Assembly (NCBI GenBank): GCA_015488755.1 | Contig: WFNB01000097.1 | Location: 1 to 62,122, forward strand | Reading direction: 5' to 3' | Length of the DNA stretch: 62,122 nt | DNA from: Gammaproteobacteria bacterium | GTDB lineage: Bacteria; Pseudomonadota; Gammaproteobacteria; GRL18 | Shown: piece after piece, positions 1 to 62,122 of the stretch | Numbering within the stretch: the stretch's first letter is position 1 | How the letters are laid out: every line of letters begins with the position of its first letter | Position numbers and translations under genes: made by a program | Notes under the pieces: model-generated | What the model was told of the DNA's origin: nothing | What the model saw: the letters and a program-made list of their open reading frames with translations, nothing else | Database searches by the model: none

Positions 1-3000
1 AGCAATTCTCGACTAACTTGTTTTATAAACGTATTGTTTTCAGTAAAAATATTATTATCTTTTATATTTAAATCAAAACCTTCACTTGTCTCAATCAAAT
101 CGGGGCGACCATCATTATCTGTATCCAGATTATTCTGAGGAGGATTCTCAATAACCGAAAATAAAGCAGGTCCACTTGGATCAATAATTTCTCCATTAGC
201 CAAACCATCTCGATCAAAAATACCACCATCTGTCAGTGTAAAATCAATTTTAGTTTTATTACCAACCGTGCTAATGTGAGTGGCAATATCATGCCAAACA
301 CCATTATTATCCTGTTTCCAATAACCATTTATCTGCATATCATCAGGAATATACACACTAATAGCCACTTGCTCGCCTATAGCGATATCACGTATCGTAA
401 ACTCAAATAAACCTAGTGGTAATTCTAAATTATCAGGCGTATTAGTATCATCTGTATACACCTGTACTTGAGAAAAATTCGCACTGGGATTCAGCTCAGC
501 ATCAATTGCAAACGTAATATAGTCATTAGCAGCACCAGATGAGACTAAACTGGCCACATTTTCTTGTTGGGCATCTGCCTGACCATCACCATTGCCATCC
601 CCTATTGCCGTACCATCTAAATCAGGCACCTGATCTTCTACACTATTATCAGCACCATCTCCATCACTATCAGGTTCTACAATTGGTGGTTCTGACGCTG
701 GTGGTGTAGGAGTTATAGGAATGGGTATTACGGTAATAGGACTACTTAGATCAATGACATTAACACTTGCATTGGCACCTTTTGCCCAGTCTTCTGCAGC
801 AGCCAAATTATAAGGTGTGGTATCTGCTGCACTGGTGCCAATATTATTAAGCAATTGATTAACTTCAAACTTATCAGTATTAGATAAAATTAGGGTGAAT
901 TTTGTACCCGATATAATATCTACATCAATGGTATCCGTTAGGCTATAGTTCCCACCACCTTCACCAGTAAAAGTAAATAGACTGACATCAATATCATTAT
1001 TGACACCATCAAGGTTTAAGAAACCTGTCCCTGAAACAGTAAGAATTCCAGATGTGGTGTTATAGGCAGTTCCTGTAATAATAGGTATAGCAACATTACT
1101 AACAGTAACAGCATTAGCAATGGTATCCGATATATTACCTGCAGTTACACTGGTATTCCAATCATCCGCTACAGCAATGTTGTACGTTGCCCCACTACTA
1201 CTATTGACACCATCATTATTCATAATTTGATTAAGTGCCACCTTATCTTCATTACTTAGTAATACAGTGAATTGACTATTTGAGTCTCTATTAACATCAC
1301 TGGTATTTGTCAAAGTATAGGTCTCTCCTCCCTCCCCAGTTAAGCTTAGAGTGGATGCATCAATATCAAGGCCACTACCATTAGCCTGAATATTACTCCC
1401 CGTTACGATCAAAGTACCACTGTCAGCATCATAAGTTGCAGAATTAATCTGTGGTGTTGCAGTAACCGTTATCGCATTTGTATTATCAATAACGTTAACT
1501 GCACTATCAGCTCCTACAGCCCAGTCTTCTGCCGCAGATAAATTATAAGTGGAACCACTATTTGAGACAGTACCTGATTGATCCAACAAGAGATCGACCT
1601 GAGTCTTATCAGCACCAGAGAGTGTTAGAGTAAATGATGTGCCCGAGGTAATTTCAATGTCTGTTGCACTGCTTAAGGTATAAGTGGCATCCGCTACACC
1701 ACCTGTAAAAGTCAATTTAGAAATATCAATATCATTAGCAGCACCGCTGGCTTTAAGGTAACCTGTCCCTGTAACAACAAGCACACCCGAAGCAGAATTA
1801 TAAGTCGCATCTATAATAGTTGGTGCGGCGACATTGCTAGTTGTTATCGCATTAGCCGTTGCATCAACCGTAACCACAGCAGATGCCGCACCAAGCGCCC
1901 AATCTTCCATAGCAGCTAAATTATAGCTGGTTGCATCCGTTGATGAAGTACCATTTTTATTCATCATTTGATTGACTTCTGCTTGGTCAGTTGCGCTTAA
2001 GATTACGGTAAAACTATTGGCATTACTTGTATCAACATCAGAACTATCACTAAGTGTATAGACAGCACCACCCTCACCTGTAAGGCTAAGCTTGGAAACA
2101 TCAATATCATTATTTGCACCAGCAGCGATAAGAAAATTTGTTCCTATTACAATTAAGGTACCTGTATTTGCATCATAGGCAGCACTACTAATAGCAGGTA
2201 TAGCAACATTACTAACCGTTACTGCATTGGCTAAGGTATCTGAGGTATCGCCACTCGTCACATTAGTATCCCAATCATCTGCAACAGCAATGTTATAGCT
2301 TGTCCCACCAGTGCTACTGGAGCCATTTTTATTCATCATTTGCTTCAACCCAGCTTGATCTGCTGCACTGAGAAGCAAAGTAAACTGACTGACTGAATCT
2401 CGGTTAACGTCATTGCTATCTGTTAACGTATAAGTATTACCACCTTCGCCTGTGAGTGTGACACGAGAAGCATCAATATCAAAAGCACTGCCATTAGCCT
2501 GAATATTTGTTCCAGTGACAATAAGATCTCCGCTACTAGCATCATAGGTTGCAGAAACAATAGTAGGTGCAATATTCACTGTAATGCTATTGGTGGTATC
2601 ACTAATATTGCTTGTGCTATCGGCTGCTGTTAGCCAATTATCTGCCAAGTTAAGATTATAGGTTGAACCAGCACTTGACGTTGTGCCAATTTGATCAAGA
2701 ATATTATCAACCTGAGTTCTATCCGAACCTGTTAACGTTAGGCTAAAAGAAGAATCTGATGTTATTTCAATATCACTATTACTTGTTAGAGTATACGTCT
2801 GATTAGCAACACCACCGGTAAAGGTAAATTTAGAAATATCAATATCATTCACTGCGCCTATTTTTTTAAATAGATCACTAGCCGTAACATCTAACACTCC
2901 AGTAGCTGCATCATAACTACTGGAACTAATGGTGGGTATAACAACATTACTGGTAGTAATGGGGTTGGCGATAGTATCTGCAACATTAATGACAGCAGCA

Positions 3001-6000
3001 GATCCTATCATCCAATCTTCAGCAGCAGCTAAGTTATAAGTACTTGCATCCGCAGAAACGACCCCATTTTTATTCAGTAAGCCATTAATTGTTAATTGAT
3101 CGGTAGCAGACAAGGTCAGAATAAATGTTGTATCAGAGCTAATATCAACATCAAGTGTATCCGTTAGTGAATACGTAGCACCCCCTTCACCAGTAAAGGA
3201 AAACAATGAGGCATCAACATCATTAGCAACGCCACTATTACTAACAAAATTAGTACCAATAACAAGGACTTGCCCAGTACTCACATCATAAATACTGCTA
3301 CTAATAGTGGGTGTAGAATAATTAGACACCGTAATATTATTAGCACTGACATCCGCCACATTTATGGCACCATCGGCACCCACAGCCCAATCTTCGGCAG
3401 CAGCTAAGTTGTATGTTGTACCACTTTCTGAGGCCGTACCATTTTTATTCAGTAATGACTCAACATGAGTTAAATCAGTACCACTTAAGAGTAGACTAAA
3501 TTGTGTACCAGAGGTGATCTCTACATCTGTGGCACTGCTTAAAGTATAACTTGCACCACTTTCTCCAGTAAAAGTGAGCTTAGAGACATCAATGTCATTT
3601 GCCGCGCCTGCAGCGTTTAAAAAACCTGTCCCAGTGACGACAAGTGTATTCGTATTATAGTCATAGCTGGCACCATTGATTATGGGTATGGCAACATTAC
3701 TGGCTGTTATAGCATTACCCGTCGCATCAACCACCACCACAGCTGAATCAGCTCCCATTGCCCAGTCTTCTGCTGCACCAAGATTGTAAAGTGTGGCATT
3801 AGTTGAGCTGCTGCCATCCTTATTGATAATCTGATTGACGGCCACCTTATCCGTGGCACTTAACAAGACACTAAAAGAAGTTGCCGAAAGAATATCAACA
3901 TCAGAGGAATCTGTTAAATTATAAGTTGTTCCCCCTTCTCCAGTAAACGTCAGCATAGAGACATCAATATCATTCGCTGGACCTGAAGACTTTAGATAAT
4001 TATTACCTGTAACCACCAAAATACCCGTAGCAGCATCGTATGTCACCGTATTAATGACCGGTATAGCAACATTATTCACAGTGATACTATTACCCGTGGC
4101 ATCAATGACTGCCACACTTGGATCAGCTCCCCTGGCCCAGTCTTCAGCAGCCGCCAGATTATAGGTCGTCACATCATTTGATGTCAGCCCATTTTTATTC
4201 ATAATTTGGTTAATTGCGGCTTTATCTGTGGCGCTGAGTGTAACGGTGAAAGCAGTACCACTAGTGATTTCAATATCGGCACTGTCGGTTAATGTGTAAG
4301 TCTCATTGGCTTCACCTGTAAAGGTTAATTTTGAGACATCAATATCATTACTAGCACCAGAAATGTTAAGAAAACCCGTCCCCGTTACCACTAAGGAACC
4401 TGAATTGGCATTATAAGTAACGCTATTGATAACAGGTGTCGCCACATTACTTACCGTAATACCATTGCTCACATCAGAAATATCAGTATTGGCAATAACT
4501 GTATTCCAATCATCTGCTGCCGATAAATTATACGTCGTTGCACCGGTTGATGCCGTCCCATTTTTATTAATAATTTGATTAATAGCTGATTTATCTGTGG
4601 CACTGAGTATCAGGCTAAACTCAGTAGCAGAGCTAATTTCAACGTTAGCCGTATCGGTTAGAGAATACGTTGCACCACCCTCACCTAAAAAAGTGAATTT
4701 ATTGGCGCTAATATCATTATTCGCACCGCTTGCTTTGACAAAATTTGTTCCTGTAACAACTAATGCCCCGGTAGTGGCATTATAGCTGGATGAGCTAATA
4801 GATGGGGTTTGTACATTACTCACAGTAATGGCATTACCCGTTAGGTCAGACGTATCACCTGCCGTTACATTTGCAATAAAGTCATCACTAGCGGCTAAAT
4901 TGTAACTACTTGCATCAACAGCTAAGGTACCATTCTTATTTAATAAACCGGCAACATTAATTTGATCGGTGGCATTTAAGGTAATTGAAAATGTCGTTGC
5001 ATTGGTTATTTCAACATCCGCTGAACTTAGGGTGTAGCTTGCCCCACCTTCACCACTGAGTGTTAGATTAGCCACATTGACATCATTGGAAGCACCTGAT
5101 TTGGCTTCAAAAGCAGTACCTGTTACAGTCAAGATATGAGTGTTTGCATCATACGCCGCAGCAGTAATTGCCGGTGTTGGAGTCAACACCGGAGCAGTCA
5201 CAAACAAATTGTCAATTTCAGGATCCAGATCTGGGCCAGTAATGCGGATCTCATCAATATTTTGCCAATTAGTATCCGCATTAACATCAATATGATAAGT
5301 TAAAAGACCATCTGCAATAGCAATAGATGCACCACTCACAGCAATATTATCACGGTATCCTGTTATCACAACACCATTAAGATTTGAGCTATAACCTCTA
5401 CCATAATCAAAACTCATCAACTTGAACTCTGAACCATCTGTTGATTTTACTGAAAGCTCCGTCATAGCCCCTGCCCCAGACGACACAGCTTGAAGAGAAT
5501 TACCTGTAAAGTCTAGAGCAGCTCTAACATAGATGCTAGTGGTAGCACCAACATCATTTGAAGTATAAGTCCAGCCATCATTATCCCATGTGGTATTACT
5601 TGGGACAGGATCTGAAACAGCAACATCATCCTCATAGTCCTCATTAGCAACCAATAAAGCACTGCTATAGGCACTCAGTGTTGCTGTCTCAAGCGCCACA
5701 TTTGTTTCAATAGTGCCTCCAGCATTAGCCTCTAATACCCAATCACCATCCAGTAAGGCAGAACCTGTAATATCAGTAGATGCAGCAATATCAGCATGAG
5801 TTTTCTCTGATAATTGTTGAATAAATGTTTGCCCCTTAATTCCTTGTGCAACATTACAGCCGTAAAGTAAAATATCTCCTGTTTCTGATAAAGATTCTCC
5901 CCAAATTGTCAGTTGTTCCTGATAGTTATCAATAGAAGAAGCCTCTAGAATTGTCGAACCTAAAGCAAGTTGACCACTATTACCATGTGAAAATAATTGA

Positions 6001-6176
6001 ATACTCTCTAAATTATTATAAGAAGCAAGTGCCTCAGCAATCTGTTGCACACCATCTTTACTTGTATCAAGCAATACAACTTTAGTACCTGCTTGAGCAC
6101 CATCCATTAAGTTTTGATAATCTTGTACACCTTTATCAATAAAAATAAGTGTGTTTGTTGCTTGGTTATCATTCAT
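1..6176 (-). CDS. Giant DUF4347 repeat surface protein with choice-of-anchor-U-like region (partial)
   Basis: Reads leftward from an ATG at 6176 with an AAGGA ribosome site about ten bases upstream; 2058 codons stay open to the window edge, so the C terminus is missing. The N-terminal ~170 residues fit DUF4347 (LFSHGNSG, LLYGCNVAQG, then ADIAASTDITG and a DGDWVLEA segment), a domain found at the start of very large adhesin-like proteins. A jelly-roll-like region of ~150 residues follows, then twelve ~120-residue repeats, a TSP3-like acidic Asp/Gly segment (DSDGDGADN), and a region resembling the choice-of-anchor U domain (TLTDGGIFDRDG, then ANGEIIDPSGP). Another TSP3-like motif (DTDNDGRPD) lies just before the edge. 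There is no classical signal peptide, which is usual for DUF4347 proteins thought to use type I secretion. Likely an extracellular adhesin or matrix protein; the ligand is unknown. Confidence 0.85.
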   Translation of the reverse strand, partial: MNDNQATNTLIFIDKGVQDYQNLMDGAQAGTKVVLLDTSKDGVQQIAEALASYNNLESIQLFSHGNSGQLALGSTILEASSIDNYQEQLTIWGESLSETGDILLYGCNVAQGIKGQTFIQQLSEKTHADIAASTDITGSALLDGDWVLEANAGGTIETNVALETATLSAYSSALLVANEDYEDDVAVSDPVPSNTTWDNDGWTYTSNDVGATTSIYVRAALDFTGNSLQAVSSGAGAMTELSVKSTDGSEFKLMSFDYGRGYSSNLNGVVITGYRDNIAVSGASIAIADGLLTYHIDVNADTNWQNIDEIRITGPDLDPEIDNLFVTAPVLTPTPAITAAAYDANTHILTVTGTAFEAKSGASNDVNVANLTLSGEGGASYTLSSADVEITNATTFSITLNATDQINVAGLLNKNGTLAVDASSYNLAASDDFIANVTAGDTSDLTGNAITVSNVQTPSISSSSYNATTGALVVTGTNFVKASGANNDISANKFTFLGEGGATYSLTDTANVEISSATEFSLILSATDKSAINQIINKNGTASTGATTYNLSAADDWNTVIANTDISDVSNGITVSNVATPVINSVTYNANSGSLVVTGTGFLNISGASNDIDVSKLTFTGEANETYTLTDSADIEITSGTAFTVTLSATDKAAINQIMNKNGLTSNDVTTYNLAAAEDWARGADPSVAVIDATGNSITVNNVAIPVINTVTYDAATGILVVTGNNYLKSSGPANDIDVSMLTFTGEGGTTYNLTDSSDVDILSATSFSVLLSATDKVAVNQIINKDGSSSTNATLYNLGAAEDWAMGADSAVVVVDATGNAITASNVAIPIINGASYDYNTNTLVVTGTGFLNAAGAANDIDVSKLTFTGESGASYTLSSATDVEITSGTQFSLLLSGTDLTHVESLLNKNGTASESGTTYNLAAAEDWAVGADGAINVADVSANNITVSNYSTPTISSSIYDVSTGQVLVIGTNFVSNSGVANDVDASLFSFTGEGGATYSLTDTLDVDISSDTTFILTLSATDQLTINGLLNKNGVVSADASTYNLAAAEDWMIGSAAVINVADTIANPITTSNVVIPTISSSSYDAATGVLDVTASDLFKKIGAVNDIDISKFTFTGGVANQTYTLTSNSDIEITSDSSFSLTLTGSDRTQVDNILDQIGTTSSAGSTYNLNLADNWLTAADSTSNISDTTNSITVNIAPTIVSATYDASSGDLIVTGTNIQANGSAFDIDASRVTLTGEGGNTYTLTDSNDVNRDSVSQFTLLLSAADQAGLKQMMNKNGSSSTGGTSYNIAVADDWDTNVTSGDTSDTLANAVTVSNVAIPAISSAAYDANTGTLIVIGTNFLIAAGANNDIDVSKLSLTGEGGAVYTLSDSSDVDTSNANSFTVILSATDQAEVNQMMNKNGTSSTDATSYNLAAMEDWALGAASAVVTVDATANAITTSNVAAPTIIDATYNSASGVLVVTGTGYLKASGAANDIDISKLTFTGGVADATYTLSSATDIEITSGTSFTLTLSGADKTQVDLLLDQSGTVSNSGSTYNLSAAEDWAVGADSAVNVIDNTNAITVTATPQINSATYDADSGTLIVTGSNIQANGSGLDIDASTLSLTGEGGETYTLTNTSDVNRDSNSQFTVLLSNEDKVALNQIMNNDGVNSSSGATYNIAVADDWNTSVTAGNISDTIANAVTVSNVAIPIITGTAYNTTSGILTVSGTGFLNLDGVNNDIDVSLFTFTGEGGGNYSLTDTIDVDIISGTKFTLILSNTDKFEVNQLLNNIGTSAADTTPYNLAAAEDWAKGANASVNVIDLSSPITVIPIPITPTPPASEPPIVEPDSDGDGADNSVEDQVPDLDGTAIGDGNGDGQADAQQENVASLVSSGAANDYITFAIDAELNPSANFSQVQVYTDDTNTPDNLELPLGLFEFTIRDIAIGEQVAISVYIPDDMQINGYWKQDNNGVWHDIATHISTVGNKTKIDFTLTDGGIFDRDGLANGEIIDPSGPALFSVIENPPQNNLDTDNDGRPDLIETSEGFDLNIKDNNIFTENNTFIKQVSREL
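735..5172 (-). repeat. Twelve tandem ~120-aa protein repeats
   Basis: Twelve diverged units of about 370 bp lie inside the giant DUF4347 gene. Each follows the same pattern: a start like P.I....YDA.TG.L.VTGT.F, then ANDID.SKLTFTGEGG.TYTL, a DVEITS strand, LSATDK, NKNG, and YNLAAAEDW followed by V.DAT.NAIT.SNV. The alternating hydrophobic pattern suggests Ig-like beta domains. Conserved Asp and Asn residues in every unit could bind calcium. DNA identity between units is moderate, so they are old repeats and not a recent expansion. Confidence 0.85.
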
Positions 6177-6360
6177 CGTAAACATCCTTGGCTATTACAT
6201 AATGGTGAGTGCCTTATTTATTAAGAGCACATTAAAAAAAGAGGTGTGGGAAATATCTAGTGAAAGACTAAGGGCTAGGAGCCTGTCCGAGAGTAAGCCC
6301 TTAATCTTTTATTAAAGCAAAGTAGAATAATTAACAAGAAACATTCTATCAATTATACGT

Positions 6361-7077
6361 TTAGTTTCTTGGAGGGAAGATGCCTTCAAGAGCAATAATA
6401 CAATTAAGTGTTGTATAAGGCTGCATAATAGAAAAGCTTTGGGAACCACCCGTATTATTAATTGCTACTGTCGTGTTGGTATTGGTATTGATAGTAAGTC
6501 CATCAATGGTGGTCACAACAGAGCCTGCATGCATATTCACATTAGGAGCGACTGAATTGTATACATTTCTACCCGTTGTTGCCAATGATGAACCAGAAGC
6601 CGTCGTTAGGCTTGCATTACCATTGTAAGCTTTCAATGTGGATGTTGCTGTAGCACCCGTAGCAACCGTTGAGGTTGATAAGGATGTTGCTGTACTTGCA
6701 TGGCTATGAGATGGCAGTTGATTTATCCCTAATGTCGCACTCTCTTGCCCTCCTTTTTGCCCCATCCGATAAGAGGAATATCCTGGTGAATTGCCTTGAT
6801 GTAAAGGTGCTCTCCCCCGCATATCAGGCAAGGCAAATGTTGTTCTACCATCACCACCATAGGTCGTACCTAGCAGAGAGAAAAGAGCCGTATAGTTTGA
6901 AATGGCTAACAATTGACCATCACACTTTGCCCATCCCCTAGGTGCATAGTTAAAAGCAACATAGCTAATTTCACCTAAATAAGGATCAGAACTTGCCAAA
7001 ACAGTTGTGGTAATAGAAGAACCCAACATCATGGGTAGCAGTAGGCTAAACACACCTTTTTTTATTATATTTTTCAT
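6361..7077 (-). CDS. Secreted phage tail-collar-domain protein
   Basis: 238 residues with an N-terminal signal peptide (residues 1-28, ending VLA) followed at once by DPYLGEISYVAFNYAPRGWAKCDGQ, with LLGTTYGGDGRTTFALPDMRGR, the hallmark of the phage tail-collar / microcystin-dependent MdpB family. Then come the typical GQKGGQE..T and QLPSHSHA segments, a Thr/Ser-rich low-complexity middle (110-200) and the usual family ending (NNTGGSQSFSIMQPYTTLNCIIALEGIFP). In phages the domain forms tail-fibre trimers. Free-standing, secreted versions are common in bacteria and their role is not established. It ends 185 bp upstream of the giant adhesin gene on the same strand. No other phage genes are near, so this is not read as a prophage remnant. 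Confidence 0.85.
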   Translation of the reverse strand: MKNIIKKGVFSLLLPMMLGSSITTTVLASSDPYLGEISYVAFNYAPRGWAKCDGQLLAISNYTALFSLLGTTYGGDGRTTFALPDMRGRAPLHQGNSPGYSSYRMGQKGGQESATLGINQLPSHSHASTATSLSTSTVATGATATSTLKAYNGNASLTTASGSSLATTGRNVYNSVAPNVNMHAGSVVTTIDGLTINTNTNTTVAINNTGGSQSFSIMQPYTTLNCIIALEGIFPPRN

Positions 7078-7470
7078 AAAATCTCTTTTTATTATATATG
7101 GCTTAAGTTAAATAATTATTGCAATTATTCTTAAAAGGACTCGTGCATTCATTTCTATGTTTTATCGTCTTATATTAGCATGTTTTACGCCACTTTATAG
7201 AAGTATAATTAAGAAAGAAAAATATACAATTTTAATAATAAATTCAGACACTTGAACGCAATGATTAAAAAAACATCATTACGTAATGTCCTTATCTAAA
7301 CAATAGTGGACAGATATAACCATTACTATAAAGAGCCATGGTCAATAACGTCCATTTTTGGTTTTTATTTGAGGTAATAATGACTTACAGAAGGAAGACT
7401 TATCGCTTAACAAATAACGTTAACAATAAGTCTTGAGTTGAAATAGCTCTTTAATAACTAAAGATAATGC
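7078..7470. other. Intergenic region with one inverted repeat
   Basis: AT-rich, without a convincing ORF. The only clear structure is an inverted repeat, AAGACTTAT at 7395-7403 and ATAAGTCTT at 7426-7434, with partly matching inner arms. It lies downstream of the PstS-like fragment and pgi on the minus strand and could be a weak transcription terminator, but no T-run follows it. The promoter of the tail-collar gene must lie near 7080-7200; no strong consensus was found. Confidence 0.4.
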
Positions 7471-7671
7471 TTATTGATAGCCTACAAAACGTTTTTTAAT
7501 AATAGTTTGACCTTCGTTAGATAAGCTCCAATTAATAAATCTTTTCACTTTAGCAGATGGTTTTCCATGTGTCAACAAATATAATGGACGGGTAATGGGG
7601 TATTCAGGATTATGGACACTGCCTTTTTGTTTTCCAATATCTAAGGTTTTAATACGCATTTTGTTATTCAA
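7471..7671 (-). pseudogene. C-terminal remnant of a PstS-like phosphate-binding protein
   Basis: A 66-codon frame starting at TTG, 38 bp after the pgi stop. The sequence EYPITRPLYLLTHGKPSAKV, then KRFINWSLSNEGQ and a closing GYQ, matches the extreme C terminus of periplasmic PstS/PBP-type phosphate-binding proteins (Y.I.RPLY.YT.G.PSG.V..FI.W.LS.EGQ). The ~200 residues that would form the two lobes are absent; a TGA stop lies upstream and pgi occupies the space. It is best read as the tail of a truncated gene left by a deletion or rearrangement. A short real peptide cannot be excluded. Confidence 0.7.
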
Positions 7672-7709
7672 AAAAGCAAAACTGCGTTTCTATACCTATT
7701 GATTGTATA

Positions 7710-9380
7710 TTAATCCACGCCACATTTTTCAATCTCATCAAAATACACTCGTTTACGGTAGTTAATCAAGCCATTCGTTGAAGCATCGTGGTTATCGACA
7801 TCACCTGGCTTTGATAAGTCTTTTTGGATTTGACCAGCCAACACTTTGCCGTATTCTACACCCCATTGATCAAATGAATTAATATTCCAGATGACTCCCT
7901 GAACAAAGACTTTATGCTCATACATAGCAAGAATAGAACCTAATGTTTTTGGTGTCAATCGTTCAAAAATAATGGTATTGGTTGGCTTATTACCATCAAA
8001 AACCTTATGTTGAATCACTTCTTCTATCGTCTCTTTATCAAACCCTTGATGAGTCATTTCATCCACAGCTTCTGCGTATTTTTTACCTAACATCAGTGCT
8101 TTAGTCTGTGCTAGGCAATTAGAAAATAACACTCTATGATGCAAGCCTAAAGGATTTTGACTCAATGCAGGAATGAGAAAGTCAGCCGGTACTGGCTTAG
8201 TGCCCTGATGTAATAATTGAAAGAATGCATGTTGACCATTAGTCCCTGACTGCCCCCAGATAATAGGCCCTGTTAGATAATTGACCCGATGGCCATTACG
8301 ATCAATGGTTTTGCCATTACTTTCCATATCAAGTTGTTGCAAATAATCGGGTAAACGCTCTAAGTATTGGCTATAGGGCATAATGGCATGGCTTTGGGCA
8401 TCAAAAAAGTTGTTATACCAAATACCCAACAAAGCTAAAATAACAGGGATGTTTTTTTCTAACGGTGCTTTTTTAAAATGCTGATCCATATCATAGGCTC
8501 CCTCTAAGAGAGCCTCGAAGTGATCCATTCCTAAATACAGTGCAATAGTTAAGCCCACCGATGACCAAAGAGAATAACGCCCTCCGACCCAGTCCCAAAA
8601 TTCAAAGGTATTAGCTTCATTGATACCAAACTTTTCTGCCAGCTCAATATTTGTCGTTACCGCAACAAAGTGTTTTTCTATGGCTTTTTCATTACCCACA
8701 AGATCCATAAACCACTTCCGAGCACTATAGGCATTAAGCATGGTTTCTTGAGTGGTAAACGTCTTAGATGCAATCACAAACAGAGTAGATTCAGGCTCTA
8801 CTTGTTTAAGGGTTTCAACCAGATGTGTGGCGTCGGCATTTGAGACAAAGTAAGCTTTTAAGCCTCTTTGCGCAAAAGGTTTCATTGCCTCACACACCAC
8901 ATGAGGCCCCAAGTCAGAGCCACCAATACCAATGTTGACAATACTTTTTATTCTCGCGCCATTGTAGCCTCGCCACTCACCTGAACGAACTTGTTCCGAA
9001 AAATCTCTCATATGGGCAAGTACAGCCTTTACCTTAGGCATGACATTGCGACCATTGACTCGAACTGGTTTGCCTGAGCGGTTTCTCAAAGCAGAATGCA
9101 AAACACATCGATCTTCAGTCGAATTGATAGCTTCTCCAGCAAACATATTATCGCGCCACTCTTCAACATGCCCCTGCCGAGCCAGTGCAAATAGATGCGA
9201 CATGGTTTCCTTATTAACCCTATTTTTTGAATAGTCGAGTAAGATATCATTTAAGCTTGCTGAAAACTCTTCAAAGCGTTGAGGATCATCAGCAAACATA
9301 TCACGCATATGGACATCTTTTATACTTTCATAGTGTTCTTTAAGTGCCTGCCATGCCTTTGATTCAATTAAGTCCGTCAT
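7710..9380 (-). CDS. pgi: Glucose-6-phosphate isomerase
   Basis: 556 residues, full length for the bacterial cytosolic enzyme that interconverts glucose-6-phosphate and fructose-6-phosphate in glycolysis and gluconeogenesis. Visible family signatures are VNIGIGGSDLGPHV (sugar-phosphate binding), VIASKTFTTQETM, the PGI signature 1 region FEFWDWVGGRYSLWSSVGL, QLDMESNGK and the C-terminal signature region GVEYGKVLAGQI. The ATG at 9380 is followed by the usual family start (LIESKAWQALKEHYESIKDVHMRDMFADD). It appears monocistronic; the PstS-like fragment directly downstream is probably debris. Confidence 0.97.
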   Translation of the reverse strand: MTDLIESKAWQALKEHYESIKDVHMRDMFADDPQRFEEFSASLNDILLDYSKNRVNKETMSHLFALARQGHVEEWRDNMFAGEAINSTEDRCVLHSALRNRSGKPVRVNGRNVMPKVKAVLAHMRDFSEQVRSGEWRGYNGARIKSIVNIGIGGSDLGPHVVCEAMKPFAQRGLKAYFVSNADATHLVETLKQVEPESTLFVIASKTFTTQETMLNAYSARKWFMDLVGNEKAIEKHFVAVTTNIELAEKFGINEANTFEFWDWVGGRYSLWSSVGLTIALYLGMDHFEALLEGAYDMDQHFKKAPLEKNIPVILALLGIWYNNFFDAQSHAIMPYSQYLERLPDYLQQLDMESNGKTIDRNGHRVNYLTGPIIWGQSGTNGQHAFFQLLHQGTKPVPADFLIPALSQNPLGLHHRVLFSNCLAQTKALMLGKKYAEAVDEMTHQGFDKETIEEVIQHKVFDGNKPTNTIIFERLTPKTLGSILAMYEHKVFVQGVIWNINSFDQWGVEYGKVLAGQIQKDLSKPGDVDNHDASTNGLINYRKRVYFDEIEKCGVD

Positions 9381-9558
9381 AGTGTCAGATATCCTATTAA
9401 GTAGCCAATAAAATTATGTTCTTATCATATAAAAAGCCATTCATATTAGCTAGTGTCCATCCGTAAATAGGATCATAGTAAAAATGGACACCAGCGACCT
9501 ATCAGGCATAATTCCTAAATACCTTTCACTTAAAGCAAGTAAAAAGTGAAATTAATAT

Positions 9559-9587
9559 TTGACTAATAAAAATATCACCCCTATAAT
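9559..9587 (+). promoter_or_regulatory. Sigma-70 promoter of tRNA-Glu
   Basis: TTGACT at 9559-9564, a 17-bp spacer, and TATAAT at 9582-9587. This near-perfect consensus predicts a start around 9594, about 58 bp before the tRNA. Confidence 0.8.
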
Positions 9588-9651
9588 ATGCCCACTTTCT
9601 AGCTAATCGCTTCGAAGGACATCAAAATTTGGTATCTTTACCAAGTATAGC

Positions 9652-9727
9652 GTCCCCTTCGTCTAGTGGCCTAGGACACCGCCCTTTCACGGCGGTAACA
9701 GGGGTTCGAACCCCCTAGGGGACGCCA
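9652..9727 (+). tRNA. tRNA-Glu (TTC anticodon)
   Basis: A 76-nt cloverleaf beginning GTCCCCTTCGTCTAGTGG and ending AGGGGACGCCA with an encoded GCCA tail. The acceptor stem GTCCCCT/AGGGGAC pairs fully. The anticodon arm is CCGCC-CTTTCAC-GGCGG with anticodon TTC at 9686-9688, and the T arm carries GTTCGAACC. It is a single tRNA with no adjacent rRNA. Confidence 0.98.
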
Positions 9728-9836
9728 CTTTTATTACCTTTTCTTGCTCTATTCAATAGTTTAGCCTTTCTTAAAAAATCAAAAAAAATTAGTTTACAAT
9801 TCGCTTTTTTCTTATTTGTGTCTATAATTTTTTACT

Positions 9837-11033
9837 ATGATCAAGACCATTAATAGTAAACAATTAAAGTTAGGTATGTATATTCATGAATTAAATTGTT
9901 CATGGATGGATCACCCTTTTACCCGCAATCAATTTAAAATTACTGAATCAGCCGATATTAAAAAAATCCACAATGTGGGCATTAAGTCATTAAAAATAGA
10001 CACCGCTCTAGGGCTTGATGTAGTAGAAGAACCCATCATTTCTAAAACTATAGAAAACAACTCAAAGGGGTCTTCCAAAAAAACCAACCAGCAAACGCCT
10101 AAACAGCTCAAGCAAACCCGTACAGAAGCAAAAAAAATAAAAAGCCATGCTGAAGAAGCGATTTCTAATATCATGGCTGATATTAAATTAGGCCAGCAGG
10201 TCAAAATGGAGCAAGTAACACCTGTTATTGATCAAATGTCTCAGTCAGTATTAGAAAATCATAATGCTTTGCTGGGTTTATCTCGTATTCGTAGCATGGA
10301 TACTTACACATTTGAGCACTCCGTTAATATTGGTGTATTAATGATGTCTTTTACTAAAAGTCGAGGCATGTCAGAACAACAGCTCCATGATGTGGGTGTC
10401 GGGGGCTTGTTACATGATATCGGTAAGGCGCTCACACCACCTGAAATTTTAAATAAACCCGGTAAGTTAACCGATGAAGAGTTTATTATTATGCGCCGTC
10501 ATGTGGTTGATAGCCGTATCATTTTATCAAAGACTCCGGGGATCAATCAAAATGCCTTAGATGTTGCCGCACTACACCATGAAAAATTTGATGGTTCAGG
10601 CTATCCTGATGGTAAAAAAGGCGATGAAATCAGCCAAATAGGACAAATGTCTGCCATTGTGGATGTTTATGATGCACTGACCGCTGATCGCTGTTACCAC
10701 AAAGGTCAAGATCCTTCTGTGGTGCTCAAAAGAATGCTTTCTTGGACAGGTAGCCACTTTAACCCGACCCTAATGCAAGAGTTTATTCATTGTGTGGGGA
10801 TTTACCCACCCGCTACTTTGGTGATGCTCAGTAACCACTATCTTGCCGTTGTCACAGAAAATAATAAAAACCTATTAACACCGACTGTGATTGCTTTTCT
10901 TAATACCAAATCGCGTGAAACCATTGAGCCTAGAGTCATCAATCTCTCTGAACAAAAAAAACTCACCATTATCAGCTCTGAATCGGATCAAAAATGGCAG
11001 GTTGATCCACAAAAATACCTCGATATGATGTAA
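9837..11033 (+). CDS. DUF3391 / HD-GYP cyclic-di-GMP phosphodiesterase
   Basis: 398 residues. The N-terminal ~60 residues fit DUF3391 (IKTINSKQLKLGMYIHELN), followed by a Lys/Gln-rich linker (75-105). The HD-GYP domain (from ~150) has the metal-binding HD pair (LLHDIGKALTPPEILNKPG), the downstream HHEKFDGSGYPDG motif that defines HD-GYP, and YDALTADRCYHKG. The expected activity is hydrolysis of c-di-GMP to GMP in the cytoplasm, which favours motility. It is transcribed alone about 110 bp after the tRNA and stands beside a second c-di-GMP protein at 12229-14448. Confidence 0.92.
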   Translation: MIKTINSKQLKLGMYIHELNCSWMDHPFTRNQFKITESADIKKIHNVGIKSLKIDTALGLDVVEEPIISKTIENNSKGSSKKTNQQTPKQLKQTRTEAKKIKSHAEEAISNIMADIKLGQQVKMEQVTPVIDQMSQSVLENHNALLGLSRIRSMDTYTFEHSVNIGVLMMSFTKSRGMSEQQLHDVGVGGLLHDIGKALTPPEILNKPGKLTDEEFIIMRRHVVDSRIILSKTPGINQNALDVAALHHEKFDGSGYPDGKKGDEISQIGQMSAIVDVYDALTADRCYHKGQDPSVVLKRMLSWTGSHFNPTLMQEFIHCVGIYPPATLVMLSNHYLAVVTENNKNLLTPTVIAFLNTKSRETIEPRVINLSEQKKLTIISSESDQKWQVDPQKYLDMM

Positions 11034-11267
11034 ACCTATTTCCCAAAATCTTTATTTCAGCCAATTAAACATTAAAATTACTCTAAAAAAACGCTATAAT
11101 GGGCTGTTTTCTAGCTCAAGACTTTGCCTGTCGACAAAATAGATACGATCAATTTATAAGAATTTTACTATAGAGCTTAATAAAAACACATTCTTACATT
11201 TTAGTTATTTGCTGTAAGAACCAAGAGAATATGTAATAACGCGTTGCTTTTAAGGGGGGAAGGCGCA

Positions 11268-12239
11268 ATGTTTTGCAAGACAAAACATAAGCTATTATTG
11301 GCTTTGCTTCTTATTTTCCTTTTAAAGAATGCATCTGCCAATAATTTAGTACACATCAATATCTCGGATACATTAACAGCCGACGCTGCCTTTTATCTAG
11401 GGGATACTGATAAACCTGTCGTTTTGATTTTACATGGTTTTATGCTTACCCATAATTTTCCTGTAGTAAAGCGCTTGGCTGAATCCTTATATGACTCCGG
11501 CTATACGGTTCTCAGCCCTACCCTTTCCTTAGGGATCAGCCACCGAAAGAAAACACTGCCCTGTGAAGCCATTCACACCCACTCACTTGAACAAGATATT
11601 AAAGAACTCAGCCTATGGATTAAGTGGCTAAAAAAGAAAACCAAACAAAAAATTGTGCTAATCGGTCATAGTGCTGGTTCTCCTTTCTTAGCGTATTATC
11701 TTATGCATCATGCAGAGAAGATCATTCAACAAGTTATTTTTATTACTATGCCTGATATCGGCTCAACTCATAAAAACAGTCTGGTTAATATTAAAAAAGC
11801 ACAACAATTATTGCAGGAAAAACCGAATTCAATTGATGAGTTTGAAATTTCTTATTGCAAAAAATACCCGTCTCTACCACAAAATTATCTGTCTTATTCA
11901 CAATTAACAAAAAAGAACATAAGCTCTTATTTACAGAATATAACAATTAAACAATCACTTATTTTAGGCACGGAAGATAAAATCATCGATCATGAGTGGA
12001 ATCAAAAACTGACACAATATAATATAGATATTACAACAATTAACGGTGCTGATCATTTTTTTGATGGTGAGTATGAGTTTGATTTGATGGATAGTATTGA
12101 AGCCATACTAAGTCATCCCAACAGCAATAAAAAACCTGCTCAACATACTGAAAAGAAAGCGAACCCGACAAGTTCTTCTATTAATACCTCAATAAAGCAC
12201 ATACCAACCAAAAGTCCTGAAAAACAAAATGAATTATAA
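11268..12239 (+). CDS. Secreted alpha/beta-hydrolase-fold protein
   Basis: The start is set at ATG 11268, where an AAGG..AAGG-rich ribosome site sits directly upstream; the frame is open from a TTG at 11244. The product has ~323 residues with a signal peptide (FCKTKHKLLLALLLIFLLKNASA). The hydrolase core shows an oxyanion-type HGF motif (VLILHGFML), the nucleophile elbow GHSAG, and a late Asp and His (TEDKIID, GADHFFDG) that complete a Ser-Asp-His triad. The C-terminal 40 residues are Lys/Ser/Thr-rich. The substrate is unknown. Its 3' end overlaps the next gene by 11 bp, so translation of the two is probably coupled. Confidence 0.75.
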   Translation: MFCKTKHKLLLALLLIFLLKNASANNLVHINISDTLTADAAFYLGDTDKPVVLILHGFMLTHNFPVVKRLAESLYDSGYTVLSPTLSLGISHRKKTLPCEAIHTHSLEQDIKELSLWIKWLKKKTKQKIVLIGHSAGSPFLAYYLMHHAEKIIQQVIFITMPDIGSTHKNSLVNIKKAQQLLQEKPNSIDEFEISYCKKYPSLPQNYLSYSQLTKKNISSYLQNITIKQSLILGTEDKIIDHEWNQKLTQYNIDITTINGADHFFDGEYEFDLMDSIEAILSHPNSNKKPAQHTEKKANPTSSSINTSIKHIPTKSPEKQNEL

Positions 12240-14448
12240 AACCATGTCCATAAAAAGCTATGCCATTAGCTTCATATTACTGTATATTTTTGTTTTTTTA
12301 ATCAGCAGTGTGATTGCTTTTGTAGACATTAAAGCACTGCAAGATGATATTTCACAAAATAATGCTCACAATGGCAAAGCTGAACTAATTGAAACAATAG
12401 AAAATTTAGTTAATAACTATAAAGAAGAAACCGTAAAGTTTTCACATTGGGATGAAGTACGCCAGCAATTAAACAACCCAGAGTTTTATCATTACTGGCA
12501 AACTCATCGTTTATTTAATTCAAATACCCTTCCTAATTATGTGAGAGAAGTTTCTATTTATGATGAATATGGCGATGCACTCAGTTCAGGAAAGTCCGGT
12601 ACATTACCCAATAAAATTAATTGTGACAATGTCACAGCTTATTTTACAATCAGCAATTATAAGCCCATGCTTGTCACATTTTCCCCTATATATAAAGATA
12701 ATGATGATGAGGATGTACTGGGTTATGTTGCCTTTAAGAGCGAGGTATTACCACAATTAAGCAGAATCACCCAATTTAATCATTTACAAAGCCATTCAAT
12801 AAAAGCTCTGGTATCAAAGAAACATACGATAGAGACTCAGGATTTTATTGATTACCTTAGCTATAAAATACAATTAGATAATGAATCCATATTAATTTTC
12901 CAACAGGTTAATCATGTGTTTTTTAGAAACACCATTATTCTGGTGTTATTTGCCCTCTTCTTTTATTTTTTAATGAGTCGCTTTCTATCTCGCCCACTGC
13001 GTCAGGTATCTACTTATATTGATACACTAAAAAATCAGTCCACATTAGAAAATTGTGATGAGATATGCGAAGAATTAGATATCCAATTTCATATTACTGA
13101 ATTAGAAAAAGTAAAGTATTCACTGTCTAAGTATCAACGCAAGTTAAAAACTGTCTATACGAACCTAGATGAAAAAAATCAGGAGCTATGGGAAATGGCT
13201 CATCATGATGCCTTAACCGGCGCATTAAATCGACGTGCTTTTGAAGAGCATTGGAATAGTATTAGCGAACTTTTTTCTGAAAGCCATTGCCATATTTCAT
13301 TAATTATTTTTGATATTAATAATTTTAAAAGTATCAACGATACCTATGGCCATCCAATCGGTGACATTGTGCTTAAAAAATTTTCTTGTGCCTTACAAAA
13401 AGTATTAAGAAAAGGTGAAAAAATTTATCGTATCGGGGGGGATGAATTTGCCACCACCTTATACAATTGTCCTCCTGAGGATGCCATGAAAATTGCCCAC
13501 CATTGTCAACAAGCAATTGGTAATATTTCTTTTATTAAACAGGGAATTAAAGAACCTGTACGCTCAAGTATTGGGGTTGCTCATAATGACACAGCCAATC
13601 CAAATAGCATTACCAACTTACTATGGCAGGCAGACATTGCCGTTTATGCAGCCAAAAAACCGGGCCAATCTCATGTGGTCACCTACTCAGATGAACTGAA
13701 AAATATATCCAACACCGTCCTATCCAGTAAAATTAATGATATTGTCTTCAATGCAATTGAACAGGGCAATAATATCACCATGTTTTATCAACCTATTATT
13801 AATCTCAGCAATGGCCGCCCAGACTATTATGAAGCTTTGCTAAGGATCAAAAATAACAATAAGATTATTTTACCCAATAAAGTCTTTCAGTTAACAGAAG
13901 CCCGAAAATTAGACTATGAGCTTGATACAGCTATTTTTAAGAAAATTGCTGACGATCTAAAGCGAGGAGTCATTCCATTGCATAGTGGTGTGTCTATTAA
14001 TGTCTCTGGCCCTTCTATTATTAACCCTAAAATTGTGGATCAACTTGCTATTTTTATTCCCTTTTTAAAGCATTTTAAGATCATTCTAGAAATCACAGAG
14101 ACATCCCTAATTACCAATATCAACCACGCCACCGAAAATATTACTCAGCTTAAAGAGTCTGGTTTTTTAATTGCTCTGGATGATTTTGGCAGTGGTTATT
14201 CATCCATCAGCTACCTATCAAGCATGCCTGTGGATATTGTTAAGTTTGACATTACCTTAATCAAACAACTCGAAGATGAAAAACAGTGTAGCATTATCAG
14301 TCATCTGGCCAAAATGATTATGGAAACCGATCATTTACTGGTTGCTGAGGGTATTGAAACTGAGGAAATTAAAGAAAAAATCAAACATCTTGGTTTTAAT
14401 TATGCCCAAGGGTATTTTTATGGCAAACCTTCTCCTACAATCAAATAA
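12229..14448 (+). CDS. Membrane GGDEF/EAL c-di-GMP protein with CHASE4-like sensor
   Basis: 739 residues. Transmembrane helix 1 (10-32) and helix 2 (~232-252) frame a periplasmic sensor of ~200 residues resembling CHASE4 (KFSHWDEVRQQL, REVSIYDEYGD). After a coiled-coil linker comes GGDEF (HHDALTGALNRRAF, IGGDEFATTLY), then EAL (YEALLRI, SINVSGPSI, LEITETSLI, IALDDFGSGYSSISYL, VAEGIET, AQGYFYGKP). Both active-site signatures look intact, so it could be bifunctional or switched by the sensor. The start lies inside the preceding hydrolase gene, suggesting that hydrolase activity or its ligand is linked to this sensor. Confidence 0.93.
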   Translation: MNYKTMSIKSYAISFILLYIFVFLISSVIAFVDIKALQDDISQNNAHNGKAELIETIENLVNNYKEETVKFSHWDEVRQQLNNPEFYHYWQTHRLFNSNTLPNYVREVSIYDEYGDALSSGKSGTLPNKINCDNVTAYFTISNYKPMLVTFSPIYKDNDDEDVLGYVAFKSEVLPQLSRITQFNHLQSHSIKALVSKKHTIETQDFIDYLSYKIQLDNESILIFQQVNHVFFRNTIILVLFALFFYFLMSRFLSRPLRQVSTYIDTLKNQSTLENCDEICEELDIQFHITELEKVKYSLSKYQRKLKTVYTNLDEKNQELWEMAHHDALTGALNRRAFEEHWNSISELFSESHCHISLIIFDINNFKSINDTYGHPIGDIVLKKFSCALQKVLRKGEKIYRIGGDEFATTLYNCPPEDAMKIAHHCQQAIGNISFIKQGIKEPVRSSIGVAHNDTANPNSITNLLWQADIAVYAAKKPGQSHVVTYSDELKNISNTVLSSKINDIVFNAIEQGNNITMFYQPIINLSNGRPDYYEALLRIKNNNKIILPNKVFQLTEARKLDYELDTAIFKKIADDLKRGVIPLHSGVSINVSGPSIINPKIVDQLAIFIPFLKHFKIILEITETSLITNINHATENITQLKESGFLIALDDFGSGYSSISYLSSMPVDIVKFDITLIKQLEDEKQCSIISHLAKMIMETDHLLVAEGIETEEIKEKIKHLGFNYAQGYFYGKPSPTIK

Positions 14449-14516
14449 GAATAATAACTAACAGCATTCGCAACTGATATTATTGATACTCATTCTTATA
14501 CAACAAGGAGTGTTTT

Positions 14517-16034
14517 ATGGATCGTCATCTCTCTCTTTCTCAGGCCGCACGCCTTATTGGTGTTAAACGCGGTGATATTCAGAAAAAAATTCAGGCCAAT
14601 GAACTGACGGTAATGGAAGGTACGGTTGTCCTTTCTGATTTAAAAAAAGCTTTTCCAGATGCTATTTATGAAGATAATAGTATGCTAGAAAAAGTGGAGA
14701 AATTTATGCAAGATGCGGTGCATAAAATGGCTCAAAGTGAACGCGAAGGTGCTCGGCTTGACGCTTTAAGTCGACGCATAGTAAAAGTAAATCAAGAACT
14801 GGCAGCAGAACGTCAGCGAAGCAGGCAACTTGAGGAACTAATTGATTCACTCCGTCAGGAACTCATAACACTGAATAACAAAGGTATTGATGAACCTTTG
14901 CATAACACTCAACAGTGGCTCGATGAGCAACTGTATATCCTGAATCATAATCAATCTCAAACACCAGTCGCACAATTAGAAAAACAGATACAACAGTTTA
15001 TGTTACCTCATGTACGCCTCTTACCCAGTCGCCATGATTTTATTTCAGATAAATCTGAAACCTTATTAGAATCAGCCTTACGCTCAGGTTTAGCCGTTGA
15101 TTATGGTTGTAATAATGGTAAATGTGGCAAATGTAAGGCTCGCTTAGTTTCTGGTCAGGTAGAGAAAATGGGGCATCAGGATTATGTGTTTCCTGAAAAT
15201 GAAAAGCAGCAGGGCTATATTCTCACTTGCTCAAATACGGCTGTTACTGATATTACTCTGGAAACAGAAGAAGCCATCAATACAGAGGATATTCCTTTAC
15301 AAAGCGTCACAACAAAAGTAAAACACATTGATAAGCAACATGCGCATGTTGCCATACTCACCTTAAAGACCTCTCGCAGCCAGCGCTTAAGATTTCTCTC
15401 GGGACAAACAATAGAGCTGAGTTTGAATAATCATCAGCATGATAATGGTCAGCCCATCAATGCCGAATATTCTATTGCCAGTTGCCCTTGTGAACCAAGC
15501 AATCTTGAATTTCACATTCCCATTAAGGACGATGAACCGTTTGCTCATGCTGTTTTACATAAGCTTAAGGAAAATGAATCCATAACTCTAAACGGACCTC
15601 ATGGTCATTTTATTTTAAATGAAGACTCACCTAATTCACTTATATTTATTGCTTGGGATACTGGCTTTGCATCAATAAAAAGTTTAATGGAACACGCAAT
15701 GTCTCTGGACAAAGCCGAAAGCATCCATCTTTACTGGTTCACAACAAAAATAGACTACCACTACAAAGATAACCTCTGCCGTGCATGGAATGATGCCTTG
15801 GATAATTTTACCTACACCCGCATTATGAGTGAGGCAAAGATAAGCACAATTACAGATAGGCTCATACAGCATTTACATTATGACCATCCTCATTTATTGA
15901 ATTTTGATTTTTATATTTCTGCACCAGGGCATCTAAATCACCAACTTAAGCCTACACTATTGGCTGAGGGAGTTAACAGTCAAAATATGCATTTTGAGCA
16001 GATATTTCATGGTCAAGAAGTGACTCTTGAGTGA
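14517..16034 (+). CDS. 2Fe-2S ferredoxin / flavin reductase-like protein with N-terminal DNA-binding-like segment
   Basis: 505 residues; the start is supported by AAGGAG seven bases upstream. Residues 1-60 look like a small helix-turn-helix or excisionase-type domain (LSQAARLIGVKRGDIQKKIQANEL), followed by a coiled coil (60-125). The middle has a plant-type 2Fe-2S motif, DYGCNNGKCGKCKARL (C-x4-C-x2-C), with the fourth Cys in YILTCSN. The C-terminal half resembles the FAD- and NAD-binding domains of oxygenase reductases (AEYSIASCP, then a degenerate nucleotide-binding stretch FIAWDTGFASIKSLM). The electron acceptor is unknown; no oxygenase is nearby. The NAD-site Gly pattern is altered, so NAD(P)H use is uncertain. 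Confidence 0.7.
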   Translation: MDRHLSLSQAARLIGVKRGDIQKKIQANELTVMEGTVVLSDLKKAFPDAIYEDNSMLEKVEKFMQDAVHKMAQSEREGARLDALSRRIVKVNQELAAERQRSRQLEELIDSLRQELITLNNKGIDEPLHNTQQWLDEQLYILNHNQSQTPVAQLEKQIQQFMLPHVRLLPSRHDFISDKSETLLESALRSGLAVDYGCNNGKCGKCKARLVSGQVEKMGHQDYVFPENEKQQGYILTCSNTAVTDITLETEEAINTEDIPLQSVTTKVKHIDKQHAHVAILTLKTSRSQRLRFLSGQTIELSLNNHQHDNGQPINAEYSIASCPCEPSNLEFHIPIKDDEPFAHAVLHKLKENESITLNGPHGHFILNEDSPNSLIFIAWDTGFASIKSLMEHAMSLDKAESIHLYWFTTKIDYHYKDNLCRAWNDALDNFTYTRIMSEAKISTITDRLIQHLHYDHPHLLNFDFYISAPGHLNHQLKPTLLAEGVNSQNMHFEQIFHGQEVTLE

Positions 16035-16142
16035 CATAAGCGATCAATCAAGCATCTCATATTCTTATGAATTGTTGTTAACAGAAGCATGCTGTTGATC
16101 TATCCCTATAAGAACGCTCTGGGTTAAAAATAATAACAAATC

Positions 16143-16751
16143 TTATTGTTTAGAACAGGTGGAATGATTTTTTGTTTCAGATAAAATAGTTAACCCGCCA
16201 CGGATGACCACCGCTACAATGAAAACACCAATCAATAAATCAGGCCATGGAGAACTGAGCAGATAAACCAGAAAGCCAGCAATAATAACACCTGTATTAG
16301 CGATGACATCATTTTTAGAAAAAATCCAGCTGGCTCGCATATGAATTTCACCCTCTTTGTGCTTGTTGATCAGGATCAAACAAATGATATTGGCAATCAG
16401 TGCAATAAAAGAAATAATGATCATTAATTGAGATTGTGGTTCATGCCCCATAATAAAACGGCGACCAATTTCCAGAAGCAATAAACTGCCAAGAATGATC
16501 TGAAAATACCCACTTAAACGAGCTGCCTGCTCTTTTTTTTCATAAGCTTTACCAATAGCATAGATACTGATGATATAAACTAGGGAATCGGCCAGCATAT
16601 CAAACGAATCAGCAATCAGACCTGCTGATTGCCCTACAATACCCGCAAAGAGTTCGACAAAGAACATAATACTATTAATAGCAAGCAGGATATAAAGAAG
16701 ACTCTTCTGCTCATTATTTTTTATTTCTACTTCACAACCACAACCTGACAT
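16143..16751 (-). CDS. Short cation-diffusion-facilitator transporter
   Basis: 202 residues, essentially only the six-helix membrane domain of a CDF exporter; the usual C-terminal cytoplasmic domain is missing. The metal-site helix reads ADSFDMLADSLVY (Asp-x3-Asp type) and a second candidate is FSKNDVIANTGV. The N terminus carries a Cys pair (SGCGCEVE). The start has AGGAAT upstream. It lies 30 bp after the ArsR-type gene on the same strand, the usual place for a repressor-controlled metal exporter. The metal cannot be told from sequence; Zn, Co, Ni, Cd and Fe are all possible. Confidence 0.8.
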   Translation of the reverse strand: MSGCGCEVEIKNNEQKSLLYILLAINSIMFFVELFAGIVGQSAGLIADSFDMLADSLVYIISIYAIGKAYEKKEQAARLSGYFQIILGSLLLLEIGRRFIMGHEPQSQLMIIISFIALIANIICLILINKHKEGEIHMRASWIFSKNDVIANTGVIIAGFLVYLLSSPWPDLLIGVFIVAVVIRGGLTILSETKNHSTCSKQ

Positions 16752-16781
16752 GTATTTGAATTCCTATTATGAATACATTAA

Positions 16782-17219
16782 TTAATTTTTATGAGATTTT
16801 GGCATGGAATCTGTTTGAAAATCCTTATTTTGGACTCCAACACGACAACGACCAGAGTCACGTAGCAACATACGTTTTTGGAATCGTTTTAAATCCTGTG
16901 CATACTGACCATCAGGATCAGGGATCATTAAAATCGTCTGATAAAGGTGTTTCAGGTAGTCCGTGGACATGACAAGGCGATGATATATCCAGCGTCCATC
17001 TTTCGAGGCACTTAATAAGCCTGTTTGTTTAAGAATTTTAATATGCCGTGACAATTTGTATTGTGGCTCTAACAAAGAATCAACGAACTCACAAAGGCAG
17101 GCTTCCTCATTCGTTGTACTGAGTATACGGATGATCCTTAAACGGATAGGATCAGATAATGCCTGAAAAATTGTTTCAGCTTGAATATCTATTATATGCA
17201 TAGTTGCATAATAGTGCAT
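16782..17219 (-). CDS. ArsR/SmtB-family metal-responsive repressor
   Basis: 145 residues with a winged-helix core: FQALSDPIRLRIIRILS, CLCEFVDSL, YKLSRHIKILKQTGLLSASKDGRWIYHRL. The Cys pair in EACLCEF corresponds to the alpha-3 metal/metalloid site of ArsR-type sensors, and another Cys sits in the extended C terminus (GRCRVG). It would repress the neighbouring exporters until metal binds. Two ATGs (17219 and 17201) are possible. Neither has a ribosome site, and both lie in an AT-rich palindrome, suggesting a leaderless transcript with autoregulation. Confidence 0.88.
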   Translation of the reverse strand: MHYYATMHIIDIQAETIFQALSDPIRLRIIRILSTTNEEACLCEFVDSLLEPQYKLSRHIKILKQTGLLSASKDGRWIYHRLVMSTDYLKHLYQTILMIPDPDGQYAQDLKRFQKRMLLRDSGRCRVGVQNKDFQTDSMPKSHKN

Positions 17220-17221
17220 AT
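17194..17221 (-). promoter_or_regulatory. Putative ArsR operator at its own start
   Basis: Perfect outer arms ATATGCA (17194-17200) and TGCATAT (17215-17221) around a 14-bp centre that contains TTGCATAATAG. It overlaps the first start codon of the ArsR gene. The 12-mer TTGCATAATAGT at 17204-17215 recurs at 20037-20048 upstream of the same gene group. Confidence 0.55.
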
Positions 17222-17260
17222 AATAAAGAAAATCAATATTAACTGCTTGCTACGCTCTTG

Positions 17261-18157
17261 TTAATGACAATCAGGATCATATTGAGTAAATTTATCCCTT
17301 TCATACTCAACTTGTATAGTTGTATGCTCAATACTGAAATCATCATGTAATTTTTTTTGAATCGTCATCAGGAACTGATTATCTAATTGCTCAGTTTTTA
17401 CAATTAAGTGCACGGTCATTGCTGTAACTGTGGTGCTGATAGCCCAGATATGTAGATCATGAAAGGAAAGTACTAGCTCCTGTTTATCTAAGTAATGTTT
17501 AATAGCCTGCACATCAATATTCTCAGGCACTGCATCAATGGAAAGATTGAATGAATCCCTTAGTAACCCCCACGTGCCAATTAAAATAATCGCTACAATA
17601 ACAAGGCTAATAATGGGATCAATGACCTGCCACTGGGTTTGTAAATAAATAAAACCAGCAATCGCAACCCCCAGAGAAATACCCGCATCGGCGGCCATGT
17701 GTAGAAAAGCCCCTCGGATATTTAAGTCATGCTTCTGCTCAGAAATAAACAATAATGCAGTAATGGTATTAATAACGACGCCAATTAAAGCAACAATAAT
17801 CACGGTCATTCCAGCAATTGGCTGTGGTTCATTGAAACGACTGATCGCCTCCCAGACAATCCCGCCCAAAGCAAGTAATAGGATAATCGCACTGGCAACC
17901 GAAGCAATAACGGTAATTTTACGATAGCCATAGGTTCTTTTTTCACTAACAGGCTTTGCTGAAAAATAAAAAGCTCCCCATGCCAAGAGCAATCCTAAGA
18001 CATCACTTAAGTTATGCCCCGCATCAGCCAATAAGGCCAGCGAACTGGCTAGGACACCATAAACGGCTTCGATAACGACAAAGATAACATTTAAAGCAAT
18101 ACCAATAGCAAAGGCTTTATTATAGTTTTTTGTGGAATGTGTATGATGATGAGACAT
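17261..18157 (-). CDS. Cation-diffusion-facilitator metal exporter (CzcD/ZitB type)
   Basis: 298 residues, full length. The N terminus is His-rich (SHHHTHSTKNY), followed by six transmembrane helices. The Zn-transport sites are conserved: LLADAGHNLSDVLGLLLAW in helix 2 and FLHMAADAGISLGVAIAG in helix 5. The C-terminal cytoplasmic domain (210-298) has FHDLHIWAIS and a His/Asp-rich tail (DPDCH). It works as a proton-coupled antiporter that expels Zn and related divalent ions across the inner membrane. It lies 14 bp downstream of the DUF302 gene and upstream of the ArsR gene on the same strand. Confidence 0.92.
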   Translation of the reverse strand: MSHHHTHSTKNYNKAFAIGIALNVIFVVIEAVYGVLASSLALLADAGHNLSDVLGLLLAWGAFYFSAKPVSEKRTYGYRKITVIASVASAIILLLALGGIVWEAISRFNEPQPIAGMTVIIVALIGVVINTITALLFISEQKHDLNIRGAFLHMAADAGISLGVAIAGFIYLQTQWQVIDPIISLVIVAIILIGTWGLLRDSFNLSIDAVPENIDVQAIKHYLDKQELVLSFHDLHIWAISTTVTAMTVHLIVKTEQLDNQFLMTIQKKLHDDFSIEHTTIQVEYERDKFTQYDPDCH

Positions 18158-18171
18158 TAATAACTCATTAT

Positions 18172-18555
18172 TTATTGGGCTTGATCAATGATTTGAATTG
18201 AGATCGCTTCTACCTCATCAGCGACTTTTTTTAAGGAAGCCGAATCAGAAAGAGAAGCTAATAAAGCACTGGGTTTGATCATACCAATTTTAGTTTCACC
18301 ATGATCTTCATAAATTGAAATGCGGCAGGGTAAAGCCATATTCAGACTCATATCATTTGTGAGTACCTCTTTCGCTTTATGTGGGTTACAAACTTCAAAT
18401 ATACGGCATTCATTACTAAACTCAACACCCTTTTTATTGAGCGTTTCTTTAATATTATGAATATGTAAGACACCAAATTTATGATCAGTGACCGCTTTTT
18501 GTAAATCATCTGATGCTTGCTCGATTGATTTACTGGTAGTGACAATGTATTTCAT
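18172..18555 (-). CDS. DUF302 protein
   Basis: 127 residues matching the DUF302 family: KYIVTTSKSIEQASDDLQKAV, FGVLHIHNIKETLNKKGVEF, IFEVCNPHKAKEVL, MALPCRISIYEDHGETKIG, and a late ML-type segment. The conserved Cys residues in EVCNP and LPCRI are typical. The function is not established; the family often appears beside metal-stress, cytochrome and thiol genes. It sits between a Met-rich cytochrome c and a CDF exporter, all on one strand with short gaps, consistent with one metal-response operon. Confidence 0.88.
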   Translation of the reverse strand: MKYIVTTSKSIEQASDDLQKAVTDHKFGVLHIHNIKETLNKKGVEFSNECRIFEVCNPHKAKEVLTNDMSLNMALPCRISIYEDHGETKIGMIKPSALLASLSDSASLKKVADEVEAISIQIIDQAQ

Positions 18556-18598
18556 ATTTTGTTCCTTTTTTGGTTCTTCGCTGTTTTAAGTGGGTAAC

Positions 18599-19198
18599 TT
18601 AAATTTGTCTTAAATAGTTGATAATTTGCCAAGTTTCCTGCTCATTTAACAGATTTTTAAATGCAGGCATTGGTGAACTTATTGGTGCCCCGCCTTCTGA
18701 GATAGTCCAATTTAAGTAAGCATCACTGGCCATAGGCATTTTACTAAAGGCTGCAATATTAGCAGGTCTTGGTGTCAAGTTAATACCTGCTGGTCCATCA
18801 CCAAGACCACTTTGTCCATGACAGCTAGCACAGTTTGTCTGGTAAAGTTTTTTACCTCTATTGAATGCCTCTGCTGTATTGGACTGAATCGAGTTTACAG
18901 TATTTTGATAGGATGATGGAATACCATTTTGCATCACAAAACGATGCCGTTGCATGGACATGTTCATGCAACGGCCATTCATCATTCCCATGTGTTTCTG
19001 GTCATTCATCATCCCCATACGGTTCTGACCATTCATCATTCCCATTCGATTCCGACCGTTCATCATACCCATACAGTTCTGAGTGTTCATCATAGCCATT
19101 TTATTTGAATTATTTTGCCTAGTATCAGCAAATGAGACCGACTGAAACATTGATATTAACAGAACGCTGGAGCAAAGAGTTACTATTTTATTTTTCAT
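18599..19198 (-). CDS. Periplasmic Met-rich c-type cytochrome
   Basis: 199 residues. A signal peptide (1-24, ending SFA) is followed by a Met-rich repeat region (36-80), then a single class I cytochrome c domain with CASCHGQSGLGDGPAG (heme c site) and a distal Met in MPAFKNLL. The C-terminal helix EQETWQIINYLRQI is characteristic. The Met/Asn repeats resemble copper- or silver-binding Met motifs, so the protein may buffer or sense Cu(I) as well as carry electrons. That is an inference from composition and from its place in a metal-export gene group. Confidence 0.85.
   Translation of the reverse strand: MKNKIVTLCSSVLLISMFQSVSFADTRQNNSNKMAMMNTQNCMGMMNGRNRMGMMNGQNRMGMMNDQKHMGMMNGRCMNMSMQRHRFVMQNGIPSSYQNTVNSIQSNTAEAFNRGKKLYQTNCASCHGQSGLGDGPAGINLTPRPANIAAFSKMPMASDAYLNWTISEGGAPISSPMPAFKNLLNEQETWQIINYLRQI
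18959..19093 (-). repeat. 27-bp tandem repeat encoding MGMMNGQNR-type units
   Basis: About five imperfect 9-residue units (MMNTQNC, MGMMNGRNR, MGMMNGQNR, MGMMNDQKH, MGMMNGRCM) encoded by a 27-bp tandem repeat. The length is likely to vary between strains. Confidence 0.85.
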
Positions 19199-19276
19199 GA
19201 TAATTTCCTAATTGACAATATTGCATACGACTAATTTTAATAGCTAAATTCGTCTATTTGTTTATAAATTCCTTTA

Positions 19277-19502
19277 TTATCGGATATTTTCCTTCATTTT
19301 TTCAAATTGTGCCTGATCGATTTCACCACGAGCACATCTTTTTTAAGTATGTCTAAAGCGCTTGATTGATTATTTTGAGTGATCTCATCAGCATTATTTT
19401 GACCACTAAATACCAACTTCATAATGACAATAATTACCATTATTATTAATACGAAGAAAAAGAGGCTAATAAAAGGAACAGGATCGCTAAAAATTTAAAC
19501 AT
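19277..19502 (-). pseudogene. Frameshifted SHOCT-domain small membrane protein
   Basis: An ATG at 19502 with AAGGAT upstream begins MFKF. One base later in a T-run the frame must shift to read SDPVPFISLFFFVLIIMVII (a membrane helix), then a polar linker and SALDILKK. At the six-base A-run 19339-19344 a second shift is needed to read RCARGEIDQAQFEKMKENIR, a classic SHOCT ending (stop at 19277). The composite protein of ~75 residues is typical of small SHOCT membrane proteins in metal and heme clusters. Two one-base losses in homopolymers mean either a decaying gene or sequencing errors. A programmed -1 slip at the A-run is less likely because both sites would need it. Confidence 0.7.
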
Positions 19503-19576
19503 TATTTGAATCCTTATCTTATAAATAAATCCGACGTATAAACAGTAAGTTAACGCTGGAGAAAATTGTTAAGAAA

Positions 19577-19939
19577 TTAGACTCTGGGTGGTTTGGTGAG
19601 TGGTTGGCCGTTGAAAGAACGGTAAGATGGATCTGAGGAAAAAATAATGGCATGCACATCTGTGAAATCAATGGCAGGAAGACTAAAGCTGATATAAAGC
19701 AAACGAGCATTAGCTGAACAATTTACATCACAATTGTTTGTGTCAGCACTGGTATGCAATTCTTTTTTTGAGTATTCTCTATCTGAGGTGCTACTATTGC
19801 TAAATTGAATATCAGCTGAAGCATTGATTTCCTCTGTAGGCACATTAAACAAATAACCACACTCATCTACCGCCCAAGCAAAATTGCTGAACAAAATATT
19901 GGCAATTAAAAATTGTATGATGAGGTGGCGTATAAACAT
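19577..19939 (-). CDS. Small periplasmic protein of a metal-response group
   Basis: 120 residues with a signal peptide (HLIIQFLIANILFSNFAWA, cut near residue 23). Cys residues occur at DECGYLF and NNCDVNCSA, and the protein ends SFNGQPLTKPPRV. The size, signal peptide and position at the head of a metal-resistance group recall the small CzcI-like or unnamed periplasmic proteins that precede metal-efflux genes, but I cannot assign a family. It is the first gene after the putative operator at 20037-20069. Confidence 0.6.
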   Translation of the reverse strand: MFIRHLIIQFLIANILFSNFAWAVDECGYLFNVPTEEINASADIQFSNSSTSDREYSKKELHTSADTNNCDVNCSANARLLYISFSLPAIDFTDVHAIIFSSDPSYRSFNGQPLTKPPRV

Positions 19940-20036
19940 AATCGTTGTTTAAGGTTTCACTTATTCCATTTTAAGAGAACATATAATTAAGAGGTCAGCA
20001 TCTAATTAATATTTATTCTCATTTCAGCGTTAATAC

Positions 20037-20069
20037 TTGCATAATAGTACAAGTGGGCTACTTATGCAA
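20037..20069 (-). promoter_or_regulatory. Second putative ArsR operator
   Basis: Inverted arms TTGCATAA (20037-20044) and TTATGCAA (20062-20069). The left arm extends to TTGCATAATAGT, identical over 12 bases to the sequence at the start of the ArsR gene (17204-17215). It sits ~100 bp upstream of the first gene of the metal group, consistent with one repressor controlling both ends. The rest of 19940-20169 is AT-rich with no gene. Confidence 0.5.
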
Positions 20070-20169
20070 TTTGTTTTCATTTTACTTTTTTGAGCTTTAA
20101 ACCTAAACAAATTAGTTACATCGTAGCGAGGACAATTAAAGTTCTGTAAATTCAAGTCGTTATAAATTA

Positions 20170-20865
20170 TTATTCAATTCTATTTTTTAATTCTTCCCGA
20201 TCAAACCACCAATTATCCTCACCCACAATAGCACCAACAACTAAACTCATTCTAGGCAAGAAGACATCCGGTTCTCTCAATTGTAGCTTATCCATCCAGA
20301 CATCTAAGCCCATTTGTGTTTCAACCTTACTATGGCGCAATGCAACTTTAGCAATCATATTAGAGGTCAGAACTTTTAGGTCATCCCGTTTTTTACCTGT
20401 AGTACGTTGGTCAACAATAAAATGAGCCGTAATGGCAGCCAAAGCAGCACCATCAGCATCATCTGTAGTTTCATTAATCACATTATTAAGCATATTAATG
20501 CTGTATTCTGGCTCTACTGGATAAGTCACAGAGAGCCAAACACCATGTCCCAAAGCAACAATAGAGGAAGGCTGTTCTGTTTGGTAGAGCATGTCACAGG
20601 CTTCAATGGCTAATTGCCATTCTTCATGGGCAATACAGACATCAAAAGCAGCTTTGGCATGGTTCCAAACATCACTCATCTGTGTCATACCCAATTCAGC
20701 ATTGGCCAAATCTAAGAGTAATTTTGCTCGTTGCATGGGCTCTACAACTGCCGGTAAGGCATCCAATTGCTGTGATAATTCGCTTACTTTTGCAGCCAGA
20801 AATTCACGTGATTCTTTAGCATCTGAGGTTTCAATAAAATTTTCTGTTTCACTGGTCTGATTCAT
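20170..20865 (-). CDS. Uncharacterised helical protein
   Basis: 231 residues, soluble, rich in Ala/Leu helices with TPR-like spacing (AKLLLDLANAELGMTQMSDVWNHAKAAFDVCIAHEEWQLAIEACDML). It has an acidic N-terminal tail and ends with a Trp/Asp motif (GEDNWWFDREELKNRI). No catalytic motif is visible. It has good start context, is transcribed away from the next gene with 133 bp between starts, and its codon use matches its neighbours, so it is very probably real. The function is unknown; a helical scaffold is the most that can be said. Confidence 0.7.
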   Translation of the reverse strand: MNQTSETENFIETSDAKESREFLAAKVSELSQQLDALPAVVEPMQRAKLLLDLANAELGMTQMSDVWNHAKAAFDVCIAHEEWQLAIEACDMLYQTEQPSSIVALGHGVWLSVTYPVEPEYSINMLNNVINETTDDADGAALAAITAHFIVDQRTTGKKRDDLKVLTSNMIAKVALRHSKVETQMGLDVWMDKLQLREPDVFLPRMSLVVGAIVGEDNWWFDREELKNRIE

Positions 20866-20998
20866 GCAAACTCCGCTATTTTATAAAAAGGATCTTTTTT
20901 GTGTTTATATCAGTATAATTAACTCAACTGATCTATTTAGGTTCAATATTTATAAAAGTTTGGGGCACAAAAGAGTTGATTCAAGTGCAGGAAATAGT

Positions 20999-22216
20999 AT
21001 GACAGAAAAATTAATAGCAACACATAAGATAATTGATGCCGTGGATCAGATCATTATTGATACAGGCACTTATCAAGCCATTGATTTATTATTACATTAT
21101 AATTTTTTAAGCTATGGTCATTATGAGCAATGGCGCACAGGGAAAATTCAATATCTTTGTAATGTCTTAGATAATCAAAAAAGGGATGCTATTTTTCATT
21201 GTCTGGAAAAAGCAGAACACTATGTAAAATCACTTAAGATGCTCCCTGAAAAAATTACGTTTCAATCATGGCAGGCACATACAAGCAGTCCGTTATTTCT
21301 ATGTTTAAATGATAATTATTTTAGCGACTTGTTATCTTATCAGTATCTTAGACAAAATAGTGATGATCAAATGGATCTTTTCTTTGATAATCAAGCACTA
21401 ACAACGAGCAAAGAACTCAAACAGGCATTAATTGATAGAAATATCAAAATGGCCAACCAAAAATTACAAGAACTTTATAATATTGACCCACACAATACGA
21501 TCCTTGACGGAGCCAGAGAATTACTCGATCATTTAGTCAATGCCATTGAGGAGGAGGAAATTGAAGATATTAAAACAGAACTAAACTATTTACTTGATGA
21601 GTTAAGCCCCTTGGCACAGAGTATATTATCTGCTCAAAAACGGGATTATTTATCCTTTTTCTGGTATCGTTTAGCCAGACAAATAGATGACTCATGTTAT
21701 GATGAGACAGAGCCTTATTTGCATTCTGCCTTTTGCTTTGCACAAATACCTGATTGGCCCGCAAGTATTGGCCGATTTGAAGCAATGCCAAAATTAAAGC
21801 AACAAGCTGAGCTTTTTAAGCAGTATCTTATCAGCTTAAATAAACACGAAAAACAAAGTAAATACATCCCCTTTGTCTGTCAGTTTTTCTGGCAATTCCC
21901 CGATAATGATCCAGCTATTTTTATGCATCAGGATCCTAGTTTAAAAACACTATGGCAGCATTTTCTTGATGATAAAGAAGAGCATACGCAATGGACTAAT
22001 GAGATATTCCCAAGCTGGCTATTAATCTCTAACTTAGGTATGAGCCATTATTCTTATGCTGATAAAAATGCCCCCGAAGATTTTCTCTTATTACAAAAAC
22101 TGATTTTATCCGAACTCAAAGAGAAAACACCGAATATCAATTTAAGAAAACAAGTAAATGCTCACTCTTGTGCACTATTAGAATATTATCTTAAACACAG
22201 TGCGACTAATGTTTAA
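20999..22216 (+). CDS. Uncharacterised soluble protein
   Basis: 405 residues from ATG 20999, chosen because AGGAAA lies five bases upstream; the frame is open from 20864 but that longer start overlaps the neighbouring gene. No signal peptide or membrane helix. It is mostly helical with aromatic/acidic patches (LLLHYNFLSYGHYEQWRTGKI, WYRLARQIDDSCYDETEPYLHSAFCFAQIPDWP) and an acidic Glu-rich stretch near residue 185. No known motif was recognised. It converges on flhB with an 11-bp overlap. It may function with the divergent gene at 20170-20865, but only position suggests this. Confidence 0.65.
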   Translation: MTEKLIATHKIIDAVDQIIIDTGTYQAIDLLLHYNFLSYGHYEQWRTGKIQYLCNVLDNQKRDAIFHCLEKAEHYVKSLKMLPEKITFQSWQAHTSSPLFLCLNDNYFSDLLSYQYLRQNSDDQMDLFFDNQALTTSKELKQALIDRNIKMANQKLQELYNIDPHNTILDGARELLDHLVNAIEEEEIEDIKTELNYLLDELSPLAQSILSAQKRDYLSFFWYRLARQIDDSCYDETEPYLHSAFCFAQIPDWPASIGRFEAMPKLKQQAELFKQYLISLNKHEKQSKYIPFVCQFFWQFPDNDPAIFMHQDPSLKTLWQHFLDDKEEHTQWTNEIFPSWLLISNLGMSHYSYADKNAPEDFLLLQKLILSELKEKTPNINLRKQVNAHSCALLEYYLKHSATNV

Positions 22217-23333
22217 ATTCAGGTGGAATAGGCAAATTGGAGAGATCAGGCTTTATATCACCATCAATATCACCATTTTTTAATTGAAAAATATAAGCCA
22301 ATACCTGAGCCACTGCAACATACAAGCCTCCAGGAATTTCATAACCAATTTCCACAGAATAATAAATTGCCCGAGATAATGGCGGAATTTCCATTACAGG
22401 AATGTCATGAGCCTGAGCAATATTACGGATTTGCATAGCGACCAAATCTGCTCCTTTGGCCAACATAATTGGTGCTCCAGAACCCTCTGGATCGTATTGC
22501 AAAGCCACGGCAAAATGGGTGGGATTGGTGATGATTACATCGGCCTTGGGTACATCACCCATCATACGTTGCATGGCCATTTCGCGTTGTAATTGTCTTT
22601 GGCGGCTTTTTATTTGTGGATTACCATCAGAATTTTTAGACTCATCTTTGACTTCCTGCTTAGTCATTTTTAATTGTCGGGTATGGTTCCATATTTGGTA
22701 TGGTACATCAATTCCCGCCACAATAATCATCCCTAAGGTGACTAATAAAAATTGCCAAGTAACCAGTTCCATCGCATGAATAAAGGCACTGGGGAAGGTC
22801 TCTTGTGATAAACCATACAATTCATCTCTAGCCTGCCAGATAAAATAAACCGCAATACTTCCTAGTAATAATATTTTTAAAATACTTTTAACCAATTCCA
22901 CCATACCTTGAGTACCAAACATTTTTTTGATGCCCTTTATGGGACTTAATTTGCTTAGTTTTGGTACTAAAGACTCAGTTGAAAAATTAAAGCCGCCAAG
23001 GATGGCACTGGATAAAATCGCCGTGATCAACATAACAATAAACAAGGGCATGAGTGCCACTAACATTGCAGCAAGTTCCGCTTTAAAATGAATAAATAAT
23101 TGTTCAGGTTGAAATAGGGTGGCACGCTCAACCGAGAAGTTATGGCGCATAATATTAGTGATTGTCTCAATCATATCCTGCGCAAATATCATCAGACCAA
23201 TAATGGCAGAAAGCAGCATAAACAAGGTGGTCAACTCTTTAGAACGTGGTATTTGGCCTTTTTTACGGGATTCTGATTTCTTTTTCCCCGTGGGTTCTTC
23301 TGACTTATCTTGACCATCTGCATTTTCTGCCAT
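22206..23333 (-). CDS. flhB: Flagellar export gate protein FlhB
   Basis: 375 residues. The N terminus (DKSEEPTGKKKSESRKKGQIPRSKE) and four transmembrane helices are followed by a cytoplasmic domain with the autocleavage motif NPTH (IITNPTHFAVALQYD). Cleavage there switches export from rod/hook to filament substrates. It overlaps fliR by one base and is the last gene of the visible flagellar run. flhA, which usually follows, is not here: the converging plus-strand gene at 20999 ends at the flhB 3' end. Confidence 0.97.
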   Translation of the reverse strand: MAENADGQDKSEEPTGKKKSESRKKGQIPRSKELTTLFMLLSAIIGLMIFAQDMIETITNIMRHNFSVERATLFQPEQLFIHFKAELAAMLVALMPLFIVMLITAILSSAILGGFNFSTESLVPKLSKLSPIKGIKKMFGTQGMVELVKSILKILLLGSIAVYFIWQARDELYGLSQETFPSAFIHAMELVTWQFLLVTLGMIIVAGIDVPYQIWNHTRQLKMTKQEVKDESKNSDGNPQIKSRQRQLQREMAMQRMMGDVPKADVIITNPTHFAVALQYDPEGSGAPIMLAKGADLVAMQIRNIAQAHDIPVMEIPPLSRAIYYSVEIGYEIPGGLYVAVAQVLAYIFQLKNGDIDGDIKPDLSNLPIPPEFKH

Positions 23334-24202
23334 TAGAAAGTACCTCTAGTCGCAATGCTCATAAAATTAAGCGTAACAACATCAGACAAAGCATCTCTTA
23401 GTGATGCACTACTTACACTAAGTTGCAATATATCCTGTATTAATTGGAATACTTCCGTCATTATTGTTTCAAAATGAGGTACTAAAGTTGGCAAAGTGAC
23501 ATAAATAATAGCAAAGGCCAAAATAATGGTAATAAGAAAACCCACCGAAAAAGGATTAAGCTGAGGAGAGGCTTTAGACATCACGCCAAAGCTCACATTA
23601 ACCATTAATAGAGCAGTAATAGCAGGCAAGACAATCATGACAGCACTAAGAAACATATGACTGCCCCAATTTACTAAGAGCCAATAGCCTGTCGTTGAAA
23701 TACCACCTGCCCCAATAGGAAGCAAGTAAAAACTATTAAGCACTTCGCGGATTAAAATAAGATGTCCATCAAGTGCCAGATATAATAAGGTCGCTAACAT
23801 CAAATAAAGTTGTCCGACTACCGTCACTTGCACCCCATCTTGTGGACTGTTCATCATAGAAAATCCCAGCCCTGCCTGCATGGCTAAAATATGCCCCGAC
23901 ATGACAAAGATATTAAAGGCCAATTGCAAAGCAAAGCCCATAATGGCTCCAATAATCACCTGATGGATCAGAATAAGCACAGCTTGAGCACTAAGAAAAT
24001 CAACCAAAGGTAAGGGCGGTAAAACAGGCGTGATCACTAAAGTAATAGCAATAGCCATTGCCACACGAAATTTAACTGGGATGGATTTGGCTGAGAAAAT
24101 AGGAGCCACTAGCATCATGGCACTGATACGGGTAAAAGGCCAGATAAAAGCCCCCACAAAAGCGGTAATTTCAGCCGTCGAAAAAACAGGCGTAGCAAAC
24201 AT
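23333..24202 (-). CDS. fliR: Flagellar export gate protein FliR
   Basis: 289 residues, highly hydrophobic (six predicted helices), with the FliR pattern FVGAFIWPFTRISAMMLVAPIFSAKSIPVKFR and GLGFSMMNSPQDGVQVTVVGQLYLMLATLLYL. It forms the export gate with FliP5 and FliQ4 in the inner membrane. The gene starts 8 bp after the fliQ stop and its end overlaps the flhB start by one base. Confidence 0.97.
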   Translation of the reverse strand: MFATPVFSTAEITAFVGAFIWPFTRISAMMLVAPIFSAKSIPVKFRVAMAIAITLVITPVLPPLPLVDFLSAQAVLILIHQVIIGAIMGFALQLAFNIFVMSGHILAMQAGLGFSMMNSPQDGVQVTVVGQLYLMLATLLYLALDGHLILIREVLNSFYLLPIGAGGISTTGYWLLVNWGSHMFLSAVMIVLPAITALLMVNVSFGVMSKASPQLNPFSVGFLITIILAFAIIYVTLPTLVPHFETIMTEVFQLIQDILQLSVSSASLRDALSDVVTLNFMSIATRGTF

Positions 24203-24210
24203 AGACTAAC

Positions 24211-24507
24211 TTAACCGCCACTTAAATAGATAGGAATATTAATAAACATTTGATTCATATATTCCATTAAGCGTCCCAGCATATAAGGCCCTGCATACAT
24301 TAACACGCTAAAGGTTACTAATAATTTAGGAATAAAAGTCAGTGTTTGCTCATTGAGTTGTGTTGCTGCTTGAAACATACTGACCATTAAGCCCACAACC
24401 AGTGCGGGGATCAGAATGATCAGCAATAGGGTAATAATGAGATAAACCGCCCCTTGTAATACATCTAATATTGACTCTGGTGTCATAACACACTCCTCAC
24501 AGCTCAA
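24211..24507 (-). CDS. fliQ: Flagellar export gate protein FliQ
   Basis: 98 residues with two transmembrane helices and the family segment MVSMFQAATQLNEQTLTFIPKLL. A short extra start (MSCEECV) precedes the canonical M(T)PE start; the ATG at residue 8 (24486) fits the family better. Either way it is a complete FliQ, and its neighbours fliP and fliR confirm the assignment. Confidence 0.96.
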   Translation of the reverse strand: MSCEECVMTPESILDVLQGAVYLIITLLLIILIPALVVGLMVSMFQAATQLNEQTLTFIPKLLVTFSVLMYAGPYMLGRLMEYMNQMFINIPIYLSGG

Positions 24508-24514
24508 ATAACAG

Positions 24515-25303
24515 TTAAATATAATAGCTCGAAGCCAATGTCCCCATAATCATTGACCAACCATCAACCAAGACAAATAACATGAGTTTAAATGGCATCG
24601 ACACAATAAGCGGTGACAACATCATCATTCCCATTGACATTAAAACACTGGCCACTACCAAATCAATAATTAAAAAAGGAATAAAAATAAGAAAGCCTAT
24701 GGTAAATGCTGTTTTTAGTTCACTGGTCACAAAGGATGGGATCAGCACCGAAAAGGGGACTTCTGCGGGTGTCTTATAAGGGCCTTTTTTAGCAATTTCA
24801 GAAAACATGGTTAGGTCTTTTTCTCGTGTTTGTGCCAACATAAATTCATGCAAAGGAATAGAGGCACGCTCAATGGCTGTTTCTACGCCAATTTGTTCAT
24901 CAAGGTAAGGCTTCACACCATCAGCATACATTCGGTCAAATACCGGTGCCATAATAAAAAAAGTCATAAAAAGCCCTAAGCCAACCAGAACCTGAGCAGG
25001 AGGTGCCTGCATTAAACCGGTTGCCTGACGTACAATGGCTAAGACAATAATAATGCGAGTAAAAGATGTCATCATTAATAACATAGAGGGCAGCATAGTG
25101 ATCACGGTCATAAAGACCATCGCCTGAATGGTGACCGACCAATTTTGATCACCATTAGCCGCCGTTGTCATAGTCACTGCATTAAGAGCGGGGGCTGACC
25201 AAGAAAAACTTGGTGCTATTAACAAAAATAAGCAACACAGTAATGACACAGCAGAATGTGATTGGCATCTAAAAAAGAGATAAGAGCAATGCTTTATTTT
25301 CAT
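24515..25303 (-). CDS. fliP: Flagellar export gate protein FliP
   Basis: 262 residues with a cleavable signal peptide (as usual for FliP) and the signature TSFTRIIIVLAIVRQATGLMQAPPAQVLVGLGLFMTFF, split here across helices, plus VLIPSFVTSELKTAFTIGFLIFIPFLIIDLVVASVLMSMGMMMLSP near the C terminus. It is the core pore subunit of the export gate. It lies between fliO and fliQ with 7-14 bp gaps. Confidence 0.97.
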   Translation of the reverse strand: MKIKHCSYLFFRCQSHSAVSLLCCLFLLIAPSFSWSAPALNAVTMTTAANGDQNWSVTIQAMVFMTVITMLPSMLLMMTSFTRIIIVLAIVRQATGLMQAPPAQVLVGLGLFMTFFIMAPVFDRMYADGVKPYLDEQIGVETAIERASIPLHEFMLAQTREKDLTMFSEIAKKGPYKTPAEVPFSVLIPSFVTSELKTAFTIGFLIFIPFLIIDLVVASVLMSMGMMMLSPLIVSMPFKLMLFVLVDGWSMIMGTLASSYYI

Positions 25304-25317
25304 AATTAAAGTCTAAC

Positions 25318-25932
25318 CTAATGAGACTGTTTATTTTTTAGAATTTGGGAAAATGTAGCTGCCAATGATGTGCTATCGTTGGCTACTATATTGCTATCAG
25401 CTTCATCAATAGGCTCATCTAGAATATGCAAAGTATTAATATGTGTTGCCGTCATACCCACCAAAAGCTGTTGTTTACCCACTTGAATAATACTGATCTT
25501 CTCTTTATGGCCAAGATTTAAAGTCGCAATAATTTTTAACTGGCTCTGAGTAGAAAAATTGCTATAACCTACTTTTTTCATAAACCAAGCAAGCATAAAA
25601 ATAAGCAATAAGATAAAAATCAATACCAATGAAACTGTTAATGCATCCGCATTTTGAGTGCTCTTTATTCCCAGAGCAGTGGGCTTAGCAGAATCTTTTT
25701 TAAATAGAAATAAGCTTTTTTGCTTTTCTCCAGCATCACTTTTTATACTTGCCTCAAGCATCTGAGTTTTATTGTCTACACTATTTTCTTGTGCAATATT
25801 TTCTTCTGGAAGTGATTCTTGAGAATAAACAGGCATAAAGACTAAAAATAATAAACCAATGAATACAGCCATCAGTATTTTTTTATTCATGGAATACTTT
25901 TGATTTAAAAAAATACGCACGACAGTCATCAT
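25318..25932 (-). CDS. fliO: Flagellar biosynthesis protein FliO
   Basis: 204 residues. Residues 1-14 may not be translated: a second ATG (codon 15) starts directly before a signal-like segment (KKILMAVFIGLLFLVFMPVYS). An acidic linker, one transmembrane helix (LTVSLVLIFILLLIFMLAWFM) and the FliO cytoplasmic core (LKIIATLNLGHKEKISIIQVGKQQLLVGMTATHINTLHIL) follow. It assists FliP assembly. The frame starts on the fliN stop (one-base overlap). Confidence 0.9.
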   Translation of the reverse strand: MMTVVRIFLNQKYSMNKKILMAVFIGLLFLVFMPVYSQESLPEENIAQENSVDNKTQMLEASIKSDAGEKQKSLFLFKKDSAKPTALGIKSTQNADALTVSLVLIFILLLIFMLAWFMKKVGYSNFSTQSQLKIIATLNLGHKEKISIIQVGKQQLLVGMTATHINTLHILDEPIDEADSNIVANDSTSLAATFSQILKNKQSH

Positions 25933-26318
25933 TATTTTAGTTTTTTAATACGTTCAGCAGGGCTGATAACATCAGTTAATCGTATACCAAATTTATCATT
26001 CACCACAACGACCTCACCATGAGCAATAAGAGTCCCATTTACTAACACATCCATCGGTTCACCGGCCAATCGATCCAACTCAATAACAGAACCCTGATTT
26101 AACTTTAATAAATTGCGAATGCTGATCTTGGTACGCCCAATTTCCATAGAAATATCAACAGGAACATCTAAAATGACATCAAGGTTAATTTCTTCGTCCG
26201 ATGGCAAAGCATCATCTTGTAAGTTTTCAAAACCCGCAGCTTCTGAGTCTGCCTGTTCATTCATTGCCTCTGCCCATGGATCTTCTTCAGCATCAGCGCT
26301 TTGTGTTTCATCATTCAT
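25932..26318 (-). CDS. fliN: Flagellar switch protein FliN
   Basis: 128 residues. An acidic N-terminal tail (1-45) is followed by the SpoA domain: VILDVPVDISMEIGRTKISIRNLLKLNQGSVIELDRLAGEPMDVLVNG and VVVNDKFGIRLTDVISPAERI. It forms the bottom of the C-ring with FliM and FliG and helps dock export cargo. It is located between fliM and fliO. Confidence 0.97.
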   Translation of the reverse strand: MNDETQSADAEEDPWAEAMNEQADSEAAGFENLQDDALPSDEEINLDVILDVPVDISMEIGRTKISIRNLLKLNQGSVIELDRLAGEPMDVLVNGTLIAHGEVVVVNDKFGIRLTDVISPAERIKKLK

Positions 26319-26409
26319 ATTGTCTATCCAACTATGACTTAATTTTTTACCATGATTTTACGATGGTTTTACGATTGCTTTCTAAAAATGGTTGTTTATT
26401 GCCATGTAT

Positions 26410-27459
26410 TTATTTGGCTAATGCTTTGGGTTGTTCTTTAACATTTTTTGCTGAAAAGCCTTCATCAAGAAAAGGAATTCCTGTTTCAAGATGCGTAGGA
26501 CGCTCTGTTTTATCTATAATTTTAATAGCATGGTGGCCTCGATGGATACCATGATGTGCTTTAAATACAGGAATATCTTCAGCAAACACATTTACTTCAT
26601 CCTCAAGAGTAATCGGGATAATATCTCCAGCCTTAAGATTCACAACGTCTTGTAAGGTAATAGCCGTCTTTGCTAGGATGGCAGAAATACCAACATCGGC
26701 CGATTTAATCTCATCACTCAGCGCTTGACTCCAACGTTCATCTACATCACTTCTATCACTTTGTATACCCGCATCCAATAATTCCCGAATAGGCTCCAAC
26801 ATAGAATAAGGCATAGTAATATGAATATTGCCACCACCACCTTCAAGTTCAACATGTAAACTGCTGACCACGACCACTTCGCTTGGGCTAACAATATTAG
26901 CAAATTGAGGATTGACTTCTCGGCTATTAAATTCAAACTCCATAGGCATCACCGGTTCCCATGCTTTAACAAGATCTTCAAAACACAGTTCCATAAACAT
27001 GTGGATCACTCGTTGCTCGGTCGGGGTAAACTCACGACCTTCGATTTTGGCATGAAACTTTCCTTCACCACCAAAAAAATTATCAACTAAAATAAACACC
27101 AGTGTCGGTTCAATAACCAGTAATGCCGTACCACGCAGAGGCTTTATTTTAACGAGATTTAAGCTGGTAGGAACAAATAAGGTGTGAATATATTCACCAA
27201 ATTTCAGTGTTTGAATACCGCCCACTGATATTTCAGTTGAACGGCGTAATAAATTAAACATACTGATACGCAAATAACGGGCAAAGCGTTCATTGATCAT
27301 CTCCAGAGTGGGCATACGCCCACGAACAATACGATCTTCACTATTAAAATCATATTGTCTGGCAGAACCATCTTCTTCTTCTTCATTGGTATCGACATCA
27401 CCATCATCGACACCATGCAACAATGCATCAATTTCTTCTTGTGAAAGTAAATCGGTCAC
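26410..27459 (-). CDS. fliM: Flagellar switch protein FliM
   Basis: 349 residues. The N-terminal CheY-P-binding peptide is clear (DLLSQEEIDALLHG), then an acidic linker, the CheC-like middle domain (MPTLEMINERFARYLRISMFNLLRR, PLRGTALLVIEPTLVFILVDNFFGG) and the C-terminal SpoA domain (VNLKAGDIIPI). It binds phospho-CheY to reverse flagellar rotation. The long N-terminal peptide implies CheY-based control, although no che genes are in the window. Confidence 0.97.
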   Translation of the reverse strand: MTDLLSQEEIDALLHGVDDGDVDTNEEEEDGSARQYDFNSEDRIVRGRMPTLEMINERFARYLRISMFNLLRRSTEISVGGIQTLKFGEYIHTLFVPTSLNLVKIKPLRGTALLVIEPTLVFILVDNFFGGEGKFHAKIEGREFTPTEQRVIHMFMELCFEDLVKAWEPVMPMEFEFNSREVNPQFANIVSPSEVVVVSSLHVELEGGGGNIHITMPYSMLEPIRELLDAGIQSDRSDVDERWSQALSDEIKSADVGISAILAKTAITLQDVVNLKAGDIIPITLEDEVNVFAEDIPVFKAHHGIHRGHHAIKIIDKTERPTHLETGIPFLDEGFSAKNVKEQPKALAK

Positions 27460-27506
27460 TATTGACCCCTATTATAAGTGCTTGTTTTCACTAATTATTA
27501 CCTAAA

Positions 27507-28055
27507 CTATTGCATAACAAAGCTGGTAAAATAAATATTGTCGATACCTTTAGGTGCTTTGTGCTGTTTTAAAATGGTGTTAATCGTTTCGATTAACTCT
27601 GCTCGTAATTGCTCTTTACCTTCTGGAGTTACCATTTCTTCATATTTCTGACCACTAAGTAATAAGACAATCTCATTACGAATGACCGGTAAATGCTTCT
27701 TTACCATCGCATAAGATTTTTCACTACTGGTCGCCACTTCTAAACCGACCTGCATAAAACGTGCTTTACTTTTGCCTTCAAAATTTAACACAAAGTGAGG
27801 CTCCAATGGCCAATACGATACCTCAGTAATTTCCTCACTATTGCCCTCTTCAGAGTTCGTCTTAGCATCACCATCGGCAGTTTGAGACGCTTCAGCAGGA
27901 TCACTTGCTTCATCAAAAAAGCCCATCATAAACATACCACCTACGCCACCAACAATAAGTAGGACAAGTACGGCAACAATAATAATAATCAGTTTTTTCT
28001 TTGATGATTTAGGGGCATCTTCACCGCTGTCTAAATCCAGATCTTCATCAGCCAT
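27507..28055 (-). CDS. fliL: Flagellar basal body-associated protein FliL
   Basis: 182 residues. A short cytoplasmic acidic tail and one transmembrane helix (LIIIIVAVLVLLIVGGVGGMFMMGFF) precede an acidic linker and the periplasmic FliL domain (VSYWPLEPHFVLNFEGKSKARFMQVGLEV, PVIRNEIVLLLSGQKYEEMVTPEGKEQLR), ending IDNIYFTSFVMQ. It associates with the stator around the motor. It is first in the fliLMNOPQR-flhB run and is preceded by a sigma-54-type promoter. Confidence 0.95.
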   Translation of the reverse strand: MADEDLDLDSGEDAPKSSKKKLIIIIVAVLVLLIVGGVGGMFMMGFFDEASDPAEASQTADGDAKTNSEEGNSEEITEVSYWPLEPHFVLNFEGKSKARFMQVGLEVATSSEKSYAMVKKHLPVIRNEIVLLLSGQKYEEMVTPEGKEQLRAELIETINTILKQHKAPKGIDNIYFTSFVMQ

Positions 28056-28117
28056 GCTAAAATCCTGTTAAAAGTTAGAGTTTGTATTATCTTTATTTCC
28101 TAAATACATAAAAAACA

Positions 28118-28135
28118 AAGCAATTTTTATTCCAA
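28118..28135 (-). promoter_or_regulatory. Putative sigma-54 promoter of fliL operon
   Basis: On the minus strand the sequence reads TTGGAATAAAAATTGCTT. The GG and GC doublets are exactly 10 bp apart, with TTGG at -24 and TTGCT at -12. The match to TTGGCACG-N4-TTGCT is partial (the C of GGC is A). It lies ~65 bp before the fliL start. Flagellar middle genes are RpoN-dependent in many gammaproteobacteria, which supports the reading. Confidence 0.5.
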
Positions 28136-28229
28136 AAGCAGAAACAGCTCATTATACAGCGTTCTAAAAGCACTTAATAACAACTATTAATATCTATTTC
28201 TGCCAAAAAAATGACACCTACCAGTAAAG

Positions 28230-29003
28230 TTATTGACTCGTTTTCATATCTAATGCTTTGGTATCTAGTTTAACGTCTTGAGTTTGATTTGTTACTGTTT
28301 GCACAGCTCTTTTTTGAACATTATCCACCTTTGATTGCAAGGTGCTAAATTGTCTGATCCATGGACTTGATTTTTGTATTGACTCAGGTAAACGCTCAAC
28401 TTCATCTTTGGCATTTTGATAGCTATCAAAACTACCATATAATAAAATATAATTAGCAATGACTTTATTATTTTGTTTGCGCTCAATTTTTTGAATATAA
28501 AGCGCATTTTTTTGCAACAAGGCATTACTGGCTAAGAGTTTATCTTGCGTTGCCTGCATACTTTTTTTATTAATCCCAGTTTCTAGTTGCAGAGTATAAT
28601 AGGTTTTTGGTTGTTGTTTAAGCCAATTTAAAGGTTCTATTGAGCCATGCTTTGCCAACTTAGCCTTCTCTATTCGTTTTTTGGGGGTTTGAACTGTTTT
28701 TTTAGCCTTGACAAAATACGCATCAACCAACCCACCCTCTCTGCTCATTAATAAATAGTTATTTTTTGTACCCGAAATATTGCTTAATAAGGCTAAATTA
28801 TATTGTGCTCTTATATCACCCTTTTTAGCTAATGGTAGCCATAATTTTCTGGCTTGGGCATAATTTTTTTCTTGAAAGTATTTAATGCCCTGCTCTATTA
28901 TTGTCTGATTATCAGATTCCGTAGTGCCTGCATAAACGATTGTATGCCACCCTATGATTAGCAGCACAATAGCAATAAAAAAAGGTCGTACATTGTTTCT
29001 CAT
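28230..29003 (-). CDS. SPOR-domain periplasmic protein
   Basis: 257 residues. A signal peptide/anchor (NVRPFFIAIVLLIIGWHTIVYA) precedes a Sel1/TPR-like pair (GIKYFQEKNYAQARKLWLPLAKKGDIRAQYNLALL) and a SPOR domain at ~135-230 (YYTLQLETGINKKSMQATQDKL, YILLYGSFDSYQNAKDEVERLP, PWIRQFSTLQ). SPOR domains bind denuded peptidoglycan at septa or poles. Its location between the flagellar sigma factor cluster and fliL suggests a role in placing a cell-envelope machine, but this is only context. Confidence 0.82.
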   Translation of the reverse strand: MRNNVRPFFIAIVLLIIGWHTIVYAGTTESDNQTIIEQGIKYFQEKNYAQARKLWLPLAKKGDIRAQYNLALLSNISGTKNNYLLMSREGGLVDAYFVKAKKTVQTPKKRIEKAKLAKHGSIEPLNWLKQQPKTYYTLQLETGINKKSMQATQDKLLASNALLQKNALYIQKIERKQNNKVIANYILLYGSFDSYQNAKDEVERLPESIQKSSPWIRQFSTLQSKVDNVQKRAVQTVTNQTQDVKLDTKALDMKTSQ

Positions 29004-29060
29004 AAAAGTTTCTCATAAAATTTTTACATCACTGTTTATTTATAGAATATGGTCAATTAT

Positions 29061-29528
29061 TTAATGCAACTTCATCTTATGGGCTAATGATTTTTCTGCT
29101 TTAAGTGCCTCTTCTAAAAGCTCTTTTAAAAACACATTTAATTGTCTTTTCTCATCAATTTGCAACATATGCTGATTGGGATAAACCTTGGCTGATTGAA
29201 TGGAATAGGCACCTTCATAGGCGATCACTTCAATAACACAGGCATCATGACACACTCGCAATTCCATAGTAATGCATGATAATGGTAACGACGATACCTC
29301 CGATGGAGAACTATCATGAGATAAAGACTGCCTAAGGGAAATAATACTCGTATACTTAAATTGTTCAACCACCTCGAAATAGATACCAGAAACCGCTAAT
29401 GTCATCGTTTCACCCACTGCTAAACAAGACAATTGTGCACTTAAACGCATAAAACGACGATAGTTGGCTTCATATAAGCCCGTTGGTGTGGTAATACGAT
29501 GTGTTGATTTTTTAATTGTATGTGTCAT
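29061..29528 (-). CDS. DUF1249 (YqiB-like) protein
   Basis: 155 residues aligning by eye along its length with E. coli YqiB (DUF1249): YEANYRRFMRLSAQLS, VGETMTLAVSGIYFEVVEQFKYTSIISLRQ, ITMELRVCHDACVIEVIAYEG, VYPNQHMLQIDEKRQLNVFLKELLEEAL. It is cytoplasmic with no known biochemistry; the family is largely confined to gammaproteobacteria. It begins 30 bp after fliA. In most genomes the gene is not flagellar, so its place here is odd. Confidence 0.88.
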   Translation of the reverse strand: MTHTIKKSTHRITTPTGLYEANYRRFMRLSAQLSCLAVGETMTLAVSGIYFEVVEQFKYTSIISLRQSLSHDSSPSEVSSLPLSCITMELRVCHDACVIEVIAYEGAYSIQSAKVYPNQHMLQIDEKRQLNVFLKELLEEALKAEKSLAHKMKLH

Positions 29529-29558
29529 TAAACAATAGGCTATTGGTTCATTAAATAC

Positions 29559-30275
29559 TCAATCATTAATACGAGCTCGCAAGCGTAATTGAGCCTGACT
29601 TAACAATTGACTCACCCGTGATTCACTCACTCCCATAAGCAAACCCACTTCTTTTAGGTTCATCTCAGTATCATAATACAATGACATCACCATACGTTCA
29701 CGCTCAGGAAGCCCAGCAATTGCCTGCGCCAGACGTTGCTGTAATTCATCTGCCAACACTTCATTGACAACATTTTGTTGCCGGTCTTCAAAAATACCCA
29801 GACTATGCGTGTCATCAGAGCCAAGATCATCAAAACTTAACATACGGCAGGAATTACCGTCCATTAATATCTGATAGTATTCATCCAAGCTAATACCCAT
29901 TTCCTGAGCAACTTCAATGTCTCTGGCATCACGCCCCGTACGACGTTCTATTTCCTGAATACTGGCGCTTAAATCTCGGGCTTTTTTATGCACCGATTTA
30001 GGCGCCCAATCACTGCGTCGCACCTCATCAAGAATGGCTCCACGAATACGGATCGTCGCATAGGTTTCAAATTGCGCCCCTTGTTTGGGATCATAATTTT
30101 TACCAGCGCTAAGCAGACCAATTAAGCCCGATTGGATGATATCATCAATATGTATGTCCGCAGGCAAACGCGCTGACATATGATAAGCAATCTTCTTAAC
30201 CAACGGAGCATATTTTTCCACCAGTTGATCAGCAATGTGTTTACCTTGCGATGAATACATATTATTTGGATGCAA
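29559..30275 (-). CDS. fliA: Flagellar sigma factor FliA (sigma-28)
   Basis: 238 residues with sigma-70 regions 2, 3 and 4: YAPLVKKIAYHMSARLPADIHIDDIIQSGLIGLL, YATIRIRGAILDEVRRSDWAPKSVHKKARDL (FliA-specific), LPERERMVMSLYYDTEMNLKEVGLLMGVSESRVSQLLSQA. It directs transcription of late flagellar genes (flagellin, motor, chemotaxis). Starts at TTG 30275 or ATG 30260 are both possible; neither has ideal spacing from AGGGA. A TATAAT lies 12-15 bp before the TTG. It is placed upstream of fliL, where most gammaproteobacteria have it after flhF/flhG. Confidence 0.95.
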   Translation of the reverse strand: MHPNNMYSSQGKHIADQLVEKYAPLVKKIAYHMSARLPADIHIDDIIQSGLIGLLSAGKNYDPKQGAQFETYATIRIRGAILDEVRRSDWAPKSVHKKARDLSASIQEIERRTGRDARDIEVAQEMGISLDEYYQILMDGNSCRMLSFDDLGSDDTHSLGIFEDRQQNVVNEVLADELQQRLAQAIAGLPERERMVMSLYYDTEMNLKEVGLLMGVSESRVSQLLSQAQLRLRARIND

Positions 30276-30310
30276 TCCCTATTATTATACGACTGTATAT
30301 TACTCATGTG

Positions 30311-30494
30311 CTCTTAAATAACAAAAAATTAGCATAAATGATTTTAAAGTGCTTTTTTATGTTATTTAAAACCATTTATGCCAATTTTTTTGGCTGACGG
30401 CTCTCTTAAATAACAAAAAATTAGCACGAATGATTTTAAAGTGCTTTTTTATGTTATTTAAAACCATTTATGCCAATTTTTTTGGCTGACGGCT
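30311..30494. repeat. 92-bp tandem duplication, each copy an imperfect inverted repeat
   Basis: Copy 1 at 30311-30402 and copy 2 at 30403-30494 differ at only two adjacent positions (ATAAATG against ACGAATG), and a few bases of a third copy follow. Each copy carries arms of ~26 bases (left AATTAGCATAAATGATTTT, right starting AAAACCATTTATGCC) around a central GTGC-T6-ATGTTA loop. The mismatches become G-U pairs in a minus-strand transcript. It fills most of the 424-bp gap between divergent fliA and the TpsA-like gene. Possible uses are a regulatory element or a small miniature-element copy. Confidence 0.9.
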
Positions 30495-30699
30495 CTTGTG
30501 AGTATAACAGATAGCACAAAATATACACCTTCATAGGACACATTCAAAAAAATTATCTTTATCTATTATTTGAGTAGTCAGTCAATATAAAAAAACAGAT
30601 AAAAATGCTACTATGCTCAGAGAAATAAACCAATCCAACCAGAACTCAGGTAATCTAAGTAGTTAACATATCACCTAATGGCAATAAGAGAATGATTAA

Positions 30700-33534
30700 A
30701 TGAAAGCTTATATTCTGCAGATTTTACTTGTTACCTATCTGTTAAGTAAGCCGACAAATAGCAGTGCAGAGATCATCACCGATGGTAGTGTCGGCACAGC
30801 TCAAACACTCTCCGGACCTCATTATATCATTGGACAAGAACTAGGCACTCGAGCAGGTAATAACCTGTTTCATAGTTTTAAAAGCTTTAATCTCAATACA
30901 AGTAATGGTCTTAGTGAAAGCGCTACCTTTACTGGCTCTGCCGATATTAAGAATGTCATTAGCCGTGTGACAGGGGGGGAATTATCAACTATTAATGGTT
31001 CATTAACGTCTGAAATAGGCCAAGCCAATTTTTATTTTCTAAACCCTGCTGGGGTAATATTTGGTGAACAGGCCAAAATTAATGTCCCTGCAGCCTTTCA
31101 TATTAGCACAGCCAATGCATTACGCTTTAGCGATGGTACTATCTACTATAGCGATTCAAGCAAGCCAAGCACTTTAGGTATTGCCCAACCAGAAGCCTTT
31201 GGTTTTTTAAAACCACAACAAGACAGCACCATTGCCGTTAATGGCAGTCAGCTAAATTTTACCCAAGGGAGTCAAGTATCGGTTATAGCCAATACTATTT
31301 TTCTAACAAACAGCCTTATTAACAACCCTGAGGGGAACCTCTATTTATTTGCCAACGGCAGTCAAACAGCTTATGTCAACTTAAATCCACCATTATCTCA
31401 ACAAGCCAACGGTAGTTTTATTGCTAATTCAAGCTTGGTAAACACCTCTGGTAATGGTGCAGGAAACCTAGAGGTAGGTGCTAAGGATCTCTTACTTAAT
31501 GGTGCTATTTTTTTAAACTCCAATCTCGGTTCAAAACCTGCTGAGGGGAAGATACACATACAAAGCAGCACCTTACAGCTTTACAATGGCGGACAAATTG
31601 GGGGCGTAAGCACTGGAGCAGGAAAAGGTCCTGATCTTTACGTCGATAGTGATTACTTATTAATATCAGGCATAAGTGGTCAATTAACCGGTATTGGTAC
31701 AAATTCTACTGCGGGAGCCAAAGGCAATGCTGGTAATGTGATCATCAATATTAATGAGTCATTAGAACTCTATGATGGTGCAGAAATATTTGGTTCTACC
31801 GCATCTGCTGGCAATGCTGGCAATATTACTATCAATGCCAAAGATATACGAGTTAAGGGCATTGAGGGGCAACTATCACAAATTGCCAGTAATACCTTTG
31901 CCGAGGGTCATTCTGGAGACATTAATATTACGGTTGATAATGCGCTAGAAATTTTTCAGTTTGCAGAAATATCAGATAGTACCACGGCAGTAGGCAATGC
32001 TGGTTCGTTAACAATTCAGGCAAAGAACATCCACCTAGATAATCAAGGCTCAAACTATCCCCCATCCATTTTAAGCAGTGCCACCCCAAGCGCTAGCGGT
32101 CTTTCAGGTAGCATCACAATTAAAGCAGAAAATATTCTTTTAGTTGGCTCAAATATTTTAGTTTCTAATTTAGGCACCGCCGATATCAAACAGTTCGACC
32201 CATCCCAAAGAGGGGTTATTTCTATAGATGCCGATAATATGATCCTGTCTGATGACTCTCAAATCAATGCAGGAACCACTGGAAGAATACCTGCCAATAA
32301 TATTTATTTATCATTGAGTGATACGCTTTATCTAAACAATATGAGTGAAATTGTTAGCACGGGCATTGAGGGAGATGCCGGCAATATAACCATAACAGCA
32401 AAAAATATTAGCATAATAGAACAATCATTAATCAATAATGACAGCCAAGGTAGTGGTGATGCAGGTAATATTCAATTATCAATCAGTGATGATTTAACCA
32501 TGATGAATCAAGGGTTTATTTCCAGTAGTACCGATGCTCAGGGAAATGCCGGTGGGGTCAGCATTCTGGCAAACAACATTAATATGGCCAATAATTCCAG
32601 TATTTTCAGTGCTGCTACAAACAATGCAAGCGGTTCTGTCGGTGACATTATTATAAAGGCCAATAGCATCAATTTAGAGAATGCAGCAGCTATTTCTATT
32701 GACCATTTTAATGAAGATATTACTAGCAATTCAGATAACATCCAGCAAGGAAGTTTATCAATTGACACTCAATCACTACGTTTAGTTAATGGCATTATTG
32801 GAGCAAACGCTTATGGTAGCGCTCCTGCAAGTAATATTAAACTAACGATTGCAGATAATTTATGGCTAATCAATAGCGCTATTTCTTCTTTTGCAGTGAC
32901 TAATGATGGGGGGGCAATTCACCTTATTGGCAATGCCGATTCTATTATGGAAAATAGCACCATTACAACCTCTACCAAAGGAGGTAATGGTGGTGATATT
33001 ATTATTCAAAGTAACAGTCTTATTATGGATGGGGGCTTTATTCAGGCCAATACCTCGGGTGGTTCACAAGGCGGTGATATCACCATACACGTACCTTATT
33101 TAATCACCCGACATGCCTTATCCCCCCAAGTTGGTGGTAGCGAAAAAGAAAGTTTTACACCTCATTCTGGTCTTAATATCATCCAAGCTGCTGCTCCCGA
33201 AGGCAACCCTGGAGAATTGGCGTTGGCCATTCCCAATATTGATATTAGCAATTCTTTAGCCGTTCTATCCAGCCACTTTATGCAAGCCAGTAATATCGCT
33301 GACAATCCTTGCTCTGCTAATAAAACTCAAGCAAGCAGCTTAATTTCTACTGGCCGAGGTGGCATACCTCATGAAGTCAAAGCACCTTCTACAATTTCTT
33401 TAGGTGCTAAACGATTGGAACAACTTAGAGACAAGAGATCTTTTAAAAGTACTGGTAACGCACCACCAAAGATACCCAGAGTTGCACAAACATCGGACAA
33501 AAAATTAGCATTATGGGGCTGTCATTCACTATAA
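30700..33534 (+). CDS. TpsA-like filamentous haemagglutinin-domain exoprotein
   Basis: 944 residues. A signal peptide ends SSA (residue 23), followed by the TPS secretion domain: ITDGSVGTAQTLSGPHYIIGQELGTRAGNNLFHSFKSFNL, with ISRVTGGELSTINGSL, and ANFYFLNPAGVIFGEQAKINVPAAFHISTAN. The body repeats GNAGNITINAKDI-like turns, typical of a right-handed beta helix. One Cys near 890 and a late Cys may form a C-terminal disulfide. The matching TpsB pore gene is not in the window; two-partner systems can have a distant TpsB. Confidence 0.93.
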   Translation: MKAYILQILLVTYLLSKPTNSSAEIITDGSVGTAQTLSGPHYIIGQELGTRAGNNLFHSFKSFNLNTSNGLSESATFTGSADIKNVISRVTGGELSTINGSLTSEIGQANFYFLNPAGVIFGEQAKINVPAAFHISTANALRFSDGTIYYSDSSKPSTLGIAQPEAFGFLKPQQDSTIAVNGSQLNFTQGSQVSVIANTIFLTNSLINNPEGNLYLFANGSQTAYVNLNPPLSQQANGSFIANSSLVNTSGNGAGNLEVGAKDLLLNGAIFLNSNLGSKPAEGKIHIQSSTLQLYNGGQIGGVSTGAGKGPDLYVDSDYLLISGISGQLTGIGTNSTAGAKGNAGNVIININESLELYDGAEIFGSTASAGNAGNITINAKDIRVKGIEGQLSQIASNTFAEGHSGDINITVDNALEIFQFAEISDSTTAVGNAGSLTIQAKNIHLDNQGSNYPPSILSSATPSASGLSGSITIKAENILLVGSNILVSNLGTADIKQFDPSQRGVISIDADNMILSDDSQINAGTTGRIPANNIYLSLSDTLYLNNMSEIVSTGIEGDAGNITITAKNISIIEQSLINNDSQGSGDAGNIQLSISDDLTMMNQGFISSSTDAQGNAGGVSILANNINMANNSSIFSAATNNASGSVGDIIIKANSINLENAAAISIDHFNEDITSNSDNIQQGSLSIDTQSLRLVNGIIGANAYGSAPASNIKLTIADNLWLINSAISSFAVTNDGGAIHLIGNADSIMENSTITTSTKGGNGGDIIIQSNSLIMDGGFIQANTSGGSQGGDITIHVPYLITRHALSPQVGGSEKESFTPHSGLNIIQAAAPEGNPGELALAIPNIDISNSLAVLSSHFMQASNIADNPCSANKTQASSLISTGRGGIPHEVKAPSTISLGAKRLEQLRDKRSFKSTGNAPPKIPRVAQTSDKKLALWGCHSL

Positions 33535-33590
33535 TTTTTCCATAAATACGACCTAGGTATGAGCTACCACCCCAAAATATAAGGAAATAT

Positions 33591-34919
33591 ATGCGTCTTA
33601 TTCGCTTATTAAAAAATGATCTTGCTAAAGAGATTGCTGACTGGGTTAGTGATGGTATTATTTCTGTCACTCAGGCAGAGAAAATTTGTGCTCGTTATGA
33701 TATTGATTACCATCAGGCTAAACCACAGATGTTTGGTTATCATGTGCTGATCAGTCTGGCCTATTTATTTGTTGGTTTAGCAGTTATTACATTGCTAGGG
33801 GCTAATTGGGATGATATTCCTCGGGCATTAAGGATGTGGGGCTTAATTACCCTGACCATGCTGACTCAAGGTATTGCCATACGCAAATATCATCTAGGTG
33901 ATGATACCGGTGCAGTAGGTATTTTTTTATTAGGTAATTTATTTTTTGGTGCCTCTATTATTCTTATTGCCCAAATTTACCATTTGGGTGAACACATGCC
34001 CGATGGTGTTTTTTGGTGGGCCTTGGGTTGCTTACCTATTGCTGTTCTCATCAAGAGCCGTTGGCTGGCAATACAGGCAAATTTACTGGCTCTTGTCTGG
34101 TTTTTTTTAGAAGTCAATATGGGCTTTTTCCCCAGTCTTTTTCCTCTATTTATTGCGGCATCACTGATTATTTTATATCAATCAAAACAAAGCATTATAC
34201 TATTTCTTTTAAGCCTAATCAGCATTGCCTGCTTTTTTGAATACTCATTGTCTGCACTCTGGCAGGAAAAACATTATTTTGATATTTATGAAGAACACCT
34301 AGGTAGTAGTGCAGCACTCTTGCTATTTGCTTATAGTATTAGCCTCTATCTGGAACAGAAAAAATCCATTATTGCTCAAGATTACGCAACCGTTCTGACA
34401 TTATGGTGCCTACGCTTTAGTTTACTATTTTTTCTGGTAATGAGTTTTCAAGAGCCATGGGATACCCTACTTAAAAGCCAATGGGCTCATCAAACAGCCA
34501 TGTTGATCATAGTCGGCCTATTATCTCTAGGGGCATGCTTCTTTGCCTATAAGGCTAAGAAGTTACTACCGTTTCTTTACATTATGGTCGTTTACTTGGC
34601 TCTTTTAGTCACTCTTTTAAGCAGTGATGATCGTTCACACGCTCTTTATTTTCAAATTGCTGATAATATAATATTAATTGCTATTGGTATCACCTTGATC
34701 ATTAGAGGGATACAACAAGGCATTTCTCATTACTTTTTTCTTGGCATTGCCACCATTCTATTAACCGCCCTTATGCGCTATATTGATTTAATTGGTGATT
34801 ATATTGGCGGTGCTGTCTTATTTATGTTGTTTGCATTGCTCTTAATTGGTGCGGCAAAGTATTGGAAAAAGCATCAAGCATTAGAATTTAACAAAGCCAC
34901 ACAAAGGGAAGTGATATGA
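33591..34919 (+). CDS. DUF2157 membrane protein
   Basis: 442 residues. The N-terminal cytoplasmic helix pair fits DUF2157 (KNDLAKEIADWVSDGIISVTQAEKICARYDID), followed by about twelve transmembrane helices containing the family stretch LGANWDDIPRALRMWGLI. AAGGAA precedes the ATG. It overlaps the next gene by 4 bp (ATGA type), so the two are translated together; DUF2157 and GDYXXLXY proteins form a conserved pair in many bacteria. The function is unknown. Confidence 0.9.
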   Translation: MRLIRLLKNDLAKEIADWVSDGIISVTQAEKICARYDIDYHQAKPQMFGYHVLISLAYLFVGLAVITLLGANWDDIPRALRMWGLITLTMLTQGIAIRKYHLGDDTGAVGIFLLGNLFFGASIILIAQIYHLGEHMPDGVFWWALGCLPIAVLIKSRWLAIQANLLALVWFFLEVNMGFFPSLFPLFIAASLIILYQSKQSIILFLLSLISIACFFEYSLSALWQEKHYFDIYEEHLGSSAALLLFAYSISLYLEQKKSIIAQDYATVLTLWCLRFSLLFFLVMSFQEPWDTLLKSQWAHQTAMLIIVGLLSLGACFFAYKAKKLLPFLYIMVVYLALLVTLLSSDDRSHALYFQIADNIILIAIGITLIIRGIQQGISHYFFLGIATILLTALMRYIDLIGDYIGGAVLFMLFALLLIGAAKYWKKHQALEFNKATQREVI

Positions 34920-35437
34920 ATAATAAACAGACCCTATTTTTATCTCTGGCCTTGGCTTTTCAGTTTTCTATTTTATCTGGTATGTATGTTCTGGCAGCCC
35001 TGCCTTTGTGGACAGGCAAAGAAATTAAACTGAACACCAAACCGGTTGATCCTCGGTCACTCTTTCGTGGTAATTATGCGCTACTTAAATACGATATATC
35101 TGAAATTGATCAGCAATCCTTGCCGACAAAAAACAAACTGCGCAATGGTGAAAAAATCTATATTACATTAATAGCAGGAGAAAATAACATCTACCAGTTT
35201 TCTCAGGCAAGCCTCAAACAACCGGATAATGGTACCTTTTTAGTTGGCCGTATACAGAACCGATCTTGGTCTAATGCATCTGGTTATTATTCAATAAAAT
35301 ACGGTATAGAAGCCTTCTTCGCCCCCAAAGAAAAGGCACTTGCTTTAGAAAAACAGTTAAGAAATAATGCCATTGCTGTGTTAATGGTTGCTAGTAATGG
35401 TAAAGCTCGATTAAAAGACGTTATAAGTGCAAAGTAA
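34916..35437 (+). CDS. GDYXXLXY-family membrane-anchored protein
   Basis: 173 residues with one N-terminal transmembrane helix (LFLSLALAFQFSILSGMYVLAAL). The defining motif here reads RGNYALLKYDIS, with Asn in place of the usual Asp. The C-terminal domain has YGIEAFFAPKEKALALE and ends RLKDVI, both family-typical. It is the usual partner of DUF2157. Its end lies 5 bp from the convergent permease gene, with no clear terminator between. Confidence 0.87.
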   Translation: MNNKQTLFLSLALAFQFSILSGMYVLAALPLWTGKEIKLNTKPVDPRSLFRGNYALLKYDISEIDQQSLPTKNKLRNGEKIYITLIAGENNIYQFSQASLKQPDNGTFLVGRIQNRSWSNASGYYSIKYGIEAFFAPKEKALALEKQLRNNAIAVLMVASNGKARLKDVISAK

Positions 35438-35442
35438 TCAAT

Positions 35443-36570
35443 TTACGAGCCTGAACTGCAACAGCTACCACCACTACAACCACCTGTTTTTATAATAGTT
35501 GATTTTTTATTAATCATGTATTTAATCGACAAATAGAGAAGGATTACTGAGGAGACCTGTGCCAGAAAGCCTGGGGCTTCTTCTTCATCAAAAACAAAGA
35601 GTTGCCCCAAGCTATCAGGGAAAAAACTATCAAATAAAAAGCCAAAGACCAAGCTGCCAATAATAACCGAAGACAAATAAATAATTAATGATGTTTTTCC
35701 CAAAGTCTTTAATACTACACTCATAGTAATTGTATTGGTTGCAGGTCCTGCTGTGAGAAAGATAAAGGCGGCTCCAGGGGAAAAACCAGCTGAAAGCAGT
35801 GATAAACCCAGAGGAATCGAGGCCGTTGCACAGACATAGAGAGGCATCGAAACCAATAAGATCAGAGTATAGTTGATTAATGGATTAGTAGAAATATAAT
35901 CGACCAGATCCTCTGGCATAAAAGTAACAATCAGGGCACCCAAAAACAAACCCACCATTAACGAGCGAGCAATATCCTTATAAATATCATCAAAGGCATA
36001 GGCAATTATTTTTTGGACGAGATTTTTTCTATCTTCTGCCTTAATAATGCTAATAGTAAGAGGCTTACCAATAGGGCTGGTGGCACTATTATTTGCAGCT
36101 TCATTATCTTTATCTATTACAGGCTCAACACTATCCACCCGTGAGTCACTCTTTTCTTTTACCATTAAAAGAGTCAGCAAACCCGCAAATAAAGAAATAA
36201 TAACCGAAGTTAACACTCGATAGAGGGTAAATAACCAACCAAATACCGCATAGGTTGCCATAATAGAATCAGCCCCCGTGATTGGAGTAGAGATAAGAAA
36301 CGTCTGTATGGCACTGCGTGACGCGCCACTTTTTTTTAGTGCACTGACAAAGGGAATGACACTGCACGAACAAAGAGGCAATGGAATACCTAACACAGCC
36401 GCCTTAATATTAGCCATAAAATTGTGCTCACCCAAATGTTTTTTAATGAATGAGTCGGGTAATAGCACCTTAAAAACACCGGCAATAATAACGCCAAGCA
36501 AAATAAAAAAAGCAATGGAATTGAGTAATAACCAAAAATTACTGAGCAACTCCAATATAATTTCTTTCAT
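35443..36570 (-). CDS. SO_0444-type permease (putative Cu/Zn efflux)
   Basis: 375 residues, 8-10 helices, of the DUF318/ArsP-related permease family. The key site is LPLCSCSVIPFVSALKKSGASRSA, followed by FLISTPITGADSIM and ATASIPLGLSLLSAGFSPGAAFIFLTAGPATNTITM. The C terminus is Cys-rich (GGCSGGSCCSS), as in SO_0444-like exporters. It likely exports Cu, Zn or a metalloid across the inner membrane, with the Cys tail handling the metal. It is in the same direction as feoAB but feoB lies upstream with 34 bp between. Confidence 0.82.
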   Translation of the reverse strand: MKEIILELLSNFWLLLNSIAFFILLGVIIAGVFKVLLPDSFIKKHLGEHNFMANIKAAVLGIPLPLCSCSVIPFVSALKKSGASRSAIQTFLISTPITGADSIMATYAVFGWLFTLYRVLTSVIISLFAGLLTLLMVKEKSDSRVDSVEPVIDKDNEAANNSATSPIGKPLTISIIKAEDRKNLVQKIIAYAFDDIYKDIARSLMVGLFLGALIVTFMPEDLVDYISTNPLINYTLILLVSMPLYVCATASIPLGLSLLSAGFSPGAAFIFLTAGPATNTITMSVVLKTLGKTSLIIYLSSVIIGSLVFGFLFDSFFPDSLGQLFVFDEEEAPGFLAQVSSVILLYLSIKYMINKKSTIIKTGGCSGGSCCSSGS

Positions 36571-36604
36571 AAATAAACCTTTTGCAAAAAACTAAACCAC
36601 TAAC

Positions 36605-38704
36605 TTAAGTAATTGCCTGAGTCAGAGTAAATGCCAGAAAAGACAGAACCCATGCAATGACTGTTGTAAAAACAAATAAATAACCCAGATATTTCCAACC
36701 CCCAGCCTCTCGCATAAAGACCATTGAGGCAGCCAAACAGGGTAAATAAATCATAACAAACACAATAAAGGAAATGCCCGAGGCCAAACTGACATTTGCT
36801 TGAATTTTTTCCACCAAACCTTCACTCTGTTCGGTATTATCTTCACCTAAACCATATAGAACCCCTAGCGTTGCAACAACGACTTCTTTAGCTGCCAAGC
36901 CTGTTTCTAGAGCAACAGCCATACGCCAATCATATCCTAATGGCGCAAAAAATGGTTCGCTTGCATGACCTATCATCCCCAAATAGCTATTTTCAAGTTT
37001 ATATAATGCTAATTCATTATTAAGTGCTTGTATCGCTTCATTATTACTGGCTTGTTCAATTTTAACTTGATAGTCTTGTTCCACTTCAGGTTGCTTAGGG
37101 TAATTACTGGCAAACCAGATCAATACGGACGCTAATAAGATAAAAGTACCCGCTTTTTTTAAGTACATCATGGCTTGAGCTGAAACGGTATGCCAAATCA
37201 GTTGTAATGAGGGTAAACGGTACTTTGGCATTTCCATAACAAAGGGTTCATCATCACCCTTAAATGCTGTCATTTTCAGCACTTTAGCAACTAAAATACC
37301 CAATAATGCCCCGCTGATATAAATTAAAAACAGAATATTACCGGCATGGTGCTCGGCAAAAAAAGCCCCCACAAAGAGTACATAAATAGGCAATCGTGCA
37401 CCACAACTCATAAAACCAATAATAAAGAGTGTCAATAGGCGATCACGATCATTTTTTAAGGTTCTAGCGGCCATATACGCCGGCACAGAACAGCCAAAAC
37501 CAGTGACCAAAGGAATAAATGATTTACCATGTAAGCCAAATTTATGGAAAAAACCATCCAAAAGAAAAGCCACTCGGCTCATATAACCTGTGGTTTCTAA
37601 TAGTGCAATACCTAAAAATAAAATAATAATATTGGGTAAAAATAAGACCACTGCCCCGACTCCCGCAATCGCACCATCAGCAATCACAGAAGAAAATTCT
37701 GAATCGCCTAAAAAAGATTTAGTCGCATCAATGAGCATAACAAAAAAAGCATCAATCCATTCCATAGGAATGCTACCAACTTCAAACGTTAACTGGAATA
37801 AACCCCACATTAAAAACAAGAAAATCGGCAGGCCAACAAACTGATGCATTAATAAGGCATCAATTTTATCCGTAAAACCGTGTTTAAGTTGTTTTTTAAA
37901 TTGCACTGTTTCAGCAACAGCACCCTTTGCTAGAGCTGCTTTTTCATCATTAAAAATATCATCTAAATCTTTGGTGTCATAATGTAAATAGAGATGCTGA
38001 AACCCCTCATTTACAATGGGCTGTAATTCAATCCAAATGGGTTCTTCTCGAAAGCGAAGATAGGCATTTCTATCTTCTCTAAGCAACTTAATTGCCAACG
38101 CCTTTAGACTGATTTTACACTGAACTTTTTTCTCTTTTAAAAAAGAAACAATGTGCTCAATCTCTTCTTCAAATACTTCACTAAACTGCAAATGAAAAGG
38201 GTTAGTTTTACGATTATAAGAGGCAATCATGGCATGAATAATGTCATCAATACCCGTTTTTTCAACAGCGGAGGTTTTAACGCATTCCACACCTAATAAC
38301 TTCCCTAATTGCTGCTCATCAATACAAACACCTTCTTTAATGGCTTCATCGGTCATATTTAGAGCAACAACTAATTTTTTATTAAGCGCTAGCAGTTCTG
38401 TAGTTAAATATAAGTTGCGTTCAATATTGGTTGAATCAACAACGTTTAGAATAAGATCATAGTCTGCATCATCTAAATAATTTTTAGTAACACGCTCTTC
38501 AATGGTGTAATCGGTTAATGAATAAGATCCGGGTAAGTCTGTTATTTCAAAATCATAGCCATCTCGACTAAAGCGCACCACTTCTTTTTTAACTGTGACA
38601 CCACTAAAATTACCTACCTTGAGACGAGCATTGCCCACAGAGTTAATCAGTGCACTTTTGCCTACATTGGGTTGTCCAACTAAAGCAATTTTAATCATAT
38701 GCAT
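36605..38704 (-). CDS. feoB: Ferrous iron transporter FeoB
   Basis: 699 residues, slightly short of the ~770 typical of enterobacteria but complete. The N-terminal G domain has GQPNVGKS (10-17, G1), DLPGSYSL (G3) and NMTDEA (G4). The membrane domain has GCSVPAYMAARTLKNDRDRLLTLFIIGFMSCGARLPIYVLF (Gate motif Cys residues) and the second Gate segment VYLPCLAASMVFMREAGGW. It imports Fe(II) under low oxygen. Its start overlaps feoA by 14 bp. Confidence 0.97.
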   Translation of the reverse strand: MHMIKIALVGQPNVGKSALINSVGNARLKVGNFSGVTVKKEVVRFSRDGYDFEITDLPGSYSLTDYTIEERVTKNYLDDADYDLILNVVDSTNIERNLYLTTELLALNKKLVVALNMTDEAIKEGVCIDEQQLGKLLGVECVKTSAVEKTGIDDIIHAMIASYNRKTNPFHLQFSEVFEEEIEHIVSFLKEKKVQCKISLKALAIKLLREDRNAYLRFREEPIWIELQPIVNEGFQHLYLHYDTKDLDDIFNDEKAALAKGAVAETVQFKKQLKHGFTDKIDALLMHQFVGLPIFLFLMWGLFQLTFEVGSIPMEWIDAFFVMLIDATKSFLGDSEFSSVIADGAIAGVGAVVLFLPNIIILFLGIALLETTGYMSRVAFLLDGFFHKFGLHGKSFIPLVTGFGCSVPAYMAARTLKNDRDRLLTLFIIGFMSCGARLPIYVLFVGAFFAEHHAGNILFLIYISGALLGILVAKVLKMTAFKGDDEPFVMEMPKYRLPSLQLIWHTVSAQAMMYLKKAGTFILLASVLIWFASNYPKQPEVEQDYQVKIEQASNNEAIQALNNELALYKLENSYLGMIGHASEPFFAPLGYDWRMAVALETGLAAKEVVVATLGVLYGLGEDNTEQSEGLVEKIQANVSLASGISFIVFVMIYLPCLAASMVFMREAGGWKYLGYLFVFTTVIAWVLSFLAFTLTQAIT

Positions 38705-38978
38705 TAGACTCTAAGTTTGTGGCTTCTTGGGGAGATGCTTTGTCCATAGTCTCTAAAATAGGCTTTATTGCAATTTTTTCTGCTTCTGAGGCACGCAAAG
38801 CAATACGGGTATTATTGATCCGTACTTCAAGTGTCTTTTTAGCTAAGGAATGGCCTTCTATATATATCTGAGCACCTTTTACCAAGCCAAATGAATTAAA
38901 TCGATTTTTTAATTCTTTGTTGGCTTCAACAATAACAACAATAGCTGATTGCCCCTTCTCAAGCTGATTAAGTTTCAT
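38691..38978 (-). CDS. feoA: Ferrous iron transport protein FeoA
   Basis: 95 residues with an SH3-like FeoA core: LNQLEKGQSAIVVIVEANKELKNRFNSFGLVKGAQIYIEG and LEVRINNTRIALRASEAEKIAIKPI, then an extra 15-residue acidic tail. It modulates FeoB. It is the first gene of the feoAB unit; no confident Fur or FNR box was found directly before it. Confidence 0.93.
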   Translation of the reverse strand: MKLNQLEKGQSAIVVIVEANKELKNRFNSFGLVKGAQIYIEGHSLAKKTLEVRINNTRIALRASEAEKIAIKPILETMDKASPQEATNLESNAYD

Positions 38979-39219
38979 TCTGATCTCATATTACTCAAAA
39001 GGTGGTTATAAATTTTTTAATGGTTAACATCTGTTATATTAAAAACAAGTGCTATTGTAAATGATATTAATTACTATTCACATGATTATAATCAAGTCTA
39101 CATATTTTATCTTAGATAATCCTAATAGAAGCTCAACTATCTATAATAAAATAAGGCATTTAAAAATAAAAAGCCCAAAACAGAAACTGCTTCAGCTTTT
39201 TACTCGAGTTATAATAAAA

Positions 39220-39254
39220 CTAAATAAATCAGTTGAACCTACTGATTTATTTAG
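39220..39254. promoter_or_regulatory. 14-bp inverted repeat (hairpin)
   Basis: CTAAATAAATCAGT at 39220-39233 and its perfect complement ACTGATTTATTTAG at 39241-39254, with a 7-nt loop TGAACCT. AT-rich and without a T-run. It may be a protein-binding palindrome or a weak terminator. Confidence 0.6.
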
Positions 39255-39320
39255 GATTAAAGAAGCCAAGAGTTAATTTTCTCTTTATAAAGCCTGCTTT
39301 TGACAAAAATAATGACAATT

Positions 39321-39356
39321 AATTCCCATGTATACCATAGGATATACATGGGAATT
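39321..39356. promoter_or_regulatory. 14-bp inverted repeat upstream of nirS FNR box
   Basis: Left arm AATTCCCATGTATA (39321-39334), right arm TATACATGGGAATT (39343-39356), loop CCATAGGA. It ends 9 bp before the FNR-type box. The size and place fit an operator for a second regulator of nirS; a terminator is less likely because no T-run follows on either strand. Confidence 0.6.
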
Positions 39357-39365
39357 CATATACCC

Positions 39366-39379
39366 TTGATGTAAATCAA
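39366..39379 (+). promoter_or_regulatory. FNR/DNR-type box upstream of nirS
   Basis: TTGATGTAAATCAA is a perfect TTGAT-N4-ATCAA match, ~197 bp before the nirS start. Crp/Fnr-family regulators (FNR, ANR, DNR) bind this site and activate denitrification genes when oxygen is low and nitrogen oxides are present. Confidence 0.8.
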
Positions 39380-39575
39380 AGAGCTTAGGTATAAAAAAGT
39401 TTAAAAATGATACACACTACAGGGTATATACACAGTTTATTAGTCTTATTTATTATATCAATAGGGATTGTATGATTTATTTCAGCCCTATTAATGGATA
39501 AGAGATATTTTTAGACTGATAATTTGCTCAGGAACTTGTTTTTCAGTTATATAAATCTTTGGAGAATCAAAAAAC

Positions 39576-41231
39576 ATGAATCAATTAACAAACAAATGTA
39601 AAACGCGAGGCGTTGCACGAATGGTCTTTCAAACGACCAAGCTTGGTCTAGCGATTGCCATATCACTAGGAAGCATGTCAGCATTTGCTGATGACTACAG
39701 TAAAATTAAAGCCGCTGATAAGGTGAACGGTCGTTCAATTGTTGAATTTGTCAGTTCTGAGTGTGGTGGTTGTCACAACCCTAAACTAACCGGCGCAACG
39801 GGTCCAAATATTACTATGGAGCGTTTGCAACATGGTCTTAAAGGCAAAGCAGCTAAAAAAGCAGGACGTTTTACTTATCCTTTAGACGAAAAATCCGTAT
39901 TCTACACAATCAAATCGGGTCGTTCAGGCACAGCTATGCCAGCTTGGGGAACATCGTCTAACCCCATTGGTAAACCTCTAACTGAAGGGGAAATGAAAGC
40001 CATTGCCAAGCATGTTTATAATGAGCCACAACCCAAAGATTTTCATTGGAGTATGGCTGATATGATGAAAACTTTACAAGATGTAAAGGATTCAGAAAAC
40101 GGCAAAGTTACCCCAGCTAAAAATGTAGATGATTTATTGTTTGTCACAGAACGTGAAAACTTCAGTGTCGCCGTCATCAATAGCAAAACACAGGCAGTCG
40201 TTGCACATCTTCCTGCTGGCGCGCGTGCTCATGGTTATACGTTCAGTCCTGATGGTAAATTTGCTTACAATCTAGGTCGTGACGGTTGGTTATATCAATA
40301 TGATCTACATACTTTAAAAGCCACTAAAAAAGTACGTCTTGGTCTGGATGCACGTGGTATCGCTGTTTCAGATAACGGTAAATACCTGCTAACAGGTATG
40401 TATATTCCAACTCAGGCAGTTGTTGTGGATGCCATTACTCTTAAACCACTTAAATTAATTGACACTCACCACGTGAAAGATCCAGATGGTGATTTTGTTG
40501 ATTCTCGCATCTGTTCTGTAAATGATGTTGATCCCAATAAAGTCGGTCCTTACTTCTTGATGGCTCTAAAAGAAGGTGGTCAAGTGTGGCGTATTGACTG
40601 GAGCAAACCAGACTTTCCAGTCACTAAAGTCGCTAATGTCGGTAAAATTCTGCATGATGGCTTCCTGAAACCTGACAACAAGACTTTCTATCTGGCTTCT
40701 CAATCTTCTAACTGGGTTGCTGCCATTGATGTAAAAAGCATGAAAATCATCAAGAAGATAAAAACAGGTGTCAAACCTCATCCAGGTGAAGGCGCAATCT
40801 GGGAATCTAAAGATGGTCACGAATATGCAGCCACGCCACACATTGGTGAAGGTAAGACCTCTATCTGGGATACAACCACTAATGAGATTGTGGGTACTGT
40901 GAAGAGTGAAGCTCCAGGACTCTTTATCCGTGCGGCTGAAAATATGGATTACGTCTGGTTTGACAGCATCTTCCCACCTAAGCCTAGTGAAATTACTGTG
41001 TTTGAGAAAAACCCTCCATTTAAGGTGGTTAAACACATCAATGATGGTACTTTGACTGTACATCCAGAACCTGATACTGACGGTAAGTTTGTTTACATAT
41101 CTGACTGGAAAGAAAATGTGGTTCGTGTTTATGACGATTCAAGTCTAAAACTGGTTAAAACCATTAAAGATGTTAAAACACCAACTGGTATCTTTGCTGT
41201 TCACCGTCGTCATGAGACAGGTGGTCACTAA
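39576..41231 (+). CDS. nirS: Cytochrome cd1 nitrite reductase
   Basis: 551 residues with an unusually long signal peptide (cleavage near A38, SAFA). The cytochrome c domain has C63-G-G-C-H67 (SECGGCH) and a candidate distal Met in MPAWG (residue 121). The eight-bladed d1 propeller (from ~185) carries both catalytic His candidates: H360 in ILHDG and H402 in PHPGEG. It reduces nitrite to NO in the periplasm. NirN also joins cytochrome c to a d1 propeller, but from recall it lacks the LHDG motif, so NirS is preferred. AGGAGAATC..ATG-type context supports the start. Confidence 0.88.
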   Translation: MNQLTNKCKTRGVARMVFQTTKLGLAIAISLGSMSAFADDYSKIKAADKVNGRSIVEFVSSECGGCHNPKLTGATGPNITMERLQHGLKGKAAKKAGRFTYPLDEKSVFYTIKSGRSGTAMPAWGTSSNPIGKPLTEGEMKAIAKHVYNEPQPKDFHWSMADMMKTLQDVKDSENGKVTPAKNVDDLLFVTERENFSVAVINSKTQAVVAHLPAGARAHGYTFSPDGKFAYNLGRDGWLYQYDLHTLKATKKVRLGLDARGIAVSDNGKYLLTGMYIPTQAVVVDAITLKPLKLIDTHHVKDPDGDFVDSRICSVNDVDPNKVGPYFLMALKEGGQVWRIDWSKPDFPVTKVANVGKILHDGFLKPDNKTFYLASQSSNWVAAIDVKSMKIIKKIKTGVKPHPGEGAIWESKDGHEYAATPHIGEGKTSIWDTTTNEIVGTVKSEAPGLFIRAAENMDYVWFDSIFPPKPSEITVFEKNPPFKVVKHINDGTLTVHPEPDTDGKFVYISDWKENVVRVYDDSSLKLVKTIKDVKTPTGIFAVHRRHETGGH

Positions 41232-41312
41232 AACTCCGAGTGTAGCAGTAGAATGTGGCTGATAATTTCCCAGCCACCTTTTTAAAACAGTCTGTAGAGG
41301 CTGTTCTCCACT

Positions 41313-41357
41313 AATCACCCGTAATGGTCTATGTTCTATAGACCATTACGGGTGATT
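41313..41357. terminator. 20-bp perfect hairpin between nirS and nirC
   Basis: AATCACCCGTAATGGTCTAT at 41313-41332 pairs perfectly with 41338-41357; the loop is GTTCT. A T-rich stretch (CTCTTTTTTT) begins ~20 bp later, so it is not a textbook terminator for nirS. It could act as a partial terminator or 3' stabiliser, letting nirS transcript outnumber downstream genes. Confidence 0.75.
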
Positions 41358-41417
41358 GACTCATTTGGATCACTCTTTTTTTCAGATTTTTTCACAATGT
41401 TATAGTTATTTTTTAAT

Positions 41418-41431
41418 TTGATCTATATCAT
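41418..41431 (+). promoter_or_regulatory. FNR/DNR-like box upstream of nirC
   Basis: TTGATCTATATCAT matches TTGAT-N4-ATCAA at nine of ten defined positions, ~82 bp before the chosen nirC start. With the hairpin just upstream, it suggests nirC-nirF-nirD have their own oxygen-regulated promoter. Confidence 0.6.
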
Positions 41432-41512
41432 AGTGCTTATCTAAAATGTTAGATACTGTTGCACTTGAACAGGTTTATAATTTATCCAGATTTAGCTAAC
41501 AAGCAGTACTTA

Positions 41513-41911
41513 ATGCCAAAAATAAAACAGCAGCTTATGCAAACCACATTGAGAACATTATCTCTGTCCTTTGTCATCATACTGATCCTTATGGCGTCGC
41601 CTGTGCTATCAAAAGATCAGGATACCAATCTCCCAGCTTCATTACCCAGTCTTGAACGTCAAAAAGAATTAACCTATTTGGTGCAACAAGATTGTGGTGC
41701 TTGTCATGGCATGACCCTAAAAGGTGGTTTAGGACCCAATTTATTACCAGAGAGAGTATCCATTTTACCGACACAATATCTTATTGACGTAATCACCAAT
41801 GGCCGTCAAGAGACACCAATGCCTCCTTGGGGACCACTATTAACACAGCAAGAAATAAAGTGGATTGCCGAGCAACTACAACTTGGGCATCTTGCTCAAA
41901 AAAGACACTAA
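41513..41911 (+). CDS. nirC: NirC-type c-type cytochrome (c55X)
   Basis: Start taken at ATG 41513 (132 residues); the frame is open from TTG 41459. A signal peptide (TLRTLSLSFVIILILMASPVLS) is followed by one small heme c domain, QQDCGACHGM, with a candidate distal Met in MPPWGPLLT. The surrounding pattern (LKGGLGPNLLPERV, DVITNGRQETPMPPWG) closely matches the heme c domain of NirS/NirN relatives, as expected for NirC. It donates electrons to NirS or supports d1 maturation. It lies between nirS and nirF, as in known nir clusters. Confidence 0.85.
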   Translation: MPKIKQQLMQTTLRTLSLSFVIILILMASPVLSKDQDTNLPASLPSLERQKELTYLVQQDCGACHGMTLKGGLGPNLLPERVSILPTQYLIDVITNGRQETPMPPWGPLLTQQEIKWIAEQLQLGHLAQKRH

Positions 41912-41926
41912 ACTTGAGTCCTATAA

Positions 41927-43189
41927 ATGCTAAATGCTAATACCTTACAAAACCATTGCCCACTCTTTTTACCAAAGGGTCTGCACAAAATAAAACCAAG
42001 CTTTTGGCTATTCGTTTTATTTTTACTCATATTACCCAGTCTACCGGCCTTTTCATCATGCAAAATGCCAAGCCCATTGGCTACTGGTGATTTAGGCGTT
42101 GTCATTGAACGTAGAGATGGTTCTGTCTTGATCATTAATAATAGTTCCCTTTCTGTATTATGCCGTGTTGAGGGACTAGGTGATTTATCCCATGCTTCTG
42201 TTGTTTTCTCCAGAGATGAACGCTATGCCTTTGTTTTTGGTCGTGATGGTGGTTTAACTAAAATTGATTTGTTAAAAGGCAAAATAGCTAAACGAGTCAT
42301 GCAATCAGGCAATTCTATTGGTGGTGCTATTTCTCAGGATGGTCGTTATATTGCTGTATCAAATTATGTACCTGGGGGAGTTAACATTTTTAATGTCGCT
42401 GATCTTTCCTTAGTCGCTAAAATTCCAGCAACTTATGGTCATGATAATCAGAGATCAAAAACCGTTGGTTTAGTTGATGCACCAGGCAATCAATTTATTT
42501 ATAGCCTCTACAATGGTAATCAAATCTGGCAGGTGCCGATGGATGCAAAAAACAACAAACCCAAAGCAGATATAAAGAAATATTCTATTGGTAAAGCACC
42601 TTATGATGGTCTTATCAGCTCTAATGGCCGTTATTATATTGCCGGCTTATTTGGCGAAGATGGACTGGATCTATTGGACTTATGGCATCCAGAAAGAGGT
42701 GTACAAAGAATTCTTAGTCATTATGGTAAAGGCCAAAAAAAACTCCCTGTCTATAAAATGCCTCATTTAGAGGGCTGGGCTATTGCTGGCAACCATGCTT
42801 TTCTTCCAGCGGTAGGTTTACATGAAGTGCTGGTTGTTGACACTAATACTTGGCAAGAAATCAAACGTATTAAAGTCCATAGCCAGCCAGTATTTGCTAT
42901 GGCAAGCCCTGATGACCGCCAGATTTGGGTTAACTTTGCTTACCCTGATAATAATACCTTACAAGTGATTGATACTGAATCATTTAAAATAATTAAACAA
43001 TTTCAACCGGGCAAAGGCATTTTACACATGGAGTTTACGCCAAGAAGCGAGCAAGTTTGGGTTTCCGTTCGAGATAATGATGAAATTATTGTCTACGACA
43101 CACAAACCCTTGAAGAAGTGAAGCACATACCTGCAAGAAAACCCAGTGGTATCTTTTTTACCTCTCGAGCCCACCGCATTGGTTTATAG
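41927..43189 (+). CDS. nirF: Heme d1 biosynthesis protein NirF
   Basis: 420 residues with an N-terminal hydrophobic segment (FWLFVLFLLILPSLPAFSSC) that could be a signal peptide or lipobox (FSSC). It is one d1-type propeller without a heme c domain, with typical NirF segments: SIGGAISQDGRYIAVSNYVPGGVNI, LEGWAIAGNHAFLPAVGLHEVLVVDT, GKGILHMEFTPRSEQVWVSVRDNDEI, ARKPSGIF. NirF acts on heme d1 precursors in the periplasm. It lies 15 bp after nirC. The start may be slightly downstream of the first ATG. Confidence 0.92.
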   Translation: MLNANTLQNHCPLFLPKGLHKIKPSFWLFVLFLLILPSLPAFSSCKMPSPLATGDLGVVIERRDGSVLIINNSSLSVLCRVEGLGDLSHASVVFSRDERYAFVFGRDGGLTKIDLLKGKIAKRVMQSGNSIGGAISQDGRYIAVSNYVPGGVNIFNVADLSLVAKIPATYGHDNQRSKTVGLVDAPGNQFIYSLYNGNQIWQVPMDAKNNKPKADIKKYSIGKAPYDGLISSNGRYYIAGLFGEDGLDLLDLWHPERGVQRILSHYGKGQKKLPVYKMPHLEGWAIAGNHAFLPAVGLHEVLVVDTNTWQEIKRIKVHSQPVFAMASPDDRQIWVNFAYPDNNTLQVIDTESFKIIKQFQPGKGILHMEFTPRSEQVWVSVRDNDEIIVYDTQTLEEVKHIPARKPSGIFFTSRAHRIGL

Positions 43190-43200
43190 CGGGTCGTAAA

Positions 43201-43218
43201 TGCTTTATCGATAAAGCA
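43201..43218. promoter_or_regulatory. 18-bp perfect palindrome between nirF and nirD
   Basis: TGCTTTATCGATAAAGCA is a complete 18-bp palindrome, 11 bp after the nirF stop and 21 bp before the nirD start. As RNA it cannot form a stable loop larger than four bases without losing the centre, so a DNA-binding site is at least as likely as a processing hairpin. Confidence 0.6.
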
Positions 43219-43239
43219 ACCAAGGATCACTTATTAATA

Positions 43240-43704
43240 ATGCTTACAGAACTTGAAAAACAACTGCTCAATGATTTTCAGCATGGTATGCCATTAGTAT
43301 CAGAGCCCTATGCTGAAATCGCCAGCGAACTGAACCAGAAAGGATTTAACGTGACCGAACATGATATTATTGATTGTTTGGCAACCTTAAAAGAAAAAGG
43401 CATGATCAGTCGTGTAGGTCCCGTATTTAAACCTAAAAGTGTTGGCGGTAGCACCCTGGCTGCACTTGCTGTACCTAAGGAGCGAATGGAACAAGTTGCT
43501 CAGATTATCAATCGCTTTTCACAAGTAAATCATAATTATGAACGGGAGCATCAATTTAATTTGTGGTTTGTCGTCACAGCCAGTTCACAGGATGAAGTGC
43601 TACAGGTTTTAAGTGAGATTGAAGCAAAAACAGGTTTAAAAGTTCTGAATTTGCCAATGGAAGAAGATTATCATATTGATTTGGGATTTCCACTCTGGTG
43701 CTAG
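43240..43704 (+). CDS. nirD: Siroheme decarboxylase subunit NirD
   Basis: 154 residues of the AsnC/Lrp-like siroheme decarboxylase family (AhbA/B, NirDLGH). The winged-helix start (LEKQLLNDFQHGMPLVSEPYAEIASEL) is followed by a RAM-like domain with the 'NYERE' type signature (VNHNYEREHQFNLWFVVTA) and ending KVLNLPMEEDYHIDLGF. NirD and NirG are of this 'NYERxH' type and NirL/NirH of the 'CYxRPR' type; this is the first of two here. It removes acetate side chains of siroheme en route to heme d1. Confidence 0.85.
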   Translation: MLTELEKQLLNDFQHGMPLVSEPYAEIASELNQKGFNVTEHDIIDCLATLKEKGMISRVGPVFKPKSVGGSTLAALAVPKERMEQVAQIINRFSQVNHNYEREHQFNLWFVVTASSQDEVLQVLSEIEAKTGLKVLNLPMEEDYHIDLGFPLWC

Positions 43705-43842
43705 GATATTGCCAATAGTCCCGATAAAGGGGCTCATATTTAACTCATAATATAGCCAAACTTATCTGTTTTATTATTTAATAATCTCCAAAATAGGTCT
43801 ACCTACTGATAAAAACCGACAAGCCTAAACAGTACAGATTAC

Positions 43843-44427
43843 CTATTTGAGTGGCTTTGACAAACTGAATGCTCCACGTAAGTCATTGACCTTAAAACCA
43901 ACCGCTCGGTCAAAGGGATAAAGACTATCTAGTTGTGATGCAACTTTTGATTTGATATTTGAGCCATGGCATCGAAGACAAACTTTTTGAGTAGGAATTG
44001 CTTTCATATAACGAAACGCCCTACTACCATCTTTTTTTATTACAACGTCACTAAATTCCATTTTATCAAAATCTATGCCCTTCTTATTCATGCGTTCAAA
44101 CTGTTGTAAAACCGCATTTTCCCATTTATCAGGGGCATCTTCCAAAGAACGAACCTTTAAACTGGTTCGACGCACCACCCAACCAGAGGAATGACTGATG
44201 TCATCAGTAACATCGGGTGCTTTCAGATGACAACTTTCAATTGCCAAAACAGTCCCTTTTTCCTTAAGTGCTGATTTTAATTCATGCTTTAATGATTGAG
44301 CATACTGCTTTACGATGTTTCGGGCTTCATTTATCGTATCTTGGTTGCCCTTTGCAAATAGAGCTGATGAGTAAACAGGCAGGGATAAGCCAACCAATAA
44401 AGCTAATAATTGCTTTTTATTCATCAT
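43843..44427 (-). CDS. DUF3365 (Tll0287-like) heme protein
   Basis: 194 residues. A signal peptide (LLALLVGLSLPVYSSALFA) precedes a DUF3365 domain with AIESCHLKAPDVTDDISHSSGWVVRRTSLKVRS and the covalent heme motif VCLRCHG. DUF3365 heme proteins are periplasmic redox or gas (NO/O2) sensor-like domains, and stand-alone forms occur near c-type cytochromes. It lies antisense between nirD and nirL, and its start faces the FNR box at 44528-44541, so it is likely induced with the nir genes. Confidence 0.85.
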   Translation of the reverse strand: MMNKKQLLALLVGLSLPVYSSALFAKGNQDTINEARNIVKQYAQSLKHELKSALKEKGTVLAIESCHLKAPDVTDDISHSSGWVVRRTSLKVRSLEDAPDKWENAVLQQFERMNKKGIDFDKMEFSDVVIKKDGSRAFRYMKAIPTQKVCLRCHGSNIKSKVASQLDSLYPFDRAVGFKVNDLRGAFSLSKPLK

Positions 44428-44527
44428 AAATTTTCCTCTTCATTAATCAGTTTGTTACTCATACTACCAGATTCACTGCCAAAATAGAAAAACGTATCTC
44501 CTTATGTCACAAAAAGGATTGACAGAT

Positions 44528-44541
44528 TTGATCTAAATCAA
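44528..44541. promoter_or_regulatory. FNR/DNR-type box between DUF3365 gene and nirL
   Basis: TTGATCTAAATCAA is a perfect TTGAT-N4-ATCAA site, ~87 bp before nirL (plus strand) and ~100 bp before the DUF3365 gene (minus strand). It can serve both divergent promoters. Confidence 0.8.
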
Positions 44542-44628
44542 AGCAGTTCCTCCCTAGTTTATATACATTGGTATCAAGGGCCTAGTAAAGAATAAATTTC
44601 CAAGCCCCTAACTAACAGGGATTTTGAA

Positions 44629-45207
44629 ATGACACTAGACATATTAGATCAGCAACTCATTGCCTCAATACAGGATGGACTGGAATTTATCAGTAAACCT
44701 TTTGCACGCATTGCCTCCCAATTGGGAATTTCTGAACAAAAAGTGCTCCATCGTCTACAGCAATTAAAGGATAACGGTACCATAAAACGTCTTGGCGTGG
44801 TGGTTAAACATCGGGAGCTGGGTTTTAAAGCCAATGCCATGGTTGTCTGGGATATCCCTGATCATCTTGTGGCTGAGATTGCTCAGCGAATTGCTTCTTT
44901 TGAATGTGTTACCCTATGTTATCAACGGCCTCGTCGTTTACCTGACTGGTCATACAACCTGTTTTCGATGATTCATGGAAAAAATAGAGCGTCTGTATTA
45001 GAACATCTGGACGATCTTATTGAGATATTAGACTTAAAGAATATCAAACATCAGCCTTTATTCAGTACTCGCTGTTTCAAACAGCGTGGGGGTCGTTATG
45101 TGGATCCTGATAAAATCATCACTCACTCTGTTGTACCGCTAAAACTTCCTAACAGAGTTGATACGGATATTCCTTCCCCATTAATCAAAAACAGAGCCTG
45201 CGGTTAA
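44629..45207 (+). CDS. nirL: Siroheme decarboxylase subunit NirL
   Basis: 192 residues, 'CYxRPR' type: LDILDQQLIASIQDGLEFISKPFARIASQLG, LGFKANAMVVWDIPDHLVAEIAQRIASFECVTLCYQRPRRLPDWSYNLFSMIHG, FSTRCFKQRGGRYV. A 25-residue polar C-terminal extension follows. It pairs with a NirD-type subunit in siroheme decarboxylation. It is the first gene after the FNR box and is followed by nirG with a 1-bp gap. L versus H is assigned by order (D-L-G-H) and not by unique residues. Confidence 0.82.
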   Translation: MTLDILDQQLIASIQDGLEFISKPFARIASQLGISEQKVLHRLQQLKDNGTIKRLGVVVKHRELGFKANAMVVWDIPDHLVAEIAQRIASFECVTLCYQRPRRLPDWSYNLFSMIHGKNRASVLEHLDDLIEILDLKNIKHQPLFSTRCFKQRGGRYVDPDKIITHSVVPLKLPNRVDTDIPSPLIKNRACG

Positions 45208-45208
45208 A

Positions 45209-45709
45209 TTGAGTTTGATAAAAAAAGCATCTCAAAAAAATGAAAAACGATCTGATCAGGTCTTCTTAGACGCAACTGATCGTAAAATTATTAATGCACT
45301 TCAGGGTAAGTTTCCAGTTGATGACAGACCCTACCAAATCATTGCACAGCAGCTCGATATAAATGAAGATGAATTACTGCAACGCCTTGATACGTTATTA
45401 AAAAATCGTACACTGACTCGCTTTGGCCCCATGTTTGATATTCAAAAACTCAACGGGCACTTTAGTCTCTGTGCCATTCGAGTGCCTCCTGAACGATTTC
45501 AGGAAGTGACTGAAATTGTTAACGACTTTGCTGAGGTCGCCCATAATTATGAACGTGACCATGAGTTTAATATGTGGTATGTTCTGGCAACAGAATCGTT
45601 AGCACAAATTACAGCCACCAATCAGGCAATTGAAAAAAAGACCGGTTTAAAAGTGTATAATATGCCCAAAATACAAGAATTTTTTGTCGGCCTTCATTTT
45701 CAGGCCTGA
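45209..45709 (+). CDS. nirG: Siroheme decarboxylase subunit NirG
   Basis: 166 residues, starting at TTG. No ATG is available before the conserved core. It is of the NirD type: FLDATDRKIINALQGKFPVDDRPYQIIAQQL, RFGPMFDIQKLNGHF, AEVAHNYERDHEFNMWYVLATES, GLKVYNMPKIQEFFVGLHF. A Lys-rich 15-residue start precedes the winged helix. It is placed after nirL with a 1-bp gap, so translational coupling would explain the weak start. Confidence 0.82.
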   Translation: MSLIKKASQKNEKRSDQVFLDATDRKIINALQGKFPVDDRPYQIIAQQLDINEDELLQRLDTLLKNRTLTRFGPMFDIQKLNGHFSLCAIRVPPERFQEVTEIVNDFAEVAHNYERDHEFNMWYVLATESLAQITATNQAIEKKTGLKVYNMPKIQEFFVGLHFQA

Positions 45710-45745
45710 TGTAATAGCAAATCCCAAATAAAAGATAAGCCCTTT

Positions 45746-46234
45746 ATGGATGATCTTGATAGAAAAATAATCACTGCAACACAAGCGGGTCTCCCATTAG
45801 TCAAAGAGCCTTATCAAGCCATTGCTCAACAACTGAATATAGAGCCTCAATTACTCAAACAACGCATGCAGGCCATGTTGGACAATGGCCAAATACGCCG
45901 TATTGGTGCCGTACCTAACCATTACAAACTCGGCTATAAAGCTAATGCCATGTCTGTTTGGAATGTGCCTGATGATAAAATTTCTGAACTCGGCCAACAA
46001 CTTGGTGCTTTAGACTATGTTAGCCATTGTTATGAACGGCCACGATTTTTACCCGAATGGCCCTATAATCTTTTTGCCATGTTACATGGTAAAAGCAAAG
46101 CAGAAGTTGCCGAAAAAGTACAACGTATCGTCACCTTATTAGGCGAGCATTGTGCCGGATATGAATTACTCTATAGTACCAAAATCCTAAAAAAAACCGG
46201 ACTTCGTCTTAAACCGATAAAAAGCAGCCCATAA
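45746..46234 (+). CDS. nirH: Siroheme decarboxylase subunit NirH
   Basis: 162 residues of the 'CYxRPR' type: DLDRKIITATQAGLPLVKEPYQAIAQQL, IGAVPNHYKLGYKANAMSVWNVPDD, YVSHCYERPRFLPEWPYNLFAMLHGKS, LLYSTKILKKTGLRL. It works with a NirG/NirD-type partner. It overlaps nirJ by one base. The pair with nirL appears to be an old duplication. Confidence 0.83.
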   Translation: MDDLDRKIITATQAGLPLVKEPYQAIAQQLNIEPQLLKQRMQAMLDNGQIRRIGAVPNHYKLGYKANAMSVWNVPDDKISELGQQLGALDYVSHCYERPRFLPEWPYNLFAMLHGKSKAEVAEKVQRIVTLLGEHCAGYELLYSTKILKKTGLRLKPIKSSP

Positions 46235-47379
46235 TGTTTAGAATTTCCCAATACCTTAATGAAGTACTTAAGCCCACCCCATTAGGGAAAAAACGTAATC
46301 CTCTCGGCCCTGTCGTTATCTGGAACCTGATACGGCGTTGCAACCTAACCTGCAAACACTGCTATTCTATTTCGGCAGACACTCACTTTAAAGGTGAATT
46401 ATCCACTAACGAAGTCTTTAGTGTCATGGATGATTTAAAAGCCTTCCATGTACCCGTATTGATCCTCTCTGGAGGTGAACCCTTATTACGCGATGATATT
46501 TTTGATATTTCTCATCGAGCTAAAGATATGGGTTTTTATGTCGGACTATCGACCAATGGCACGCTAATTACCGAAGACAATATCCAGCAAATTGCGGATG
46601 TTAATTACAATTATGTGGGCATCAGTATTGATGGCATTGAAGCCACTCATGATATTTTTCGCCGCAAAGAAGGGGCTTATAAAGAATCCATTAAAGGCAT
46701 TCGACTATGCAAACAACACAATATCAAAGTCGGCCTACGTTTTACCCTAACCCAAGACAATGCCGATGAACTCCCAGCACTGCTGCAATTAATGGAAGAT
46801 GAAGGGGTTGATAAATTCTATTTATCCCATCTTAATTACGCTGGTCGTGGTAATAAAAACAGAGAAGATGATGTCTACCACATCGCCACTCGAAAATCTC
46901 TGGACTTCTTATTTGAGCATTGCATGAAGGAACTCAAACAAGGCATTCAACGAGAATACGTCACAGGCAATAACGATGCCGATGGACTCTATTTATACCA
47001 TTGGGTCAAAGAACATTATCCCGAGCAAGCCGAAGCAACAAAAGCACGATTGGATCAATGGGGGGGAAATTCATCCGGTATGAATATTTCTAATATTGAT
47101 AATCTTGGTAAGGTACACCCCGATACCATGTGGTGGAATTATTCCTTAGGCAATGTCAAAGATCGTCCTTTTTCAGAAATATGGCAAGACACCAGCGACC
47201 CTCTTATGGCCGGTTTAAAACAAAGCCCTCGCCCCGTAGAAGGACGCTGTGCTAAATGCCAATATCTAACCATTTGCAATGGCAATACCCGCGTAAGAGC
47301 TTGGCAAACTACAGATAATTTCTGGGCAGAAGATCCTGCTTGTTATCTTAGTGATAAAGAAATTGGCATTGTTTCTTAA
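46234..47379 (+). CDS. nirJ: Heme d1 radical SAM protein NirJ
   Basis: 381 residues. The radical SAM motif C-x3-C-x2-C reads CNLTCKHCY (~residues 36-44), with LILSGGEPLLRDDI and a TNGT motif after it. The SPASM-like C terminus binds a second 4Fe-4S cluster (GRCAKCQYLTICNGNTRVRA, late Cys in DPACYLS). It replaces the propionates of the tetrapyrrole with oxo groups to make heme d1. It is the last nir gene in the window; nirE, nirN and nirM are not here. Confidence 0.94.
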   Translation: MFRISQYLNEVLKPTPLGKKRNPLGPVVIWNLIRRCNLTCKHCYSISADTHFKGELSTNEVFSVMDDLKAFHVPVLILSGGEPLLRDDIFDISHRAKDMGFYVGLSTNGTLITEDNIQQIADVNYNYVGISIDGIEATHDIFRRKEGAYKESIKGIRLCKQHNIKVGLRFTLTQDNADELPALLQLMEDEGVDKFYLSHLNYAGRGNKNREDDVYHIATRKSLDFLFEHCMKELKQGIQREYVTGNNDADGLYLYHWVKEHYPEQAEATKARLDQWGGNSSGMNISNIDNLGKVHPDTMWWNYSLGNVKDRPFSEIWQDTSDPLMAGLKQSPRPVEGRCAKCQYLTICNGNTRVRAWQTTDNFWAEDPACYLSDKEIGIVS

Positions 47380-47415
47380 GTAGCAACATTCATAGAGTGT
47401 TAGTTCTGCTTATTT

Positions 47416-47445
47416 GCGGGGCTAAAGCCCCAACTCCATCAGAAG
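47416..47445. repeat. Hairpin repeat, copy A
   Basis: GGGGC-TAAA-GCCCC hairpin (core 47418-47431) followed by ACTCCATCAGAAG (47433-47445). The same layout recurs at 51370-51411 with a related hairpin and the identical 13-mer. It lies between convergent nirJ and the anchor-U gene, so it could also end transcription. Confidence 0.75.
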
Positions 47446-47467
47446 TAAAATGCCTGTATCTTTGCAC

Positions 47468-49936
47468 CTAATCATCATCTTCAATGATCCGTTTACTTTC
47501 AATCTCCGTAACGCCCTTGGCAAACTGGGTACCCTCTGGTTGACTAATACGCAAGTAAAAATACTCTGAGGACTCGGCTTTATAATCCCCGATAATGGTC
47601 ACAGGAATGGCGGTGGCTAATTCCCCTGCTCGAATAATTGCCCGACCACTGCTGGCAATATAGTCCTTACCTGCTCGTGCGGTGCCTTCAACCGTCTCAT
47701 AAAAGACTGAGATATCATGGCTGTACTTTTTATTGATTGCTAATAAAAAGTAATTGATATAATTACTATTACTTTCCGTTACTGTGGTATACACCTCACT
47801 AGCTTGCTCAGGGATTTTAGCCAATATCATCAAATTAACCTGCTGGTCAATCACCTTCTTGGCTTCTTCTAAAGAGCTGCTTTGTGCGCTAATCAATGCG
47901 AGTGCCTTGGTAAAGTTTCGGGTCGCCATATCGTTTTGACCGTATTGCTCATAATAATAATGCGCCAAATCAAGTTGGCGTTGTACTAAGCCTTGGTCAT
48001 TACCCGTAGCACTTTCTAAAATTGCCATGGCCAAGGTGGCGATGGTTTGCTCTGCCTGATTTAAGGCATTAAGCCAAGTAGCTTGTTCATCACTCGTAGG
48101 CGTGCGATGAAAGAGTTTTTGGTAAATATCTGCAATAATTTGTGTCTCACTCATACCAGCAAAGCGTTCATTAAAGGCTGGGGTATCGCTAAAGTCTTCT
48201 GCGATTGCGGCAAAGCCACCACCCTGCTCTTGTATAAGACACGCCCAAGTATTGATTTGTGCTGTATGTGCCAATTGTACATAGTTGGCAAGGTAGGCCT
48301 TAATCACTTCCTCAGTTGCTTGTTCTGAGCAGTTATAAGCATATTGTAATTGCTCATTATGGGCATCGCTCAAGGTGTGCACCACAAAGTCCGTTTGATA
48401 GTCTTGACCCGTTTTCTCGGCATAAATCGTAGCCGTTTGACTATAATCATCAATCGCAGAGGCTGGTATCAGCACTTGTATGCTTTGTCCTAAGCCGACA
48501 CTCACAGGCTCACTTTGAAAAGGAGCGCCATCAATGGAAAGCAGGCCATTATCAATACTCAGGGTGGTCATTTGGCGAATACCCCGCAATGGGATGGCCT
48601 TGGAGCTAACCCATTGTTCCGCAGTGGCATCATTATAGCCACTAAAAGTAAAGGCTTCCATTGGCTCATTAAGTGGCTCGCCAATGGCAATGGGGTCGAT
48701 AATAACACCATTTTTACGCCCATCTAAATCAAATAAGCCACCATCCTTTAGGGTCAATTCAAGACATTTAGCACTGCTTTGTTGCCAGAAATCCTGTGGT
48801 ATGAATTGGCGCTTATGCTCATTATCAAATTTATAGAGAAAAAAGCCCTGTGTGGGTAGATTTTGATTAAGGCACAGCTCAACCTTAACTGAGCCACCGA
48901 TGACTGAGGTGCTTTGAAAGGCCAATAAGCCAAATGGAAAGTGTATGCCAGCATCCACATCATCGGGGAGTGTTTCTAAGCTTGCCTGAGATAAGATATT
49001 ATTCTGCACACTTAAGGTCATCGTTACACCGCCATGAGATACGGTTTTCGTGTGAGTAACCGGTGCTGGTGGAGGGGGTGGCGCAGGTGCAGCAAGCGTG
49101 GTACTGCTAAAGGTGTCACTGACCCCACCAATGGTCAATATGGTATTGACGGTGCTAGAATAATTGCCTGCTGAAGTATGGCGTACCTTAATAGTATTGC
49201 CATTGCTAACACTGCTGGCGGTTGTGAGCCATGTACCGCTATTATTGATTTCATATTCACCACCGACAATGCTAATGGCACTATTGCTATTGATGCCATT
49301 GACACTAATGGCATTACTGGTGATCAAACTAGCCAAGGCCACATTGCTTTGGTCACTAAAGGCAAAGGCATCGGGTGTGGTATCCACCAACACCAGCTGA
49401 CGGCTGACTTTATAGGCAGGTATGGTATGATTAAAATGGATCCAACCGATATTTTCCGCCCAAGCATAACCATCAAAATCGCCTGTGGTGGCATTAATAG
49501 TCACTTGTGAATGAGTGGGATTAAAGTTCACCCAGCCGATGTTTTCACCCCAGCCATAGCCGGAGAGGTTACCCGAGCCATCATTATTGACACCATAATT
49601 TGTTGCCAATGAATTAGTATAGCTAAAACTACCACCACCTGTATGCGTACCCAAACGGATCCAACCGATATTTTCCGCCCAGACATAGCCTTCAAGGTGA
49701 TCATCAAAAACAGTAACAGCTTCATGAGTGCTATTAAAATTCAGCCAGCCGGTATTTTCTGACCAAGCGTATTTGTCGGTAGTGGAAATACTGTCGGCAA
49801 AGACAGTTGAGTAAATAAAAAAAGTACCTAATAGTAATAAGAGCAAGGGGAGTTTTTTAGTGCCTAAGAGCTTCTTTTCTAGCTTGCCTTGTGTATCTTG
49901 AGAGCCTGCCATTTGTTTATTCATTTTCATACTCAT
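47468..49936 (-). CDS. Secreted WSENxGW / choice-of-anchor-U / DUF4214 / Calx-beta-like protein
   Basis: 822 residues. A signal peptide (LPLLLLLLGTFFIYSTVFA) precedes four 'YAWSENTGWLNF'-type repeats (50-180), a linker with the Pro run APPPPPAP, and a choice-of-anchor-U-like domain (LELTLKDGGLFDLDG, KNGVIIDPIAIGEP). A DUF4214-like helical segment (IIADIYQKLFHRTPTSDEQATWLNALN) and a C-terminal Calx-beta-like domain (FYETVEGTARAGKDYIASSG, VTIIGDYKAESSEYFYLRI) follow. It is extracellular and probably calcium-dependent. It shares the anchor-type domain with the giant protein at 1-6176. Confidence 0.82.
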   Translation of the reverse strand: MSMKMNKQMAGSQDTQGKLEKKLLGTKKLPLLLLLLGTFFIYSTVFADSISTTDKYAWSENTGWLNFNSTHEAVTVFDDHLEGYVWAENIGWIRLGTHTGGGSFSYTNSLATNYGVNNDGSGNLSGYGWGENIGWVNFNPTHSQVTINATTGDFDGYAWAENIGWIHFNHTIPAYKVSRQLVLVDTTPDAFAFSDQSNVALASLITSNAISVNGINSNSAISIVGGEYEINNSGTWLTTASSVSNGNTIKVRHTSAGNYSSTVNTILTIGGVSDTFSSTTLAAPAPPPPPAPVTHTKTVSHGGVTMTLSVQNNILSQASLETLPDDVDAGIHFPFGLLAFQSTSVIGGSVKVELCLNQNLPTQGFFLYKFDNEHKRQFIPQDFWQQSSAKCLELTLKDGGLFDLDGRKNGVIIDPIAIGEPLNEPMEAFTFSGYNDATAEQWVSSKAIPLRGIRQMTTLSIDNGLLSIDGAPFQSEPVSVGLGQSIQVLIPASAIDDYSQTATIYAEKTGQDYQTDFVVHTLSDAHNEQLQYAYNCSEQATEEVIKAYLANYVQLAHTAQINTWACLIQEQGGGFAAIAEDFSDTPAFNERFAGMSETQIIADIYQKLFHRTPTSDEQATWLNALNQAEQTIATLAMAILESATGNDQGLVQRQLDLAHYYYEQYGQNDMATRNFTKALALISAQSSSLEEAKKVIDQQVNLMILAKIPEQASEVYTTVTESNSNYINYFLLAINKKYSHDISVFYETVEGTARAGKDYIASSGRAIIRAGELATAIPVTIIGDYKAESSEYFYLRISQPEGTQFAKGVTEIESKRIIEDDD

Positions 49937-49996
49937 TAGTTATCTATAATTGTTTTTATTTATACTGTTTTATTGGTGCTTGGTATTGATTCGTTG

Positions 49997-50221
49997 CTAA
50001 TCGTTAGGGGGATGTACTCTGTGCAAGGGGAAGCCCCCTAAAACCACTGGCGCATCGATATCACCGGCCATTTGTAATTTTATTCCCGTAATATCTGAGA
50101 TGATTTTGGCATCTTCATTCATTACTTGCATAAAAGCACCCACTTGCATGAGCAGTAGCGTATCAGATGACTCAAGCTTAAGTTCCTGATAGCGTTGCAT
50201 TAATTTTTTTGATACAACCAT
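49997..50221 (-). CDS. MutS domain-I-like small protein (DGR accessory MSL type)
   Basis: 74 residues from ATG 50221, preceded by AGGAAAAAAG; an upstream-extended frame to 50272 would run through the GC hairpin. LMQRYQELKLESSDTLLLMQ, VGAFMQVMNEDAKIISDITGIKL and VVLGGFPLHRV match the N-terminal mismatch-recognition domain of MutS (Q-Y-x2-K, G-x-F, EDA, GxP-x-H) but nothing else of MutS is present. Small MutS-like proteins of this kind (MSL) are known accessory genes of diversity-generating retroelements. It sits directly after the putative variable region, as expected for that role. Confidence 0.75.
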   Translation of the reverse strand: MVVSKKLMQRYQELKLESSDTLLLMQVGAFMQVMNEDAKIISDITGIKLQMAGDIDAPVVLGGFPLHRVHPPND

Positions 50222-50250
50222 CTTTTTTCCTAATCCTTGCCTAGCGGCAA

Positions 50251-50270
50251 GCAGGGGGGAAACCCCCTGC
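50251..50270. promoter_or_regulatory. 8-bp stem with GAAA tetraloop after the variable region
   Basis: GCAGGGGG (50251-50258), loop GAAA (50259-50262), CCCCCTGC (50263-50270). It lies 49 bp after the stop codon of the DUF1566 gene and 30 bp before the MSL start. A GC-rich hairpin/cruciform of 7-10 bp with a GNRA-type loop near the end of the variable region is the known target-site feature of diversity-generating retroelements. A plain terminator reading is less attractive because no T-run follows. Confidence 0.75.
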
Positions 50271-50318
50271 ACCCCCTAAAGGGTCAAATGCCCCAAATAA
50301 TCAAATGACCAAATAACA

Positions 50319-50460
50319 CTATTGTCCACCTCGTACTGGCCAGACATAATCGTTACCCGTCTTAACGTCGTTGCCGACAACGCCATCGCCGAGGTCCACG
50401 GACCAAGCGTCGCCGGGAAGGCCCACGTAGGTAGTAGAGGACCAGTACCAACTAGACTGC
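50319..50460 (-). other. Putative DGR variable region (VR)
   Basis: The 26 codons at 50349-50426 (reverse strand) have 50 G/C of 78 bases (64% by hand count), in an AT-rich genome. Adenines are scarce (12 of 78), no codon ends in A, and most end in C or T (GGC, CTT, CCC, GAC, TCC, CTC, GTT and so on). This fits a template full of AAC/AAT codons whose A positions were changed at random. Conserved Trp/Tyr framework residues (SSWYWSSTTY, YVWPVRGGQ) flank it. VR borders are approximate because no template repeat is available. Confidence 0.75.
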
Positions 50461-51248
50461 ACCGAAGCAAACGGGTGCCCCGTTGGCAGAGCTGGATTGA
50501 CACGTTGAAAATCAATCAGACTGTGCAATTCTTTAACATTAGGTAAACGCCAGTCACCGGCACTGGAACCATCACTCAGACCACAAGCACCATTGGCTAA
50601 CGTGTTGGCATCGGTTAATGCGGTGGCAAAGTTATGAGTACCAAAACAATTGGCATTTTTTAGCCAGATAAGACCCGTACTATTATCGGTGACGGTACCA
50701 TCAGAATTATCGCTAAATCGGGGGCTGGCATGGGCTATGCCTTTTTTTAAGTCACCATCTTGTCCGGTACCGGCACAGGCAATAACACTACCTGCCGTGT
50801 TATAACAAAGATTTTGGCCGGTTTGGGGGACGGGTGCTGGATTTGCGGTACCAGTATTTAAACCCCAATTGCCACTTTGCAGACTCCAGAAGGTTTTGCC
50901 TGTGACTACATCGCCAGTGGTGGCACCATTGCCATTATCACTTACTGGTGCTTTGCTCATAACCTCATCCAATGTATGACCCGTTGCACCAGGGCCTGCA
51001 CCCGGTTCACTAAAGGTCGTGGTGCGTTTAGTGCCAGTAGCTCCCGTAGCCAAACGATTATAGACGGACTCTAGACTATACATGGCACTACCGCTATTAG
51101 TCACCGCTGCAGGAGAATCCAGACTGCCGGCGAAAACAGAGAGAGGGAGTAAGCTGAACAGTAAAAAAAAGAATAAAGAAAAAGGGCAAGAGGAAAAAAC
51201 CTTACTTAACGGGGTTTGCGTTAGTGTGTATTGCTTGTTGCTTGACAT
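50319..51248 (-). CDS. DUF1566 (C-type-lectin-like) DGR variable protein
   Basis: 309 residues. A signal peptide (CPFSLFFFLLFSLLPLSVFAG) precedes a Thr/Gly-rich segment (45-160) and a DUF1566/Lcl C-terminal domain: FSDNSDGTVTDNSTGLIWLKNANCFG, DWRLPNVKELHSLID, SSWYWSSTTYV, VWPVRGGQ. This fold displays its C-terminal loops as a ligand-binding face and is a common DGR target. RBS AAAGGAG precedes the ATG. The last ~35 codons differ sharply in composition. It is probably exported to the envelope or outside; the ligand is unknown. Followed by the hairpin and MSL gene. Confidence 0.85.
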   Translation of the reverse strand: MSSNKQYTLTQTPLSKVFSSCPFSLFFFLLFSLLPLSVFAGSLDSPAAVTNSGSAMYSLESVYNRLATGATGTKRTTTFSEPGAGPGATGHTLDEVMSKAPVSDNGNGATTGDVVTGKTFWSLQSGNWGLNTGTANPAPVPQTGQNLCYNTAGSVIACAGTGQDGDLKKGIAHASPRFSDNSDGTVTDNSTGLIWLKNANCFGTHNFATALTDANTLANGACGLSDGSSAGDWRLPNVKELHSLIDFQRVNPALPTGHPFASVQSSWYWSSTTYVGLPGDAWSVDLGDGVVGNDVKTGNDYVWPVRGGQ

Positions 51249-51276
51249 TCTGGAGACTCCTTTTTTTGATTGCAGG

Positions 51277-51308
51277 CATTATAACACTACAACATTATAA
51301 CACTACAA
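51277..51308 (-). repeat. 16-bp tandem repeat carrying twin -10 boxes
   Basis: Two perfect copies of CATTATAACACTACAA (plus-strand reading) at 51277-51292 and 51293-51308. On the minus strand each contains TTATAATG with a TATAAT -10 box, 29-45 bp before the DUF1566 start. Copy number could tune expression of the variable protein. Confidence 0.8.
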
Positions 51309-51369
51309 ATTATAGTGATAAATTCTTGTTAGAGCGCTAAGGAAAAAACTTATGGCGCTCACTCGGAAC

Positions 51370-51411
51370 CGGGACTTTAGTCCCGCTCACTTACGGGGAC
51401 TCCATCAGAAG
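51370..51411. repeat. Hairpin repeat, copy B
   Basis: CGGGAC-TTTA-GTCCCG hairpin at 51370-51385 and then ACTCCATCAGAAG at 51399-51411, the 13-mer also seen at 47433-47445. It lies between the DUF1566 promoter and the end of the T2SS operon. Copies A and B bracket the three-gene accessory island. Confidence 0.75.
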
Positions 51412-51424
51412 CAACAATAACTCG

Positions 51425-51997
51425 TTATTGTAAACTTAAGGGTGATGCTTTTTGAGTTTTTAATTGACGAGTAGTGATCACTTTTTTTAAGCGTTTATTT
51501 TTTTGTCTGGGCACTATTCGTGTTCGTTTTACAATACTCATCAGCATTTGTTTATGCTTAGTATCACAAGATATTCCCTTAGTTTGATCCTCATAACATT
51601 GTCCCTTATTAAGCTGAAGATAAAGCATTCTATCCTTAACTTTTACAATTGAATAATCATCATAAAGTGTTGTTTGTCCCGCCTGTTTATCATCTAGCCA
51701 AATAATTTTATCGAGCGTTCGTTGACTATTAATAAAGTACAAGGTATAGCGATGACCAAATCTTGAAATACCCGTTAGATAGAAGCTTGGGGTTTTTCGA
51801 TAAATTGGACGTTTTTTGGGCACTGTGTAGGTGTGTGTCTTTTTTACTGGAGGGGGTTTTACAATTACCTGTCCCCTATTTTGATCAAATAGATCAATAC
51901 CTTCTGCATACACTCCCTCTATCAAAGAAAGGGTTGTAAAAAGTAAGCTAAAGAAGACAATAGACTTTGCTGTGCTTATCATATCATTCAAACTCAA
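51425..51997 (-). CDS. Putative GspC/PilP-like T2SS inner-membrane-linked protein
   Basis: 190 residues. A signal peptide/anchor (IVFFSLLFTTLSLIEGVYA) precedes a Lys/Pro-rich linker (VKPPPVKKT, PKKRP) and a ~60-residue domain FYLTGISRFGHRYTLYFINSQRTLDKIIWLDDKQAGQTTLYDDYSIVKVKDRMLYLQL, whose strand pattern resembles the homology region of GspC and PilP. A Cys pair lies in CYEDQTKGISC, and the C terminus is basic. It closes the gsp operon, 8 bp after gspK. Since gspC is otherwise missing here, it may fill that role; this is inference. Confidence 0.6.
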   Translation of the reverse strand: MSLNDMISTAKSIVFFSLLFTTLSLIEGVYAEGIDLFDQNRGQVIVKPPPVKKTHTYTVPKKRPIYRKTPSFYLTGISRFGHRYTLYFINSQRTLDKIIWLDDKQAGQTTLYDDYSIVKVKDRMLYLQLNKGQCYEDQTKGISCDTKHKQMLMSIVKRTRIVPRQKNKRLKKVITTRQLKTQKASPLSLQ

Positions 51998-52005
51998 ATT
52001 ATTAT

Positions 52006-53031
52006 TTATTGTAAATAAGACGCTAACGTATAATGACTCATTGGGTATACTCTCAGGGTTTGGGGTATTTTCCGAGTGCCCCTATAGTGGACAAATTCTT
52101 GGTAAACATAAAATTCTTTATTACCCTTATTATCTTGTACAGCACTCTTCTCACGTTTTTTTGGATAGACAATAATGGCAAAATAATGGCTTGTTTGTAA
52201 TGAAAACCATGGCCGAATCTGGTTGATTTGCTCTGCTGAAAATAAATTATGAAACTGGGAAATACTCTTAAAGGGTAATTGTTTTCTTTGTTTAATAATA
52301 TCTTCTGCTAATGCCTGCGTCATTGTTGGGATCAATAAGAGTGCTGACTGACTGGCGGTATTAGGGTTAAGCTTTTGTGAACTGCCATAGATAGAAAAAA
52401 CATCCATCATATCAACTAAAGAAAACACCTCAGAAAAACCTTTAATCAGTGCCAGTTCTTCAATAGATTCTAAAGGGCTGTTCGCGGGTGAATAGGGTGG
52501 CATTTGCTGTTGATAATAGTCTTTTTCGGCACCATTTAAGCGTACTAAATCATCTCGGTCAAGCCAATCTTGCCAAGCATCCAATAAGCTATCACTGCTT
52601 ATATCATTGTCACTTATATTGTTTTGGGTCAATAATTTATCCAAAATGAGTTTAAACTTGCGCCTTGGAAGATGAGACAAGCTAATGCGTCCAGATAAAT
52701 CATAAATGCGTACCACCATATCTGCAGGCAAAGGATAGGATAAATTCACTATCCGACCATCAAATAAGTCATTTGCTTTATTAGCAGAAGCTTGACTGCC
52801 TGATGGGGAAAAATGGATCATTAATTGCATTTTTGCCAGATTTATGGCGCTCATTAGTTTGGCTTTATTGACTACAGCCTCTTGCTGATGCATAACCGTG
52901 GTTGCTGACAGCCGAGCATTGGATGCTAAAATGGTCACCATCACTAATGACATAACAATGATCCATAAAACAACAATAAGAATAAGACCTTGGTTATTGT
53001 GCCTGAGTTTAGGGTATTGAGTCCAAGACAT
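52006..53031 (-). CDS. gspK: T2SS minor pseudopilin GspK
   Basis: ~341 residues from ATG 53031, four bases after the gspJ stop (an in-frame ATG at 53076 lies inside gspJ). The prepilin-like N terminus is NNQGLILIVVLWIIVMSLVMVTILA, without the Glu5 of other pseudopilins, as is normal for GspK. The alpha domain contains SPLESIEELALIKGFS and NPNTASQSALLLIPTMTQALAEDIIKQRK. It caps the pseudopilus tip. Confidence 0.92.
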   Translation of the reverse strand: MSWTQYPKLRHNNQGLILIVVLWIIVMSLVMVTILASNARLSATTVMHQQEAVVNKAKLMSAINLAKMQLMIHFSPSGSQASANKANDLFDGRIVNLSYPLPADMVVRIYDLSGRISLSHLPRRKFKLILDKLLTQNNISDNDISSDSLLDAWQDWLDRDDLVRLNGAEKDYYQQQMPPYSPANSPLESIEELALIKGFSEVFSLVDMMDVFSIYGSSQKLNPNTASQSALLLIPTMTQALAEDIIKQRKQLPFKSISQFHNLFSAEQINQIRPWFSLQTSHYFAIIVYPKKREKSAVQDNKGNKEFYVYQEFVHYRGTRKIPQTLRVYPMSHYTLASYLQ

Positions 53032-53035
53032 AATC

Positions 53036-53695
53036 TTAGTGTGTCCGAGGAGACCGATTATAATGGTTTTTAGCACTTTTTATTGCTACCAATAAATCAA
53101 AAGCCGGTAAATCATCATTTTGTCTCTGCCCACTAAATTCTAACCAAATAGCACGGGGAAAATTAGTATTATTTTCCACTGGAACCTTATTAAGCCATTG
53201 CATTTTATGATCTACAGATTCAGATAAATAGTGTAAATTCAATTGATAATTCTCAAACAAGGTCATGCTCGATTCCGGTACATTTTTTTTTGCATAATCA
53301 ATTTGTTGTTGAGGGTCACCCTTTAGAGCAGGTGTAACCAGTAGTTTTATGCCTTGTTCTAATACCTTAACCGACCAGATCATTATCTTATCATTGTATG
53401 AGGGAGAACTGTTTGATGCCCATTGTAATGTATCTTCTGTCCCCGTAAAAAAAGTTTTTTTCTTGGCACTCTCTTCATCACGATAACTAAAAGCCAAAGC
53501 ACCAGATAAAGCCCGTTCAATTTCTACTAGCATCAGGGCATTATCAATATGCTTGTCTAAGGTGTCATTTTGCTTTTGCCAATTTTGGCTTAATTGATAA
53601 AAACTACCCACTAAAATCACCAAGACAATAGAACTCAGTGCCAGTGAAATTAAGAGTTCTAGTAAGGTAAAACCAATTTGTTTAGTTAATTTCAT
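53036..53695 (-). CDS. gspJ: T2SS minor pseudopilin GspJ
   Basis: 219 residues. The type IV prepilin motif QIGFTLLELLISLALSSIVLVILVGSF (cleavage after G) is followed by a beta-rich domain that ends PAFDLLVAIK. It is part of the tip complex with GspI and GspK. It overlaps neither neighbour: 6 bp from gspI and 4 bp to gspK. Confidence 0.9.
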   Translation of the reverse strand: MKLTKQIGFTLLELLISLALSSIVLVILVGSFYQLSQNWQKQNDTLDKHIDNALMLVEIERALSGALAFSYRDEESAKKKTFFTGTEDTLQWASNSSPSYNDKIMIWSVKVLEQGIKLLVTPALKGDPQQQIDYAKKNVPESSMTLFENYQLNLHYLSESVDHKMQWLNKVPVENNTNFPRAIWLEFSGQRQNDDLPAFDLLVAIKSAKNHYNRSPRTH

Positions 53696-53701
53696 AGCTT
53701 A

Positions 53702-54061
53702 TTAAGGTACATGAAAACGGATACTACTGAGCATGATGTTGCCCTGTTGATCAAGCAGATCAAATTGTTCTAATTGCCAACGAATGGCTGCTGACTGTTC
53801 CTCTGGTTTTTCTAAAATATGGGCATTAGCAATATGAAATTGATTCGTTAAATGCTTTGGTGCATTGGGTAAATGAGCATTATTTAATGCGGCTCGTAAT
53901 TCAAGGCTCTCATGAATCTTAGTCTGTGAGCGAAACACCAGTTGTTTACTCTGGCTTTGCAACACAAAAACACTGCCCAATACCATTGCCGTAAGTGTTA
54001 TGGCAATGAGTATTTCTAATAAGGTAAAGCCTTGTATATAGCGAAGTGAAGACTGTCTCAT
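53702..54061 (-). CDS. gspI: T2SS minor pseudopilin GspI
   Basis: 119 residues. Prepilin motif IQGFTLLEILIAITLTAMVLGSVFVL, then a small domain with IRWQLEQFDLLDQQGN. Its size and its position between gspH and gspJ support GspI. It is the first recruit of the minor pseudopilin tip complex. Confidence 0.9.
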   Translation of the reverse strand: MRQSSLRYIQGFTLLEILIAITLTAMVLGSVFVLQSQSKQLVFRSQTKIHESLELRAALNNAHLPNAPKHLTNQFHIANAHILEKPEEQSAAIRWQLEQFDLLDQQGNIMLSSIRFHVP

Positions 54062-54064
54062 ATA

Positions 54065-54604
54065 TTAATTCTCAGGATAGTGAATCGTCAGCTTACCAGT
54101 AAAGCCATTAACCACCAGTTGTGCCTGTTGCGCACCTTGCTGCAAGAGTAATGTGCCGCCTGTTGCACCACCCTGTGGAAAAAACTGAACCATAAGCATG
54201 GCTGGTTTCGCTTGATTATTTGTCTCTAATGGCTTTGCTACCATTCTTGTCTTATTAAGAGCATCCTTATCAAGCCAGCGAACAACTGCTCCTTGGCTGT
54301 ACCATTGCCCTTTTTTATGCCCCGTCTTGTTCCTTTGCTCATGTCCTTTTATCGTCTCTTGATCATCAAACAGATTAAATAATTGAGCACTTTGAACCTC
54401 TCCAGTAACAACTGCATTACGGCGGTTATATTTTAAAATATTAGCTAAGTCTCTAAGCTGAGCAGCAAATAATTTGCCATCCGTATTACTAATATTGGGG
54501 ATAATAATAGCACTGCCCAAAGTAATAATAGCCAAGACCAATAAAAGTTCTAATAGGGTAAAGCCCTGTTGTTCTTTTTTACGACTAAACGGCTGAACAT
54601 TCAT
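54065..54604 (-). CDS. gspH: T2SS minor pseudopilin GspH
   Basis: 179 residues. Prepilin motif QQGFTLLELLLVLAIITLGSAIIIPN, then the GspH/FimT-type domain (LFAAQLRDLANILKYNRRNAVVTGE, FFPQGGATGGTLLLQQG). It lies 8 bp after gspG. Confidence 0.9.
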   Translation of the reverse strand: MNVQPFSRKKEQQGFTLLELLLVLAIITLGSAIIIPNISNTDGKLFAAQLRDLANILKYNRRNAVVTGEVQSAQLFNLFDDQETIKGHEQRNKTGHKKGQWYSQGAVVRWLDKDALNKTRMVAKPLETNNQAKPAMLMVQFFPQGGATGGTLLLQQGAQQAQLVVNGFTGKLTIHYPEN

Positions 54605-54612
54605 AATAAAAC

Positions 54613-55041
54613 CTAATGGTGAATGTCTTTATCTTCACCCTCTCCCCCTTCTTGTCCGTCGGCACCTAATGACAAGAGTGTGTATTCTCGACCATTGTGA
54701 TCACCTGAAAGTTGGTACTCATAGGCTTTGCCCCAAGGATCTAGGGGAATACTTTTCATATAAGGGCCATCCCAACGGGCTTTACCCGAATTATTCTTAA
54801 CCATCTCATCTAGATTTTTAGGGTATCGTCCCATATCAAGGCGATAGGAATCTAAGGCAACCTCTATATTTTTAATTTGAGTTAAGGCCACATCATGTTT
54901 TGCGCCACCTAATTTATTCCATAAACTAGGACCAATAATCCCCGCTAAGAGAGCCAGTATTGCCATGACAATTAATAATTCAATTAGGGTAAAACCTGCT
55001 CGTTTAGTGGTTGCTTTTATAGGCATAATAATAAACTTCAT
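54613..55041 (-). CDS. gspG: T2SS major pseudopilin GspG
   Basis: 142 residues. Prepilin motif RAGFTLIELLIVMAILALLAGIIGP, then the conserved GspG domain: IEVALDSYRLDMGRYP, GPYMKSIPLDPWGKAYEYQLSG, EYTLLSLGADGQEGGEG. The Asp-rich C terminus fits the GspG calcium site. It is separated from gspD by one base. Confidence 0.96.
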   Translation of the reverse strand: MKFIIMPIKATTKRAGFTLIELLIVMAILALLAGIIGPSLWNKLGGAKHDVALTQIKNIEVALDSYRLDMGRYPKNLDEMVKNNSGKARWDGPYMKSIPLDPWGKAYEYQLSGDHNGREYTLLSLGADGQEGGEGEDKDIHH

Positions 55042-55042
55042 T

Positions 55043-57349
55043 TTAATAGGACTCTTTGAGTTGCTTTAAAAGATAATGACTCACAGAGTCAAAGCGATTA
55101 TTAAATTCATGGTTAAATTGTTTTAAATCAGTTTCTGGACTAATAATTTTAGGGGTAATAATCAACACTAATTCACGGCGTTCGGCTTGTTCTGTTTGAG
55201 TTTTAAACAAAGAACCGACAATAGGAGTATTTTTAATGATAGGAATACCCGTTTCACCATCAACCGTAACCGATTCAATCAAACCACCTAAGATAATGGT
55301 CTGATTATTACGAGCAATTACCGTTGTGGTAATTTCTTGATTACCAAAGGTGGGTTTAAAGCCTGCATCACTAGAATTTGTTGCCCCTTCGATAGAAGAA
55401 AGTGATTGTGATATTTGCATATTAATCACACCATCATCATTAATATGAGGGGTAATCGTCATTTCAATACCAGTTTTTCGATAGGCAATTTGTTGCGTTA
55501 CTTGATTAACCGAACTCCCTGTACCTGAATCCAAATTGGTTGTTTCAGAGGTTTGTACGGGAACTTCTTTACCCACATTAATAGCACCTTCTTGATTATT
55601 AGAGATCAATAAGGAAGGTCTGGATAAAATATTGACATTAGAATCTTTAGCAACTGCATTTAAAGTCACTCGCCAGTCACCTCCTAAGCGATTTAAAATC
55701 AATCCCAACGGTTTGCCATCACTTGATACATTTTGTGCAACACCAAAGTTCGTTTGGATACTGCCATTGGATGACAGATAGCTCCAGTCAAGACCCAAAC
55801 TTTGACTATCTGATAAGGTGACTTGAGCGATAACCACATTGACCAATACTTGTAGAGGGACTCTATCCAAGACTTTAATGGTTTCTAATAGTTGCTGATA
55901 ATCTCTTGCCGTGGTACGGATCAGTAATGAATTTGAGTCCGTATCCGAGACGATGGTGGCCATAATATTTGCTGAAGCCCCTCCTTGTGCAACGGTTAAG
56001 TTTTTTATTAATGGTCTTTTTTTCTTAACCAGAGGTTTGTTGTGTCTTTTTATCGCGAGTGCATCCTTGGGCACCGTTCTAAAGACGTTAGGAGACGATG
56101 CTTCAAGCTCTTTTTCTATTTTAGGTTTTTTATCATTGGCATTATTTAAAATAGAATTTAATGTACCTGAGAGAGAATCACAATCAATACTCTTGCAGCG
56201 ATAGAAAAATATTTGTTCTTGTGATGAGCTTGATCCCCCGTCATCAAGAATATCAACCCAACGATCTACAGATGTAAAGCCCCGCCCAGGAGGAGCAACA
56301 ACTAATAAGGAGTTAATCCGTTCCAGCCCAAGCACCTGATAGGCAGGCTGTGCGCCCTCAATAAGTTTTAAAATAGCAAGCAGATCAGCAGCGACTTTCT
56401 TAGTCTCTGATTTTTGTATTTTATAAATACGGATCCCTCTGGCACGAAACGGATCGACATCAATCAGACTTAATAGACCATTAATTTTTTTTAATTGTTC
56501 AGATGAAGCAATAATAGACAATGCATTTAGCTGAGCAATTTGTGATATTTTAGTATCAGATGCTATCAGAGGTTTTAAAACAGCCAAAGCGGATTGAATG
56601 GATATATTTCTCAGCGGTGTAATTTGCATGACCTTGCCTACACTGTTTTGAGTCAACATAGTAGCATAGCCCATTTCTTCTGGTAAAAAAACCGCTGATT
56701 TTTTAGCGTAATAAACACCCGCTTTATTCTCTAGAGTGATCCCTGATTCACTCAGCAACATATTCAGCAAGGGCCATAGGTCTTTATATTTTAATGGCTT
56801 ATCCGGTGCGGTACGCATGGTCACTTTATTATTAACTGAGGCATCAATCACAATACTGATCCCCAGCGAGTCGGCTATTTCTTGCAAAATTTGTCGCAGT
56901 TCAACCTGCTCATAATCTAATTGCACAATGTCCTGCTCTATCCCTGATGGATCATTGCTATACACTTTGGCAATACCGGGAGTAATTGCTTGATGAGATT
57001 TAATAATAGGCAGGCTGCCACTGGTCTCTAGTTGCTTTATCTGGCTATCAAGATAATTTTGTGTCTCTTGTGAAATATGACTAAGCTGGGTATTTTTATT
57101 GACTACTTGAGTACTAATCGCCATTGCTTCTGGCTCAATAGAAACAGGCTTGCTGGTGCGATTCTCTATTGCCCTTTGCCCCACACTAAGCCTATTATTA
57201 TCTTTATCTACGCCATGATCTAAACTCTCATGCGCACGATTATGCACACAGCTAGTGAGCATAGGCACCGCAATTAATAAGAGTATCAGAGGCTTTAGCA
57301 AACGGTATGTGGACTGATTATTTATATCTGAGCAAAAGTGATAGACCAT
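55043..57349 (-). CDS. gspD: T2SS outer-membrane secretin GspD
   Basis: 768 residues. A lipobox MLTSC (Cys34) suggests a lipoprotein. The N0/STN-like domain (IVQLDYEQVELRQILQEIADSLGISIVID) and N1-N3 domains follow; N2/N3 carries an extended Lys-rich insertion (~385-425). The secretin core has VPVQTSETTNL, IGIEMTITPHINDDGVINMQISQSLS-type strands, IIARNNQTIILGGLIESV and VGSLFKTQTEQAERRELVLIITPKII. It forms the outer-membrane channel. gspG lies downstream and gspF upstream, with spacing of 1-15 bp. Confidence 0.96.
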   Translation of the reverse strand: MVYHFCSDINNQSTYRLLKPLILLLIAVPMLTSCVHNRAHESLDHGVDKDNNRLSVGQRAIENRTSKPVSIEPEAMAISTQVVNKNTQLSHISQETQNYLDSQIKQLETSGSLPIIKSHQAITPGIAKVYSNDPSGIEQDIVQLDYEQVELRQILQEIADSLGISIVIDASVNNKVTMRTAPDKPLKYKDLWPLLNMLLSESGITLENKAGVYYAKKSAVFLPEEMGYATMLTQNSVGKVMQITPLRNISIQSALAVLKPLIASDTKISQIAQLNALSIIASSEQLKKINGLLSLIDVDPFRARGIRIYKIQKSETKKVAADLLAILKLIEGAQPAYQVLGLERINSLLVVAPPGRGFTSVDRWVDILDDGGSSSSQEQIFFYRCKSIDCDSLSGTLNSILNNANDKKPKIEKELEASSPNVFRTVPKDALAIKRHNKPLVKKKRPLIKNLTVAQGGASANIMATIVSDTDSNSLLIRTTARDYQQLLETIKVLDRVPLQVLVNVVIAQVTLSDSQSLGLDWSYLSSNGSIQTNFGVAQNVSSDGKPLGLILNRLGGDWRVTLNAVAKDSNVNILSRPSLLISNNQEGAINVGKEVPVQTSETTNLDSGTGSSVNQVTQQIAYRKTGIEMTITPHINDDGVINMQISQSLSSIEGATNSSDAGFKPTFGNQEITTTVIARNNQTIILGGLIESVTVDGETGIPIIKNTPIVGSLFKTQTEQAERRELVLIITPKIISPETDLKQFNHEFNNRFDSVSHYLLKQLKESY

Positions 57350-57364
57350 AAAGACGTTCCATTT

Positions 57365-58573
57365 TTATATACCGATATCATTCATACTGAATACCGCTAA
57401 AAGCATAACGATAACAATACCACCGACCAGTATTCCAAGAAGTAAAATTAATAAGGGTTCAATTAATGCAAGTAATCGTGCCAAGCGATTTTTAACACGT
57501 TGATTAAAAGTCTCTGCTAATTGATTAAAAATATTAGCAGTTCTACCTGTTTCTTCTCCCACAACAATAAGCTTGGCTAGGATCATAGGGAAATCGGTAT
57601 TTTTTTCCAGTGCTTTGCCTAACGACAGACCGGATTTTACATCCAGTTCAACCTGTGACACCTGTGCGGATAATTGACGATTTTCTAATACCCCCTGAGT
57701 AATCGAAAGGCTTTTAATCAGGGGAACACCTGCACTGAGCAAGGCTCCAATGGTACGGCAAAAATTACTGGCATCTTTGTATAATAACAATTTACCAATG
57801 ATTGGCAAAGTTAATAAAAGTGCATCTTTTTGTTTACTATGTTGTTCATCACGAAACCACCATTGAGTCAAAAAATACAGCAAAACAGATGCTGGAATGA
57901 GTGTCCATGAATAATACAGCATCCAATCACTCATAGAAAATAAAAATTGGGCTGACGCAGGAATAGGTGCCCCTGTATCACTAAATAAGGTAGCAAATCG
58001 AGGCACCACAAATAGAATCATCAACACCACGGAAAGCACCCCCACAAAAAGTAGTACCAAAGGATAAATCATGGCACTGATGATCTGCCGTTTGGTTTCT
58101 TGTGCTTCTTCTAAAAAGTGTTTTAATGGCACTAATAAATCCGCCAGAATACCGCCTTCTTCACCTGCCCGAACAATACTAATATACAGTTTAGAAAAAC
58201 TTTGGGGATTATCCTCCATTGCCTGAGTCAGCGTACCACCTTCTTTTACATAGCGGATCATATTTTCAATTAAATAATGAGTGGCAGTGCGACTACTGAG
58301 ACTCTGCAATAAGGTTAATGCTTTATCAATAGGTACCTGTGCCTGAATTAAGGTCGTTAAGCCTTCAGTAAAATGGATCAGTTCTTCACTCGATAGATGG
58401 TGTGTTTTTTGCTGTTCACTATGCGTAGCATCAATGGGGTCAAGTTGTATCGGGGTAAGTTGCCGTGCTTTTAATGTGCCCAGCGCTTCGTTCTCATCTA
58501 ATGCATTCAGCTGGCCGGAAACCAATGTGCCCGTAATGTCATAGGCTTGATAATGAAAGGAGTTAAGCTTCAT
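57365..58573 (-). CDS. gspF: T2SS inner-membrane platform protein GspF
   Basis: 402 residues. The N-terminal segment FHYQAYDITGTLVSGQLNALDENEALGTLK precedes two T2SF domains with the classic TLIQAQVPIDKALTLL and FCRTIGALLSAGVPLIKSLS segments. Three transmembrane helices include LLILLLGILVGGIVIVMLLAVFSM at the C terminus. It overlaps gspE by 4 bp. Confidence 0.96.
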   Translation of the reverse strand: MKLNSFHYQAYDITGTLVSGQLNALDENEALGTLKARQLTPIQLDPIDATHSEQQKTHHLSSEELIHFTEGLTTLIQAQVPIDKALTLLQSLSSRTATHYLIENMIRYVKEGGTLTQAMEDNPQSFSKLYISIVRAGEEGGILADLLVPLKHFLEEAQETKRQIISAMIYPLVLLFVGVLSVVLMILFVVPRFATLFSDTGAPIPASAQFLFSMSDWMLYYSWTLIPASVLLYFLTQWWFRDEQHSKQKDALLLTLPIIGKLLLYKDASNFCRTIGALLSAGVPLIKSLSITQGVLENRQLSAQVSQVELDVKSGLSLGKALEKNTDFPMILAKLIVVGEETGRTANIFNQLAETFNQRVKNRLARLLALIEPLLILLLGILVGGIVIVMLLAVFSMNDIGI

Positions 58574-60015
58574 TTATTACTCGTCACTCGCACAACTTCT
58601 TCTGGGCTAGTAATGCCCTGAGCCAATTTTTCCAAGGCATCTAAGCGCAGTGTTTGCATACCGTCACGCACAGCCTGCTGTTGAATTTTATTTGTATCAA
58701 CTCCCCGACCAATCAGATCACGAATCTCATCGGTGATCACTAATAACTCATATAAACCCACCCGTCCTTGATACCCCGTTTCACCACAATGAGTACAGCC
58801 TCGGCCATGATAGACCTTAGGCATATCGTGTTGGCTAATGTCCAATAGTTTTGCTTCAATATCTGTCAAGGTGGTTTCATAGCGACAATGTGAACAAATT
58901 TTTCTTACTAAGCGCTGAGCTTGAATCGCGAGCAAACTGGAACTGAGCAAATAAGGCTCGACCCCCATGTCTTGCAAGCGAGCAATCGTACCTGAGGCGT
59001 TATTTGTATGTAGAGTCGAAAAAATCAAATGTCCTGTAAGAGCCGATTCAATAGCAATAGCAGCCGTTTCAGTATCACGGATTTCACCAATCATAATAAT
59101 ATCGGGATCTTGACGGACAATCGAGCGTAAGCCGGAAGAAAAACTCAGGCCAATTTTGGCATTCGTTTGTATTTGGGTCACACCATCTAATTGATACTCG
59201 ACCGGATCTTCCACCGTGATAATTTTTTGTTTTCGAGAATTAATTTTTTCCAATGACGCATATAAGGTGGTCGTTTTACCACTGCCGGTCGGCCCGGTGA
59301 CTAAGATCATGCCATTAGCCTGTGTTATTAACTGTTGATACGTACTAAGCAGTTTCGCAGGCATGCCTAAGTGTTCCAGGCTGACATGAATGTCATCCCT
59401 ATCTAAGATCCTTAAGACCACCGATTCACCATGAACACCCGGCAAGGTTGAGACACGCAAATCTAAAATGCGGTCACCAATACTATGTTCAATACGACCA
59501 TCTTGAGGCAGTCGTTTCTCACCAATATCCAACTTAGCCATTAGTTTTAAACGGGAGGTAATGGTGGGCTGATGCACTAATGGCAAGGTTTCAATGGTGG
59601 TCATAATCCCATCGACTCGACAACGTACATGCAAACCACTGATATCTGGTTCAAAGTGAATATCACTGGCTCGTAGATCAAGTGCCCGTTCAAACAAATG
59701 ATTGACTGTGCGGATCACAGGGGCATCGGAGTCGGTATTATTTAATTCATCTTCTTTAAATAATTCAACCGCTTGCTGTTCGTCCATTTCAGGAGCTAGT
59801 TGTGCCCGCCAATGTCGAGTTAATTGTTCCATTTCATGTGTGGAGCAAGCCATAAAGTGAATCGTAATACCATTGATAATAAAACGAACTAAGGCACGAG
59901 TCTCAGCAGAAGGTAACAGCACATAACACAATGTACCTGTGTCTTCAAAATCAATTGCTGGCACTAAGTGATTGGGCAAGATAAGCTGTGAAAAAAGAGG
60001 CAATGTTAAAATCAT
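58570..60015 (-). CDS. gspE: T2SS ATPase GspE
   Basis: 481 residues. N1E/N2E (1-120) precede a RecA-like ATPase with Walker A GPTGSGKTTT, Asp box, Walker B DIIMIGEIRD and His box (STLHTN). The zinc tetracysteine motif (CSHC ... CTHC) is intact. It powers pseudopilus assembly at the inner face of the membrane. It overlaps gspF by 4 bp and gspM by one base. Confidence 0.97.
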   Translation of the reverse strand: MILTLPLFSQLILPNHLVPAIDFEDTGTLCYVLLPSAETRALVRFIINGITIHFMACSTHEMEQLTRHWRAQLAPEMDEQQAVELFKEDELNNTDSDAPVIRTVNHLFERALDLRASDIHFEPDISGLHVRCRVDGIMTTIETLPLVHQPTITSRLKLMAKLDIGEKRLPQDGRIEHSIGDRILDLRVSTLPGVHGESVVLRILDRDDIHVSLEHLGMPAKLLSTYQQLITQANGMILVTGPTGSGKTTTLYASLEKINSRKQKIITVEDPVEYQLDGVTQIQTNAKIGLSFSSGLRSIVRQDPDIIMIGEIRDTETAAIAIESALTGHLIFSTLHTNNASGTIARLQDMGVEPYLLSSSLLAIQAQRLVRKICSHCRYETTLTDIEAKLLDISQHDMPKVYHGRGCTHCGETGYQGRVGLYELLVITDEIRDLIGRGVDTNKIQQQAVRDGMQTLRLDALEKLAQGITSPEEVVRVTSNK

Positions 60016-60584
60016 TACAAATCATCTACTTTGGTATTTTTCTGGCTAAAGGCCGTTACACTAAGAGACCCCCGCAATATTCTCCGGCTGGAACGAATTT
60101 TCATTTGGCTAATGATTAATTTTTTCTGTGAATGTTCTAGGGCATTAACAAATGCCATAATACTGCTCATATCACCACTGATGGACATATTTTGTGTGAT
60201 CATTAACCATTGTGCATTATCTTTAAACTCTGGCAAACGGCTGGACTGTATTTTTGCACCACTGTTTATTGCTATTTTTTTAACTAAGGTCTGTAGTTTT
60301 GCCGCCACTAACTCTCTGGATTTAGCAGAAAATAATTGTTTGACTCTATTCTCTTCCAGTTTTTTAATTTTAGCGTATTCATCCGCCCAAAATTGTTGTT
60401 TACTTTGTAGTTTATCCAAACGCTCCGCTTTACTTTGTAATAGTTCAATATCATTAAGACCTTGATGATAATAACGAATACCAAGCGGAATACCTCTAAA
60501 CAAGCCTGTTATAAGTAGCATTGTAAAAAAAAAGTATAGGAGTTTGCTCTCTTTTTTAGTCATGACAATACGTCCTACTCTCAA
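60015..60584 (-). CDS. gspM: T2SS protein GspM (PilO-like type)
   Basis: 189 residues with one transmembrane helix (LLYFFFTMLLITGLFRGIPLG), a coiled coil (35-85) and a ferredoxin-like periplasmic domain: LQTLVKKIAINSGAKIQSSRLPEF, MSISGDMSSIMAFVNALEHSQKKLIISQMKI. This is the PilO-like (GspMb) pattern, not classic GspM. It lies between gspE and gspL; the start is an ATG 9 bp after the gspL stop. Confidence 0.82.
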   Translation of the reverse strand: MRVGRIVMTKKESKLLYFFFTMLLITGLFRGIPLGIRYYHQGLNDIELLQSKAERLDKLQSKQQFWADEYAKIKKLEENRVKQLFSAKSRELVAAKLQTLVKKIAINSGAKIQSSRLPEFKDNAQWLMITQNMSISGDMSSIMAFVNALEHSQKKLIISQMKIRSSRRILRGSLSVTAFSQKNTKVDDL

Positions 60585-60593
60585 TGCTTAATA

Positions 60594-61901
60594 TTATTCA
60601 TCACGGGGAAAAAATTCCTCATAATAAGTTTTTTCATCATAATCAACAAGGTGGAAAATTATACCAAAGTGTTCTTTCTTTTTGCCTCGCTCCGCACGAA
60701 CATTCTGGTTAAACGCTGCATTGTCAAATTCTTTTTGTTGTGCCAGCAATTCTAATATTTTTGAAGGCGAAGGGCTATAACCTTCAATTTCAATAACTCC
60801 TTTATTAAACTCAAATGAGGATAACCAACTGTTTTTAGGGATCAAACGATTAATTTTTAATAAAATCTGATGTAAATCTCGTTGTGGGTATTGCTCAAAG
60901 GCTAACCATTTTTGCTCATAATTAACAACCGTTTCTCGGTGATTTCGCACTGTCTCTGTTTGTTGCCAATGGCGTAGATAGGCTTGTTCTAAGCGTTTAT
61001 ACTCAAGGATATTTTTTATAAAGGGTGATGACAACAAGAGTACAAGACAAACGATAACAAAAGCAATAATTTGTAGCTTATGCGATTGATACTCTTTTTG
61101 TATTAAAGCAATAGCCTGTTTAGGATAAAAGCCATAGTCTTTTTTAGGTTTCAATTTATCAATATAAGATAAAAATACGTCTTTGTTATGGATTTTATCC
61201 TTATTTTTAAAAGAGCACTTAGGATAGTGAGCCAACCATTGCTCTTGGAACTGTTGCCTGAATTCCGCTATATCTAAATCACTATGATGATAAAAATCCC
61301 AGTGTCGCAAATTTTGTTGCCTAAATTGTGTTACCAAAAGATAGTCTTCTCCCTGTTCACAATAAACCTTATCATCTGCTTGCTTATTAATTGAAAAAAG
61401 AACACTGGCCGGAAAAATAGCCACTAAGGTGAAGCCATACTTTTTTAAAGCATCAAATAGGTTCTCTGAACGTTCTTTTGAAAACCAAATGGCTTGATTG
61501 GTTGAACCATCAGCCACTATTGGACTGGCAACTAACAAGTCTTGCCGACATGCAGGTAATAAGTCACTCTGTTGATAATATAAGCCTGCCAGACGTTGTG
61601 ATTGTTCTAATTGGGGCAGTTGATAGCTCGTCGCAATAAACTCATTGGCAGGCAAAAATAATGTAATGCATGGTTTTTTGATTGTTGCCGGTATTATTTT
61701 TTTCGCCGCTAAGGCAATTTCTTGAACACTATTATCAAGCAGATCGCAGGATCTGCCTGTCGTTAAGTCAGTGATTGTATTATTAAAAATAAGCAATGAT
61801 ACATTGCTTTTGTTTAGTAACGCCTTATGCTCATCAATAATAAAATAATTAAAGAGTCTGGCGCTTATTTTATTATAAAATGAGTTCAATATGCCTTCCA
61901 T
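60594..61901 (-). CDS. gspL: T2SS protein GspL-like (PilM/PilN-like fusion)
   Basis: 435 residues. The cytoplasmic PilM-like half (1-265) has a degenerate actin-like fold (ITLFLPANEFIATSYQLPQLEQSQR); the transmembrane helix (LQIIAFVIVCLVLLLSSPFI, ~283-302) is followed by a PilN-like periplasmic coil and domain (LLKINRLIPKNSWLSSFEFNKGVIEIEGYSPSPSKILELL). It links GspE to the platform. It is the first gene of the operon; its promoter must lie in 61902-61976. Confidence 0.85.
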   Translation of the reverse strand: MEGILNSFYNKISARLFNYFIIDEHKALLNKSNVSLLIFNNTITDLTTGRSCDLLDNSVQEIALAAKKIIPATIKKPCITLFLPANEFIATSYQLPQLEQSQRLAGLYYQQSDLLPACRQDLLVASPIVADGSTNQAIWFSKERSENLFDALKKYGFTLVAIFPASVLFSINKQADDKVYCEQGEDYLLVTQFRQQNLRHWDFYHHSDLDIAEFRQQFQEQWLAHYPKCSFKNKDKIHNKDVFLSYIDKLKPKKDYGFYPKQAIALIQKEYQSHKLQIIAFVIVCLVLLLSSPFIKNILEYKRLEQAYLRHWQQTETVRNHRETVVNYEQKWLAFEQYPQRDLHQILLKINRLIPKNSWLSSFEFNKGVIEIEGYSPSPSKILELLAQQKEFDNAAFNQNVRAERGKKKEHFGIIFHLVDYDEKTYYEEFFPRDE

Positions 61902-61976
61902 TGAGCCATTATACCTAAGTTAAAATCATAAGTGCATAAAGGTTTTGCTTATCTTTATTCTTTATTCTTTATTCAT

Positions 61977-62122
61977 AGGTAGGTACTTAAGAACTTTTGG
62001 GCTAGGATAACTCTGTGTTTACTACACAAGACGCCGTAAATCCATCCTTGGAGGCTTTATTGCCACATCCATGTGGCAAAAACTTCTTCCGTAAACACAG
62101 AGTTATCCTTAAGTACCTACCT
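61977..62122. repeat. Long palindromic intergenic repeat at the window edge
   Basis: Outer arms AGGTAGGTACTTAA (61977-61990) and TTAAGTACCTACCT (62109-62122) are perfect, and so are inner arms GGATAACTCTGTGTTTAC (62005-62022) and GTAAACACAGAGTTATCC (62091-62108); a 14-nt one-sided insert separates them. A nested hairpin TGCCACAT-CC-ATGTGGCA lies at 62061-62078. The motif GTAAATCCATCCTTGGAGGC inside it resembles dispersed intergenic repeats of other gammaproteobacteria (recalled, not checked). It begins 75 bp upstream of gspL and stops exactly at the window end, so more may follow. Confidence 0.85.

Follow-up and report, generated by a model that had tools for sequence, protein, structure and literature searches.

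A probable 5' remnant of a DGR MSL accessory gene beside a putative DGR target in a gammaproteobacterial genome

The 74-residue open reading frame (ORF) described here, located in the window (the whole 62,122-nucleotide stretch of gammaproteobacterial DNA that was analysed), is probably what remains of the 5' part of an MSL (MutS-like small protein) accessory gene of a diversity-generating retroelement (DGR), of which Avd, the template repeat (TR) and the reverse transcriptase (RT) are gone from the genome. The gene belongs to the right family but is an incomplete relic, rather than a target-linked factor of a new kind. The features of the locus are:

49997..50221 (-), truncated MSL ORF, 74 aa; the N-terminal 65-66 residues of MutS domain I plus an unrelated 8-residue tail
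49997..50026 (-), 3' end of the ORF (HRVHPPND, then stop), where MSL similarity ends; unique in the genome
50222..50240 (-), ribosome-binding region (AGGA), just 5' of the MSL ATG
50251..50270 (-), GC-rich hairpin GCAGGGGG-TTTC-CCCCCTGC, between the VR stop codon and MSL; folded as DNA
50319..51248 (-), target gene, secreted Lcl_C (DUF1566) protein of 309 aa, the only Lcl_C protein of the genome
50322..50475 (-), putative variable repeat (VR) at the target 3' end, departing from the TRs of relatives mainly at template adenines

Extent of the ORF and of its predicted fold

The ORF occupies exactly positions 49997-50221 on the minus strand, and the plus-strand reading of the same interval contains many stops. 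Its product (MVVSKKLMQRYQELKLESSDTLLLMQVGAFMQVMNEDAKIISDITGIKLQMAGDIDAPVVLGGFPLHRVHPPND) is read from a start codon with an AGGA-type ribosome site 7-8 nt 5' of the ATG, without internal stops. The product matches the Pfam MutS_I model with an E-value of 4e-8 (33.8 bits, against a curated cut-off of 20.6) over residues 7-69, corresponding to profile positions 3-66 of 113. Domain I is the sole MutS domain matched, the clamp and ATPase domains being absent. The original prediction of a 74-residue MutS-domain-I protein with its own ribosome site was thus confirmed, except that it took the gene to be complete. The stand-alone MSL relatives are 105-116 aa long and continue with ...GGFPKSGLDAYVGKLVRAGHSVAIALQ..KERHIKETIRV past the breakpoint of the window copy, which departs from the family right after ...VVLGGFPL and reaches a stop eight residues on, so that ~40 family residues of the domain (one helix and two strands) are missing. 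The next gene begins only 60 bp beyond the ORF and, therefore, there is no room in between for the remainder of MutS domain I. The possibility that the 3' end is a dispersed repeat was rejected, as this end occurs once in the genome.

AlphaFold models were obtained for the full-length MSL of an intact cassette (L101; pLDDT 89, pTM 0.80) and for the 74-aa version of the window (pLDDT 67, pTM 0.50, a poor model). The L101 model superposes on crystal structures of MutS domain I with a TM of ~0.8, and the best Foldseek matches of MSL are MutS structures. The window protein lacks three elements of the L101 protein, namely its last helix (66-78) and two strands (82-88 and 94-100). The models suggest that the full-length MSL has the MutS domain I fold and that the form found in the window folds poorly.

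The target site and the missing DGR machinery

As had been predicted, the ORF directly follows a target, adjoining on its downstream side the Lcl_C gene with DGR-type VR features. The final 150 bp of this gene are VR-like, with a GC3 of 0.68 (versus 0.39 in the remaining gene) and 15% A. Since its own TR is absent, the adenine bias of the window VR was scored against the TRs of relatives. It differs from the TR of L107 at 28 of 49 adenines (57%) versus 28 of 106 other bases (26%, p=2e-4), and four other heterologous TRs gave a bias with p=0.002-0.02. The hairpin that follows (20 nt, perfect, with an 8-bp GC stem and a 4-nt loop) has a counterpart in most related loci, and in BPP-1 such a structure is needed for efficient retrohoming (PMC3240598). 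Compared with the BPP-1 target site, composed of IMH plus hairpin/cruciform (PMC3240598), the window is alike in having a GC-rich 8-bp stem and a 4-nt loop downstream of VR, but its loop is TTTC instead of GRNA, the consensus of the phage, and the hairpin lies ~50 nt past the stop codon, with the MSL gene next. On the same strand, positions 47468-49936 encode an 822-aa neighbour with WSENxGWxNF-type repeats, a choice-of-anchor U domain, DUF4214 and Calx-beta domains. Calx-beta domains also occur in the target of the L101 cassette.

Intact cassettes were found in six genomes of several phyla (L100, L101, L105, L107, L108 and L111), in the order target with VR, hairpin, MSL, Avd, TR and DGR RT. 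In all six loci MSL directly precedes Avd, followed by TR and RT, and the target gene is directly 5' of MSL in four of them, the contigs of L100 and L108 ending at that point. The L101 Avd matches PHROG 3206 ("Avd protein of DGR") and the L101 RT is matched by PHROG/Pfam. The cassette RTs with a readable motif, L101 included, carry IGNLTSQ (DGR type, versus QGxxxSP), the RT of L107 being incomplete as it is cut by the contig end. Of 125 TR/VR mismatches (six comparisons, five cassette loci), 117 fall on TR adenines. The MSL-carrying cassettes look like ordinary DGRs, and MSL is a DGR-cassette gene, as already published: it has been assigned to PF01624 and named as a DGR accessory alongside HRDC and Avd (PMC10053308). 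The window copy agrees with this description as a stand-alone MutS domain I adjoining a DGR target, but ends after ~65 of the 105-116 residues, has no neighbouring Avd, and its genome is missing TR and RT.

Several further observations were made in these loci. The RT of the L111 cassette carries an in-frame TAG. In Thiodictyon, a second DGR (L176, 466-7440) consists of Avd, TR, RT and two Lcl_C-like VRs, without MSL. It was also considered whether this DGR, which lies in the genome of L106, could diversify the MSL-linked target of L106; this was rejected, as its TR fails to match the L106 VR in the adenine pattern.

The window genome is a 3.5 Mb, 100%-complete assembly of 122 contigs. No RT is found within the window and no RVT_1 match in the whole genome, in agreement with the RT absence originally noted, and the L101 RT used as a query gave no match in it either. 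A search for the VR 3' core that allowed two mismatches recovered only the VR itself, so that the genome has no template repeat, and it has no second Lcl_C gene; no Avd lies beside the window MSL. The RTs of the same genus that show the motif are of the QGxxxSP type, hence not of the DGR type. An absence of any DGR from carrier genomes, which would speak against an accessory gene, is thus seen for the window genome, but not for the family, given the six cassettes. In the scenario we prefer, an orphan target, the post-VR hairpin and an MSL stub would have been left after loss of Avd, TR and RT, and the stub is probably non-functional. Against a relic, its frame is open and could still be expressed, and an RT might lie on an unassembled piece, considering the number of contigs.

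A variant of this explanation, possible though we consider it rather less than even, is that the target and the 5' piece of MSL were copied here as a remote DGR target, the master DGR being lost or located elsewhere. The MSL piece would then have been carried along because the needed hairpin sits just before MSL, and this hairpin is retained. MSL genes with ragged 3' ends stand right behind targets in L112, L115, L117, L119 and the window. The two genes upstream of the window locus, gspK and that of a 190-aa protein (p190), are also found in a genome of the same genus (G001), where this gspK-p190 flank is followed by a different gene, without target-MSL. However, the window genome has no second target, TR or RT, and an in-place deletion of Avd-TR-RT yields the same anatomy, so that the present data fit both alike.

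MSL integrity and the presence of the RT

The original prediction had proposed that MSL may be linked to the target site rather than to the RT. The cassettes, in which MSL lies between the target and Avd-TR-RT, do not bear this out, and the state of the MSL genes points in the opposite direction. MSL was counted as intact when its frame stayed open up to ~residue 100 of the family or beyond, and L114 and L116, loci cut by contig ends, were left out. It is truncated or frameshifted in six of the seven genomes without a DGR RT (window, L110, L112, L115, L117 and L119) versus one of the eight with a DGR RT (L118), with a post hoc Fisher p of 0.010. The categories were set after the data had been seen, and the sample is small and mostly composed of MAGs. 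As the genome of L106 contains another DGR whose TR does not match, a second count considered only RTs adjoining MSL (p=0.041). In terms of the suggested co-occurrence with RT genes, an intact MSL is found in seven of the eight genomes with a DGR RT and in only one of the seven without. This exception is G471 (84% complete), with two full-length MSLs. Without RT, MSL often remains beside the target yet decays, which is expected if MSL is needed only together with the RT, and speaks against a role of MSL at the target in the absence of the RT.

It is accordingly quite unlikely that the window ORF is a functional, minimal MSL of 74 aa acting at the VR/hairpin, whether no RT is resident or one is provided in trans (by a phage, a plasmid or a missed contig). 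The intact frame with its ribosome site and the retention of target, VR and hairpin would fit such a protein. Remote DGR targets are known (PMC8867640), and the full-length MSLs of G471, where no DGR RT was found, also count in its favour and against a relic. On the other hand, the domain core lacks one helix and two strands and is modelled with low confidence, the other RT-less MSLs are truncated at differing points, which is a pattern of decay, and the TR is absent from the genome.

In Desulfonema magnum (L110, 10297-11208) a long tandem array encoding SGVQKLHFCIF-like repeats begins immediately behind the frameshifted MSL. In Magnetococcales (L102, 877-4419) a target-MSL-target-target array is found on a contig without RT, and elsewhere in that genome an intact MSL stands alone beside a kdsA-like gene (L103, 2930-3253).

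Family membership and a proposed role of MSL

The window ORF is mostly 54-67% identical to the stand-alone MSLs of the cassettes, versus 33% to the full-length MutS of its own genome, and it carries the MSL-specific LLMQVGAFMQVM motif; the predicted MSL kinship is therefore well founded. A phylum-wide search recovered four stand-alone relatives (46-63% identity to the window ORF), and a contig scan with their alignment yielded 16 loci, partly the same records, from hosts including Magnetococcales, Verrucomicrobia, Thiodictyon, Anaerolineales, Desulfonema, Brocadiaceae, Thermoanaerobaculales, Elusimicrobia and others. Searches of 57 relatives and of 369 same-class genomes yielded only MutS matches besides the window itself, and an MSL closely related to the window copy was not found. 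A scan of viral contigs with the 74-aa protein gave two matches (L043 and L044), discarded as antisense chance matches, and a second scan, with alignment A1, gave zero relatives. The inspected phage and plasmid matches were likewise set aside, being either full MutS or a MutS_I domain that forms the end of a fusion protein of 805 aa and retains its Glu. The latter, found in an unannotated human-gut phage record (L046, 3901-6318; DFYEMY), means that the MutS_I domain travels in other mobile elements too. That the ORF is a decayed piece of an ordinary mutS unrelated to DGRs, as its domain I homology and such isolated MutS_I domains could suggest, is highly improbable, given that the 879-aa MutS of this genome is intact on another contig, that the best similarity is to MSLs, and that the MSL-specific motif occurs in a gene sited beside VR and hairpin.

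MSL resembles MutS in its domain I fold and Phe wedge, but is devoid of the connector, clamp and ATPase domains and of the Glu of the Phe-X-Glu motif, through which MutS binds mismatches. This Glu is kept in 49 of 49 MutS sequences (as FYE or FFE) and is absent from every MSL, which has FMQ, or FMH, FMR and FMK in one each; in L111 the motif segment is lost. The window copy reads GAFMQVM (FMQ). The best PDB sequence match of the MSL profile is 1WBD, the MutS E38Q mutant, a substitution that abolishes the discrimination between mismatched and normal duplexes (PMC3848065). In addition, non-B DNA can be bound by MutS even without the Phe (PMC3437207). MSL may thus bind distorted DNA without discriminating mismatches.

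In the Brocadiaceae MSL (L111, 413-730), an in-frame deletion of six residues, MQVGAF, between two MQV repeats takes away the Phe wedge, although this MSL sits in a DGR cassette; this case counts against the explanation preferred here.

Considering the known domain roles, an MSL without ATPase or clamp cannot start repair alone. The MSL of intact cassettes is a stand-alone MutS domain I that has kept the Phe wedge, has Gln (sometimes His, Arg or Lys) in place of the Glu, and is devoid of ATPase, clamp and MutL-binding parts. In the mechanism we propose, it would bind or kink distorted DNA during retrohoming, candidate substrates being the hairpin/cruciform behind VR or the mismatched heteroduplex of cDNA and VR. 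Such binding would neither discriminate mismatches nor signal repair, and might aid integration or shield the new mutations from the host MutS. Our literature search found no functional or biochemical study of MSL. The general proposal, that MSLs form a class of their own among MutS domain I proteins, free-standing and with systematic loss of the mismatch-discriminating Glu (of the E38-to-Q type), and that in DGR retrohoming they bind the post-VR hairpin or the mismatched heteroduplex without discrimination and guard new mutations from mismatch repair, is speculative, and we hold it to be doubtful as a whole.

The main value of this case lies in the loss of the Glu and in the decay pattern of MSL, which provide a testable idea on a little-studied DGR accessory. 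If DGRs do carry a MutS-like shield or hairpin binder of their own, this would bear on how adenine mutations survive mismatch repair.

Follow-up and report, generated by a model that had tools for sequence, protein, structure and literature searches.

The window analysed here, a stretch of 62,122 nucleotides, carries what looks like a decayed member of a known mutation machine, the diversity-generating retroelement (DGR), and so resembles a 'molecular fossil' rather than a working element. It is probable that a gene for a secreted lectin-like protein is the remnant of such an element, its variable end having been frozen after the loss of the 3′ end of MSL (a MutS domain I-like DGR accessory gene), Avd, the template repeat (TR) and the reverse transcriptase (RT). 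The features concerned are, in window coordinates:

50319..51248, minus strand: DGR target gene, encoding a secreted Lcl_C/DUF1566 protein of 309 aa with an N-terminal signal peptide (PF07603 match, predicted CLec fold)
50325..50447, minus strand: variable repeat (VR), YWSSTTYVGLPGDAWSVDLGDGVVGNDVKTGNDYVWPVRGG, placed by gapless alignment to the template of the related locus L129
50251..50270, minus strand: GC-rich hairpin, GCAGGGGG-TTTC-CCCCCTGC, 48 nt past the target stop codon
49997..50221, minus strand: truncated MSL gene, 74 aa (PF01624, E 8e-8)
50000..50026, no strand: inferred deletion junction, from comparison with L129
47468..49936, minus strand: gene for a WxENIGW-repeat secreted protein of 822 aa with Calx-beta and DUF4214 domains, the next gene after the truncated MSL

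The target protein matches the Pfam Lcl_C family (PF07603) over residues 184-306 (E 5e-27), its score of 94.8 bits lying above the curated cut-off of 34.9, and the signal peptide claimed in an earlier sequence-only reading is present at the N terminus of the 309-aa open frame, as read from its sequence. The same reading had proposed a C-type-lectin fold, and this is supported by modelling: for the AlphaFold model of the Lcl_C domain (pLDDT 88), the top PDB match is 8q4e, the C-terminal domain of Legionella Lcl, followed by C-type lectins. These matches came from a fold search, while a search of solved structures with the target sequence gave no match. The VR sits at the 3′ end of this predicted C-type-lectin-fold domain. 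The gene is intact, and its product is probably still made and presumably still functions as a secreted ligand-binding lectin-like protein. Upstream of it, a perfect 16-bp tandem duplication, CATTATAACACTACAA, occupies positions 51277-51308.

The variable codons of the VR lie mainly at 50349-50432, and its conserved 3′ end reads TATGTCTGGCCAGTACGAGGTGG. The last 40 or so codons of the target are GC-rich, with NNC and NNT codons set between fixed framework residues; at 50349-50426 the count of 50 G+C in 78 bases (29 G and 21 C, with 12 A) given in the sequence-only reading is exact, in a window of 38.3% GC. The low adenine content that the reading had taken as a mutagenic footprint is real but not special, since the part of this gene that encodes the signal peptide is poorer still (5 of 78 bases against 12 of 78), and low adenine by itself was dropped as evidence for a DGR. 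The codon pattern fared better. All 16 AAC columns of the L129 template are NNY in the window VR (16/16), with an NNY background of 0.548 (p ~7e-5 unconditionally, and 0.013 when conditioned on the residues), and when this spacing of codons was tried at 5300 other placements in the open reading frames of the window, 3 showed the pattern.

Intact relatives were sought by scanning bacterial genomes with the target protein, which yielded 79 loci. The most informative, L129 (contig JAAELQ010000248.1, isolate Bpl_9), has the order WxENIGW gene, Lcl_C target, hairpin, MSL, Avd, TR and RT, with a target 64% and an MSL 62% identical to their window counterparts. Its MSL is 121 aa long (PF01624, E 2e-13), its bAvd-like protein falls below the Pfam cut-off (E 1.5e-4), and its RT, which reaches the contig end, is of the DGR type. 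Lcl_C-type template/variable pairs were also found in L070, L099, L100, L102, L116, L120, L123, L130 and L170.

Over 41 codons the window VR and the L129 template can be aligned with no gap, and at codon positions 1 and 2 mismatches fall on 24 of the 40 template adenines and on 2 of the 42 other bases (odds ratio 30, Fisher p=4e-8), a test that is indirect, the template being from another bacterium. Mismatches spread over G, C and T would have spoken against a DGR; here they are concentrated on adenines of the homologous template, and the earlier proposal of a DGR target with a rewritten C terminus holds. Third positions also differ at 16 of the 41 codons, as expected for divergence. Over the same 41-codon core, the VR of L129 differs from its own template at 16 of 40 adenines and none of 42 other bases at positions 1 and 2, and nowhere at position 3. 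Among 66 Lcl_C tails and templates, TR-adjacent VRs score 16/16 or nearly so for NNY, against 8-13 for the relatives that match least. The residue pattern is nevertheless in part a property of the Lcl_C family, most members of which vary at these lectin positions, many of them with no DGR nearby, and for this reason the codon pattern alone is insufficient. The case for a DGR-written tail is completed by the remnants of MSL and hairpin in the right places, and taken together, these comparisons of sequence make it very probable that a DGR wrote the tail.

The hairpin has an 8-bp GC-rich stem and a 4-nt loop, lies in a region with a DNA-fold z of -3.3, and has a stem pattern that occurs once in the genome; L129, L115 and L180 each have a similar hairpin at the corresponding site, 33-39 nt past the stop codon. 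In phage DGRs the hairpin loop is described as GRNA (PMC3240598), and the DGR criterion is a GC-rich 7-10 bp stem with a 4-nt GRNA loop, placed 4-34 bp downstream of the VR, whereas in the window the loop on the target's sense strand is TTTC. The hairpin noted earlier is real and unique, but differs from the described form in its loop and lies 48 nt past the stop codon; a GAAA loop read on the plus strand was rejected, since the target's sense strand reads TTTC. The hairpin has no T-run and was not called as an intrinsic terminator.

The claim of an adjacent MSL gene stands in reduced form, as a small MutS-like open frame next to the target whose homology stops after GGFP (about 50027) and gives way to a short unrelated tail and a stop codon. 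Beyond GGFP, the L129 MSL continues with SGLDAYVGKLVRAGHSVAV... (SGLDAYVGKL), as does that of L160 in its second piece (SGLDAYVGKL; part of the L160 MSL is masked). MSL proteins with PF01624 are listed as DGR accessories (PMC10053308). A search of 230 relatives with the window MSL gave matches that, among those listed, look like ordinary MutS genes, mostly in long open frames; plasmids and phages gave MutS and other proteins at <40% identity, viral contigs gave none, and the whole locus had no DNA match among plasmids. At the MSL break (50000-50045), the minus-strand sequence GGGGGCTTCCCCTTGCAC resembles half of the post-target GTGCAGGGGG hairpin, a likeness that may be a clue to how the deletion formed.

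Between the junction and the next gene, an L129-type cassette would have the rest of MSL followed by Avd, TR and RT, all of which are absent here. The target would originally have belonged to a DGR of the type Lcl_C - hairpin - MSL - Avd - TR - RT, active in its own lineage or in a donor of the locus, in which error-prone reverse transcription of an AAC-rich template would have overwritten the gene's 3′ end and left the adenine-to-N pattern. A later deletion would then have carried away Avd, TR, RT and the 3′ part of MSL, bringing the remainder up against the WxENIGW-repeat gene, and with the local machine gone, the variable tail could no longer be rewritten and would be frozen. A single deletion that began within MSL and ended upstream of the WxENIGW gene would be the simplest history of the locus.

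The locus may instead have been acquired horizontally, already without TR and RT, in which case no DGR activity ever took place at it in this species; this is conceivable but doubtful. No full-length relative of the target was found in the other genus and family genomes searched, the nearest lying in other bacterial groups, and a sister genome holds only the N-terminal domain and the WxENIGW partner, all of which would fit transfer. However, no transfer junction was seen, and loss in place would just as readily leave a truncated MSL directly next to the target.

The source genome is a 3.5-Mb draft of 122 contigs rated 100% complete. No RT was found in it by Pfam RVT_1 (PF00078), by a DGR RT query or by a profile of 11 DGR RT sequences, and a protein search found no Avd. 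The Pfam search was positive in three control genomes; the 11-sequence profile and the Avd searches were run without positive controls of their own, although similar queries recover DGR RTs elsewhere. With searches of these kinds, RTs turned up in 13 of 370 relatives and in 20 of 31 genomes that carry Lcl_C, and the matches listed include none from the genomes of the genus and family that were covered. A DNA search with the VR gave no TR in the genome, only matches of 14-17 nt, of which those inspected were unrelated; the best candidate (17 nt, contig C108) is a chance match in an unrelated frame with no TR-like pattern. The lack of a template in a closed genome had been named as grounds for refutation, and none was found here, though the genome is a draft and not closed. 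There is no support for a working DGR in this genome as assembled: RT, Avd and TR were not found in the 122 contigs and MSL is broken.

An active DGR in trans, with TR and RT elsewhere in the cell (in an unassembled region or on a plasmid) still rewriting the VR, is unlikely on the same grounds, an assembly rated complete being without RT, Avd and TR and the MSL being broken, and we infer that no unassembled copy of TR or RT exists. In favour of such an arrangement, remote and trans DGR targets are documented (PMC10907252, PMC8144416), the VR retains all 16 NNY columns with no visible drift, and a TR-RT pair could fall in a gap of the draft. It is very improbable that the target is an ordinary Lcl_C adhesin whose ligand-binding residues were varied by normal selection with no DGR involved, for although the family positions are naturally variable in many relatives with no DGR nearby, the MSL and hairpin remnants lie at the exact cassette positions, the NNY score is complete, and the framework is near-identical to that of a real template, with the changes sitting on template-A positions.

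A frozen DGR remnant also has company among the related loci. L120 (8753-9515) is a recently broken DGR, with an intact TR and two VRs whose mismatches fall on adenines only (20/20 and 19/19), an RT that lacks about 90 core residues, and no other DGR RT found in its genome. L139 keeps target and Avd, its sequence picking up again only at the final few residues of the TR, with no local RT and RTs elsewhere in the genome; L160 has target and MSL followed by an apparent transposase-type open frame; and L118 and similar loci have the target and the WxENIGW gene only. L120, L139, L160 and the window would seem to represent stages in one sequence of decay.

The WxENIGW gene often adjoins Lcl_C targets, with or without a DGR, in the window and in L116, L118, L119, L122, L129 and L130, and also in L131, L136, L144, L146, L155, L170 and L182; any match to the window's WxENIGW protein was found in only 3 of 30 related genomes. 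In the same-genus sister genome G007 (L209, 3389-6088, minus strand), the N-terminal domain of the target has a WxENIGW gene close by and neither an Lcl_C domain nor a DGR, an arrangement that suggests that the C-terminal domain of the target is exchangeable. No DGR RT was found in the Lcl_C genomes of L114, L118, L125, L128, L132, L136, L137, L140, L144, L161 and L164, mostly drafts in which absence is weak evidence, and several of these carry VR-like tails. Tentatively, Lcl_C targets beside WxENIGW genes might gain and lose DGRs repeatedly, each serving as a temporary diversifier until one successful variant is retained as a fixed binding protein, with the window at a late stage.

Large DGR surveys begin from the RT, so that they miss orphan targets left after loss of the machinery. 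Such targets can be flagged by the codon signature, in which AAY template columns are still NNY, and loci at different stages of decay offer a way to test whether variants made by a DGR persist and become fixed once the machinery has gone.

Among known systems, the Legionella Lcl C-terminal domain (8q4e) is the structure closest to the predicted fold and shares the family name with the target, but is only 20% identical to it, and the gene in the window, for its part, sits beside remains of a DGR. The prototype DGR of Bordetella phage BPP-1 has in common with the window a C-type-lectin target, a variable 3′ end, adenine-directed substitutions and a hairpin after the VR; it is complete and active, with Avd as its accessory and a sense-strand GAAA loop, whereas the window has an MSL accessory and a TTTC loop. 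Degraded and trans-acting DGRs have already been described in Thiohalocapsa (PMC10907252), where in PB-PSB1, as in the window, targets outlast damage to RT or TR; that genome holds other DGRs, some acting in trans, whereas none was found in the genome of the window. L129 keeps a full MSL, Avd, TR and RT, in contrast to the target, hairpin and 65 MSL residues that are left in the window, and the two have in common an Lcl_C target, a hairpin in the same place, a target-adjacent MSL, the framework that the L129 template encodes and a WxENIGW gene nearby.
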